From IMG/VR virus record IMGVR_UViG_3300006928_000020, positions 1 to 38,236 of that record: 38,236 bases of DNA. One strand, 5' to 3'. The DNA comes from a virus. Below, piece after piece: positions 1-38,236 of this stretch. The notes beneath the pieces are model-generated. The model searched no databases. It was not told where the DNA came from and saw only the letters and a list, made by a program, of their open reading frames with translations. Within the stretch, counting starts at the first letter, position 1; every line of letters starts with the position of its first letter. Made by a program: the position numbers and the translations under genes.

Positions 1-236
1 CCAAACAACTGAATGCAGATATAGAGCGAGCAAATGCTACCATAAATCTGATTCAAGACGCACCACTTCTCTTAGCAGAATACAAGCGGTTGCGTGAAGC
101 AATCATCACTATTCAACAAGACACGCTCGAGGTAGCGAGTGATTGGTTCGACAGTGATGAGAACGAATGGCGTAGGTTGGAACAGGCACTACGACTTCCA
201 CTCACACCATTGTCATGGGAAGGTGAAGAGGAATGA
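1..236 (+). CDS. Phage accessory protein, C-terminal fragment
   Basis: C-terminal 77 residues of a gene that begins left of the window; codons run from base 3 to a TGA at 234-236. The segment LIQDAPLLLAEYKRL (fragment residues 16-30) resembles the helix that closes many small phage proteins of the 'HTPGPW ... LIAAAPELL' type. Twelve of its 15 residues match the same helix in the complete protein at 5659-6063, so the two look like paralogues. The tail is acidic (WEGEEE). The function of this family is not known to me. It overlaps the next gene by ATGA, so the two are probably translationally coupled. Confidence 0.7.
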   Translation, partial: KQLNADIERANATINLIQDAPLLLAEYKRLREAIITIQQDTLEVASDWFDSDENEWRRLEQALRLPLTPLSWEGEEE

Positions 237-334
237 GTGAAGAATTAGAATTGTATTGTGAATGTGGAATGAAATTGAATCGTTTGTGGGGTGGCCCACT
301 GAAATGTTCAGCCGATTATTGTCCGGTAAGGTGA
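233..334 (+). CDS. Small zinc-ribbon-like protein (33 aa)
   Basis: A 33-residue ORF starting in the ATGA overlap with the preceding gene, with a purine-rich GGTGAAGAGG run just upstream as a plausible ribosome binding site. Four cysteines in a CxC ... C ... C arrangement (YCECG, KCSADYC) suggest it binds one zinc ion. It resembles in size and cysteine layout the 33-residue ORF at 14497-14598. No function can be assigned. The coupled start and the metal-binding pattern argue that it is real; its shortness is the main doubt. Confidence 0.5.
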   Translation: MSEELELYCECGMKLNRLWGGPLKCSADYCPVR

Positions 335-341
335 GATTAGA

Positions 342-626
342 ATGAGTGAGATGATACCTAATAATTACGAAGACCGTGTTGAATATTACATGAACGAATT
401 TAATAAGAGAAATCTAGCAGTGATGCTTTCCCATTTTACAATAGAGAGGGAGGCATTCGTACCATATGAATTAGAAAGATTACAGTATGACATGGCTTGG
501 ACAATACAAGTATGGTCTAATGAGAACTACATGGGAAGACAGTCATGGATGCAACAGATGTGTGAAGTTTATGCTGACCTTGCTAAAGAGGTAGAGGCAC
601 AGTATCATGGGGTTGAAGAAGAATGA
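342..626 (+). CDS. Hypothetical protein (94 aa)
   Basis: Not recognised. The product is 94 residues, rich in aromatic residues and glutamates (for example EDRVEYYMNEFNKRN and AKEVEAQYHGVEEE), predicted mostly helical, with no signal peptide, membrane segment or cysteine motif. It starts seven bases after the previous stop and overlaps the following gene by ATGA. Membership of a tight co-directional run of small genes is the main support for its being coding. Confidence 0.65.
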   Translation: MSEMIPNNYEDRVEYYMNEFNKRNLAVMLSHFTIEREAFVPYELERLQYDMAWTIQVWSNENYMGRQSWMQQMCEVYADLAKEVEAQYHGVEEE

Positions 627-1090
627 ATGAGCCACCAGCGAGAGTGATGGAACATGATGAATACTGCCAGTATGTTTTGAGCGTGCTAAAGAGTCAAGTG
701 TACCCCTACATGAAGAAGGGCGTAGACCCATTCGATACGATGTTGACCATGATGAATCAGATGGCTAGCGAACAGCAAGGCTTGGCTATGAGGATTGCTA
801 TGATGGTAAAGATACTACATCAGGAGTCCATTCTCCCTAAAGGCATGAGCCTTACATACAAGGCAGTAGGTGGTAGTCCGACTGCTTCAGTCAAGCGTGA
901 GTTTGGATTGAAGAAAGGACTATCCAAGAGGAGAACATACGAGACTTTCTCTGCATTGGAAGAGGTGTGTAGACATCTGTTGCAGAGCAGGGTAGAAGTG
1001 TATGAACTGTACGAGTTTTCAGACTACCATCACTGGTGTGATGAGTGTGATGATGGGACGATGAACTACACATGGAGTGAAGAAAAATGA
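623..1090 (+). CDS. Hypothetical protein (155 aa)
   Basis: Not recognised. The N-terminal half contains methionine-rich amphipathic helices (around residues 30-70, MLTMMNQMASEQQG and MRIAMMVKILHQE). The middle is basic (REFGLKKGLSKRR, about residues 92-104), which could contact nucleic acid. The C-terminus holds HHWCDECDDG, a single CxxC that is not a full zinc site by itself. Start and stop are both shared with neighbours through ATGA overlaps, so it belongs to the same translational chain as the genes at 342 and 1087. Confidence 0.65.
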   Translation: MNEPPARVMEHDEYCQYVLSVLKSQVYPYMKKGVDPFDTMLTMMNQMASEQQGLAMRIAMMVKILHQESILPKGMSLTYKAVGGSPTASVKREFGLKKGLSKRRTYETFSALEEVCRHLLQSRVEVYELYEFSDYHHWCDECDDGTMNYTWSEEK

Positions 1091-1413
1091 TACGAGATAG
1101 ATACAACAAGAAGAACGATGACAGATACCTACCTTTCAAAGAGGAACATAGGATTAGAAACAAGTCCAAGTGGAGTAAGAAGGACAAGGCAAAGATAGAC
1201 AAGTGGGGTAAGGATTCGCATTTGAAATACGACTATCTGATGAAACAACAGAAAGCCAAAGCAGACATCACTCGTATCATTAGACAGTTAGCATTGTATG
1301 GTAAGAACGATGAACTAGAGAGGGAATTAACAGAGGCACACATGATTGCTTGGCCTAAAGACACAAGAGCATATGAAAAGATGAAAGAAGAATACACAGT
1401 AAGGAGTAGATAA
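1087..1413 (+). CDS. Basic hypothetical protein (108 aa)
   Basis: Not recognised. It is strongly basic and hydrophilic, with many lysines and arginines in the first 60 residues (for example NKSKWSKKDKAKIDKWGKD), then a helical segment (TRIIRQLALYGKNDELERELTEAH). The charge suggests nucleic-acid binding but no fold is evident. It is the last gene of the first unit and is followed after 19 bases by the promoter at 1433. Confidence 0.65.
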   Translation: MIRDRYNKKNDDRYLPFKEEHRIRNKSKWSKKDKAKIDKWGKDSHLKYDYLMKQQKAKADITRIIRQLALYGKNDELERELTEAHMIAWPKDTRAYEKMKEEYTVRSR

Positions 1414-1432
1414 CATGAATCACGCTCGCTTG

Positions 1433-1449
1433 TTGACTATATAAACTGG
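1433..1449 (+). promoter_or_regulatory. Conserved TATA-box promoter, copy 1
   Basis: TTGACTATATAAACTGG, the first of nine identical 17-base copies. The TATA box TATATAAA is at 1438-1445. In-frame ATGs lie 26 (1464) and 29 (1467) bases after its first T, so the helicase mRNA is probably leaderless or nearly so. Confidence 0.85.
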
Positions 1450-1466
1450 AGATGATAGGTGATATG

Positions 1467-4058
1467 ATGACTGATATTGAACAATACTTACCAAGCAGAG
1501 AGGACTTACACAAACTGGTCAAGGCTTTCTGCTCTGTACATGTGGAGAATGAACTGGATGGAATCGGGCCGAACAAGCCTGATGCACCATTCTTCGAGAG
1601 TGTGGCAAACAACCCACACTTGTCCTTCTCCGTGTACGTAGAGATAGCAAGGAGATTTGAGAAGTACACCAAGACTCAACTTCCTACGATAGCACACATA
1701 GCAGGGTACTCTCAAGATGAGGACTGGAACAAAGCACTCACTGCTATCAGAGAACAGGGCGAGGCTTACGATGAGGTACTCAGCGAGGGTGGTGAATGGA
1801 TGCGAGCCAATGTAAAACTGGAGAACTTCCATACGATGACCAACAATGGGTACAAGTCAATCATAAAGCACCTCATCATGATAGGGTATCTACCTGAAGA
1901 TGCTTGGTGGGAAGCACATGGGTGGATATCTCAACTCAAGCACATGTATGAGCAGAGGCTAGTCAAGGTCGAGGAGTATGATGATGTGTGGTTCAGCAAG
2001 AACGACCCTGCTCGTAGATATCCCAAGAAGACAACACGAGTTGCATTGGATTGGGGCAAGAGAGATACTGAGTTGTACAAGGCTCTGAAAGAGGTACTAC
2101 CCTTTCCTACATTCAAGTATGATGGTACACGCATGTCAATAGCCAAAGACAAAAACGCTTTACTGAAAGCCTGTGATGTATTAGATGACCATGACTACAT
2201 CAACAATGAGGTGAAGGAGTACGCTTACACCATCAGTGAGGTTGTCATTCAGAAGAGCACTGGTTTCGCTGTGTCATTAGAAGCAGATGGTGTCATGCTA
2301 CGTATTCCTCACAACGACTTAGACACTCGGTATAAAATCAAGAATCTAAGCACACGCAGATGGGATTCCGATGCTAAGGCATGGGTGATACCGCTGGGTG
2401 AGGCAACCAAGTTGATACAGTTGCTAGGTAAGGAACATTCTCTGTCGAAGACGATGAATGCTCATGAGGAAATCAGAACATACCTACAAAAGAAGGCAGA
2501 GAGAATAGCAATCAGTGGTGCGTCTACCCTATCCAATGAAGAGATAGTGAAACAGATGAAGGAGAGGCTGAAGGATAGATTCCCCGCAGGTAAGGAACTG
2601 TTTCCATTCCAATTCGTGGGAGTTCACTTCGGTATATTAGCAGGTGGACGTTTCCTTATCGGTGATGACATGGGTGTAGGTAAGACTATCCAAGCCTTAG
2701 CCTATGCAGCCTTGCATGAAGAACAGTGGCCAGTAGTGGTGGTATGCCCTGCTAACGTTAAATACAATTGGGCTAAGGAGATACGCTCTTGGCTACCATC
2801 ATCAACACTTCAAGTAGTCGAGGGTCGTAAGTATGAGTTCGATGACTCTGACTTTACAGTCATCAACTATGACCTTATGGCATACTGCGAGGAACAGTTG
2901 CTTGACATGGAGGCTGGCATAGTTATCTTCGATGAGTCTCACTACCTGAAGAACAAGGGTACTAAGAAGAAACCAGTGAAGAGAACAATTGCATCCATGA
3001 ACGTAGCGGAAGATGCTGAGTCTGTACTATGCCTATCAGGTACTCCAATTACAAACAGACCAGTCGAACTATTCACCACGCTTGAGATGATAAGACCATC
3101 AGAGTATAAGGGTCAGTACTGGCAGTACGTGAAAAGATATTGTGCGGGACACAACACAGGATTTGGATGGGATGTAAATGGTGCATCTAACATACCTGAA
3201 TTGCATGAGAAACTTAGAGACGTGATGATTCGAAGGCTCAAGGAAGAGGTGCTACCTGAGTTACCTGACAAGATGAGGCAGTTCATACCTGCCGTAGTAT
3301 CTACCAGTGATTTGGCTGAGTATCGTCAGGTACATAGGTCTCTCACTAGGGAGTATGATAGCATGCAATCAAGAGGTAGCGTACCTGCTGGATTTGTATT
3401 GAACATGCTGACACAGTTAAGGCATGCTGCTGGAAGACTCAAGGTTACACCCACTGTACAGTGGATAAGCGAATACAAATCACAGAAGCCGGACACACCG
3501 CTCGTGGTGTTCTACCATCACAAGGACGTGGGTGCTTCCCTGCTTGAGATGATGGGTGACGTGAAGGGACTCAACGCCAAGAAGTGGCGAGTGATAAGCG
3601 GTGATACCCCTGCACAGAAGAGAACTAAGTATGTAGAGCAGTTCCAAATGGGAATGCTTGATGGGTTGCTATGTTCGACTGGTGCAGCAAGAGAAGGTAT
3701 CACACTCACTGCTGCTGATACAGTTGTCTTCGTAGAGAGGGAGTGGGTGCCCGGTTGGGAAGAGCAAGCGGAAGATAGGATATTGAGAATTGGTGCAGAG
3801 GGTAAAGATACCGTTTGGGCTACGTATCTATCTGTCGTTGGAACTATTGACGAGCATTTTGATAGAGTCATAGAGAGTAAAAGACAGGTAGTTAGTGGCG
3901 TGCTTGATGGCAAACAGAACGATGTTGAGCGTGCTAACATAGCCAATGAACTGCTCAAGAGTATGATTGCAGCAGGTGATTTACCTGCTAACATGATGTC
4001 GTTGGTTGATGGTAGCAAGAAGGCACAACCTAAGAAACATATAGACGAAGAAGAGTGA
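1467..4058 (+). CDS. SNF2-family (SMARCAL1/HARP-like) helicase
   Basis: A superfamily 2 ATPase of the SNF2 type, expected to translocate on DNA and remodel or anneal branched intermediates during viral replication or repair. Counting from an upstream ATG at 1452, Walker A is GDDMGVGKT (residues 404-412), the DEAH-type box is DESH (494-497), motif III is LCLSGTP, and motif VI is QAEDRILRIG, beginning at Q772 and including D775 and R776. A stretch near residues 296-325 (RRWDSDAKAWVIPLGEATKL) resembles the HARP segment in front of the motor in SMARCAL1-type annealing helicases. The first 280 residues are unfamiliar. I prefer the ATG at 1467 because the promoter places the RNA start at about 1464-1466; 1464 is equally possible. 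Confidence 0.9.
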   Translation: MTDIEQYLPSREDLHKLVKAFCSVHVENELDGIGPNKPDAPFFESVANNPHLSFSVYVEIARRFEKYTKTQLPTIAHIAGYSQDEDWNKALTAIREQGEAYDEVLSEGGEWMRANVKLENFHTMTNNGYKSIIKHLIMIGYLPEDAWWEAHGWISQLKHMYEQRLVKVEEYDDVWFSKNDPARRYPKKTTRVALDWGKRDTELYKALKEVLPFPTFKYDGTRMSIAKDKNALLKACDVLDDHDYINNEVKEYAYTISEVVIQKSTGFAVSLEADGVMLRIPHNDLDTRYKIKNLSTRRWDSDAKAWVIPLGEATKLIQLLGKEHSLSKTMNAHEEIRTYLQKKAERIAISGASTLSNEEIVKQMKERLKDRFPAGKELFPFQFVGVHFGILAGGRFLIGDDMGVGKTIQALAYAALHEEQWPVVVVCPANVKYNWAKEIRSWLPSSTLQVVEGRKYEFDDSDFTVINYDLMAYCEEQLLDMEAGIVIFDESHYLKNKGTKKKPVKRTIASMNVAEDAESVLCLSGTPITNRPVELFTTLEMIRPSEYKGQYWQYVKRYCAGHNTGFGWDVNGASNIPELHEKLRDVMIRRLKEEVLPELPDKMRQFIPAVVSTSDLAEYRQVHRSLTREYDSMQSRGSVPAGFVLNMLTQLRHAAGRLKVTPTVQWISEYKSQKPDTPLVVFYHHKDVGASLLEMMGDVKGLNAKKWRVISGDTPAQKRTKYVEQFQMGMLDGLLCSTGAAREGITLTAADTVVFVEREWVPGWEEQAEDRILRIGAEGKDTVWATYLSVVGTIDEHFDRVIESKRQVVSGVLDGKQNDVERANIANELLKSMIAAGDLPANMMSLVDGSKKAQPKKHIDEEE

Positions 4059-4183
4059 GTGCCATTCGCACCCACGCCTTGCTTATTGTAGTAGTGCGTA
4101 TGCTCGATGTTGATATCGCATGCGTGGAAACATGATAGTCTCTTTGATAGCATACACGCGTAATAGATTTTGGTTTTAAAACC
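4059..4183 (+). other. Non-coding, hairpin-rich intergenic region
   Basis: No credible ORF. It holds inverted repeats: CCACGC (4072-4077) with GCGTGG (4122-4127), enclosing TGCG (4095-4098) with CGCA (4117-4120). An alternative pairing joins GCGTATGCT (4096-4104) to AGCATAC-AC-GC further right. A T-rich run (ATTTTGGTTTT, 4168-4178) could serve as an archaeal terminator for the helicase mRNA. It ends in a perfect 12-bp palindrome, GGTTTTAAAACC (4172-4183), directly against the next promoter. The role of the palindrome is unknown; it sits where a BRE or an operator would be. Confidence 0.5.
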
Positions 4184-4200
4184 TTGACTATATAAACTGG
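4184..4200 (+). promoter_or_regulatory. Conserved TATA-box promoter, copy 2
   Basis: TTGACTATATAAACTGG followed by AATAGA, as in four other copies. TATATAAA is at 4189-4196 and the ATG at 4217 is exactly 28 bases after its first T, predicting a leaderless transcript. A 12-bp palindrome abuts it upstream. Confidence 0.88.
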
Positions 4201-4216
4201 AATAGATAATAGTATT

Positions 4217-4390
4217 ATGAAACCGAGAAGACAATGGATTAACTTCGCCAAGTATAGCAGCCCTCCCATAGGTAAGGGGCGTATCTTACACTGCGAGATA
4301 CAAGATAATCTTATCAGGATGGATATGACGCTTGATGGTGTGAGATTTATAGGTACACTGTTTCAATACAAAGGGGATGAGGAAGAATGA
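4217..4390 (+). CDS. Hypothetical protein (57 aa)
   Basis: A 57-residue ORF placed exactly at the leaderless start position of the promoter at 4184, which is the strongest support for it. The sequence begins MKPRRQWINFAKYSS and continues with alternating hydrophobic residues (GRILHCEIQDNLIRMDMTLDGVRFIGTLFQY) that read like a small beta-barrel or sheet. It is not recognised. The stop overlaps the next start by ATGA, so the two following small genes are probably co-translated. Confidence 0.65.
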   Translation: MKPRRQWINFAKYSSPPIGKGRILHCEIQDNLIRMDMTLDGVRFIGTLFQYKGDEEE

Positions 4391-4608
4391 ACGAATGGGA
4401 GGACTACTATACTTTCGACGAACGTATGAGGCTAGAGCATGAGTTTGAGTTTAATCTCTATGCAACTATACTAGACATGATACAGAATGGAGACATCGTG
4501 GAGGACTTCGAGAATCCACAGGTACGTGATAGAATACTCAGAATGAAGAAATTTATTTCTAACTCATACGATAAACTGGAGGTGTTGTTAAATGGCAACC
4601 AACAGTAA
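4387..4608 (+). CDS. Hypothetical protein (73 aa)
   Basis: Not recognised. A small acidic, largely helical protein (EDYYTFDERMRLEHEFEFNL ... ATILDMIQNGDIVEDF) without cysteines or membrane segments. It is coupled to the preceding gene by ATGA and overlaps the following gene by 17 bases. The following gene's ribosome binding site lies inside its last codons. Confidence 0.6.
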   Translation: MNEWEDYYTFDERMRLEHEFEFNLYATILDMIQNGDIVEDFENPQVRDRILRMKKFISNSYDKLEVLLNGNQQ

Positions 4609-4792
4609 GTTCTACACAGTGGTGATGAGATACGCTACTGACTCAGATGAGCCTTGTAGCCCTCCACCACACATAATGGAGAGAATAGCAATGGCCGCAA
4701 GTGCAATGCACGCTGAAGGCTTTGCTTTGGATGTAGTATACGGAGAGATGGATGGAAACCTCTTCAATCAGATAGAAAAGGAGTTGAATTAA
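4592..4792 (+). CDS. Hypothetical protein (66 aa)
   Basis: Not recognised. It has a strong Shine-Dalgarno GGAGGTG at 4578-4584, seven bases before the ATG, which supports this start although it overlaps the upstream gene. The product has a short N-terminal strand (KFYTVVMRYATD), a proline-rich turn (EPCSPPPHIMER) and helices (RIAMAASAMHAEGFALDVVYGEM), suggesting a compact alpha/beta domain. Confidence 0.65.
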   Translation: MATNSKFYTVVMRYATDSDEPCSPPPHIMERIAMAASAMHAEGFALDVVYGEMDGNLFNQIEKELN

Positions 4793-4793
4793 G

Positions 4794-5366
4794 ATGAATA
4801 AATACATAGATGCAGATGAGCAAGAATATATAGAAGAGACCAGTGAAGACGGATATGGTTATAGAAACCTGAAGTTGTTCCGTAAGGAAGGTAATAACAA
4901 ATTCAACGACCTCTACATCCACATATGTAGGACTGGTAAACTAGAACAGTACTACACCCAGTACAACGAGGGGATAGTCTACCACTCAGGTGGTATGAAT
5001 CACTTCCAGTACTTCGTCAAGAACGTCGCTAAGAAAGCAGATGACGCTACTGAGAAGGCATTTGCTGCTGCTCATGAGGCCATGCAGACTGGCTTTTGGC
5101 ATTCAGTGCATGTAGAGCATCACGAAGAGCCTAGACCACTCTTTCAGAGATACACTACGTTCGGTGTGGACATGAATCTATCGAACAATAAGAAGACATG
5201 GTACGGAGGTATCCCCAAGGGGAGTGAGTTTTGGGATGCTTGGAAGTCTGACAAGTCCTCCATCAAAGAGAAGGGATACTGGGTCAAGAAGATGAATTAC
5301 GAATGGATGCTCTTCAGGAAGGCTATCGTCGTTAAAAGCATGAAGGATATATTGGAGTTGGCATGA
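4794..5366 (+). CDS. Hypothetical protein (190 aa)
   Basis: Not recognised. It starts two bases after the previous stop. The protein is soluble, with a tyrosine-rich first half (DGYGYRNLKLF, LEQYYTQYNEGIVYHSGG), an alanine-rich helix (AKKADDATEKAFAAAHEAMQTG, about residues 80-101), a histidine cluster (HSVHVEHHEE), and a basic, aromatic C-terminal third. The histidines could bind a metal, but no known catalytic motif is present. Confidence 0.7.
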   Translation: MNKYIDADEQEYIEETSEDGYGYRNLKLFRKEGNNKFNDLYIHICRTGKLEQYYTQYNEGIVYHSGGMNHFQYFVKNVAKKADDATEKAFAAAHEAMQTGFWHSVHVEHHEEPRPLFQRYTTFGVDMNLSNNKKTWYGGIPKGSEFWDAWKSDKSSIKEKGYWVKKMNYEWMLFRKAIVVKSMKDILELA

Positions 5367-5495
5367 ATGAGTATGAAACACGGAAAGTATCAGAGATATG
5401 AAGGTGCAATCGAGAGGAAACTAGACAGGTTAATCGAGTTGCTTGAGAGACAAGACAAGTTATTGCATTGGTTACATGAGGATGATGAAGAATGA
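5367..5495 (+). CDS. Small coiled-coil protein (42 aa)
   Basis: A 42-residue ORF starting at the ATG next to the previous stop and ending in an ATGA overlap with the next gene. After a basic start (MSMKHGKYQRYEG) it forms one amphipathic helix (AIERKLDRLIELLERQDKLL) with heptad-like leucines, then an acidic tail. It is too short to classify. The coupled position and clean helical pattern make it likely to be translated. Confidence 0.5.
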   Translation: MSMKHGKYQRYEGAIERKLDRLIELLERQDKLLHWLHEDDEE

Positions 5496-5662
5496 TTGAT
5501 AAGAAACACTTTGATAGTTTGAAACTGATTCAAACTGAATTGCGGGTAGCAATTTGGAAACATGAAAAGAACGATGCACCGGTAGTTATAATCAATGAGA
5601 TGGAAGAAGCATTGGAACATATTTCGAAAGGCATAGACATATTGGAATGGGATGAAGAATGA
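5492..5662 (+). CDS. Hypothetical protein (56 aa)
   Basis: A 56-residue ORF that shares ATGA junctions with both neighbours. It is helical and charged (SLKLIQTELRVAIWKHEK, then INEMEEALEHISKGIDILEW). Not recognised. Both overlaps lie inside an unbroken chain of small genes, which is the main evidence that it is real. Confidence 0.5.
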   Translation: MIDKKHFDSLKLIQTELRVAIWKHEKNDAPVVIINEMEEALEHISKGIDILEWDEE

Positions 5663-6063
5663 TTGACACAGACGTATACAATGGACACACAGAAGGGCCG
5701 TGGCATTTTTGCCTACCCTACAATGCTGAAACAGACACCTACGAAGGTGACTCACCATTGATAGGTGGTGGAGATAGGGTGAATGGGCCAGTTATTTTGA
5801 GCCAATATCAATTTGCCAAGAATATATATGCTAGACGTGCTGATATGGCACTCATAGAAGACGCACCAAAACTTCTAGCCGAAGTCAAGCGGTTGAGTGG
5901 ACTACTTGATGAGATAGATGATGTAATATATTACCATGATAAAAAAGCGGGTCAAGTTTTACCCGTTGAGAAACCTAACCTTGAACTCTTACGAGATATA
6001 ATGATGTCTTATGCTGATGAAGCGTGCCAAATTAGAGGCGATGAAGGCGGGTGGATTGAATGA
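5659..6063 (+). CDS. Phage accessory protein of the HTPGPW/LIAAAP type
   Basis: The N-terminus contains HTEGPWHFCLPY (residues 10-21), close to the HTPGPW motif that opens many small phage proteins, and the middle contains RRADMALIEDAPKLLAEVKRL, close to their closing helix ANARLIAAAPELLEAL. The order and spacing fit that widespread family, whose biochemical role is unknown. The last 50 residues are specific to this protein. It looks paralogous to the fragment at the left edge of the window (12 of 15 residues shared in the helix). Confidence 0.65.
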   Translation: MIDTDVYNGHTEGPWHFCLPYNAETDTYEGDSPLIGGGDRVNGPVILSQYQFAKNIYARRADMALIEDAPKLLAEVKRLSGLLDEIDDVIYYHDKKAGQVLPVEKPNLELLRDIMMSYADEACQIRGDEGGWIE

Positions 6064-6467
6064 TTGACTTGAGTGAAAATACTGTGTATGAATTACGCAT
6101 TTGGTGGAAAACAAAGGTAATCGATACTATGCATGATATAAATGAATTACTCACCATCAAACAGTACCCTGATTCCTTTGAAAAGTTTGATGATAAAGAC
6201 AGGGCGTTAAAAGCATACCACAAAGTAGATTGTGCATACAAAATACTCATGGAGTATGGTGGTGAAGATGGTGATGTGCTATTGGAATATAGTAAGAAGG
6301 AACGTAGTTGCTTACAGACAGGAAGAATGATTTTTCAATGTACACACTGCGGCTCTACTGATTTAGAGTTCAAGATGTGGGTGAATCAGGACATGACGAT
6401 TACAGATGACTGCGAGGAACATCCCTATTGTAATGTATGTGAAGAAGAAACGAGAGTGAAAGTATGA
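6060..6467 (+). CDS. Hypothetical protein with C-terminal zinc ribbon (135 aa)
   Basis: The first 90 residues are helical and unrecognised. The last 45 form a zinc ribbon: CTHC (C94, C97) and CNVC (C124, C127), with a further Cys and His between (DDCEEH). Such ribbons in viral early proteins usually serve nucleic-acid or protein binding, but nothing here specifies which. It is coupled by ATGA to both neighbours. Confidence 0.65.
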   Translation: MIDLSENTVYELRIWWKTKVIDTMHDINELLTIKQYPDSFEKFDDKDRALKAYHKVDCAYKILMEYGGEDGDVLLEYSKKERSCLQTGRMIFQCTHCGSTDLEFKMWVNQDMTITDDCEEHPYCNVCEEETRVKV

Positions 6468-6754
6468 GTGAAGATATATTTGGATTTGAGACAGGAACGA
6501 CAGACGGCAGTGGTGTAGTTGACATGGGTGATGGGCTTTACGTCCCGACTCAGGACTTCAAAACCATACGACTACCTGAGCAATATGGTGGTCAATGGGC
6601 TGCTGTGATAGATAAAGGACATTGCGAACTCGCTGGCACACTAGGTATCATGTATATCTTGAATGCTGATGTGTCAGTGTTCTCGACTGATGGACAGCAG
6701 ATGTGGATACCTACATGGCAGGTAAAGAAGTACTTCACGGAGGGCGAGGAATGA
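6464..6754 (+). CDS. Hypothetical protein (96 aa)
   Basis: Not recognised. A short acidic leader (MSEDIFGFETGTTDGSG) is followed by a mainly beta pattern (KTIRLPEQYGGQWAAVIDK, LAGTLGIMYILNADVSVFS) that reads like a small barrel. The stop lies three bases before the promoter at 6758, so it closes its transcription unit. Confidence 0.65.
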   Translation: MSEDIFGFETGTTDGSGVVDMGDGLYVPTQDFKTIRLPEQYGGQWAAVIDKGHCELAGTLGIMYILNADVSVFSTDGQQMWIPTWQVKKYFTEGEE

Positions 6755-6757
6755 AAC

Positions 6758-6774
6758 TTGACTATATAAACTGG
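6758..6774 (+). promoter_or_regulatory. Conserved TATA-box promoter, copy 3
   Basis: TTGACTATATAAACTGG plus AATAGA; TATATAAA at 6763-6770. An ATG 26 bases after its first T (6789) opens only a four-codon ORF (MELW, stop). The real gene starts at 6810 behind GGTGAG (6799-6804), so this transcript has a leader of about 20 bases. Confidence 0.87.
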
Positions 6775-6809
6775 AATAGAGAACAACAATGGAATTATGG
6801 TGAGATAAT

Positions 6810-9365
6810 ATGAATAACAAGGCATATGATGACCTCAAGGGATTGACAGGAGCAGAACTCTTCGAATCTCTATGGGACGACATGAAGAATAACGTGAAGA
6901 TAGAGCGAGATAGTGGTGCGGCGAATAAGGAGACCGTGACTACTGACAGAACTAACTTAGTTCGCTCACAAAAAGCCAAGTCTCTGCTTCAGTACATCGC
7001 TTCTTACAAAGCGGGCACTGGCAAGTGGATAGTACCTCATACTGAGGTTCTCCTACTTGATGATGACTACACGATAGCGAAAGAGGCTTTCAAGAGAGTG
7101 ATGAGTAAGACCCAAACTAAAGTGGCATTTCTTCGTGCATGCCCTGAGCATGCTAGACATGGTGTGCTTGAGTCAGTGGAAGTTTCTAAAGATAACTTCG
7201 AAGAGCGATGGAATGCTCTGAATCAGAAGATGCTTAGCAACGACCCTAACGGTTGTCTCATACTTCAACCATTCATACATGCGTCATCGTCACTTGTACT
7301 TGGGCCACAACAATTCGCTGCTGTTGCGGCAGGTCATGATGGTATCACTGCTGGTGGTGATGCACTGCTCTACTTCATATTGAATCCACAGGACACACTG
7401 ATGTCAGACCACTTCTACTCAATCAATCCCAATAAGCATATCTTGGGTAAATATGAGGTAGAGATGGTCTACGAGAACACGTCTAAATTTAGGGTGAGCA
7501 AAAATCATGGTAACAATGCGTACCTCACTCAGATACGAGGTTCTCCTCCACATACACCTAGAGGGCCACCGTTCACTTACTACCTAGACCCTTCAACTAG
7601 AAGACCCATCGCTACTCAGTATGTTGATATTATCACACCGATGAACGAGAAGAAAACAATCGTCGATGATACATGGGCTAAGGACTACATCAAGCAGACA
7701 GCAGATGTGGATGGACTAATACCCAATGGAGGAGTTGAGGTCAAGCAAGTATGGGTGGCTTCAGGTTTGGAAGAGGTCGCTTGGCTTGAGGAGAAGATAA
7801 CCAAAGAGACGATGCCTGAAGGTTTTGTTATATCTCATCCAACAGGTTCGATGATGTCTCATATTTGTGCTCATGCAAGACAACATGACATACCCTACAT
7901 TGTTTCTGATGTGCAAGTGGGAGACTACTGGGTTGAAGGGTCGCCCTCATGGTTGGCGAAAGACCCCGATAAAGTCATAGTACCTATGCCATACGACCCA
8001 TGCACTGATGACTACGTTTCTAAGTTCAAGGCCGGATTGGACAACTCACTGGTGCAGTGGCAGAGGCAGCAAGGTTGGCTTGCACACTTCTTCCATCAGT
8101 GGGTTGGCATGAACTACAACGGTAGCAAGTCAGCGTACTTGGCTGGTGGTTTTGTTGGTTGGATGACCAAAGCAATACTAGCAGTGTGTCTCGGTGAGAT
8201 GAGGCATGCACCTTCCTACAAGAGAGACACGATGGTAGATGTCATGCCGGTACTGACTACCATGATGGGTACTAACAACTGGGAGGATATTACCACAGTC
8301 ACATACTTAGATGATGATGAGACAACCAAGACGAAGAAAGGTACACCCACCGCTCCATACGGCAGTGGCCCAAACAGGAAGCACTACTATGCCATGATTG
8401 AGAGGCTCAACGTAGGTTTCTTGGAGCAAAAGATGGCGCTTCAATGGTGCAAGAAACAATTTAGGACTGGTTGGAGCACGCAATACGGTGGTAAGAATTG
8501 GGCAGACTGTGCAGACTTAGGTATCAAAGTATGTGATGCAGTCATCCAGTTTCAGAAAAGCCCAAGCAAGGGTGCTCTTCAAGAGTTAATCGGTGCAGTT
8601 AATGCAGCCAAGAACGCAGAGCATAACAATGGTTTCCTATATGGTAAGTTCCTGAGTAAGAAAGCATTCGACTTCAGCAGTGCTCATAGTGATGAAGATG
8701 GTAACATCAATGGACTATTCAATCACTCAACTGAGTCTCTATCATATATGTTCAAGGCTTACGAGATTGCTGCTGACTTCATGTTTGGTGATGCAAATGA
8801 CAAATGCTTCGTACCTGAGATGGACTGGGTTACTCTATTCAATTTCCTCAGAGGTAAGGGTGCTCCTTACTGGAGGTCTACTTTCATAGCATCTCATACA
8901 GATGTACCTCTGTTACTTAGGGAGGCTGCGCTTGAATGTGGGCCTAAGATGATGCATCATGGTAATAAGTGGTCTCAAGAGAACGACTTCATTCCATGTG
9001 GTATAGAGACTTGTGATGAATGTAAAAAGTACGATGTCGTGGTAATGAAACTCAAGTATGGTGAGGATGTACATGGTCTGCTGCTAACACCTCAATACCC
9101 ATCAGTGTTCCTTGCCGGTAGTAATGAGAAGTCAACCACGATTACCTATGCAGTCGTTCAGTTGCTCAGAGAGCGTACTTATGAGTTAGTTACTCCTAAC
9201 ATGTGGGTGGATGCATGGAATGGATTGAATCACAAAGACCCAGTGTACCCATTACTGACCAAGTTCCTGACCAAGTTCGCCAAGAATCAACTTGTGGACA
9301 ATCAAGAATGGATGGATGAAGTAATGAAACTCACTAAAAATATTGAAATGAAGGTGGTAGAATGA
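6810..9365 (+). CDS. PEP-synthase-like phosphotransferase (851 aa)
   Basis: Best read as a distant relative of PEP synthase/pyruvate phosphate dikinase, enzymes that pass a phosphate from ATP to a mobile histidine and then to an acceptor. Residues 340-365 (PTGSMMSHICAHARQHDIP) match the swivelling-domain pattern G-x-TSH-x5-AR-x3-IP, making H351 the candidate phosphohistidine. Ahead of it, LRACPEHARHG (108-118) and ILQPFIHASSSLVLGP sit where the ATP-grasp domain has its conserved arginine segment and core strand. The C-terminal 450 residues are unfamiliar and do not look like the PEP-binding barrel; one segment has YGGKNWADCAD and a later HNNGFLYGKF. The acceptor is therefore unknown. It is translated from GGTGAG and overlaps the phosphatase-domain gene by ATGA, so the two probably act together. 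Confidence 0.5.
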   Translation: MNNKAYDDLKGLTGAELFESLWDDMKNNVKIERDSGAANKETVTTDRTNLVRSQKAKSLLQYIASYKAGTGKWIVPHTEVLLLDDDYTIAKEAFKRVMSKTQTKVAFLRACPEHARHGVLESVEVSKDNFEERWNALNQKMLSNDPNGCLILQPFIHASSSLVLGPQQFAAVAAGHDGITAGGDALLYFILNPQDTLMSDHFYSINPNKHILGKYEVEMVYENTSKFRVSKNHGNNAYLTQIRGSPPHTPRGPPFTYYLDPSTRRPIATQYVDIITPMNEKKTIVDDTWAKDYIKQTADVDGLIPNGGVEVKQVWVASGLEEVAWLEEKITKETMPEGFVISHPTGSMMSHICAHARQHDIPYIVSDVQVGDYWVEGSPSWLAKDPDKVIVPMPYDPCTDDYVSKFKAGLDNSLVQWQRQQGWLAHFFHQWVGMNYNGSKSAYLAGGFVGWMTKAILAVCLGEMRHAPSYKRDTMVDVMPVLTTMMGTNNWEDITTVTYLDDDETTKTKKGTPTAPYGSGPNRKHYYAMIERLNVGFLEQKMALQWCKKQFRTGWSTQYGGKNWADCADLGIKVCDAVIQFQKSPSKGALQELIGAVNAAKNAEHNNGFLYGKFLSKKAFDFSSAHSDEDGNINGLFNHSTESLSYMFKAYEIAADFMFGDANDKCFVPEMDWVTLFNFLRGKGAPYWRSTFIASHTDVPLLLREAALECGPKMMHHGNKWSQENDFIPCGIETCDECKKYDVVVMKLKYGEDVHGLLLTPQYPSVFLAGSNEKSTTITYAVVQLLRERTYELVTPNMWVDAWNGLNHKDPVYPLLTKFLTKFAKNQLVDNQEWMDEVMKLTKNIEMKVVE

Positions 9366-10645
9366 ATAAGAACGGATGTCATTCAGGTAATCCAGTAGTG
9401 TTCGAGGCACAGGGTATCAAGGTGCATGCTGGTGGTAGTAATCGCCAAGGCGGTTGGCATGTGATGTCACCAATGCCTGACGTGGCTCTTGGGCCACTGG
9501 GCGTGATTCGTTCTATGAAGACTAGAGATATCATGCCGCAGGGTTGGAGTTGCTCAGACAAGGTTAGCGTAGGGCAAGCGCCCATCATCATCGAGATAGA
9601 TTGGCCTGACTACAATGTACCAAGCAACTTGGGTAGAGAATGGTGGCTTGCGTTTGTACAAGATGTCAAAAGCAAGGGAGTCAAATCAATTTCTACTCAG
9701 TGCATGGGTGGTCATGGTAGAACAGGAGTTCAGTTATGCATACTGGCATACTTGCTTGAAGCAACCAAAGTATCAGATGCTTATTTTCTTATAAAATGGG
9801 TACGAGAAAGGTTCTGCGAGCATGCTGTCGAGGCTAAATGCCAACAAGATTACATCGCCGATATATGTCAGATACCAATAGGTAAGTCTGCTATTGCAGT
9901 GAAGAGTCACAACCCATGGGCTGGTCAGAACTTCACCGATGACCTCATGTTTACTGAAGCGGAACTCAATGCTCAAAGAAAGTTTGAGCAGAAGAGCGAA
10001 GCAAAGAAAAAGCGTACATCTAAGAATAAGAAGAATAAGTACAAGTCTCCAATCAGAAAGGGATGGACTCTCACCTATTCTGAGGACGCATTGGACTGGG
10101 AATGGAGACGCACTAGGGCTGAAGACATGGAAGCACCATGTAGATTCAGCGGTGGCAAGGTTGTTCAGGCAGACAAGTCTCTCATGGATGGACGTGACTT
10201 AGTACCTTGCTTAGGCAGTGGTAGACAGTGGCATCCAATCGAGATGGCTACCGATGCAGAGTCCAACGTATTCCTAGCAGAAGAGATGGGTATGAAAACT
10301 AAGAAGGAAGAAGATGGTGGTACTAGCATACTGTTAGGTAGAACTTGGGTTCCCAGTTGGTTTGCGAAATACCATAAGGGTACATTCATGTCTTGGCTCA
10401 AGTACTACGATGAAGTACTGCACCAGCGCAGTGCATCAAGTAGGAAAGCAAGCAAGACAAAGAAGGGTAAGATACCTTCCTTCAAGAAACAGAATCAAAG
10501 AACATTGTCTGACTTCACCGATGGTGATGACTACATGTTAGATGATGAATATCAGGACTGGGCGCTTGACCCTGATACGAAATGGGCAGACGAAGCGCCT
10601 AAAAGAAAGACAAACGATGAGATAGAATCGGAGGAATTAAGATGA
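9362..10645 (+). CDS. Protein with cysteine-based tyrosine/dual-specificity phosphatase domain
   Basis: The N-terminal domain carries both hallmarks of PTP-fold phosphatases: the P-loop CMGGHGRTG, with nucleophile C114 and R120 (CX5R followed by T), and a WPD loop, WPDYNVPS, with general acid D83. It should hydrolyse phosphoesters on tyrosine, serine/threonine, RNA 5' ends or a small molecule; the sequence does not say which. Residues 205-235 are lysine-rich (KKKRTSKNKKNKYKSP). The remaining 190 residues are unrecognised, end in an acidic tail and include a second basic patch. It is coupled by ATGA to the PEP-synthase-like gene before it and to the small gene after it. The 427-residue length is much larger than a minimal phosphatase of about 150 residues. 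Confidence 0.72.
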   Translation: MNKNGCHSGNPVVFEAQGIKVHAGGSNRQGGWHVMSPMPDVALGPLGVIRSMKTRDIMPQGWSCSDKVSVGQAPIIIEIDWPDYNVPSNLGREWWLAFVQDVKSKGVKSISTQCMGGHGRTGVQLCILAYLLEATKVSDAYFLIKWVRERFCEHAVEAKCQQDYIADICQIPIGKSAIAVKSHNPWAGQNFTDDLMFTEAELNAQRKFEQKSEAKKKRTSKNKKNKYKSPIRKGWTLTYSEDALDWEWRRTRAEDMEAPCRFSGGKVVQADKSLMDGRDLVPCLGSGRQWHPIEMATDAESNVFLAEEMGMKTKKEEDGGTSILLGRTWVPSWFAKYHKGTFMSWLKYYDEVLHQRSASSRKASKTKKGKIPSFKKQNQRTLSDFTDGDDYMLDDEYQDWALDPDTKWADEAPKRKTNDEIESEELR

Positions 10646-11049
10646 AAGAAAATGAAAGAATGCAAGTAAAATGTAACTATGATGACGAGACGATGCACAT
10701 ACAGTGTGTATCAAAGACTGTGCAGCGAGGTAGAGAGTATGGTATGGCTATCAAACTTCCAACTACTGCTGATGTGAGTATGTGGTTGAGAGAGCAAGAG
10801 GCTACTTTGGTATCTGCTGCTTCAGGAGGTACACCTATGTATACTCCATTCTCACTATACAAGTATAGCAGTGGGGAAGTACAGATGTTCATACCCGGGA
10901 CTGAGATAAATCACACTCAAGGCGCTGTCATGAACCTTCATCCTCTGTGCAATAAAGTCAAGAAACTACTTTCTTTTGCAGATGCAGCAGGGTTCCTAGA
11001 AGATGCTGAGGGTCTACCATATACAACAGGAGAGAAATCAGATGAGTAA
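10642..11049 (+). CDS. Hypothetical protein (135 aa)
   Basis: Not recognised. The first half is beta-rich (RMQVKCNYDDETMHIQCVSK), followed by a segment with a helix (DVSMWLREQEATLVSAASGG) and a second sheet region (SGEVQMFIPGTEINH). There is no clear cofactor or metal site. It is coupled to the phosphatase gene by ATGA and overlaps the next gene by eight bases. Confidence 0.65.
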   Translation: MKENERMQVKCNYDDETMHIQCVSKTVQRGREYGMAIKLPTTADVSMWLREQEATLVSAASGGTPMYTPFSLYKYSSGEVQMFIPGTEINHTQGAVMNLHPLCNKVKKLLSFADAAGFLEDAEGLPYTTGEKSDE

Positions 11050-11287
11050 AGATGCGCATGCAGTAAGAGTCCATACTCAAAGTGGCGAGGCCATCATAGA
11101 CATCGCAGAGATAGTGGCTGTTGTAAGACTTGACCCGCATACTTTCATTAAGGATAAAGAGTACTTCGATGTTGATATACACATGAGAAACGGTACTATA
11201 TTTATGGCTGAGAATAAGACAGATGAGTTCTTTGATGTTTTACGTGGGTTCATGTGTCCTGACGAAAGCACATATCTAGTGGAGTGA
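11042..11287 (+). CDS. Hypothetical small beta protein (81 aa)
   Basis: Not recognised. The ATG at 11042 is preferred over an in-frame start 39 bases upstream because it follows GGAGAG at normal spacing and leaves only an eight-base overlap. The product alternates strands (HAVRVHTQSGEAIIDIAEIVAVVRL, YFDVDIHMRNGTIFMAE) and ends in a helix (TDEFFDVLRGFMC), which suggests a small beta-sheet domain. Confidence 0.65.
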   Translation: MSKDAHAVRVHTQSGEAIIDIAEIVAVVRLDPHTFIKDKEYFDVDIHMRNGTIFMAENKTDEFFDVLRGFMCPDESTYLVE

Positions 11288-11292
11288 GTTAC

Positions 11293-11862
11293 ATGAAAGA
11301 TATACTCATGCAAATAACTAGGGAGTTACAAAGAATAGGGCATGTGATTGGTCAACAGTTTCAGTTACCTCCTAAGACTGCCCACGTTTTAGAAACTCTC
11401 AGAGCATCAAGAGTGAATGTAAATAATATAGCACGTAACTCTCAGCAGAATCATTTGGGTTGGCATGCCTATGGTCACATGCATATCTATGACAATTTAG
11501 AAATCGTCCATCCCATACTCATACAAGAACTGGCTGAGATTCACAACGTCCCAGTAGGTATGGTATCTGCATTGACGATTAGGATAAGGGATGAGCCAGC
11601 GCTCATGAAAGGATACGTCACGAATATCTCTCCATTGGTTCTGAATAAGATGAACTATCCTTTAGAACTACCCGCATTTAATATGGATGAGATAGCATAC
11701 AGCACACCTATGCTAGTGAGAGCAGCATGGGCTGGAGCGGAAGAAGGTTGGTGGGATGCAGAAGACCTACTTTCATTACCTCCTATGTATGGTGTTAGTA
11801 CAGAGGATGCAGTTGCAATGCTGGCGGATGCAAATACAGAACCATCGGTAACTCTCGCTTAA
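11293..11862 (+). CDS. Hypothetical protein (189 aa)
   Basis: Not recognised. The ATG at 11293 lies five bases after GGAGTGA (11281-11287), which itself contains the previous stop; a GTG nine bases upstream is less likely. The protein is helical with a histidine-rich middle (GWHAYGHMHIYDNLEIVHP, about residues 57-75) that could bind metal, and a tryptophan-rich segment (RAAWAGAEEGWWDAEDLL). It closes the unit that began with the PEP-synthase-like gene; the next promoter follows after seven bases. Confidence 0.65.
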   Translation: MKDILMQITRELQRIGHVIGQQFQLPPKTAHVLETLRASRVNVNNIARNSQQNHLGWHAYGHMHIYDNLEIVHPILIQELAEIHNVPVGMVSALTIRIRDEPALMKGYVTNISPLVLNKMNYPLELPAFNMDEIAYSTPMLVRAAWAGAEEGWWDAEDLLSLPPMYGVSTEDAVAMLADANTEPSVTLA

Positions 11863-11869
11863 TAAAACC

Positions 11870-11886
11870 TTGACTATATAAACTGG
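11870..11886 (+). promoter_or_regulatory. Conserved TATA-box promoter, copy 4
   Basis: TTGACTATATAAACTGG inside a 45-base block (11859-11903) that recurs exactly at 16306-16350. TATATAAA is at 11875-11882; the ATG at 11909 is 34 bases after its first T, predicting a leader of about six bases. Confidence 0.87.
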
Positions 11887-11908
11887 AATAGAAAAGAGAA
11901 GTGATAAA

Positions 11909-12499
11909 ATGACTAATGAAAAGAAATACGAATTCTGTGCAACAGAAAACGAGGGTACTATGGAACCGATAAGTAGAAGCAATCCTAATATGTGTAGAAG
12001 AGCACACATATATGGTCTTAGAAACATACAAACAGGCGTTGTATGTTTTCCAAGTACATACAGTTCACCCTTTGTCCAAACACATCAGGTAGTATATGAT
12101 ATGGCTGATGTAAAGATAAATGAAGACGATTGTTATGTAGGTAAGAGATTTAAAAGAACTAAGATAAGACTAAAGAGCAGCGACAATGATGTCAACATGG
12201 GGTTGAAGTACATCTTCGATAGCACTAGAACTACCAGTGAAGACTGGGAAGTTGTTCGTTACGTAGGTAATACACAGCATGATGATGTGTATGATGATGG
12301 ACGATTCTTGGTTCCTTATCTAAATGGATATTGTGGTAGTGGTAAGTATAGAAGTTATGATGCATCCTTGTATAATGCAACTAGAGATTTCATGGCTACG
12401 CTTAGAGAAGAAAAAGTAGTTGTATCACAGGAGTTAACAGAAGTGGAATGGGAAACAACAACGGATTGGAAAATAATAAAAGAGATAGAGGTGATATGA
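11909..12499 (+). CDS. Hypothetical protein (196 aa)
   Basis: Not recognised. A soluble, tyrosine- and aspartate-rich protein. A middle section (NEDDCYVGKRFKRTKIRLKSSDNDVNMGLKY is its core) is followed by a glycine-rich turn (YCGSGKYRSYD) and a helical, acidic end (TRDFMATLREEKVVVSQELTEVEWE). The start fits the promoter at 11870. The stop directly precedes the ATG of the 580-residue gene at 12500, so both are in one unit. Confidence 0.65.
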   Translation: MTNEKKYEFCATENEGTMEPISRSNPNMCRRAHIYGLRNIQTGVVCFPSTYSSPFVQTHQVVYDMADVKINEDDCYVGKRFKRTKIRLKSSDNDVNMGLKYIFDSTRTTSEDWEVVRYVGNTQHDDVYDDGRFLVPYLNGYCGSGKYRSYDASLYNATRDFMATLREEKVVVSQELTEVEWETTTDWKIIKEIEVI

Positions 12500-14242
12500 A
12501 TGGGTGGTAGACAATACAGACAAGGACAAGGCAACTGGGATATGTTTGTCGAAGCGGGAATAGTAGAGAACGATGTCTTCTTCACTGATGACCCGATAGT
12601 GACAGCACATGCGATTGGTAAAACAAAAGATACCATTAGATATTGTTGGCCTATTGATGCAGCAGTTGCATTCACACTTGCATCTGCTGGCCCAAATGCT
12701 AACCTCACTTCTAAGGATATGGTAAACCAGTATACTAGAATGGCCGTAGCCATGATGTCAGGAAGAGTAGGATATGGTGACGTCACAGACCCACGAATAG
12801 AAATATGCGGCCATGACATGGTAGATGGTTATAATATAGAGATGAGCGACATCTACCTATCAAAGGATGGTCACCTATGTATAACTGATAGTGAAAAGAA
12901 TAATGGTCTCAAGTCTAAGATGTCACCTGCTATGAAAGAACTCATGACCTTTAGGGTCAGTAAGACTTGGGCTAGAGCAAATCTATTTATGCGAGGCAAT
13001 AGAAAGGCAGCAGCCTTCGCTTTGCTCATGTCAGACCGTCTGAGACCCATCAAGGAGTTTGCAGAGAAGACATTCAAGACAACCACTTGGGACTTCAACA
13101 ACTCAACAGATACTTTTAGTTCACAGGATACAAAAGGCGAGTGTCTTTGGAAAGACGACCCTGAGAAACACTGCGGTCATCATAGCCCACAACAATTCCA
13201 TGGATGGGCCATGATTCGTCAACTCGATAATAGTGGAAATGTAGTTGAGTTCGGTGCGAAGGATGCAAATGGAAAGCCCGTGCCCGCTTTCAGGAAAATA
13301 TGGAATAGAGGTAATGGTGTCAGAGCAGTGTATAGTAGTTGGAATCATAACATGATAGGTCAAGCAGGTTTGTCTGATGTATCTCCTGAGCGTGTGGTAC
13401 TATGGGATAGAGTGAGCAGAGGGTTGGGTAACACCATACCTGAAAGAGATGTAATCAAACAAATCAATGCTGCTTGTAGGAGAATGACTGCTAGGAACTT
13501 CAACGTCATTCAGAAGGCAGGTCTTCGTAACAGTGCTACGTATTGTTGGAAGGAATGGGGTTGGCTACATCACCTTGAGGCATGGATTGCTCAGACCAGT
13601 AAGAAGAACAGGAAGGAGCACGACCTAGTGAACGGATGGAAGTGGACTAAGTATCAAAGCAGAATGTCGTATGGATATGAGATTGCCAAGTTCAAGTGGA
13701 TACCCGGGAAAGAGAACGATGAATACGATTCCGCCACAGACAAGGCAGTGGAATGGGTAGATGGTAAAGCAATAACCAGTTACACTACACCACCTGCTAT
13801 TAAAGATGAGATGATTGTTTACAAAATCAAAGTTAGTACAAGTTACTACAACACTAAGGAGATGCCTTGGTATTGGAAGACTCGAGATGAAGCACAATCC
13901 TTTATAGATTTTAACACCATGCTAGCAGGTCGAACAGGTGCAATAAACAGGAAGAGAAGAACATGGGATGGCTCTACTGGACAGGAACTACTGCATGTAT
14001 TTGATGGTTTTGTAATTGATGAAGATGAAATGAGTAATCGTATTGAAATGGACATGGATGTAGACCCTGAAGAAATAATGACTGCGAGAGAGGTTTACGA
14101 GTCTTTGATGTGGGGTAACCCTCAAGAGTTCGACGAGGCATACAAGTTACTGTCAGACTCCTCTCGTTCATACTGGCATAGACCACGTGTAGAGAATGTT
14201 ATCGAAGAAGAAGAAGGAGGACAGGAAGTTGTCACAGCGTGA
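12500..14242 (+). CDS. Large hypothetical protein (580 aa)
   Basis: Not recognised despite its size. GAGGTG (12488-12493) lies six bases before the ATG. The N-terminal third has an alanine-rich helical region (IDAAVAFTLASAGPNANL) and a repeated 'D..IE..' pattern (DPRIEICGHDMVDGYNIEMSD). The middle has a Cys/His cluster (GECLWKDDPEKHCGHHSPQQFHGW, split around residues 213-236) that may bind metal. The C-terminal third is basic, then acidic. There is no transmembrane segment, P-loop or nuclease motif I can identify. It is probably an enzyme or scaffold of the same accessory module as the genes at 6810-11862. Confidence 0.7.
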   Translation: MGGRQYRQGQGNWDMFVEAGIVENDVFFTDDPIVTAHAIGKTKDTIRYCWPIDAAVAFTLASAGPNANLTSKDMVNQYTRMAVAMMSGRVGYGDVTDPRIEICGHDMVDGYNIEMSDIYLSKDGHLCITDSEKNNGLKSKMSPAMKELMTFRVSKTWARANLFMRGNRKAAAFALLMSDRLRPIKEFAEKTFKTTTWDFNNSTDTFSSQDTKGECLWKDDPEKHCGHHSPQQFHGWAMIRQLDNSGNVVEFGAKDANGKPVPAFRKIWNRGNGVRAVYSSWNHNMIGQAGLSDVSPERVVLWDRVSRGLGNTIPERDVIKQINAACRRMTARNFNVIQKAGLRNSATYCWKEWGWLHHLEAWIAQTSKKNRKEHDLVNGWKWTKYQSRMSYGYEIAKFKWIPGKENDEYDSATDKAVEWVDGKAITSYTTPPAIKDEMIVYKIKVSTSYYNTKEMPWYWKTRDEAQSFIDFNTMLAGRTGAINRKRRTWDGSTGQELLHVFDGFVIDEDEMSNRIEMDMDVDPEEIMTAREVYESLMWGNPQEFDEAYKLLSDSSRSYWHRPRVENVIEEEEGGQEVVTA

Positions 14243-14516
14243 TGGCGATTTTCCACTTACTCCTAAGATATTAATACAAATAGCGAAGGAGGGTAACGCT
14301 GAGATAGAAGGAACAATATTGGGATTCGATTGGGGAGAAGGTGAAGTACTTTTATGGAGTGCAAACACTTCCATCCCTTGTCCCAAGTGTAAGAGACAGT
14401 GCAAAGAATGCTTAGCGATGAAGACAAGTACGGGAGATGTGTATGTATGTTTGTACTGCGAAGAATTCGTACTATGGAAAGGGAATCGTGATTCATATGG
14501 TAATAAAAATTTGTGA
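14229..14516 (+). CDS. Zinc-ribbon protein (about 95 aa)
   Basis: The C-terminal half carries CPKCKRQCKEC and, 16 residues on, CLYC, giving two or three CxxC knuckles that should bind zinc. The start is uncertain. A TTG at 14229 lies eight bases after GGAGG (14216-14220) and overlaps the upstream gene by 14 bases. An ATG at 14196 would add 11 residues, mostly lysines read out of frame from the glutamate-rich end of the upstream gene. I prefer the TTG. Function unknown. Confidence 0.6.
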   Translation: MSQRDGDFPLTPKILIQIAKEGNAEIEGTILGFDWGEGEVLLWSANTSIPCPKCKRQCKECLAMKTSTGDVYVCLYCEEFVLWKGNRDSYGNKNL

Positions 14517-14598
14517 ATGTAAGAGAGATTACTATGAGATTGATGAGATACACTACAATACTTGTATCAGATGTATGGGTAATTTACCACTGAAATAG
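14497..14598 (+). CDS. Small zinc-ribbon-like protein (33 aa)
   Basis: A 33-residue ORF overlapping the end of the previous gene by 20 bases. It has a CxC (ICECK) and a CxxC (CIRC) separated by 14 residues, a minimal four-cysteine zinc site, similar in size and layout to the ORF at 233-334. There is no obvious Shine-Dalgarno sequence. The metal pattern and the fit between neighbours support it. Confidence 0.45.
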   Translation: MVIKICECKRDYYEIDEIHYNTCIRCMGNLPLK

Positions 14599-14615
14599 AA
14601 ATGGAGGAACAAAAA

Positions 14616-15383
14616 ATGAATGAAAAAGAAGAATGGAAACCTGATGATGAATTGATAAAATGGGCTAAACAACACTTTGCACAAATGAGTGTAGGTGGAG
14701 TTTGGATGCCCGAAGCGAGCGGCTTGACCTACGTCAAGCAGTCAGAGAACGTGTGGGTGCTCAAGAGTATGATTAACACACCGGAAGTACAGATAAACCA
14801 TCTAAGAATGGTAACACTGATGAACTCGGTAAACATAAACGTACTAGATGAAGAAGCGCAAGTCTTACCTCCACCTGAGAATGAAGAGCAAGCATGGGCA
14901 CAAGAACTTCACATGAAGAGAGAGATAGCACAAGGCTGGGCAGATAAGGATGGTACACTGCTAGTTGATATGGAACTCGCTGATTTGTATCCGTCCTACA
15001 TAGAAGACAAGGAAATGCTACTTGAGAATGGAGACACCACTAACATAGAGATATGGGGATACATAGCGACTAACCCCAACACTAACGAGACCATTACCAT
15101 TGACCCTGACGACTACCATCTACTGATGGGTGACGAGTATTTCATGAGGATAAAAGCAGATGACTCTTTCATACTCACTGCACTCAGCAGAGAGCAGATG
15201 ATAGAGCACATCGATGGCGGCGGAGAAGTAGTCTCACTAGGGAGCAAACTAGAGGACTATGTGTTGGGTCTGCCGATTAAGATGAAAGTACCTCCATGGA
15301 TGTGGGGAACTACATGTAAGGTGGATAATATACTATCTGAAGAACAAATGACACTCGACCAATTCCCTTCGGAGGAAGAGTGA
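14616..15383 (+). CDS. Hypothetical protein (255 aa)
   Basis: Not recognised. The ATG at 14616 follows GGAGG (14603-14607) by eight bases and is preferred to the ATG at 14601, which lies on top of that site. The protein is very acidic. Its N-terminal half is helical (DDELIKWAKQHFAQMSVGG; ENEEQAWAQELHMKREIAQGW is a 21-residue stretch around residues 90-110). The C-terminal half is beta-rich (NIEIWGYIATNPNTNETITI, EYFMRIKADDSFILTAL). It ends the unit; 163 non-coding bases follow. Confidence 0.68.
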   Translation: MNEKEEWKPDDELIKWAKQHFAQMSVGGVWMPEASGLTYVKQSENVWVLKSMINTPEVQINHLRMVTLMNSVNINVLDEEAQVLPPPENEEQAWAQELHMKREIAQGWADKDGTLLVDMELADLYPSYIEDKEMLLENGDTTNIEIWGYIATNPNTNETITIDPDDYHLLMGDEYFMRIKADDSFILTALSREQMIEHIDGGGEVVSLGSKLEDYVLGLPIKMKVPPWMWGTTCKVDNILSEEQMTLDQFPSEEE

Positions 15384-15546
15384 GAGAACATAAGATGGCG
15401 AGGCTAGTTAAACAGGTCTAGTCCAAAACCGTAACCGATATGCACAGATAGATGTAGAGCCGTTGATTAAGAGTCATAGATGCAGAACCGTTCTGATAAT
15501 ACATAGAGCATTAAGAAGTCGGATAAGCCATCACTTATGTTTTCTT
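15384..15546 (+). repeat. Non-coding region with iteron-like direct repeats
   Basis: No ORF. Two 17-base direct repeats, ATAGATGTAGAGCCGTT (15448-15464) and ATAGATGCAGAACCGTT (15476-15492), match at 15 of 17 positions with a 28-base period. A weaker third start (ATAGAG, 15503) follows at the same spacing, and AACCGT also occurs at 15427-15432. To the left a hairpin can form from GGCTAG (15402-15407) and CTAGTC (15418-15423). The array sits just upstream of promoter copy 5. It could be a replication origin, a regulator-binding array or a small RNA; I could not fold it into a tRNA. Confidence 0.55.
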
Positions 15547-15563
15547 TTGACTATATAAACTGG
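15547..15563 (+). promoter_or_regulatory. Conserved TATA-box promoter, copy 5
   Basis: TTGACTATATAAACTGG followed by GTTTGAG, the second downstream variant (shared in part with the copies at 27498 and 31508). TATATAAA is at 15552-15559 and the ATG at 15580 is exactly 28 bases after its first T. Confidence 0.87.
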
Positions 15564-15579
15564 GTTTGAGGAATAGACT

Positions 15580-15849
15580 ATGAATGAAATTAAGTGGCAA
15601 TCTCCTAGCATGGAAGGGAAATGGAAAGACGGGAAGGGTGTACTGAACCTACGTGACATAGAATACTATGGGAAGAACTGGATAGACCTACGCATAATGA
15701 ACATGAGTAACACTCCTCCTAACTTCACTAGGCATGGGATAAGACTGACACTGGAGCAAGCAGAGGAACTACTACCAATCATACGTGATATGATTACTGA
15801 TATGAAAGACAAGAGGGAGAACGATGAGCGAAAGAATAGCGAGCATTAG
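15580..15849 (+). CDS. PC4/Sub1-like single-strand DNA-binding or transcription cofactor
   Basis: An 89-residue protein whose residues 18-72 follow the PC4 (p15) pattern: a beta-strand with GKGVLNLRDIEYYGKNWIDLRI, a variable turn, then RHGIRLTLEQAEELLPIIRDMI, equivalent to the conserved 'KGISLTLEQWxxL' strand and helix. PC4 proteins dimerise and bind single-stranded or melted DNA, acting in transcription or replication. Here the protein would be made leaderless from its own promoter just after the repeat region. Length and motif order fit; the identification rests on one motif and should be treated as probable. Confidence 0.55.
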   Translation: MNEIKWQSPSMEGKWKDGKGVLNLRDIEYYGKNWIDLRIMNMSNTPPNFTRHGIRLTLEQAEELLPIIRDMITDMKDKRENDERKNSEH

Positions 15850-16048
15850 TCACGGTGAGTATGAGATACTCAACTACATAATCGAAGAGATAGACCTGAC
15901 TAGGCTCAGGGCACGCATGTGTGATGATAAGGTGAGTAAAGAAAGATTCGATAAGTCTGCTACCAATGTGGGTGGTCTAATTGATAACATGATGAGTAGG
16001 CGCACACATAAACTCCCGAAGAACCATATTGAATACAAGGATAAGTGA
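15824..16048 (+). CDS. Hypothetical protein (74 aa)
   Basis: Not recognised. It begins inside the last 26 bases of the PC4-like gene behind GGGAG. A helical, charged protein (HGEYEILNYIIEEIDLTRLR) with a basic C-terminus (RRTHKLPKNHIEYKDK). It has one cysteine only and no metal site. Confidence 0.6.
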   Translation: MSERIASISHGEYEILNYIIEEIDLTRLRARMCDDKVSKERFDKSATNVGGLIDNMMSRRTHKLPKNHIEYKDK

Positions 16049-16052
16049 TGAT

Positions 16053-16328
16053 ATGATACACTTTCGTATTCGTGATGTTACGCTATGTGGTGCTAAGTAT
16101 ACTGAGCCTAGTAAAAAGGCAGCACAAGATGGTAGGTTATGTAACGAATGTATCCAAGTGATATGGAAAGAACAGTACAGAAGAAACACGCTCGTACCTA
16201 TAATGAAGAATATAGACATGAGCAAAATCAAACAGAAAGAAACTCCCGTAAAGAATGATAGTCGCTTACAGGAGCAGTCAAGCGGTCTTTACCTGCGTGA
16301 CTATATTAATAAAACCTTGACTATATAA
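16053..16328 (+). CDS. Hypothetical protein with Cys motif (91 aa)
   Basis: The ATG at 16053 is preferred to an upstream TTG that overlaps the previous gene. The N-terminal part (RIRDVTLCGAKYTEPSKKA ... GRLCNECIQVIW) has a C-x(n)-CxxC arrangement like a small zinc finger in which one ligand is unclear. The C-terminal coding sequence runs into the promoter at 16317, and the stop codon TAA is part of the TATA box (TATATAAA). So the last residues (NKTLTI) are dictated by promoter sequence. Confidence 0.6.
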   Translation: MIHFRIRDVTLCGAKYTEPSKKAAQDGRLCNECIQVIWKEQYRRNTLVPIMKNIDMSKIKQKETPVKNDSRLQEQSSGLYLRDYINKTLTI

Positions 16329-16333
16329 ACTGG
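16317..16333 (+). promoter_or_regulatory. Conserved TATA-box promoter, copy 6, with degenerate copy upstream
   Basis: TTGACTATATAAACTGG within the second copy of the 45-base exact repeat (16306-16350; the other is 11859-11903). A near-copy, TGACTATATTAA (16298-16309), matches 11 of 12 promoter positions and lies 20 bases upstream in the same orientation. TATATAAA is at 16322-16329. Confidence 0.87.
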
Positions 16334-16356
16334 AATAGAAAAGAGAAGTGGTAACA

Positions 16357-16671
16357 ATGCAAAATGAATACGAAGCCGAGATAGAGAAACTAAACGAAGA
16401 ACGCAGACTCGCAGCAGAGCGAATCAATGAACTTATGAGGTACAAGGACATACAGACTAAACTAAACATCTGTGCAAATGATGGCTACCTTTGGACTTTG
16501 ACTAATGTGCAAAGCGATTTTGATGTAGTAAGTCAAATATCTCTAGTTTGCACTAGGTCAGGTAGCACTGCTATTATTGACCTAACTGATGAGCCAATAA
16601 AAGTGATTCACAAAGATATGGATGGTAATTTAATTCCCGTTGAGATTATCGATGCAGCACGAAATAACTGA
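16357..16671 (+). CDS. Hypothetical coiled-coil protein (104 aa)
   Basis: Not recognised. The ATG at 16357 is 35 bases after the first T of the TATA box, as in the duplicated promoter at 11870; a GTG at 16348 is disfavoured because the same position in the duplicate cannot be a start. The first 40 residues form a charged coiled coil (YEAEIEKLNEERRLAAERI). The rest is a beta-rich domain (GYLWTLTNVQSDFDVVSQIS, STAIIDLTDEPIKVIHKD). Confidence 0.65.
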   Translation: MQNEYEAEIEKLNEERRLAAERINELMRYKDIQTKLNICANDGYLWTLTNVQSDFDVVSQISLVCTRSGSTAIIDLTDEPIKVIHKDMDGNLIPVEIIDAARNN

Positions 16672-16680
16672 GTGATTAAC

Positions 16681-16995
16681 ATGGTAAGCGAAGAGAAACT
16701 TAGACAATACAAGGAAGATGCTCTTCGTGATGAATATGATGAGGAGCGACAGGCTCACTGCATTCATGAGAATGCCTACGTTCAGGAGTTCAGAGCAACC
16801 GTCTTCAAGATAGTGAAGAACTACGAGACAGATGAGAGAACAAGCAAGAAGTTCGACCTAGAGGCAGAACACTATTGCCCCGACTGCGGTAAAACCAAGT
16901 GGGTTAATTTCGATTTAGAAGAAGAGATGTATTACAGGTTAGCAGACAGATGGATTAGCGTGACTGGTGAGAGTAAAGAAATACTAGAGGGATGA
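16681..16995 (+). CDS. Hypothetical zinc-binding protein (104 aa)
   Basis: The ATG at 16681 follows GAGTGAT by five bases; an in-frame GTG nine bases upstream lies inside that site. Cysteines and histidines occur in HCIHE (near residue 28) and YCPDCGKTKW (near residue 70), which could together bind one zinc. The rest is helical and acidic. Function unknown. It is coupled by ATGA to the tandem zinc-ribbon gene. Confidence 0.62.
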   Translation: MVSEEKLRQYKEDALRDEYDEERQAHCIHENAYVQEFRATVFKIVKNYETDERTSKKFDLEAEHYCPDCGKTKWVNFDLEEEMYYRLADRWISVTGESKEILEG

Positions 16996-17663
16996 GCATG
17001 GGAGAGATAGGTAAAACAGCAGCAGCAGATTGCTGGGTATGCAATCAGACATTCACATATATCGTGAAAAAAGGTAGACAACCTACACGATGTCAGGATA
17101 ATACAGTATGTCAAACGCTATACAGAAAGTTAATGAGGAAACCCAAGCCTAGAGTGGTAAGAGAACAGAAGTGCGCTGACTGTGATGTCATAATTACTCA
17201 AACTGGTAAGGGTAGAACAGTACTGAGATGTGGTGCGTGCAAGACTAAACTCAGAGCAGAGCAGAATGCAGCATATCGAGAGACTGCATACACACCTCTT
17301 GAGAGAGAACAAGTATGTTCAGACTGCGGTTGTGACATGGGAATCAAGACAGGTAGGGGCAAACTCAAGCAGAGATGCGATGAGTGTCAGAAGAAGAATC
17401 ACAACAGATTAGCAAGAGAATCAGCAAAGAAACATTACTCAGCGGTAGTCAGAACTTACACATGTTCCGTCTGTAACAACGACTTCGAACAAACAGGCAG
17501 GGGTAAACAGAGGAAGACTTGCCCTGAATGTAAAGGTAAGAAGTTGCGAAGTTCAAGTAATACAGATGATAATACTAAACATGTAGAGTTCTTGGAGATG
17601 TTAATGCGAGATAAGGATGAGCAAGAAGATTTAGATGCTAAAATGTGGGAGGGGATGCAATGA
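16992..17663 (+). CDS. Tandem four-zinc-ribbon protein (223 aa)
   Basis: Four consecutive Cys4 modules: CWVC ... C ... C near residues 14-40, CADC ... CGAC near 61-84, CSDC ... CDEC near 108-131, and CSVC ... CPEC near 157-179. Modules 2-4 share the internal pattern CxxC-x(6-8)-TG[KR]GR-x(3-5)-C, so they arose by internal duplication. Each basic knuckle could contact nucleic acid, making this a candidate DNA- or RNA-binding regulator. The last 40 residues are acidic. The gene is coupled by ATGA to its neighbours and the next gene also begins with a zinc ribbon. Confidence 0.75.
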   Translation: MSMGEIGKTAAADCWVCNQTFTYIVKKGRQPTRCQDNTVCQTLYRKLMRKPKPRVVREQKCADCDVIITQTGKGRTVLRCGACKTKLRAEQNAAYRETAYTPLEREQVCSDCGCDMGIKTGRGKLKQRCDECQKKNHNRLARESAKKHYSAVVRTYTCSVCNNDFEQTGRGKQRKTCPECKGKKLRSSSNTDDNTKHVEFLEMLMRDKDEQEDLDAKMWEGMQ

Positions 17664-18586
17664 GTGGTGCATATAGAACATGTAAAGCGTGCGATAGAAT
17701 GTTTAGAGTTAGGTCACATATGGTGATGAGAAGTATGTGCTTCGATTGTATGCCTGATAAGAAGAATGTAAGTGCACAAGCAGTTGTTAGAAAGAAAAGA
17801 CAACAGAAAGATGCTATCCTTAGACTTGTTGAATTAGAGAAGAAAGTAGAGGAATTATCCATCTCCTTTGATTTCTATGGTAGTTCGATAGATACATTCA
17901 GAGATTCAGTAATGGATGATATAGTAAATGAGGCTCAAAAAAGAGTAGAAAAAGTGAGTAATCAGACGATAGAAGAGTTGGTGAACAAGAGAATAACCAA
18001 GTTCAAAGAAGCGCTTTATGGCCGAATGGTGGCTTTAGACAAGAAAAAACAAGTACAGATAGATGAAATGCAAGAGGAACTGGACAGAAACAGTAACAAG
18101 ATTTTGAGTCAGAGAACCACAATCACAGCATTAGAATATGAGTTGAAAAGATTATACGATACGATGAAATCCTCTAAAATAGATGTTAAAAAGCCTGATA
18201 TGAGTGAACATGCTCGGTACTCTAAGACTCCTGAGAATATCAGAAAAACAAAATTCAATACTAGATACAACATAGGTAGAGTATCTCTGACTAAAAAGCA
18301 ATACCATTTCTTGAAGACTCTAAGAGATGTAGCAGTAACCAAGTCATTGGAGGAAGGCACCGATGCCTCACTAATCAGATTCTCAAATAAAGAGATGTAT
18401 ACCATCACCAATGTAAAATCAATACAGGCATTTACTAGACTCCTGACAGGTTATGGTTTAATGAAAAGAAATAAGGAAGACACTCCCAAAGGAGAGAGAG
18501 GGGCTAGATACACATGGTCTCTTACTCACCACTGCACCCTCATTCCCCAAGGTGAGTTCAAGGCTATTGTACCAAAGGATGAGTAG
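17660..18586 (+). CDS. Zinc ribbon - coiled coil - putative winged-helix protein (308 aa)
   Basis: The ATG at 17660 follows GGGAGGGG by five bases and is preferred to the upstream GTG. The N-terminus has a Cys4 ribbon (CKAC ... CFDC, residues 8-30). Residues about 50-175 form a long coiled coil (for example LRLVELEKKVEELSISF and KKQVQIDEMQEELDRNSNKI). The last 100 residues look like a winged helix (KKQYHFLKTLRDVAVTKSLE ... QAFTRLLTGYGLMKRNKED). The layout fits a dimeric DNA-binding regulator, but no family is recognised. The final codons (IVPKDE, stop) lie in a direct repeat shared with the next gene. Confidence 0.65.
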   Translation: MSGAYRTCKACDRMFRVRSHMVMRSMCFDCMPDKKNVSAQAVVRKKRQQKDAILRLVELEKKVEELSISFDFYGSSIDTFRDSVMDDIVNEAQKRVEKVSNQTIEELVNKRITKFKEALYGRMVALDKKKQVQIDEMQEELDRNSNKILSQRTTITALEYELKRLYDTMKSSKIDVKKPDMSEHARYSKTPENIRKTKFNTRYNIGRVSLTKKQYHFLKTLRDVAVTKSLEEGTDASLIRFSNKEMYTITNVKSIQAFTRLLTGYGLMKRNKEDTPKGERGARYTWSLTHHCTLIPQGEFKAIVPKDE

Positions 18587-18587
18587 A
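18567..18587 (+). repeat. 21-bp direct repeat, copy 1
   Basis: A 21-base segment covering the last codons (V-P-K-D-E, stop) of the gene at 17660. It recurs exactly at 18833-18853 at the end of the next gene. The repeat unit is 266 bases long. Confidence 0.8.
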
Positions 18588-18588
18588 A

Positions 18589-18852
18589 ATGAAGAAAGAT
18601 GAAATTTGGAAAGAATGTAGATATAAAGGCTGCAAAACACAAATACTCGAACAAGAACTAATAGGAGATATGATGGATGGAAATGAACCTTTGTGGATGG
18701 TCAAGGGTGTAGTTCATGGATATTGTATGAAGTGTTCTTTGAAAGAATTTTCTAATCTCATACCCGTGGTAAATCCCGACCCCGATGAAGAATTTCACCA
18801 TTGGGCAATGATAGATGGGGAACTTACCCCTTTTGTACCAAAGGATGAGTAG
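18589..18852 (+). CDS. Hypothetical zinc-binding protein (87 aa)
   Basis: Not recognised. Two cysteine pairs, CRYKGC near residue 10 and CMKC near residue 47, could form one zinc site. The protein is acidic, with tryptophans and a C-terminal FVPKDE. The last codons are identical in DNA to the end of the preceding gene (21-base direct repeat, 266 bases apart), as if this gene had been added between two copies of one gene end. Confidence 0.62.
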   Translation: MKKDEIWKECRYKGCKTQILEQELIGDMMDGNEPLWMVKGVVHGYCMKCSLKEFSNLIPVVNPDPDEEFHHWAMIDGELTPFVPKDE

Positions 18853-18853
18853 A
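18833..18853 (+). repeat. 21-bp direct repeat, copy 2
   Basis: Exact second copy of the segment at 18567-18587, again spanning the VPKDE and stop codons. Confidence 0.8.
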
Positions 18854-18876
18854 CTACTTAAAGTAGGGTTGTAGTC
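18852..18876 (+). promoter_or_regulatory. Intergenic hairpin with two alternative pairings
   Basis: Either CTACT (18854-18858) pairs with AGTAG (18862-18866) around TAA, or GACTAC (18852-18857) pairs with GTAGTC (18871-18876). The two are mutually exclusive. It fills most of the 33-base gap between the genes at 18589 and 18886, which lacks a visible Shine-Dalgarno, so it might affect translation of the next gene. A chance structure is possible. Confidence 0.3.
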
Positions 18877-18885
18877 GATACCCTG

Positions 18886-19173
18886 ATGGAAGAGAGAACA
18901 GTCATTTATCTAGCAATAGAGTTCGGAGTAAAACCCGCATATATTGGCACTATACTCAAGTCGTTTAACAATATCAGATTAGACAATAACTGGTCTAACG
19001 TAAGAAGCGACAGGAATCTAATGATTGACCTGCTCTACCTATACGCTAGGAAGTCTGATTCGGCAATCACTATCAAATCAGCATTCAAGATAACTCAAGA
19101 CTACTTCGGCAAGGGTACTAGACCTGCTCCTAGCAAGTGGATAAACAATTACTCGCATTTGGTGGTTGGATGA
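18886..19173 (+). CDS. Hypothetical protein (95 aa)
   Basis: Not recognised. An all-helical, basic protein (VIYLAIEFGVKPAYIGTILK, DRNLMIDLLYLYARKSDSA, ITIKSAFKITQDYFGKG) ending with the ATGA overlap that starts the ligase-like gene. The tight coupling suggests a partner of that protein. No Shine-Dalgarno is visible before its ATG. Confidence 0.6.
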   Translation: MEERTVIYLAIEFGVKPAYIGTILKSFNNIRLDNNWSNVRSDRNLMIDLLYLYARKSDSAITIKSAFKITQDYFGKGTRPAPSKWINNYSHLVVG

Positions 19174-20435
19174 AGTTCACCGAATTAGCAAGGCTATGCG
19201 AAATTGCTCATTTAGGCTCACAGTTCAGGCTTTCCTCTGTAACTAAGTCCGATGCTGTTGCAATACACTCTATTTTATTTGCTAATAAAACCTTGACTAG
19301 AAGAAAAATACTCTCTATGGTAGCAAAGCAATTGGAAGTACCATACGATGTGTTATCTTCACTCGGAGATGATACTACCTCCTTATTGGCTTCAGAAAGC
19401 AGTGCGTCTAATAACACTGAATGGACTTTAGAAGATGCTCTTACAGTAAGAGGGGCTATAATATCAGAGACATTCGACTACCTATCGCTTAGCAAGCAGA
19501 TGAACGAGATAGATGCTAGGCTTCTTTGGTCATCTATTCTAGGTCGAAGAAACATCACACCATTCTCTTTTCTCAAGGCGATAGCACCTGATGTTTCACC
19601 CGATATCATATCATCAAGTAGGACTTTTATGACTGATATTGAAGTCATCTACGCTCTTTACGACGATAGAAACAAACTGCTAGACCCGAAAGAATGGAGT
19701 GAGAAGCCTAATGCAGCACTTAGACCTAGAAGATGGTTGGGTTGGAAGAGCGACGCTCCAGTAGAAATGACCCATTATCAAGAGATACCAAAGGATAAGA
19801 TTACACTAGAGTACGACCCTGATAGAGAAATCATAATTGAAAGAGCAGGTGATGTAGTAACTGATGTCGCCTTCGCTAACTATCCTACACTCGGATTAAT
19901 TGAGAGAATGAAAAAGTATGCTGATATGAATCGTCATGGCGAGGAAGATATGGCTTGGCCGTATTCCATACCATCTTGGGAGAGTATAATCAAGAAGGAG
20001 GGTACTGTAAGATTTCCTAACATGGGCGCATTTGTTCCTGACGATTATGGTGGCTACGTGTTGGTAAAAGATTCACATATACACGCTCTTAGATTATCTG
20101 CATATCGACATGTGGATAAACTCGAACTAAAGATAGAGGCCGCTGATGGTTTTGATGAGTTCATACCAGTTGGAATTTGCGTAGTTTATATATTGTCAAT
20201 GGTTTCAGCGTTGCAGTTTAACCTTCAAAGAATACTTGGTTCTAATACGAATGAGAAAAATCAGTGGTACGAAATACCTGATGACATATGTATAGTTGTA
20301 GAGATAGCCTCTCCTTTCATGGATAGGAGGACAGGTCAACTGAGTGAGCCTACTTATATGGGATTGAATGGTGACTTGGGTGTGAGTGATGTAACACAAT
20401 ACGTGGATTTGGTGGGTGTAAATGCAGATAGATGA
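19170..20435 (+). CDS. Divergent ATP-dependent DNA-ligase-like protein (421 aa)
   Basis: The layout follows archaeal/eukaryotic ATP-dependent ligases, but with decayed motifs. An N-terminal helical domain (residues about 1-140) includes LEVPYDVLSSLGDDTTSLLA, like the 'GDLG' region of the ligase DNA-binding domain. Next comes LRPRRWLGWKSDAP, where KSDA would correspond to the catalytic KxDG motif with Gly replaced. EIIIERAGDVVTDVAFANYP matches the 'SRxGxDVTxxFP' strand after motif I, and GGYVLVK matches motif IV. It starts at ATG 19170 behind GGTGG, in an ATGA overlap. If the alignment is right, lysine and aspartate remain but activity is doubtful. Otherwise it is an unknown replication-associated protein. 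Confidence 0.4.
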   Translation: MKFTELARLCEIAHLGSQFRLSSVTKSDAVAIHSILFANKTLTRRKILSMVAKQLEVPYDVLSSLGDDTTSLLASESSASNNTEWTLEDALTVRGAIISETFDYLSLSKQMNEIDARLLWSSILGRRNITPFSFLKAIAPDVSPDIISSSRTFMTDIEVIYALYDDRNKLLDPKEWSEKPNAALRPRRWLGWKSDAPVEMTHYQEIPKDKITLEYDPDREIIIERAGDVVTDVAFANYPTLGLIERMKKYADMNRHGEEDMAWPYSIPSWESIIKKEGTVRFPNMGAFVPDDYGGYVLVKDSHIHALRLSAYRHVDKLELKIEAADGFDEFIPVGICVVYILSMVSALQFNLQRILGSNTNEKNQWYEIPDDICIVVEIASPFMDRRTGQLSEPTYMGLNGDLGVSDVTQYVDLVGVNADR

Positions 20436-20847
20436 TAGAAGAGAAGAGTGGATGGGTTTAGGTATCTTGCTTACAGAGATTAGATTCAGAACATGGGTAG
20501 AGAATAGAGACGATTCTAAATTAGGAGTGAGAGTTAGGATGACTATGGGTTGGAGGTCTCTCTTCACATCGGGTAGTTTAGCGCAGCAATCTTGTGTAGA
20601 GCGTTTTTTACTACCGTTTGGCATCGAATTGAAAGAGAAGTACACCAATCAGGCAGACCTATTCAAGTGGATGGTAGTCCTGAACAGACTCGAATCTCTA
20701 TATGAGATATCCTATGCAGTATCTGACAAAAAGGGACTGCACATGATTAAGTGGGTGTTCGACAATCCAGTACCTTCGACATGGGAGGAGTTCATCGAGT
20801 GGGTAGAGGCATACGACAGTGAGACGGACATGATAGAAACTCTTTGA
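20422..20847 (+). CDS. Hypothetical protein (141 aa)
   Basis: Not recognised. It overlaps the end of the ligase-like gene by 14 bases. The first part is beta-rich (GLGILLTEIRFRTWVENRDD, LGVRVRMTMGWRSLF), followed by helices (FKWMVVLNRLESLYEISYAV) and an acidic end. The stop codon TGA is the TGA inside the promoter TTGACTATATAAACTGG at 20844. Confidence 0.65.
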   Translation: MQIDDRREEWMGLGILLTEIRFRTWVENRDDSKLGVRVRMTMGWRSLFTSGSLAQQSCVERFLLPFGIELKEKYTNQADLFKWMVVLNRLESLYEISYAVSDKKGLHMIKWVFDNPVPSTWEEFIEWVEAYDSETDMIETL

Positions 20848-20860
20848 CTATATAAACTGG
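20844..20860 (+). promoter_or_regulatory. Conserved TATA-box promoter, copy 7
   Basis: TTGACTATATAAACTGG plus AATAGA. It overlaps the stop codon of the upstream gene (TGA 20845-20847). TATATAAA is at 20849-20856; the ATG of the clamp loader at 20877 is exactly 28 bases after its first T. Confidence 0.9.
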
Positions 20861-20876
20861 AATAGAGAAGAAAGTC

Positions 20877-21812
20877 ATGGAGCAGCAACATAGAGCCGCA
20901 GTGCAAAGCGTAGACGATTTAGTTGGGCAGACTGCGTTGAAGACAGATATTACACGGTGGCAACGTCCCAGTGGATTTAGTAAGATACCTGATGCGCTTT
21001 TATTTCATGGGCCTCCGGGTACAGGAAAGACGAGTAGTGCAGTATTAATTGCTAAGACGTTGCTGGGGAGTCTATGGTTTGAAACTAATTTCATAGAATC
21101 CAATGCCTCAGATGACCGAGGCATCTCCTATATCAGGGATGAACTCAAACATTTGATGAGAGTCAAACCGATAGGCGGAGGCAAGAAAATAATATTGCTA
21201 GATGAGGCAGATGGACTTACTCCAGCAGCACAGGATGCGTTGAGAAGGCTCATAGAGAAATACTCAGAACACACCATGCTTATACTCACATGCAATGACT
21301 TGGAGAAGATACGCCCTGCTATACGTTCACGATGTGCTGTCTATGGATTTACTCCAGTAGACCCAGTTGCAGGAGCAAAGCGCCTTTCTGATGTTTATGA
21401 GATAGAACATGTAGATACCCTACTTCGATTAGTTAAGTTGATGCATGGTGACATGAGAGCATGTATCAACTTCCTAGACGCTGCTGGCCTTGCTTATGAA
21501 ACTCGTGTAGACGAACTAGAATCATCGTTAGATGATAGCGTATCAAGAGCACTAGAGGGTGACTGGATGAGACTCAGAAAGAATCTACATGATAGCCTAA
21601 AATCAGGTAGACCGCTTCCGTATGTACTCACAAGTTTTTATGATAATATTTACGAACACTTTGATGATGAGGATAACCTCGATTCAATTTGGCGCATGAT
21701 GGCCGCATACGGCGATGTACTAGTCCACAAGCATACATGGATTGGTAATGAATACTCCTACCTAGATTACTTGGTGGCGAAAATGAAAAAGGAAGTAGAA
21801 ATAAATGAATGA
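20877..21812 (+). CDS. rfcS: Replication factor C small subunit (clamp loader)
   Basis: An AAA+ ATPase that opens and loads the sliding clamp at primer ends. Visible motifs are Walker A GPPGTGKT (residues 45-52), the RFC-specific NASDDRGI (76-83), Walker B LLDEAD (107-112, DEAD box 109-112) and the SRC arginine-finger motif (151-153). The 311-residue length is close to archaeal RFC small subunits of about 320. No large subunit is seen in the window, so the viral loader may be a homomer or borrow the host large subunit. It is the first gene of the unit that also encodes the RPA-like protein, the RecA-like ATPase, the clamp and the polymerase. Confidence 0.95.
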   Translation: MEQQHRAAVQSVDDLVGQTALKTDITRWQRPSGFSKIPDALLFHGPPGTGKTSSAVLIAKTLLGSLWFETNFIESNASDDRGISYIRDELKHLMRVKPIGGGKKIILLDEADGLTPAAQDALRRLIEKYSEHTMLILTCNDLEKIRPAIRSRCAVYGFTPVDPVAGAKRLSDVYEIEHVDTLLRLVKLMHGDMRACINFLDAAGLAYETRVDELESSLDDSVSRALEGDWMRLRKNLHDSLKSGRPLPYVLTSFYDNIYEHFDDEDNLDSIWRMMAAYGDVLVHKHTWIGNEYSYLDYLVAKMKKEVEINE

Positions 21813-23160
21813 AAGAAATAATGATATAACAAATGACGGAGGAGGGACGAATCCCTTTAAAGCATCTAGGAAGCAAGAAGAATGGCCTGAAGAGGTTATG
21901 ATACGCTTTAAGATGAGTGCTGAAAGAACTGGTGAATCTGTGGAAAAAGTGGCAGAAGCATTTGTGAAGCACATATCTGAACAATGGGGATGCGAAGATT
22001 GGAAAGCAGAAGACGAAGACGTGTTGGTAGATTGGGCAGAAGGTATGCTCATCGAAGATAGAAGCAGCAATGTAAGCGGTGGCGGAGCAAGTGGCACTGT
22101 ACAATTCGTAGGACACTGGATTGGTGTTGAGGATAAGACAGCAGACAGGAATGGTTGGAACGTGAGAAATGCTACGCAGAAATGGACTGAGAATCAGAAT
22201 CAGGCTATCTCAGATGGTGTAGTAGGCCACTACTTCAAGGAAGACGGAGTATGGTCTATCAATACAGCGAATGGGGTCATGGTTACTACTGACTCAATAG
22301 ATGAAAAACCATCATTGGCTTTCCGTGTAGGTGATGATTTCCTATGTCTTATCTCAAGACAAGGTAGACCATATCCAGCAGAACGCATGGGTAGATACTA
22401 TCGCTTCTTGGGTAACGAGAAGAATGCATTTTTTGCCGGTGAGGGAGCAAAGTCTTGGAGAGTTGACTTGACTGATGATAACAGATACTTAGAGATAGAC
22501 ATTGGTAGACCAGTATCTATTCAAGTCAGATTACCTACTACACAGAACGAGGCATTCCAAGATGTACTCGGTACTAACTACAATTTTAGTGATACCATGA
22601 TATACGGAGACGATTGGTGTCCTGAGCATTTACAAAGATTACTTGACCCGTTCAAGATGTGGACTGATTCAGATACCGTTGGGGAACTAGCAGCGAATCT
22701 ACACAACTTGGAAGACGCTTTTGAGAGTGGCAAGCGCACTTTCACAGGTAGAGATGGTCAACAAGGTGTAGTTGGGCCTGATGTCATAGTACGTGGCACA
22801 GTAACTCGTATGAACACCGAAGGGCGAGAGAGCGAATGGGATGAGACTGGTAGGAACTTCAGCCTATCAATCACTAGCCTTCACTTACAGAACAAGGAAG
22901 AAGGCAGACGTGCTGAAGTGGTTGGATGGGTTAGTGGTGCTTGTAATGACCTAACTCATCCATTCCAGTTCAGGGATGTAGATGATGAACTTTGGGGATA
23001 CGGACAAAGGAGCAGTGTACTGGTCTATGGACGTTTAAAACTCAAGGTACAAGATGGAGAGACGAGTCCACAACTGTCAGTGTTTGGTGTTTATACCGAC
23101 TCCAAGAAGGCTTGGAGACAAGCCGGAGGCGGTGACACTGGCTCTGAACAGTTCGACTAA
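21805..23160 (+). CDS. Probable RPA-like single-strand DNA-binding protein (451 aa)
   Basis: Not a clear family match, but the context and pattern fit an OB-fold single-strand binding protein. Residues about 325-440 read as an OB barrel (DVIVRGTVTRM ... FSLSITSLHLQ ... RAEVVGWVSG ... SSVLVYGRLKLKVQDG). An earlier segment near residues 90-200 (GTVQFVGHWIGVEDK ... WSINTANGVMV) may be another. The first 85 residues are helical and charged. It lies between the clamp loader and the clamp, where such a protein is expected, and overlaps the clamp-loader gene by eight bases. No CxxC zinc motif of some archaeal RPAs is present. Confidence 0.5.
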   Translation: MNERNNDITNDGGGTNPFKASRKQEEWPEEVMIRFKMSAERTGESVEKVAEAFVKHISEQWGCEDWKAEDEDVLVDWAEGMLIEDRSSNVSGGGASGTVQFVGHWIGVEDKTADRNGWNVRNATQKWTENQNQAISDGVVGHYFKEDGVWSINTANGVMVTTDSIDEKPSLAFRVGDDFLCLISRQGRPYPAERMGRYYRFLGNEKNAFFAGEGAKSWRVDLTDDNRYLEIDIGRPVSIQVRLPTTQNEAFQDVLGTNYNFSDTMIYGDDWCPEHLQRLLDPFKMWTDSDTVGELAANLHNLEDAFESGKRTFTGRDGQQGVVGPDVIVRGTVTRMNTEGRESEWDETGRNFSLSITSLHLQNKEEGRRAEVVGWVSGACNDLTHPFQFRDVDDELWGYGQRSSVLVYGRLKLKVQDGETSPQLSVFGVYTDSKKAWRQAGGGDTGSEQFD

Positions 23161-23174
23161 ATAGAGGTGAAAAA

Positions 23175-23387
23175 ATGACAACTGTAAAAGAAATAAAAAC
23201 AATGCAAAAACAGATAGATGATATGACGAAAACGATAGAAGTGTATGAGGGACAGATGGCGAGACAACAAGTGCAGATTAGAATGCTACAAGAGTTCGCT
23301 AATTCAATCATCCAAAGAGGTAACCAACTTCAGATGGATGCAGAGAATCTGAACAAGGCGCTATCGGTACAGGAAAACAGTGAGTGA
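23175..23387 (+). CDS. Small coiled-coil protein (70 aa)
   Basis: One continuous amphipathic helix (VKEIKTMQKQIDDMTKTIEV, QQVQIRMLQEFANSIIQRGN), probably an oligomerising coiled coil. GAGGTGA precedes the ATG at normal distance. The family is unknown. It sits within the replisome unit and overlaps the start region of the next gene. Confidence 0.65.
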   Translation: MTTVKEIKTMQKQIDDMTKTIEVYEGQMARQQVQIRMLQEFANSIIQRGNQLQMDAENLNKALSVQENSE

Positions 23388-23389
23388 GT

Positions 23390-23617
23390 ATGGGCGGATT
23401 CGGACAAGCGAAAGAAGCGGAATTGAAGGCTGCTCATGAGGAGGCGAAGGGGAATCCTTTTGATGACTTAGAAGCAGAACTCAATGATGTGAATGCGAGC
23501 AAACCAAATACACATATCTTTCTAGCAGTAGTCGGAAAAGAAAACACAGGAAAGAGTGCAATCATATTTGATTACTTTCAGAAATATTGCGACAATTATG
23601 CGGAGGCAGAACAATGA
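23390..23617 (+). CDS. RecA-like ATPase, N-terminal part with Walker A (75 aa)
   Basis: Contains HIFLAVVGKENTGKSAIIFD: a beta-strand, the P-loop GKENTGKS and the following helix, and then ends. The rest of the expected RecA/Sak4-type core (the acidic second strand and Walker B) is encoded in the next gene, which begins in an ATGA overlap one frame back. Alone this product cannot be a working ATPase. Either the two chains assemble, or ribosomes shift frame, or the sequence has an indel. The first 45 residues are an acidic helical leader. ATG 23390 is preferred to the GTG at 23384. Confidence 0.65.
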   Translation: MGGFGQAKEAELKAAHEEAKGNPFDDLEAELNDVNASKPNTHIFLAVVGKENTGKSAIIFDYFQKYCDNYAEAEQ

Positions 23618-24327
23618 AGAAGATGTGGGTGATTGACTTCGATGGGGGTGGCTCTGCTACCAAATCGGCTTACTATTCACAGAACGAGAACATCAAATGC
23701 TGGGAAGCATGGGTATACATGAAAGGTTCACGAAGCGCCTATGATTATCCTGCTACTCATGATAGAGTGATGCGCATCATGCAATTTGCTCTAGACAAGT
23801 CCGACGAACTTTGGGGAGTACTCATCAGTGGTATAGACCAATGGGATGGCGTGGCGACGAACTGTATGCGTATCGCAGATTTAAAACTCAGTCGCGATGG
23901 TATAGAAGCGGCAGATAATAGAGGCGTGGGAGATAATACCCGTGTAGCCCAACAATGGGATTGGGCCATACGAGTTACTCGCTTCCACCAGTTAACTGCC
24001 ATGTGCAGGGCACTAGTGAAGAAAGGAGTACGAGTCTTTTGGGAGACACATATGAAAGACGTCTACAAGGATGGTAAGATTAGTCAAGCAGATGGGTCTC
24101 CTGCATGGGAGAAGAGTAGTGCTGGTTACATGTTTCAAATCGTACACTGCAAGAGACACGAAAGTAAAGACGAGGATGGTAACGTCATTGGTGAGAGGTA
24201 CACTGCTAAGTTCATCAAGAGTAAAACGGATGCTACGCTACAAGGTCAAGAGGTCACGACACTAATAACAGAACAAGGTAAATCACCCAAGTTCATGGGA
24301 TTACCTGAACTAGCAAGGTTGGAGTAA
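23614..24327 (+). CDS. RecA-like ATPase, remaining core (237 aa)
   Basis: Begins KKMWVIDFDGGG, equivalent to the 'xFIDTEGG' strand that follows the P-loop helix in Sak4/AAA_24-type recombination ATPases, and continues with GVLISGIDQWDG (about residues 65-76) as the Walker B strand. A further strand, VRVFWETHMKDVY, resembles the sensor strand. There is no Walker A in this chain; it lies in the preceding gene. The putative role is loading or annealing of single-stranded DNA in recombination-dependent replication. It sits between the OB-fold protein and the sliding clamp. Family assignment is by pattern only. Confidence 0.6.
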   Translation: MKKMWVIDFDGGGSATKSAYYSQNENIKCWEAWVYMKGSRSAYDYPATHDRVMRIMQFALDKSDELWGVLISGIDQWDGVATNCMRIADLKLSRDGIEAADNRGVGDNTRVAQQWDWAIRVTRFHQLTAMCRALVKKGVRVFWETHMKDVYKDGKISQADGSPAWEKSSAGYMFQIVHCKRHESKDEDGNVIGERYTAKFIKSKTDATLQGQEVTTLITEQGKSPKFMGLPELARLE

Positions 24328-24328
24328 T

Positions 24329-25102
24329 ATGGCACAGATAACACTAGATAAGAAGACATGGCTCAAACACTTGGGTCAATTTCAATCGAATATAAATGAC
24401 TTGACTCTCATAGTGTATGAGAATCCTTCTTGTCTAGGTTATGGTGTAGGTTATCAAACGCATTTCTATCGTATGTTTGAACAATACCCCAATGCAAACA
24501 CCAAAGCGGGTAAGATAGAAATTAGCGACTTAGCAAAGGTATGTGCATTCTTGAAGAAATGTGATGGCGATGTAACGATAAAGCAGACCAATGGGGGCAA
24601 AACTCTCTATGTCTATCAAGGCAAACTCAAAATGACAATGCCAGTGACAGACATCAAAAGTAACAAGATAGTGAAGAACTACGAGACACTTGTTACTGCT
24701 GCACAAAAAGATGATTGGAGTTCATTCGGTCAAGACAATCTTATGGTATCTGCGAGAACCAAACTAGCAGAGATTATCAAACTATCAGGCTTGTCTAGTC
24801 TAGTAAGTAAGAATGCAGACTTCAAAGTATCTGCTAATACTGATTCTAGCGAGATAGCAGTATCTATGGGTAGAGAGCATGATACCAAGGTATTCGCTGT
24901 GAGTAATCTTAGTGACGTAGATGTAAGTAGCGGTGGTAGTGAGTTTGAATCTTCATTCGGCCCATGGCTTCTCCCTTGTCTGTCTCTTGTTAATCCTAAC
25001 ATGATATCTAGGATTCACTTTGGTGAAGGTACTGGTCTAGTAATAAGGCAAACGAGTAACACCATACAAAGACTTCTTATCATTGTAGACCAACAGGTGT
25101 AA
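24329..25102 (+). CDS. PCNA-like sliding clamp (257 aa)
   Basis: Predicted DNA sliding clamp that tethers the polymerase. Length fits PCNA (about 250). The two-domain pattern is visible: an N-terminal half with a helix followed by repeated strands (KIEISDLAKVCAFLKKCDG, DVTIKQTNGGKTLYVYQGKL), then a linker (VTDIKSNKIVKNYETL), and a second half with the same order (RTKLAEIIKLSGLSSLVSKN, FKVSANTDSSEIAVSMG). Sequence identity to cellular PCNA is clearly low. The assignment rests mainly on fold pattern, size and position between clamp-loader and polymerase genes of one unit. Confidence 0.75.
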   Translation: MAQITLDKKTWLKHLGQFQSNINDLTLIVYENPSCLGYGVGYQTHFYRMFEQYPNANTKAGKIEISDLAKVCAFLKKCDGDVTIKQTNGGKTLYVYQGKLKMTMPVTDIKSNKIVKNYETLVTAAQKDDWSSFGQDNLMVSARTKLAEIIKLSGLSSLVSKNADFKVSANTDSSEIAVSMGREHDTKVFAVSNLSDVDVSSGGSEFESSFGPWLLPCLSLVNPNMISRIHFGEGTGLVIRQTSNTIQRLLIIVDQQV

Positions 25103-25104
25103 TC

Positions 25105-27501
25105 ATGATTATCGATTATTTCTACCCAGCAGACAGTTGGGAAGGTGTGGGGCAACCTTCTATATTCATCAAGTACAGAGGCTTAGATGGGATAGCAGTA
25201 CAACACATTATCAATCCGTCTGAAGACAATCGTGCATACATTCCTCCTCATTGTTGGATACCTCAAAACACTCACCCTAGAAAACTCAGTAGGGTGACTG
25301 CTAGGTATGCGGGTACTTCTGTTCGTGATACAATTACTTCTACCGGTATAATGTCCAGTAGACCGGGTGAGCGTATACCTCTATTCAGATTAGACTTAGG
25401 TAATCCCACTGACATTCATGAAATTAAGAGGGAACTAATGACTTTCGAGGGAGATATCTCCTATGAAGAGCAGGTCATGAAACATATGTATCCGGTAGCG
25501 AATGATATACCTGATTTTCATCCTAGAATATGGTACTTCGATATGGAATGGCAACCTGAAGGTTGTCCCAACGAGGGAGAAATCACGATGATTGCTATTG
25601 ATGATACTCTAGCGGAGCATCCAGTCGTGTTTGCTTGGAGCAAACAACAGAAAAACACCCAAGTAGATTTCATCGAAAGAGAGAGTGGATACATGAGGTA
25701 TCTGTATGCTAGTGAAGAGGATATGCTGGATGCAATGCTGCTTCACTTAGATGTCTGTGACCCTGACATACTCATCGCTCATGCATTGCTTTGGGCCGAC
25801 CTCCCGAAATTGTTAGAGAGACTTGATGTATATAGAAAAGGAGACAAGTTGAGTCCGGTTAATCAGGTAATCAGGAAAGGAAAGAAAGGGTATCGTGAGA
25901 ATACTCAACCCATACTAGGTAGACTGGTATACGATACAGCGCAAGAGTGGAGCACTGGTGCTGGACTTGAAGCACTATGGCAGAAGAGCGGACGTGGTCA
26001 GTTCAGAAATAGAAAACTAGCGACCATAGCAGAGGATTTGGAATTAGACAAGGAGTTCGGAGATGAGGGGGCGAAGATGGATGCTGATGTTTTTACTTGG
26101 TGGATAGATAACTTCGACGAGTTCGTGGATTATTGTCTGCGTGATACTACTCTGCTGAGAAGGGCATCGGAGAGAATCAACGTAATACCATATCATCTCG
26201 CTATGCAAAAGCACTGCGGTGTACCATTTAAGAGCACATGCAATGTATCTAGGTATCTACGTGGCTTGATAACTAGAGCCACTGAATTGAAGGCTCTGAC
26301 CACACAGAACTCAAGGAGAGATGAGTATCAGGCTGCAACTGTTCCTGATACAGTTCCCGGTAGACATGAGAATGTGGCTTGTATAGATTTCAAGTCTATG
26401 TATCCTACTATATTCATCGATGCAAACTTGTGTCTTACTACCAAGAGAAATAAAGGTGGTGAGAATATCAGGACAGTAGGTAATGGTACCAACTGGGATA
26501 CTAAAACGATTGGAGTGATACCATCCATCCTCAAAGGTATGCTCGAATTGCGAGCCAAGTACAAGAAACTCCTCAAGGAAGCCAAGACCGAAGAGGAGAA
26601 GTTGCAGTATGATATGATGCAGACTGCTGTGAAGGTGGCTACAAATGCAGCCTACGGGTACGTCTCGCAGAAGGCTGTGTCAGGTGGATGGATAGACCCC
26701 GACATCGGTGCTACCATCACGTACTATGGAAGGCAATGTATCCGTACTCTCTTAGACAAGAGCGATGATGCTGGATACACTGCACTTGCAGGACACACGG
26801 ACTCAGGGTACATTCAGATTCCATTTGATGAGATTGAGAAACATCTTAATCAACTCAATTCATACATTCAAGAGAGGTACGACCTACCTAACATGGAGAT
26901 TGAACTTGAGGCATACTTCGACTACTGGCTTACAGCCGGAGTTAAGAATCAAAACTTCGGTATCATGGTATGGCCTCCTGAGAAGCGAGGCACTCTGAAG
27001 GTAACTGGGTTCTCATACAAGGCTTCAAGCGTATCCCCTGTGACTAAGGAGATACAAGGTAAGATATTTCAAATGGTCGGTACTGGTGCTGATGAGGATG
27101 AAGTCACGTCCTTCATCAGACCAATTGCGTTGTCGGTGTTAAAGGGTGAGCGTCCTCATGATGAACTAGCACCATACGGTAAGTGGGGTCAAGCCAACTA
27201 CAAGAGAACCCCTCCGATGGCAGCAAGGGCAGCGATGTACTATAACAACAACATCAACCAACGAGAACCATTCAGAGTTGGTGACAGTATACAATGGTTA
27301 TACGTTAGAGGCACACCTGATGATAAGCCTGATACTCAAGTGATAGGATTCAGAGATGTAAGCGAGATTGATGGATTCCATGTAGATTACGATATGTGTG
27401 TTGAGAAGTTTATTCGCAAGAAGATACTCAGGATATATGAGGCTCTCGAATGGGACGTGAAGAAAGCATCAGGGGCGGCTATCCCCAAGAAATATTTTTG
27501 A
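25105..27501 (+). CDS. polB: B-family DNA polymerase
   Basis: Replicative polymerase with proofreading domain, 798 residues. Exo I is FDMEW (D146, E148), Exo II has AHALLWADLPKL with the aspartate kept and the usual Asn replaced, and Exo III is YCLRD. Polymerase motif A is DFKSMYPT (D428), motif B is KVATNAAYG (K510, N514, Y517, G518). Motif C reads GHTDSG (563-568) instead of the usual GDTDS, so the first aspartate of the pair is a histidine (H564) while D566 is kept. The stop TGA is part of the promoter at 27498. It is the last gene of the unit headed by the clamp loader. Confidence 0.97.
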   Translation: MIIDYFYPADSWEGVGQPSIFIKYRGLDGIAVQHIINPSEDNRAYIPPHCWIPQNTHPRKLSRVTARYAGTSVRDTITSTGIMSSRPGERIPLFRLDLGNPTDIHEIKRELMTFEGDISYEEQVMKHMYPVANDIPDFHPRIWYFDMEWQPEGCPNEGEITMIAIDDTLAEHPVVFAWSKQQKNTQVDFIERESGYMRYLYASEEDMLDAMLLHLDVCDPDILIAHALLWADLPKLLERLDVYRKGDKLSPVNQVIRKGKKGYRENTQPILGRLVYDTAQEWSTGAGLEALWQKSGRGQFRNRKLATIAEDLELDKEFGDEGAKMDADVFTWWIDNFDEFVDYCLRDTTLLRRASERINVIPYHLAMQKHCGVPFKSTCNVSRYLRGLITRATELKALTTQNSRRDEYQAATVPDTVPGRHENVACIDFKSMYPTIFIDANLCLTTKRNKGGENIRTVGNGTNWDTKTIGVIPSILKGMLELRAKYKKLLKEAKTEEEKLQYDMMQTAVKVATNAAYGYVSQKAVSGGWIDPDIGATITYYGRQCIRTLLDKSDDAGYTALAGHTDSGYIQIPFDEIEKHLNQLNSYIQERYDLPNMEIELEAYFDYWLTAGVKNQNFGIMVWPPEKRGTLKVTGFSYKASSVSPVTKEIQGKIFQMVGTGADEDEVTSFIRPIALSVLKGERPHDELAPYGKWGQANYKRTPPMAARAAMYYNNNINQREPFRVGDSIQWLYVRGTPDDKPDTQVIGFRDVSEIDGFHVDYDMCVEKFIRKKILRIYEALEWDVKKASGAAIPKKYF

Positions 27502-27514
27502 CTATATAAACTGG
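27498..27514 (+). promoter_or_regulatory. Conserved TATA-box promoter, copy 8
   Basis: TTGACTATATAAACTGG; its TGA (27499-27501) is the polymerase stop codon. TATATAAA is at 27503-27510, with the ATG at 27531 exactly 28 bases on. The sequence after it is AATTGAGG, the second downstream variant. Confidence 0.9.
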
Positions 27515-27530
27515 AATTGAGGTAATTAAT

Positions 27531-27842
27531 ATGATAATTGGAATGAAAGATAATTGTCTCACGATTGTGAGGAATAAGAATGATGATGACACGATGCTAG
27601 TGTTAGCGTTAAAGGCAGACCACATTATGTCTATGTTTCCCGACTGTGATATGTTTGTTCACCCATATGGAGAACTACGGTATAGAGCATTCATCGATAA
27701 ACATGAAGTGGCAAACACATTGAGTGAAAGTATCTTGAGTATCGAATACAACGATTTCAAGCACTTCGAAGATGATAAACTAATGAGCGCTTACTACGCT
27801 CTGAGTAGAGAGTGTTACGTTCAATACACGCTAAATAGATGA
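27531..27842 (+). CDS. Hypothetical protein (103 aa)
   Basis: Not recognised. An alpha/beta protein: strands at the start (MIIGMKDNCLTIVRN, TMLVLALKADHIMSMF) and helices at the end (DDKLMSAYYALSRECYVQYTL). The start is at the leaderless position of the promoter at 27498; a GAGGT seven bases upstream could serve if the RNA starts earlier. Coupled by ATGA to the MazG-like gene. Confidence 0.65.
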   Translation: MIIGMKDNCLTIVRNKNDDDTMLVLALKADHIMSMFPDCDMFVHPYGELRYRAFIDKHEVANTLSESILSIEYNDFKHFEDDKLMSAYYALSRECYVQYTLNR

Positions 27843-28042
27843 GAGGGTTTGAGATGAGTGAGATAGAAGATAGAGTTTGTGAGAAAATACTAGGACGAGC
27901 AGAGGTAGGCGTTGCTAAGTATGGCGTGACTATGCAAGATGCACCTCTGACGAGAAAGGCATGGTTGATACATGCACAAGAGGAAGCAATGGATTTAGCG
28001 GTATATCTGCAAAAACTCATAGAGATGGAGGAAGGTGAATGA
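27839..28042 (+). CDS. MazG-like nucleotide pyrophosphohydrolase-related protein (67 aa)
   Basis: Resembles small phage proteins of the all-alpha NTP pyrophosphohydrolase group: KYGVTMQD followed by LTRKAWLIHAQEEAMDLAVYL, where the EE-x2-D helix would supply metal ligands and the 'ExxD ... vYL' pattern is conserved. Full MazG-type enzymes have a second metal helix; only one clear helix is visible here, so it may act as a dimer or be inactive. A role in cleaning or adjusting the nucleotide pool is plausible. Start at 27839 or the ATG at 27854. Confidence 0.5.
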   Translation: MRGFEMSEIEDRVCEKILGRAEVGVAKYGVTMQDAPLTRKAWLIHAQEEAMDLAVYLQKLIEMEEGE

Positions 28043-28164
28043 TATCAAAATGTAATTGCGGATGGCAAGGACTCACTGATACTCTCATGATGGATGGAGT
28101 GCCTATGTGCCCTAACTGCCGCAAGCAATTCTCACAATTAAGATGCGAGGGGTGTGGCGAATGA
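28039..28164 (+). CDS. Small zinc-ribbon protein (41 aa)
   Basis: A 41-residue ORF with three cysteine pairs (CNC, CPNC, CEGC) and the look of a rubredoxin-like or ribosomal-type zinc ribbon. Both ends are ATGA overlaps with neighbours and a GGTG lies just upstream, so translation is likely. Function unknown. Confidence 0.55.
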   Translation: MISKCNCGWQGLTDTLMMDGVPMCPNCRKQFSQLRCEGCGE

Positions 28165-29168
28165 AGTTCATGAAGTTTAATCCTAATAAAGAGGGACTAG
28201 GCGATAGAGGGCCTGAAGCCCATACTTCTGAATTAGAGCAGTCCTATCGTATGAGTAAATACGCATGGCAACCGGGTATGATGGATGATGATGGTAATAT
28301 GCTCAAACTAAGAATAAGTAAGTCGTCATTGAACGCTCATGGTTGGTGTGCATATCAGTACAAAGCAAATTACATTTATAGATTAAGTCAAGAAGAAAAC
28401 GAGGATATGGTACGTGGTACAAACGTGCACAATATCGTAGAATACTTTTGGGACGCTGTTAAAGAAGTGAAGGATGAAGCAATTGAATTACTAGAGGTAG
28501 GAAAGACAAGAGAGGCTAGGCGCTTGTTAAAAAGTGTCATACCTGAGCCACCGATGCCTTATCTTCTTGGTGAGGAGGAGGTCATCGATACATGGTTCGA
28601 GTGGCAGTGGAATCGATTCAAGGTTACTGAGGGATTCAACTGGGCAGCAGTAGGTAACGAAGTATCTGCACACGCTGCCTTTGACGTAGAGGTGGATGAC
28701 ATGATAGTCCCTATTCATTTGAGGGGATTTATAGATACCATATTCCCCGATGGGGATGGGGGCTTCGTGCTGATGGAATTGAAGACCGGCAAGTGGACTC
28801 CCAAGAAGGCAAAAAGCATGAGAGAAGAGATGCAATTCTACCGACTCATGCTAGAAAAAGGAAATTATATGAAATATTTACCAGTGACCCACTGGGCTTG
28901 GGAGTTTCCAAGAGGATGGGCTAATGGTGGTCTCAAAGCAGAATGGGAACTGGAAGATACCAGTACAAGAAAAACAAGTTACGCTCCTAGAACAGTGATG
29001 AACAAAATCAAAAAATTGATAAAAGCGCATATTACTGATTCATTTGAACCTGCACCAAAGACGTGGAGAGCGCCTAATGGGGAGACTATGACTAGTTGTC
29101 AGATGTGTAGTTTTATGGAGATATGCCCGGCGTGGGCAAGTGACGAGAACGAGGAGGAACAGATATGA
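28161..29168 (+). CDS. Cas4/RecB-like PD-(D/E)XK exonuclease with Fe-S cysteines
   Basis: A 335-residue nuclease of the Cas4/AddB type. The core motifs are RGTNVHNIVE (histidine motif), RGFID with D192, and MELKTGK with E206 and K208, followed by the Q-x3-Y helix (MQFYRLM). Four cysteines placed as in Cas4/AddB iron-sulfur nucleases are C63 and, near the C-terminus, C313, C316 and C322 (SCQMCSFMEIC). It should resect DNA ends for recombination-dependent replication. No other CRISPR genes are present, so a replication or repair role is more likely than spacer acquisition. Start ATG 28161 in an ATGA overlap. Confidence 0.87.
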   Translation: MKFMKFNPNKEGLGDRGPEAHTSELEQSYRMSKYAWQPGMMDDDGNMLKLRISKSSLNAHGWCAYQYKANYIYRLSQEENEDMVRGTNVHNIVEYFWDAVKEVKDEAIELLEVGKTREARRLLKSVIPEPPMPYLLGEEEVIDTWFEWQWNRFKVTEGFNWAAVGNEVSAHAAFDVEVDDMIVPIHLRGFIDTIFPDGDGGFVLMELKTGKWTPKKAKSMREEMQFYRLMLEKGNYMKYLPVTHWAWEFPRGWANGGLKAEWELEDTSTRKTSYAPRTVMNKIKKLIKAHITDSFEPAPKTWRAPNGETMTSCQMCSFMEICPAWASDENEEEQI

Positions 29169-29497
29169 GAAGAGAAATGAACAGTAGATTGACGAGGACT
29201 AAGCAATTGCTTGATGACCTAATTAGGGCAGATGACGATAGCGTGGAAGTAAATATCAGGTATGGTCTGATAGGTGTAAGAAATTACACTCTACATCTGA
29301 CCAAACAGATGACGCTTGATGCATACACAGATAATTCTGAAGAAGATGCAAAAATGTCATTCCCAGTATTGGACGTGACAGTAAACAAGAACATCTTCAA
29401 GGCAACAAGAGATTGGGAAGTAGCCATGACCCCTGAAGGTTTGGCTATTGATATACACAAATCTGCTAGGAAACTACCTAATTACGAGATAAGGTGA
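29165..29497 (+). CDS. Hypothetical protein (110 aa)
   Basis: Not recognised. A helical start (RLTRTKQLLDDLIRADDD) is followed by a beta-rich domain (SVEVNIRYGLIGVRNYTLHL, FPVLDVTVNKNIFKATRDW). It is coupled by ATGA to the nuclease gene before it and ends five bases before the primase start, so it is probably part of the same replication unit. Confidence 0.65.
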   Translation: MRREMNSRLTRTKQLLDDLIRADDDSVEVNIRYGLIGVRNYTLHLTKQMTLDAYTDNSEEDAKMSFPVLDVTVNKNIFKATRDWEVAMTPEGLAIDIHKSARKLPNYEIR

Positions 29498-29501
29498 GTT
29501 T

Positions 29502-30602
29502 TTGCCATTTATTGAAATGGACTTCCCAAGGGAAGTTCTTGAGATAAGCGAAGGCGGTGGTAACGGTGGCCGTTGGCTTGTCAATAACTGGGAAGAACTT
29601 GAGAAGTACTGGCGCAACAAGAATGGGCGCGGTGATGCATACTTCACAGCCTATGGCTTTAGACAAACTCAATCGCCTAAACATCATAGGGCTGCGCACA
29701 ATAGCGCCATAGTACGCCATTTTGTTATGGATTTTGACTGTAAAGACTTCAAGAAAAATGGTATGCCTGTTGATTTCTCATTCATGCAAGAGCAAGTAAG
29801 GCGATTACATAAGCATCTACTAGTGAATGATTATATGCATTATATTTGGTTTAGCGGTGGTGGATTTCATATTTGGATTCCTATATCAGAGACTTACTTA
29901 CCGATAGATGGTGTAGATGCTACACGAATCAAACGTGCTGGTAGAGAGTTGATGACTAAATGGTATAATGAATTAGACCTATCATGCAACGACCCCACTG
30001 TTGCATTTGACCTAGCGGGTATGATTCGAATACCCAACTCCTACAATTACAGAAGAGGGTGTTGGAGTACCCCACTTACGACTGAGGAGATATTGGCCTT
30101 AGACGAAGAAGACTTGGTTGAATTATCACAGAATGCTAGAAACGGGTACATAATGCATGGTACTAAGAAATTAGAACTAAAACTTCCTGAGAGAAAGAAA
30201 GGTATGTTTCATCAAAAGAGAAGAAAAGTGAATGATTTACCCGATGTGTCTTTAGGTAAAATCATCGTATTACCGTGTATAGCACAAGCCGCTTTAGGTT
30301 CAGGTAATCCTCCTCATCGTGCTAGATACCACCTCGCGTCATATCTAGCAGATAGATTACGATGGTTCTTACCGATTGAATCAATCGATGAAAATGAATT
30401 AAAACAACATGCTAATCAGATATTTGATATATGTTCATCGCAAGGGTGGGCAGATTACAGCGAAGATGTCACGAGTACTCAGGTAGATAGTATAGTATAC
30501 AAGGGCTATCCTCATGCTCGTTGCGAGACTTTGATACAAGAGGGATTCTGCGTAGGTAAATGTAGATTCCATGATGGAACAGGAGAGGAACTATTTGAGT
30601 AG
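29502..30602 (+). CDS. Fused archaeo-eukaryotic primase (PriS-like catalytic and PriL-like Fe-S domains)
   Basis: Synthesises primers for the polymerase. The PriS-like half has the metal motif VMDFDC with D77 and D79, the SGGGFH nucleotide-binding motif (S118-H123) and a third motif, FDLAGMIRIPNSYNYRRG. The C-terminal third matches the PriL iron-sulfur domain: cysteines 259, 341, 350 and 354 (LPC, ARC ... GFCVGKC) with the HRARYHLASYL helix between. Cellular archaea use two separate subunits; here both lie in one 366-residue chain. The start is TTG 29502 after GGTGAG, or ATG 29517; motif numbering uses the TTG. Confidence 0.9.
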   Translation: MPFIEMDFPREVLEISEGGGNGGRWLVNNWEELEKYWRNKNGRGDAYFTAYGFRQTQSPKHHRAAHNSAIVRHFVMDFDCKDFKKNGMPVDFSFMQEQVRRLHKHLLVNDYMHYIWFSGGGFHIWIPISETYLPIDGVDATRIKRAGRELMTKWYNELDLSCNDPTVAFDLAGMIRIPNSYNYRRGCWSTPLTTEEILALDEEDLVELSQNARNGYIMHGTKKLELKLPERKKGMFHQKRRKVNDLPDVSLGKIIVLPCIAQAALGSGNPPHRARYHLASYLADRLRWFLPIESIDENELKQHANQIFDICSSQGWADYSEDVTSTQVDSIVYKGYPHARCETLIQEGFCVGKCRFHDGTGEELFE

Positions 30603-30828
30603 ATGGTGTAACGAATGTAGTGTAAAACTACCTAGCAGAAATATAAAGAGAACTTACAACGGTTACAAAGTAAGAAATCTCTGTAAATCTTGTTGGGACA
30701 ATCCTAGCGAAGAAGAGCAGTGTAATGCAACAACCAAAAGAAAAGTGAGATGCAAAATGAGAAAAGACCCCGAATCTAAGGCCGGTTTTTGTGCTCTGCA
30801 TAGTAACAAACTGGAGAGAGAAAAATGA
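30595..30828 (+). CDS. Small zinc-finger protein (77 aa)
   Basis: Cysteine pairs CNEC and CKSC form one ribbon, and a second group (QCNATTKRKVRCKMRK ... GFCALH) could bind another zinc. The protein is basic. A TTG at 30595 lies six bases after GGAGAGG (30582-30588) and overlaps the primase stop; an ATG at 30571 would add eight residues but sits on that site. Coupled by ATGA to the ERCC4 nuclease gene. Function unknown, possibly nucleic-acid binding. Confidence 0.6.
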   Translation: MSRWCNECSVKLPSRNIKRTYNGYKVRNLCKSCWDNPSEEEQCNATTKRKVRCKMRKDPESKAGFCALHSNKLEREK

Positions 30829-31511
30829 CTCAAACAATTAAGATAGATAGTAACGAAAGAGGTAAACTGTGTGAAGCAGTCATACGTAAAGCAAACAGTA
30901 CAGGGTTGATTATTGAAAGGCAGCAATTAATTGTCGGTGATTATCTACTAGGTGCTGCATGTGTGGAAGCCAAAACAGTAGGCGACTTGCTTCACTCTTG
31001 TGATAGCGGGCATCTATGGAAGCAGTTGGATAACATGGACGCCAACTATGAGAGGTTCTTCCTATTGATTCACGGTACGATAAAGGAGTATGTAAAATTA
31101 CACAAGAAGCCTTACAGCGCTGTTCAGAGCAAACTAGTGGGTCTGATAGCACGTATAATGTCCGACTTCGACTGTCAGGTATTCTTCACAGCGAATACGA
31201 GTGAGGCTGCGCAATTCGTTATCAAACTTCACAACAAACTCCACAAGCCAGCATCTAGGCATGGTGCACAGGCAATTAGGAGAGTCAGCACAAATGACGT
31301 GCGCAAAGATGTACTACTCGCAATACCCGGAATAGGGCCTACTATGGCAGACAGGCTGCTGAAGGAATGTGGTTCTATCGAAGAGATGCTCTACCTAGAC
31401 TCTCTGAAAAAGGTAAAGGGGCTTGGTAATAAGATGGCTCAGCGCATAATTACAGTACTCACCAGTGAAGGTGTCATTCATGTGGAGAAAAATGTCTTCA
31501 GGAGAAATTGA
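30825..31511 (+). CDS. XPF/Mus81-type ERCC4 nuclease with helix-hairpin-helix
   Basis: A structure-specific endonuclease for branched DNA. The ERCC4 domain shows IDSNERG (residues 7-13), GDYLLG (38-43) and EAKTVGDLL (48-56), the counterpart of the GDx(n)ERKx3D signature with Arg replaced by Ala at position 49. The C-terminal (HhH)2 domain has IPGIGPTMADRLL and VKGLGNKMAQRII. At 228 residues it is the helicase-less short form known from many archaea, acting as a dimer that often binds PCNA; I see no obvious PIP box. The stop TGA belongs to the promoter at 31508. Confidence 0.92.
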   Translation: MTQTIKIDSNERGKLCEAVIRKANSTGLIIERQQLIVGDYLLGAACVEAKTVGDLLHSCDSGHLWKQLDNMDANYERFFLLIHGTIKEYVKLHKKPYSAVQSKLVGLIARIMSDFDCQVFFTANTSEAAQFVIKLHNKLHKPASRHGAQAIRRVSTNDVRKDVLLAIPGIGPTMADRLLKECGSIEEMLYLDSLKKVKGLGNKMAQRIITVLTSEGVIHVEKNVFRRN

Positions 31512-31524
31512 CTATATAAACTGG
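31508..31524 (+). promoter_or_regulatory. Conserved TATA-box promoter, copy 9
   Basis: TTGACTATATAAACTGG; its TGA (31509-31511) ends the ERCC4 nuclease gene. TATATAAA is at 31513-31520. Unlike the other copies, the next gene starts 123 bases on, so the transcript has a long leader. Confidence 0.88.
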
Positions 31525-31540
31525 GGTTGAGATATAAAAT

Positions 31541-31635
31541 AGATTCCGAGATTTCCGATTCGGGTCTATACATAGTTACAATTATGTAGTCTAGTACAGA
31601 CGGAAATCGGAATAACCGGAAAGGAGTGGAAGAAC
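31541..31635 (+). promoter_or_regulatory. Structured 5' leader or small RNA before the putative helicase gene
   Basis: ATTCCGAGATTTCCG (31543-31557) pairs with CGGAAATCGGAAT (31601-31613) in 13 Watson-Crick pairs (6 + 7) interrupted only by a two-base AG bulge. Inside, TACATA (31569-31574) pairs with TATGTA (31583-31588) around an eight-base loop. The RNA start predicted from the TATA box is about 31540, so the stem lies at the very 5' end. GGAGTG (31623-31628) then leads the gene at 31636. It may be a regulatory leader, a stand-alone RNA or a processed element. No known riboswitch is recognised. Confidence 0.6.
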
Positions 31636-33039
31636 ATGAAGAAAGCAAGCGAATATGAAGTGGTAAAGAAATATGATGTGTTTGATGGTTATATCAAGCA
31701 TTTTGGAAATGTATCGATAGATAATGACATACCTGCGATGTTGTCATTCTTCTTCGTACAGGGGCAATTGTCTGTCCCCTATGTGAGAATACCTTGGGGA
31801 GAAAGTCATCTAGACCCTAGAGTACACTCCTTTTGGATTCAGTCAAGTAGGACTGGTAAATCGATAGCGTGGGAGTTCGTGGGTGACATACTGAAGGATG
31901 TAGGTATACCTACTGACCTATACACAACAGGTACAGATGCAGGATTGATTGGCGGCTTCGAGGAAATAATGGTAGACGGTAACAAGGAAGTCGAATTGAA
32001 AGAAGGATTCCTAAATGGTCGTAAGGCACTAAACTTCGATGAAGGGTCAATCATACTCAATCCAAATAAGCACAGTTCAGAGACAGTTCTGTACTTGCAG
32101 TCTGCATGTAACCCAGTAGGAAGTAACAACAACAAACTAGTAAAGCACACCAAACAGGGACGTATAGAGACTGAATCGTTAGTGTCACTATGGATTACGA
32201 CATACCCTCCTGCGGGAGTCAAAGAATACGTATTGACCAAGGGTATCTTCCAACGAGTATTGCTTTATTGGTCTCATTGGGATATGAAGAGAAGGCAAAA
32301 CGTCAGTGAAAAGAGAGCATCCATGGCTTTGAAAAAGGTAGCACCATTGAAAGTGAAATATGACGACATTGTTGATTACTTCACCACACTCGATAAGAAA
32401 TTGAAAAACAGAGTCTTGGAGATTACCGAGTCTTCAGTGCTTGAATGGGACACCAAAAGTAGGGAAGAGCAAGAAGAACTTCTGCTTGATACGATGGAGA
32501 GCATGTTCAGCGGTTGTCCTAACTCATTCTTACCATCACTGCTCAATTCGATAGACGAATACTATCAGTTGCTCGATGGTCTAGGGCCGGGTATTAGCGA
32601 TGTAGTTGCATCTTTCATACCAGCGATGGAGAACTACACAGTCATCTTTGCTACTCACATAGCAATGATGGATGACAAGTGGATTGTGGATGGTGAGCAT
32701 GTGAGAATGGCCACAGAGATACTGTTCGACTTGTTTAGAAATCTCATATCTTGGTTAGAAGGTGAAGTAGAAATTGGGCCTAAGATGAGCGAGAGAGCGA
32801 CTCAGAGAAACAAATGGATTGTTTCAGTACAATCAACTACTAGTTACGAGTTAGGTAACAGAGGAGACGGATGGCATGCTAAAGCAGAAGTCATCAAAGC
32901 ATACATGTCACAAACAGGAATTACTAGAGGCACTGCGTACCAACATTACGACAAATGGGCTAAACCCATGTTCCATGAACAGAATGATGGACAGAAGAGA
33001 TTTCTACGTCTAAGGGAGGAATTAAAGAATGGGTCTTAA
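31636..33039 (+). CDS. P-loop ATPase, candidate replicative helicase (467 aa)
   Basis: The P-loop reads IQSSRTGKS (T73-G74-K75-S76), lacking the usual first glycine, and the Walker B is KALNFDEG (D135, E136). The core has a further strand (ESLVSLWITTYPPAG) in the position of sensor 1. The layout recalls phage DUF3987-type or other helicase-like ATPases. The last 80 residues look like a winged helix (WHAKAEVIKAYMSQTGITRG). No MCM or DnaB is seen in the window, so this is the best candidate for the replicative helicase, but that is inference from context. Its mRNA leader is unusually long and structured. Confidence 0.6.
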   Translation: MKKASEYEVVKKYDVFDGYIKHFGNVSIDNDIPAMLSFFFVQGQLSVPYVRIPWGESHLDPRVHSFWIQSSRTGKSIAWEFVGDILKDVGIPTDLYTTGTDAGLIGGFEEIMVDGNKEVELKEGFLNGRKALNFDEGSIILNPNKHSSETVLYLQSACNPVGSNNNKLVKHTKQGRIETESLVSLWITTYPPAGVKEYVLTKGIFQRVLLYWSHWDMKRRQNVSEKRASMALKKVAPLKVKYDDIVDYFTTLDKKLKNRVLEITESSVLEWDTKSREEQEELLLDTMESMFSGCPNSFLPSLLNSIDEYYQLLDGLGPGISDVVASFIPAMENYTVIFATHIAMMDDKWIVDGEHVRMATEILFDLFRNLISWLEGEVEIGPKMSERATQRNKWIVSVQSTTSYELGNRGDGWHAKAEVIKAYMSQTGITRGTAYQHYDKWAKPMFHEQNDGQKRFLRLREELKNGS

Positions 33040-33160
33040 AAAGAAGGTATGCTGGGAGTGTAAAGGGAGACAGTACGTATTCAAGCAGAATGCGAACGGC
33101 GAGTATGATTGCGAACCATGTATTTGCTTGATTACACCACAACAGGAGTTAATGGAATGA
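33029..33160 (+). CDS. Small zinc-ribbon protein (43 aa)
   Basis: A 43-residue ORF behind GGGAGG (33014-33019), overlapping the upstream gene by 11 bases and the next by ATGA. CWEC and CEPC pairs 17 residues apart form a minimal zinc ribbon, similar to a single DnaJ-type knuckle. Function unknown; the good ribosome site and coupling support it. Confidence 0.55.
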   Translation: MGLKKKVCWECKGRQYVFKQNANGEYDCEPCICLITPQQELME

Positions 33161-33765
33161 CAGATATAATGGCACTAGACATAGAAACAAGCAACTACTC
33201 ATGGGAGATTGGAGGTTGGGGCAACAAAGCGTTGTTCGACACATCAGTCGTAGCCACATGGGACGGTAAAGACGGACATATATTCACAAAGGCCGATGTG
33301 GTATTAGATGGTACACAAACACATGACTTACATCCACGTACACTTGGAGACCATATAACCGCTCACATAGAGAAAGGCGGTAGACTACTAGGTCATAACA
33401 TTCTCAACTTCGATTTACCAGTGCTCAAAGAGTCGCTAGATTGTTGGGCAGCAGGTGATGTTATGCAGAAATCAGACAACATAATAGACACCAAATTACT
33501 ATTTCAAAAATCGTCGCTACCTTACGGTAAATTAGAAACATCATTACAATCACTGGTATCTCATACACTTGGTAAGAGTAAGAGTATGAAGAGTGTGGAT
33601 GCACCAAGAGGGTGGCGAGATGGTAAGTACGAGGAGGTGTGTGATTACTGCTTGAAGGATGCACAACTCACGTACGATATATATGCACATGCAAAGGAGC
33701 ATGGTGTTTTGAAGTCGAGGTCTTTTGAGACCGGTGACATAGTGGAGGTAGAATTAGAATGGTAG
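33157..33765 (+). CDS. DEDDy-type 3'-5' exonuclease (202 aa)
   Basis: A stand-alone RNase H-fold exonuclease. Exo I is MALDIET (D8, E10), Exo II is GHNILNFDLPVL (N81, D86), and Exo III is YCLKDAQLTYDIY (Y164, D168), the DEDDy arrangement also found in the proofreading domain of B-family polymerases. It may supply extra proofreading, primer removal or DNA degradation. The ATG at 33157 is in an ATGA overlap with the zinc-ribbon ORF. Confidence 0.85.
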   Translation: MTDIMALDIETSNYSWEIGGWGNKALFDTSVVATWDGKDGHIFTKADVVLDGTQTHDLHPRTLGDHITAHIEKGGRLLGHNILNFDLPVLKESLDCWAAGDVMQKSDNIIDTKLLFQKSSLPYGKLETSLQSLVSHTLGKSKSMKSVDAPRGWRDGKYEEVCDYCLKDAQLTYDIYAHAKEHGVLKSRSFETGDIVEVELEW

Positions 33766-33977
33766 AAGAAAGAACGAAAGATGAAGAAATATGGGAATTG
33801 AGGCGAGCCTTTGATATCCTACATAGAATGATTACGGGAGGAAACAATTTGTACGACATAAGTAGAAACGTATCGCTGCTAGCACAGCGAGTGAGATACC
33901 CGTTTGTACAAGAGGCTCTGCCTGATGATGCAATAGATTCAGACGCAGAAGCAAGAACGGTTGGTGAGGAAGAATGA
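33759..33977 (+). CDS. Hypothetical protein (72 aa)
   Basis: Not recognised. A helical protein (DEEIWELRRAFDILHRMITG, DISRNVSLLAQRVRYPF) with an acidic tail. It overlaps the exonuclease gene by seven bases and the chaperonin gene by ATGA. Confidence 0.6.
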   Translation: MVEERTKDEEIWELRRAFDILHRMITGGNNLYDISRNVSLLAQRVRYPFVQEALPDDAIDSDAEARTVGEEE

Positions 33978-35530
33978 GCGATACAAAGACAGAGACTACA
34001 TTGAGAAGTAACATAGAGGCGGCACGAATTATCATCGATACGGTGAAGACCACGCTTGGCCCAATGGGTCGAGACAAGTTGTTAGTCGATGCTGGGGGTA
34101 ACACAATCGTCACGAATGATGGTGCGACTATCCTACGAGAGTTAGACGTCAGTCATCCAGCAGCGAAGATGATTATCGAGTGCGCAAAGACACAAGAAGC
34201 AGAGTGTTACGACGGTACTACATCTTCTGTGATACTGGCTGGCTCTCTATTGAAGAATAGCGAGGCTCTGATGAACAAAGGTTTGCATCCTAATTTGGTA
34301 TCAAAGGGATACCATGAGGCTGCAAGACTGTGCATGAGGAGACTTGGCGAGTTGTCCGGCTTAGTAGAAGAGGACGGCGGCACAATGAGACAAGCAATCA
34401 TCACTGCAATTACAGGCAAGACGCTAGAGGCAGACGTAGACCATGTGGTAAAACTGGTTATGGGCGCTGTTGATAGCGAAGATAAGCCTAGAGTAGTGTG
34501 TTTACCCGGAGGCAGTCTATCTGATTCAGAGTTATTGAATGGAGTTGTAGTCAACAAGACTTATGCTCAACCTATGCCTAAATTCGATATACCTGATAAC
34601 TGGGAAATTCCATTAACATCAGGAATCATCTTATTGAATCAACCCAGTGATGAGATGAAGTCTGATGATAATGTGCAAGTACAACTGGATATGAAAGGGT
34701 ACTCTCAGATGAAAGCGACAGCGAAAGAGGACACACTAGCATCTGCCAAGTTAATTGCCTCCGCATTTCAAGTTCCAGCAGAAACGCTGGCTGGTGTATA
34801 CGAGATAGGTGTAGTGTTTGTGAGAGAGCAGGTTGAGGATGGTGTAGTATCATACCTGAAGAAACATAACATAGCAGTCGTCAAGAGAGTTCCTGAAAGT
34901 ATTATGCAAGCAATGTCAAAAGCAACAGGCGCTCCAATATATCATTCACCATCAGACGATATCGATAGAAGCGAGGCTGTTGTAGAAGAGAGAGAAATAG
35001 ACGAAGTGAAATACCTATTCGTTGGTGGGCTAGATGATTCACCAGTGAAGACGTTGGTAGTGAGGGGTTCTACGAGAACCACATTAGATGAGACTGAGAG
35101 AGGTTTTGACGATGCTCTCGGTGTAGCATCCATCATACACAATGGCGGAGATGTGGTGTGGGGCGGAGGCACGACCTATTGCGCACTTGCCATGCATCTC
35201 AGAAATGAGGCTGCAAGTGTCAGCGGTAGAAAGCAGATGGCTATTGAGGCGTTTGCAGATGCACTGGAAAGCATACCATCCACACTAGCAGAGAACAGCG
35301 GACATGACCCATTGGACTGCATACTGGCTATGAGAAAGGCTCTGTACGATGACCCCAATATGGAGCGACAGGCTCTAGGGCCTGATGTGGAAGAGGGCGG
35401 ACTCACTGACATGAAAGAACTAGGAGTGCTAGAACCGGCCAAACTGGTCAGGCAATCCATCATGAGTGCCACTGAGGTTACCACAGCCATGCTGAAGATT
35501 GATGACATGGTGGCGAAGAGGGGCGAATAG
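33974..35530 (+). CDS. Group II chaperonin (thermosome) subunit
   Basis: A viral thermosome/CCT-type chaperonin that folds proteins in a double ring. The ATP-site motifs are TLGPMGRDKLLVD (residues 27-39), TNDGATIL (47-54) and DGTTSSVILAG (80-90); the last normally reads GDGTTT, and here the glycine is Tyr79. Further motifs are RGFDDALGVA with the catalytic-type aspartate, GGGTTYCALA (normally GGGAxE) and ENSGHDPLD. At 518 residues it is slightly shorter than cellular subunits (about 540), mainly at the N-terminus. It may form its own ring for virion proteins or mix with host subunits. It lies at the end of the plus-strand block, next to the structural genes. Confidence 0.96.
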   Translation: MSDTKTETTLRSNIEAARIIIDTVKTTLGPMGRDKLLVDAGGNTIVTNDGATILRELDVSHPAAKMIIECAKTQEAECYDGTTSSVILAGSLLKNSEALMNKGLHPNLVSKGYHEAARLCMRRLGELSGLVEEDGGTMRQAIITAITGKTLEADVDHVVKLVMGAVDSEDKPRVVCLPGGSLSDSELLNGVVVNKTYAQPMPKFDIPDNWEIPLTSGIILLNQPSDEMKSDDNVQVQLDMKGYSQMKATAKEDTLASAKLIASAFQVPAETLAGVYEIGVVFVREQVEDGVVSYLKKHNIAVVKRVPESIMQAMSKATGAPIYHSPSDDIDRSEAVVEEREIDEVKYLFVGGLDDSPVKTLVVRGSTRTTLDETERGFDDALGVASIIHNGGDVVWGGGTTYCALAMHLRNEAASVSGRKQMAIEAFADALESIPSTLAENSGHDPLDCILAMRKALYDDPNMERQALGPDVEEGGLTDMKELGVLEPAKLVRQSIMSATEVTTAMLKIDDMVAKRGE

Positions 35531-35716
35531 ATGGGTCGGTTGATGGACAGGCTTCGTGTACGTTGCAGAAACTGTGACCACAAGCACGTCCCTCACCGCT
35601 TATCTGCACGCTTCCACGACGGTGATAGGAGGAGAATCCAACTATGGATGTGCAAAGAGTGCAAACATATATGGGAGGACTCTCTATTCAAAAATAGGAG
35701 TGAGAAGAATGAGTAA
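35531..35716 (+). CDS. TFIIS-like zinc-ribbon protein (61 aa)
   Basis: A Cys4 ribbon (CRNC at residues 12-15, CKEC near 41-44) with the basic/aromatic pattern RRRIQLWMCKECKHIWED, recalling the C-terminal ribbon of transcription factor S/TFIIS (two knuckles and a final tryptophan). The catalytic DE pair of TFIIS is not evident. It starts directly at the chaperonin stop. A role in transcription is possible but unproven. Confidence 0.6.
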   Translation: MGRLMDRLRVRCRNCDHKHVPHRLSARFHDGDRRRIQLWMCKECKHIWEDSLFKNRSEKNE

Positions 35717-36074
35717 GAAGAATGAAATCGACATGCTGGACACGTTTGTCTTCACGTCAGACAAGGTACACGCTGACCTTTACAGCGTCATAGTGGACTT
35801 GGACTTGATAATCAGGAGGCATTCAGGGCCACCGCACGAGAAGTCCATAGAACACCTGATGAACAACAAAGAGGCATTCGAGAAGGATGCATTGAGGTTG
35901 ATATGGAGCATAGTACATGCTAACCTAGATGTAGATACAATAGATGATGAATCACCACAGAAAGGGCAAAGAGGTCTGTTTCCTAGTGCTAAAGGAGAGC
36001 CTGATATAACGCATTTGATGTGGCAGTTGAAGAACTACAACAAGAAAACTGAAAAGAAGTTTGCTGAATACTAA
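35709..36074 (+). CDS. Hypothetical protein (121 aa)
   Basis: Not recognised. A helical acidic protein (DLYSVIVDLDLIIRRHSG, EKDALRLIWSIVHANLDVDT) with a basic C-terminal segment (LKNYNKKTEKKFAEY). The ATG at 35709 overlaps the zinc-ribbon gene by eight bases; the open frame runs further upstream without a better start. Its TAA shares bases with the TAG of the convergent kinase-like gene. Confidence 0.65.
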   Translation: MSKKNEIDMLDTFVFTSDKVHADLYSVIVDLDLIIRRHSGPPHEKSIEHLMNNKEAFEKDALRLIWSIVHANLDVDTIDDESPQKGQRGLFPSAKGEPDITHLMWQLKNYNKKTEKKFAEY

Positions 36075-36829
36075 GGATTCAACCATTTAAACGATTCGTT
36101 TAGTTGCCTTTGTTCGTTCGACATTAAATCTTCCATAGGCGCTATCACCCTTTGGTCACCTGTATTGTAAGCGGCATCTACGACGGGCTTGGCGAACTCA
36201 TCAAGTGTAGGTAAGTCGCTTTGAAACTCTTTACTAGCATCCATGAAATCTTTAGTGTAATAAGGCTTCAAATGATTTACTGGCCCTCTCAAGTTAAACT
36301 GTGGGTCAATCAATTTCTCTTTATTATCAAACACACCCCAGTTCTGAGGCTTTACGTCCCACATTCTCATCGCTTGTGTAATAGGGAATTCTGAGTGTAA
36401 TCTGTTTCTTAAGTTCAAGTGTGTATCATAATTGTTCCAGTCTATATTAGTCTCAAGGGGGTCTCCCCTTCTTTGTGTGAATGCAACAGCGTTTCTATTC
36501 TGAACATTTTGCCCTCTCATGCTAGGTGTGTCGTTCCATTTTAGTCGGTCTTTCGTTTCACTGTCTTGCATAATAAAATCAGGTAGACCCTTCGGAGCAG
36601 CATGTAGTTCCTCTGCCTCAAAATCTTCAGGGTACATCCTCGCAAGCCTATGTAAAATCAAAGCATTAGCAAGTCCTTCACCGCTTCCGAACTTAGTGAC
36701 ATGAGGGACATCAGGGCTTCTATATGCGGTTCTGTAAGTACCTGCTCCTATCTGTTCCTCTATGTCTTTAGGCACAAATGGTTTCATAGCCTTGAGTAAC
36801 ATCCAAGCCATCTCAAACGTTCCACTCAT
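36071..36829 (-). CDS. Protein-kinase-like protein (252 aa)
   Basis: The main kinase landmarks are present in order. There is a glycine-rich loop, IGAGTYRTAY (residues 27-36), and a strand with a candidate ATP-lysine, HVTKF (K46). WDVKPQNWG, with D158, K160 and N163, corresponds to the HRDLKxxN catalytic loop. LIDPQF, with D175, stands in place of DFG. The region between is short, so it is a minimal or aberrant kinase fold, as in several phage kinase-like proteins; aminoglycoside phosphotransferase-like activity is an alternative. It lies next to tail genes on the minus strand, so it may be a late or virion-associated protein that modifies host or viral targets. It is one of three phosphorylation-related genes here. 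Confidence 0.65.
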   Translation of the reverse strand: MSGTFEMAWMLLKAMKPFVPKDIEEQIGAGTYRTAYRSPDVPHVTKFGSGEGLANALILHRLARMYPEDFEAEELHAAPKGLPDFIMQDSETKDRLKWNDTPSMRGQNVQNRNAVAFTQRRGDPLETNIDWNNYDTHLNLRNRLHSEFPITQAMRMWDVKPQNWGVFDNKEKLIDPQFNLRGPVNHLKPYYTKDFMDASKEFQSDLPTLDEFAKPVVDAAYNTGDQRVIAPMEDLMSNEQRQLNESFKWLNP

Positions 36830-36901
36830 GGTATTCCGTGCATGTGTTATGATTTAGATATTCCTCAAAACACTCTCGAATTGACTCTTTCAAGCGCAAT
36901 G

Positions 36902-36909
36902 TACATAAA
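36902..36909 (+). promoter_or_regulatory. Possible variant TATA box, plus strand
   Basis: TACATAAA, followed by C as in the main promoter (TATATAAAC), lies 31 bases before the ATG at 36933. Flanking bases do not match TTGAC...TGG. The 103-base gap between the divergent genes at 36829 and 36933 must hold start signals for both, so a promoter here is plausible but weak. Confidence 0.3.
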
Positions 36910-36932
36910 CAAAGCGGTGTAGAATCTACACT

Positions 36933-37013
36933 ATGAGTAGAGAGTACACCAAGACAGCCATGTTTATACGCTGCCTTAATGAGATTTTTGAAGACTGGGA
37001 TGATAGAATATGA
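36933..37013 (+). CDS. Possible short ORF (26 aa)
   Basis: A 26-codon ORF (MSREYTKTAMFIRCLNEIFE then DWDDRI) ending in an ATGA overlap with the membrane-protein ORF at 37010. The coupling is the only support apart from a possible TATA box upstream. No motif. Confidence 0.3.
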   Translation: MSREYTKTAMFIRCLNEIFEDWDDRI

Positions 37014-37198
37014 TTATTGAACAAAGAGTGATAGATAACATTGTGAATAGTGAAATTAGTATAAACCTCAGTCCTATGATGCCTTTAGTGGCATTGACAG
37101 TAATCTGTATTGGTTATCTGATAAGTACACATACATACTCCGCCTACACTCATCTGTTTAAACTAGCCAAAAGTACTATTGGAAGGTATAATAATTGA
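37010..37198 (+). CDS. Small single-pass membrane protein (62 aa)
   Basis: After a polar N-terminus comes one hydrophobic segment (PMMPLVALTVICIGYLIST, about residues 22-40), long enough to span a membrane, then a basic tail (LFKLAKSTIGRYNN). Size and topology would suit a holin-like or other small viral membrane protein, but sequence alone cannot say. It is transcribed opposite to the tail genes around it. Confidence 0.5.
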   Translation: MIIEQRVIDNIVNSEISINLSPMMPLVALTVICIGYLISTHTYSAYTHLFKLAKSTIGRYNN

Positions 37199-37272
37199 AC
37201 AAAGTGGATAAAGCCTTTTGGTATCTTTCTAATAAATTCTTTATTTGGTTAGCATATAGAAAACAAAATTAA
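37195..37272 (+). CDS. Possible short ORF, TTG start (25 aa)
   Basis: A TTG in the TTGA overlap with the previous stop opens 25 codons rich in aromatic residues (DKAFWYLSNKFFIWLAYRK). It could be a small membrane peptide. There is no ribosome site beyond the coupling, and it abuts the convergent tail gene at 37269. Weakly supported. Confidence 0.2.
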   Translation: MNKVDKAFWYLSNKFFIWLAYRKQN

Positions 37273-37487
37273 ATCCAAGAAGGTTTTGTTGGAAAATTAG
37301 CATAACAATCTTCAGGATTATCGTATGCCGCAGGTAAATCCAATAAAGCAGTTCTATATGTTGCTAAGTCTGACTTCTGTGTATCTGTTAAATCTGCATA
37401 CACTAATGTCAATTGATATTTATCAATTGCTCTTAATGCACTATTTCTATCTTGCCTCAAATAATCCCATTCTGCTTCAGTAACCAT
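37269..37487 (-). CDS. Phage tail assembly chaperone-like protein
   Basis: Matches the pattern of the phage tail assembly chaperone family (Phage_tail_APC type): EAEWDYLRQDRNSALRAIDKY near the N-terminus, LTDTQKSDLATYRTALLDLP in the middle, and a C-terminal FPTKPSW. In that family these read 'W..lR..RN.lL...D', 'q...w..YR.aLRdlP' and a final 'WP'. Such genes usually follow tail-fibre genes, as here. The ATG at 37487 is used; a TTG at 37493, in a TTGA overlap with the upstream stop and closer to GGAG, would add two residues. Confidence 0.8.
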   Translation of the reverse strand: MVTEAEWDYLRQDRNSALRAIDKYQLTLVYADLTDTQKSDLATYRTALLDLPAAYDNPEDCYANFPTKPSWI

Positions 37488-37489
37488 AA

Positions 37490-38236
37490 TCAATCAAACT
37501 CCACATATATAACACCCACAGTATCTCCCATATCAACACTGTTGGCATTTGTTCTTTGTATTCTAATTTCATCTCCTGCATCAAAGGTGTGGTTTACAAC
37601 CATTGAACCTCTCCATATTGTAGTTGAATGGGGAGATTGTGATAATTCCATTGTAGCATTTCCACTTACTCCCGTATCATCTTGAGTTGCACTTTTTGCT
37701 ACTGTAAATGCAAAAAATTCTCCCGAAGTAGAACCATCATTGTTATTATTTATTTTCCAAGTTTGTTCATTTGTACTTGTAACTGTATGATTTCTAGTGT
37801 TTAATGTGATATATTTCACTGTTCCTGATTTGGGCATAAGGAATCCCCAATGATTTTGAGTTGAATCTTTATCATTTACTACTGCTTTTAGATTTACTGC
37901 ACCCGTACCCATATCACTTCTGTTATAAGCAAATGAAACACAAGTGTTAAGATTACCTAATGAAGATTGTATAGAGCCTGTTGATGTAATACGCATTCTT
38001 TCAGTTGGTACTGTGGCGGAATTTCCACCTGTTGCTCTTGTACCAAAAACTAAATCTCCTGTACTATTACTACCTGTTCTTACATGACCAATATAAGCCC
38101 CCGCATAACTACTATTACTACCACTTTCTGAAAATACTATTTGTGGGCCTTGTCCGTTAGTAGCACTATCGCCTGTGAGCATGATATGACCATTAACAGT
38201 ATTAAAAGTTGAAGCGGCTCTAATTTCTAATGGGAA
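37490..38236 (-). CDS. Tail-fibre-like protein, C-terminal part
   Basis: The frame is open to the right edge of the window, so the N-terminus is missing; at least 248 residues are present. The first visible part (NGQGPQIVFSESGSN, AGAYIGHVRTG, LVFGTRA, ERMRITSTGSI) is the beta-repeat sequence typical of tail fibres and appendages, with the 'ERMRIxxxGxI' motif that often precedes a C-terminal head domain. The last 140 residues form a beta-sandwich-like domain (for example GTVKYITLNTRNHTV, DEIRIQRTNANSVD). It is rich in N, S, T and G. Probably receptor binding. Confidence 0.75.
   Translation of the reverse strand, partial: FPLEIRAASTFNTVNGHIMLTGDSATNGQGPQIVFSESGSNSSYAGAYIGHVRTGSNSTGDLVFGTRATGGNSATVPTERMRITSTGSIQSSLGNLNTCVSFAYNRSDMGTGAVNLKAVVNDKDSTQNHWGFLMPKSGTVKYITLNTRNHTVTSTNEQTWKINNNNDGSTSGEFFAFTVAKSATQDDTGVSGNATMELSQSPHSTTIWRGSMVVNHTFDAGDEIRIQRTNANSVDMGDTVGVIYVEFD

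Follow-up and report, generated by a model that had tools for sequence, protein, structure and literature searches.

A predicted phosphotransfer module with its own phosphatase, common to tailed viruses of bacteria and archaea

Known enzymes that combine an ATP-grasp with a phosphohistidine domain act mainly on small molecules. Rifampin phosphotransferase (RPH) has the domain order ATP, rifampin-binding, His. In phage papers, a gene of this kind has been described as a host-captured glycolytic 'pyruvate phosphate dikinase' (PPDK): for ORF98 of vB_VneS_J26, the PPDK annotation came with docking and a model of a partial barrel (PMC12038007), and other Vibrio phage papers make similar statements. 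Our comparison assigns the gene instead to a virus-borne module with a predicted function in phosphotransfer, one part of which has thus been misread as an enzyme of sugar metabolism. The module joins a putative acceptor domain without a recognised fold to one or two dedicated phosphatases, and is common to many unrelated tailed viruses of bacteria and archaea.

The window analysed here is a stretch of 38,236 nucleotides from an archaeal tailed virus (IMG/VR record IMGVR_UViG_3300006928_000020), and all features described below lie on its plus strand. An earlier note, made from the letters of the window alone, had proposed that a PEP-synthase-like enzyme and a protein with a phosphatase domain are encoded by adjoining genes. 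Both open reading frames proved to be real, as did their ATGA overlap: the first (6810–9365) encodes the 851-amino-acid dikinase-like protein P0001, a fusion of an ATP-grasp region, a phosphohistidine swivelling domain, a helical domain that we term h340 and a C-terminal extension, and the second (9362–10645) encodes the 427-amino-acid PTP domain protein P0002. A TATA-box-like element, TTGACTATATAAACTGG (6758–6774), lies 36 bases ahead of the dikinase-like gene and is the probable promoter of the unit; it has 9 exact copies in the window against a chance expectation of 0.01. Three relatives (L075, L077 and L079) have this element too, as TTGACTATATAAAC, immediately ahead of their homologous gene.

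The ATP-grasp region of P0001 spans residues about 36–301 (6915–7712) and is assigned from Foldseek, VIA-align and residue conservation. By sequence, this half has no visible similarity to the phage dikinases (hhalign, E = 0.39), so the comparison of folds decided the assignment. Among ATP-grasp proteins, Foldseek gave the N-terminal half a probability of 1.0, and its closest structural matches in VIA-align include PPDK (1dik; Z = 12.2, 188 residues, rmsd 3.3), PEP synthase (2ols; Z = 11.4, 190 residues, rmsd 3.1, with a match that spans 38–424) and rifampin phosphotransferase (Z = 10.9), using a predicted structure of middling confidence (pLDDT 62.6, and below 50 in the loop around H351). K55, R109, H117, E216, E218, Q241 and R243 are invariant or nearly so in the family and resemble the ATP-site set of PPDK, an equivalence inferred rather than computed. 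The swivelling domain follows at residues about 310–400 (7737–8009). It was recognised by hhalign against the phage dikinases (E = 3.5 × 10−4; best of 20 shuffles, 0.012) and by PF00391, the only Pfam family matched by most members, weakly and in 7 of 12 (best E = 0.0068). The motif with the candidate phosphohistidine singled out earlier, PTGSMMSH351ICAHARQHDIPYIV, is borne out by its conservation; all 12 relatives compared that are full-length or long have S350 and H351, the predicted phosphorylated histidine (codon 7860–7862).

The C-terminal part of P0001 is not the usual PEP/pyruvate barrel, as the earlier note had stated (PF02896 is absent from P0001 and 11 relatives), but the note did not recognise there the third part of the module. 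On the evidence of profile comparisons, this half of P0001 is a relative of h340, a phage protein of about 340 amino acids (PHROG 20946) and an all-helical domain that was previously unrecognised. The homologous region covers residues 447–646 (8148–8747) and was identified with hhalign against the separate phage h340 proteins (E = 2.8 × 10−8, and 6 × 10−7 in another comparison) and with hmmsearch, in which a seed profile built without fused proteins gave E = 3 × 10−5 for the relatives L071 and L072 and 0.008 for the window. The h340 pattern E-x-R-[HY], GGxxW, [DN]-x6-HNxGxxxxK is present in P0001 as E463-x-R465-H466, G560 G561 xx W564, N598 and H605 N606 xG608 ... K613; the residue after the conserved E-x-R is mostly His and sometimes Tyr (65 H, 8 Y). 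The predicted structure of h340 is confident (pLDDT 90.7), and its comparison with the PDB yielded no recognised fold (best Foldseek E = 1.1, best VIA-align Z = 3.9), which is not in itself proof of a new one.

The PTP signature claimed for P0002 is intact (IDWPD83 and C114MGGHGR120TG). Its catalytic domain occupies 9581–9889, with the C114 codon at 9701–9703. Across 15 aligned viral relatives, C114, R120 and Q161 are invariant and D83 is at least 90% conserved. P0002 matches PF00102 (E = 6 × 10−4) and phrog_17568 (E = 2.8 × 10−13), a family labelled thymidylate synthase that is in fact a PTP, and the viral alignment, judged by sequence profile, matches PTPs of the PDB (E = 2.5 × 10−16), lying close to archaeal and shuffled members. 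The C-terminal extension of P0002 is conserved only among its close relatives. A tree of the PTPs, from which the window's own copy and the L001 copy identical to it were left out, resolves two paralogues that each group by position relative to h340, and the close relatives of the window form one clade. Long branches lead to the rows of this clade and of the Woesearchaeota locus L092, which leaves the deep joins uncertain.

Downstream, the unit continues with a gene for a 135-amino-acid protein (10642–11049), again with an ATGA overlap, which directly follows the PTP gene in 9 of the 9 fused-type loci compared (45–69% identity). We considered it as a counterpart of the gene of about 284 amino acids that follows the second phage PTP, and rejected this, as the two are not similar (E = 0.41, which shuffles reach as well). 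The gene for a 192-amino-acid protein (11284–11862), the last ahead of the next promoter copy at 11870, is kept in 7 of 9 fused-type relatives compared. The earlier note had suggested that unknown genes behind the pair may be its targets. A 580-amino-acid protein is encoded in the next unit (12500–14242) and matched no family in searches that included PHROG, Pfam-type and NCBIfam profiles. Its homologue lies directly upstream of the dikinase-like gene in L080–L082 and L074, with a 4-base overlap in L081 and L082, and the 580-amino-acid protein is thus a candidate further component of the module.

Scanned as single sequences against IMG/VR, neither P0001 nor P0002 found anything, and tblastn of P0001 in the phage collection was equally negative; the family was reached only with profiles built through the PTP neighbours. 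The IMG/VR relatives recovered in this way are 36–62% identical to P0001 over its full length, and in each the gene is immediately followed by a PTP gene. The dikinase-like and PTP genes therefore do occur together in other genomes. The earlier note had placed this pair in tailed archaeal viruses, where it is present, but that scope was too narrow, since tailed bacteriophages have the genes too, in unfused form. In phages of Vibrio, Rhizobium, Stenotrophomonas and Rhodobacter and in about 45 IMG/VR contigs, the parts are separate genes in the fixed order dikinase, PTP1, h340, PTP2. A fusion of the dikinase with h340 behind it, in the order ATP-grasp, swivel, h340, is seen in 12 archaeal-virus contigs, the podovirus L005 and contig L057; h340 there occupies the place expected of the acceptor domain. 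All 39 full-length records of the phage collection with h340 by tblastn also have a dikinase-like gene, and a PTP lies within about 1.5 kb of 83 of 91 h340 genes. Two loci retain only a stand-alone swivelling domain with h340 and a PTP; in jumbo-type contigs (L012, L068–L070 and L093), h340 occurs with neither dikinase nor PTP nearby. Transcription factor B, sought in relatives of the window as an archaeal marker, was not found. A literature search for the combination returned annotation lists only and no description of the module. A 2026 survey of BREX does not treat the module.

On balance we lean towards reading the locus as a virus-encoded module that passes phosphate from ATP through a phosphohistidine to an acceptor and includes a cognate phosphatase. 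The fold, motif and conserved residues suggest that, as PPDK and PEP synthase do, P0001 would use its ATP-grasp domain to load H351 in the swivelling domain with a phosphoryl group taken from ATP. The swivelling domain would then turn to h340, which replaces the PEP/pyruvate domain and, to judge from its position in several fusions and the strict gene linkage, may hold the acceptor or itself be the acceptor. The PTP from the overlapping gene, with its intact active site, could hydrolyse the resulting phosphoester, either resetting or finishing the modification. We infer that dikinase and PTP, as first proposed, are a phosphorylation and dephosphorylation pair acting on the same molecule. Among candidate acceptors, we put viral DNA or a precursor nucleotide ahead of a host or viral protein.

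DNA or nucleotides are a candidate because two phages that bear the module have restriction-resistant DNA: that of DLP3 resists 15 of 15 enzymes tested (PMC7326821) and that of DLP5 resists 32 of 36 (PMC5834331). On this reading, phosphorylation by the module would turn a modified base or nucleotide into an activated intermediate, h340 would perform or present the exchange, and the PTP would remove leftover phosphates. Consistent with this, the module adjoins DNA polymerase in phages, lies in a replication-rich region of the window and neighbours dUTPase or dCTP deaminase genes in L004 and L010. The resistance comes from one phage genus only, however, and is confounded because the annotated glycosyltransferase, epimerase and aminotransferase-like sugar genes of DLP3 could explain it; the literature on Rhodobacter phage RcZahn and on Vibrio phages yielded no restriction data. 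We regard modification of DNA as possible but doubtful. Its fullest form, a virus-specific system in which an ATP-driven phosphohistidine relay, h340 as a helical acceptor enzyme of new fold and dedicated PTPs make a novel modification, phosphorylated or phosphate-activated, of viral DNA or its precursors that protects the genomes of bacterial and archaeal tailed viruses, is speculative, and we would sooner expect it to fail in some part than to hold entire.

Alternatively, the module may act on a protein of the host or virus (RNA polymerase, for example, or one used in defence) by adding and removing phosphate, and h340 may be its adaptor or its target. The PTP-superfamily active site and its nearness to archaeal and shuffled PTPs, the grouping of the two paralogues around h340, and the His or Tyr after E-x-R are compatible with such regulation, which we nonetheless consider unlikely given the small-molecule substrates of most known ATP-grasp/phosphohistidine enzymes and the lack of any PADLOC match for P0001, P0002 or the dikinases. 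The only PADLOC match of h340 was to AbiEii (E = 0.047), and a reading of the module as an anti-phage defence system was rejected for want of PADLOC matches.

Terminase, DNA polymerase I and portal genes surround the module in most bacteriophage loci, so this synteny may be partly common descent, and the linkage could in principle mean nothing beyond descent in one phage lineage and a chance fusion in the archaeal clade. We disfavour this as improbable: the replisome of the fused-type viruses is of another kind (family B polymerase and archaeal-type clamp loader, with a group II chaperonin), and L005, L057, L058-type loci and L092 carry h340 and PTP in other contexts. Least probable of all, and rejected, is an auxiliary metabolic gene that interconverts PEP and pyruvate to boost host carbon metabolism, with the phosphatase in separate signalling. 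The published Vibrio phage annotations favour it, and TIGR01828 strongly matches the N-terminal part of the phage dikinase. That match, however, ends at position 525 of 865 (470 bits, below the cut-off of 843), and PF02896 is found in 0 of 9 phage dikinases, so that the usual acceptor domain is undetected. A helical domain fills the barrel position in P0001 and L057, and this reading gives no account of why h340 and two PTPs are linked to the gene.

The target of the module is directly testable in cultured carriers, which include Stenotrophomonas phages DLP3 and DLP5, SIO-2-like Vibrio phages, Rhodobacter phage RcZahn and Rhizobium phage RHph_TM16. A DNA target would point towards a novel kind of DNA modification chemistry; a protein target would constitute a viral phospho-switch.

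Compared with PPDK and PEP synthase (PF01326, PF00391 and PF02896; TIGR01828), P0001 shares the ATP-grasp N-terminal half, for which they are the best structural matches, and a swivelling domain with a motif of the S-H-x(4)-R-x(3)-IP type, but it has h340 in place of the PEP/pyruvate barrel and an adjoining PTP gene. RPH (NF041857) is likewise alike in its ATP-grasp and phosphohistidine domains and passes phosphate to an acceptor other than PEP; in P0001, however, the ATP-grasp domain is followed by the His domain and then h340, and a rifampin-binding domain was not recognised. With the PTP and dual-specificity phosphatases (PF00102 and PF00782; ShufPTP, 5z59-type and SsoPTP), the viral enzymes share the WPD-loop Asp, the CX5R loop and a conserved Gln, Q161, at the position of the Q-loop; they differ in having a further conserved segment, VRxxYCxxAVExxxQ, beyond the catalytic loop and, in archaeal viruses, a C-terminal extension of about 250 amino acids. 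Bacteriophages encode the three parts separately, as PHROG 18609 (labelled 'kinase', PPDK-like), PHROG 20946 and PHROG 17568, whereas the window fuses the first two into one protein, with an ATP-grasp part of a shorter, diverged type.

The earlier note had paired a PEP-synthase-like gene with a tyrosine phosphatase (PTP) gene, and both reading frames lie where it placed them: P0001, an 851-residue dikinase-like protein (6810–9365, plus strand), and P0002, a 427-residue PTP-domain protein (9362–10645, plus strand), are joined by an ATGA overlap of their genes. P0001 itself matched no family in Pfam, PHROG, PADLOC or NCBIfam; profile scans of IMG/VR recovered full-length relatives at 13 loci. 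An AlphaFold2 model built from a 12-row alignment reached a pLDDT of only 62.6, with residues 20–160 good. Foldseek comparison of this model with the PDB filled the top ranks with ATP-grasp proteins (probability near 1), and among the best VIA-align matches were PPDK (1dik, Z = 12.2), PEP synthase (2ols, Z = 11.4) and rifampin phosphotransferase (Z = 10.9); interspersed or just below were synapsin (Z = 11.5) and further ATP-grasp enzymes. Both searches bear out the ATP-grasp fold expected for this protein. The conserved early K55, R109, E216/E218 and Q241/R243 have the look of counterparts to the ATP site of C. symbiosum PPDK (K22, R92, D321/E323 and Q335/R337, in the same order). Sequence support for the swivelling domain is weaker, but consistent: the predicted phosphorylated histidine, H351, is invariant among relatives, the domain matches phage dikinases with the histidines aligned (hhalign, E = 3.5e-4; best of 20 column shuffles, 0.012), and PF00391 is the sole Pfam family touched by most family members (7 of 12).

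The neighbourhoods of PTP genes gave the key lead to the C-terminal half. P0002 matched PTP genes in Rhizobium, Stenotrophomonas, Vibrio and Rhodobacter phages (tblastn), and adjoining these are genes annotated as pyruvate phosphate dikinase and a gene for an uncharacterised protein of ~340 residues (h340; PHROG 20946), the motifs of which are present in the C-terminal half of P0001. The two aligned with E = 6e-7 (hhalign; 3e-5 with P0001 alone, 2.8e-8 with five fused proteins). A profile built exclusively from separate h340 proteins found fused relatives at E = 3e-5 and P0001 at E = 0.008; the lower E-values of later iterated searches are not independent, because fused proteins were in the training set. 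The modelled h340 of comparison locus L033 is almost all-helical (a confident model, pLDDT 90.7, pTM 0.85) and had no recognisable match in the PDB (top hits: E = 1.1 in Foldseek, Z = 3.9 in VIA-align); its only good matches in BFVD were five viral proteins that appear to belong to the same family. Its invariant residues (E107, R109, G172, G173, W176, D198, H205, N206 and K213, L033 numbering) suggest a catalytic centre more than a structural scaffold, and H110 and N212 are conserved at 90% or more.

The phage gene has been named an auxiliary PPDK (PMC12038007, PMC10272388, PMC10141217). PPDK_N and the mobile domain occur in 9 of 9 tested phage dikinases and PF02896 in 0 of 9; TIGR01828 is matched no further than position 525 of 865, and the score of 470 bits falls short of the 843-bit cut-off; the barrel position in P0001 and in the fusion at L057 is occupied by h340. 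On these grounds we regard a metabolic PPDK as very unlikely.

The full PTP signature that had been read in P0002 is upheld: a profile of 15 viral PTPs matched solved PTPs (E = 2.5e-16), and the PTPs found beside h340 carry the CX5R loop. The best PHROG of P0002, 17568, is labelled thymidylate synthase, an annotation error, since its members are PTPs by sequence. The same label recurs in Stenotrophomonas phage records (for example, L003, 9409–10185).

HMM searches of all fetched loci recovered the order dikinase–PTP1–h340–PTP2 in nearly all bacteriophage-type loci, and PTP1 and PTP2 sequences form separate groups according to position. In a partly redundant set, a PTP lies within ~1.5 kb of 83 of the 91 h340 genes with sufficient flank; those without one are large multi-domain proteins of jumbo-type contigs (L012, L068–L070 and L093) and a contig-edge copy (L053). 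The very large jumbo-type proteins (L012, 7338–12283) have neither dikinase nor PTP nearby, and those of L012 and L093 carry h340 twice in tandem. In the phage collection, tblastn found h340 in 41 records, and a dikinase accompanies it in 39 of 39 once a 5.8-kb fragment and a jumbo record are set aside. A CsrA-like protein of ~100 residues stands between dikinase and PTP1 in 32 of 45 bacteriophage loci (L006, 6524–6832, PF02599 E = 4e-4; L002, 5390–5671; L003, 7180–7521). Five records named as Listeria or Enterococcus phages (OR848379, OR846950, OR848408, OR846859 and OR846604) have dikinase matches of 42–45% identity and no h340; they may represent host DNA wrongly deposited under phage names.

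Much of this synteny is embedded in a terminase–polymerase I–portal neighbourhood that is itself conserved, and is therefore partly inherited; independent evidence for the module is provided by loci outside that context. There, h340 is fused behind the swivelling domain in archaeal viruses with family B polymerase, in podovirus L005 and in L057 (782 residues, canonical PPDK_N and swivelling domain, h340 at the C terminus); L056 and L067 retain a stand-alone swivelling domain with h340 and PTP, and L058-type loci retain h340 and PTP, as does a Woesearchaeota MAG (L092). In L092 (7014–9556), h340 (563 residues) overlaps the PTP gene on a 20.7-kb contig, possibly a DPANN virus or provirus. Near the pair in L056 is a 714-residue fusion of a uracil-DNA-glycosylase-superfamily domain and a family A DNA polymerase (7933–10077). 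A scan of 84,980 species genomes turned up only eight loci, most with the whole phage-type module, so the module appears to be largely virus-borne.

The window, one linear IMG/VR virus record of 38,236 bases, appears to be a fragment of an archaeal tailed virus: it encodes a family B DNA polymerase, an AAA clamp-loader-like ATPase, an ERCC4-type nuclease and a group II (thermosome-type) chaperonin (33974–35527; best PDB relatives archaeal thermosomes, 1a6d, E = 1.6e-86). The same chaperonin family occurs in 12 of 12 searched records holding a fused P0001 relative, and a recognisable terminase in 6 of the 12. Nine exact copies of a TATA-like 17-base element, TTGACTATATAAACTGG, stand ahead of genes or gene groups on the plus strand (1433, 4184, 6758, 11870, 15547, 16317, 20844, 27498 and 31508; 0.01 expected); it is a predicted uniform viral promoter element that would divide the window into transcription units. 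Genes 6810–11862 lie between the copies at 6758 and 11870, which suggests a single unit of P0001, P0002 and three small proteins, and a similar element lies upstream of the P0001-homologous gene in L075, L077 and L079. A 580-residue protein (12500–14242), in which Cys/His and Trp residues are conserved, has a counterpart in every fused-type virus compared; its gene in L081 and L082 sits immediately ahead of the dikinase-like gene and overlaps it.

Domains, conserved catalytic residues, linkage and fusion order are observed features of the module; in the mechanism that we infer for it, ATP would phosphorylate P0001 at H351, the phosphoryl group would be handed to h340 and the PTP would then dephosphorylate. 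The one experimental clue to the acceptor comes from the cultured Stenotrophomonas phages DLP3 and DLP5, both of which carry the module: the DNA of DLP3 withstood 15 of 15 restriction enzymes (PMC7326821), and just 4 of 36 enzymes cleaved that of DLP5 (PMC5834331). Because DLP3 additionally encodes a glycosyltransferase and sugar genes, and the publications examined on other module-bearing phages yielded no restriction-digest data, we propose DNA or nucleotides as the acceptor only tentatively, with proteins slightly less likely. A literature search, with most subscription journals outside its reach, found no description of the acceptor domain, the PTP coupling or the distribution. The proposed chemistry is already known in kind, as ATP-grasp/phosphohistidine transfer to variable acceptors of the sort exemplified by rifampin phosphotransferase.
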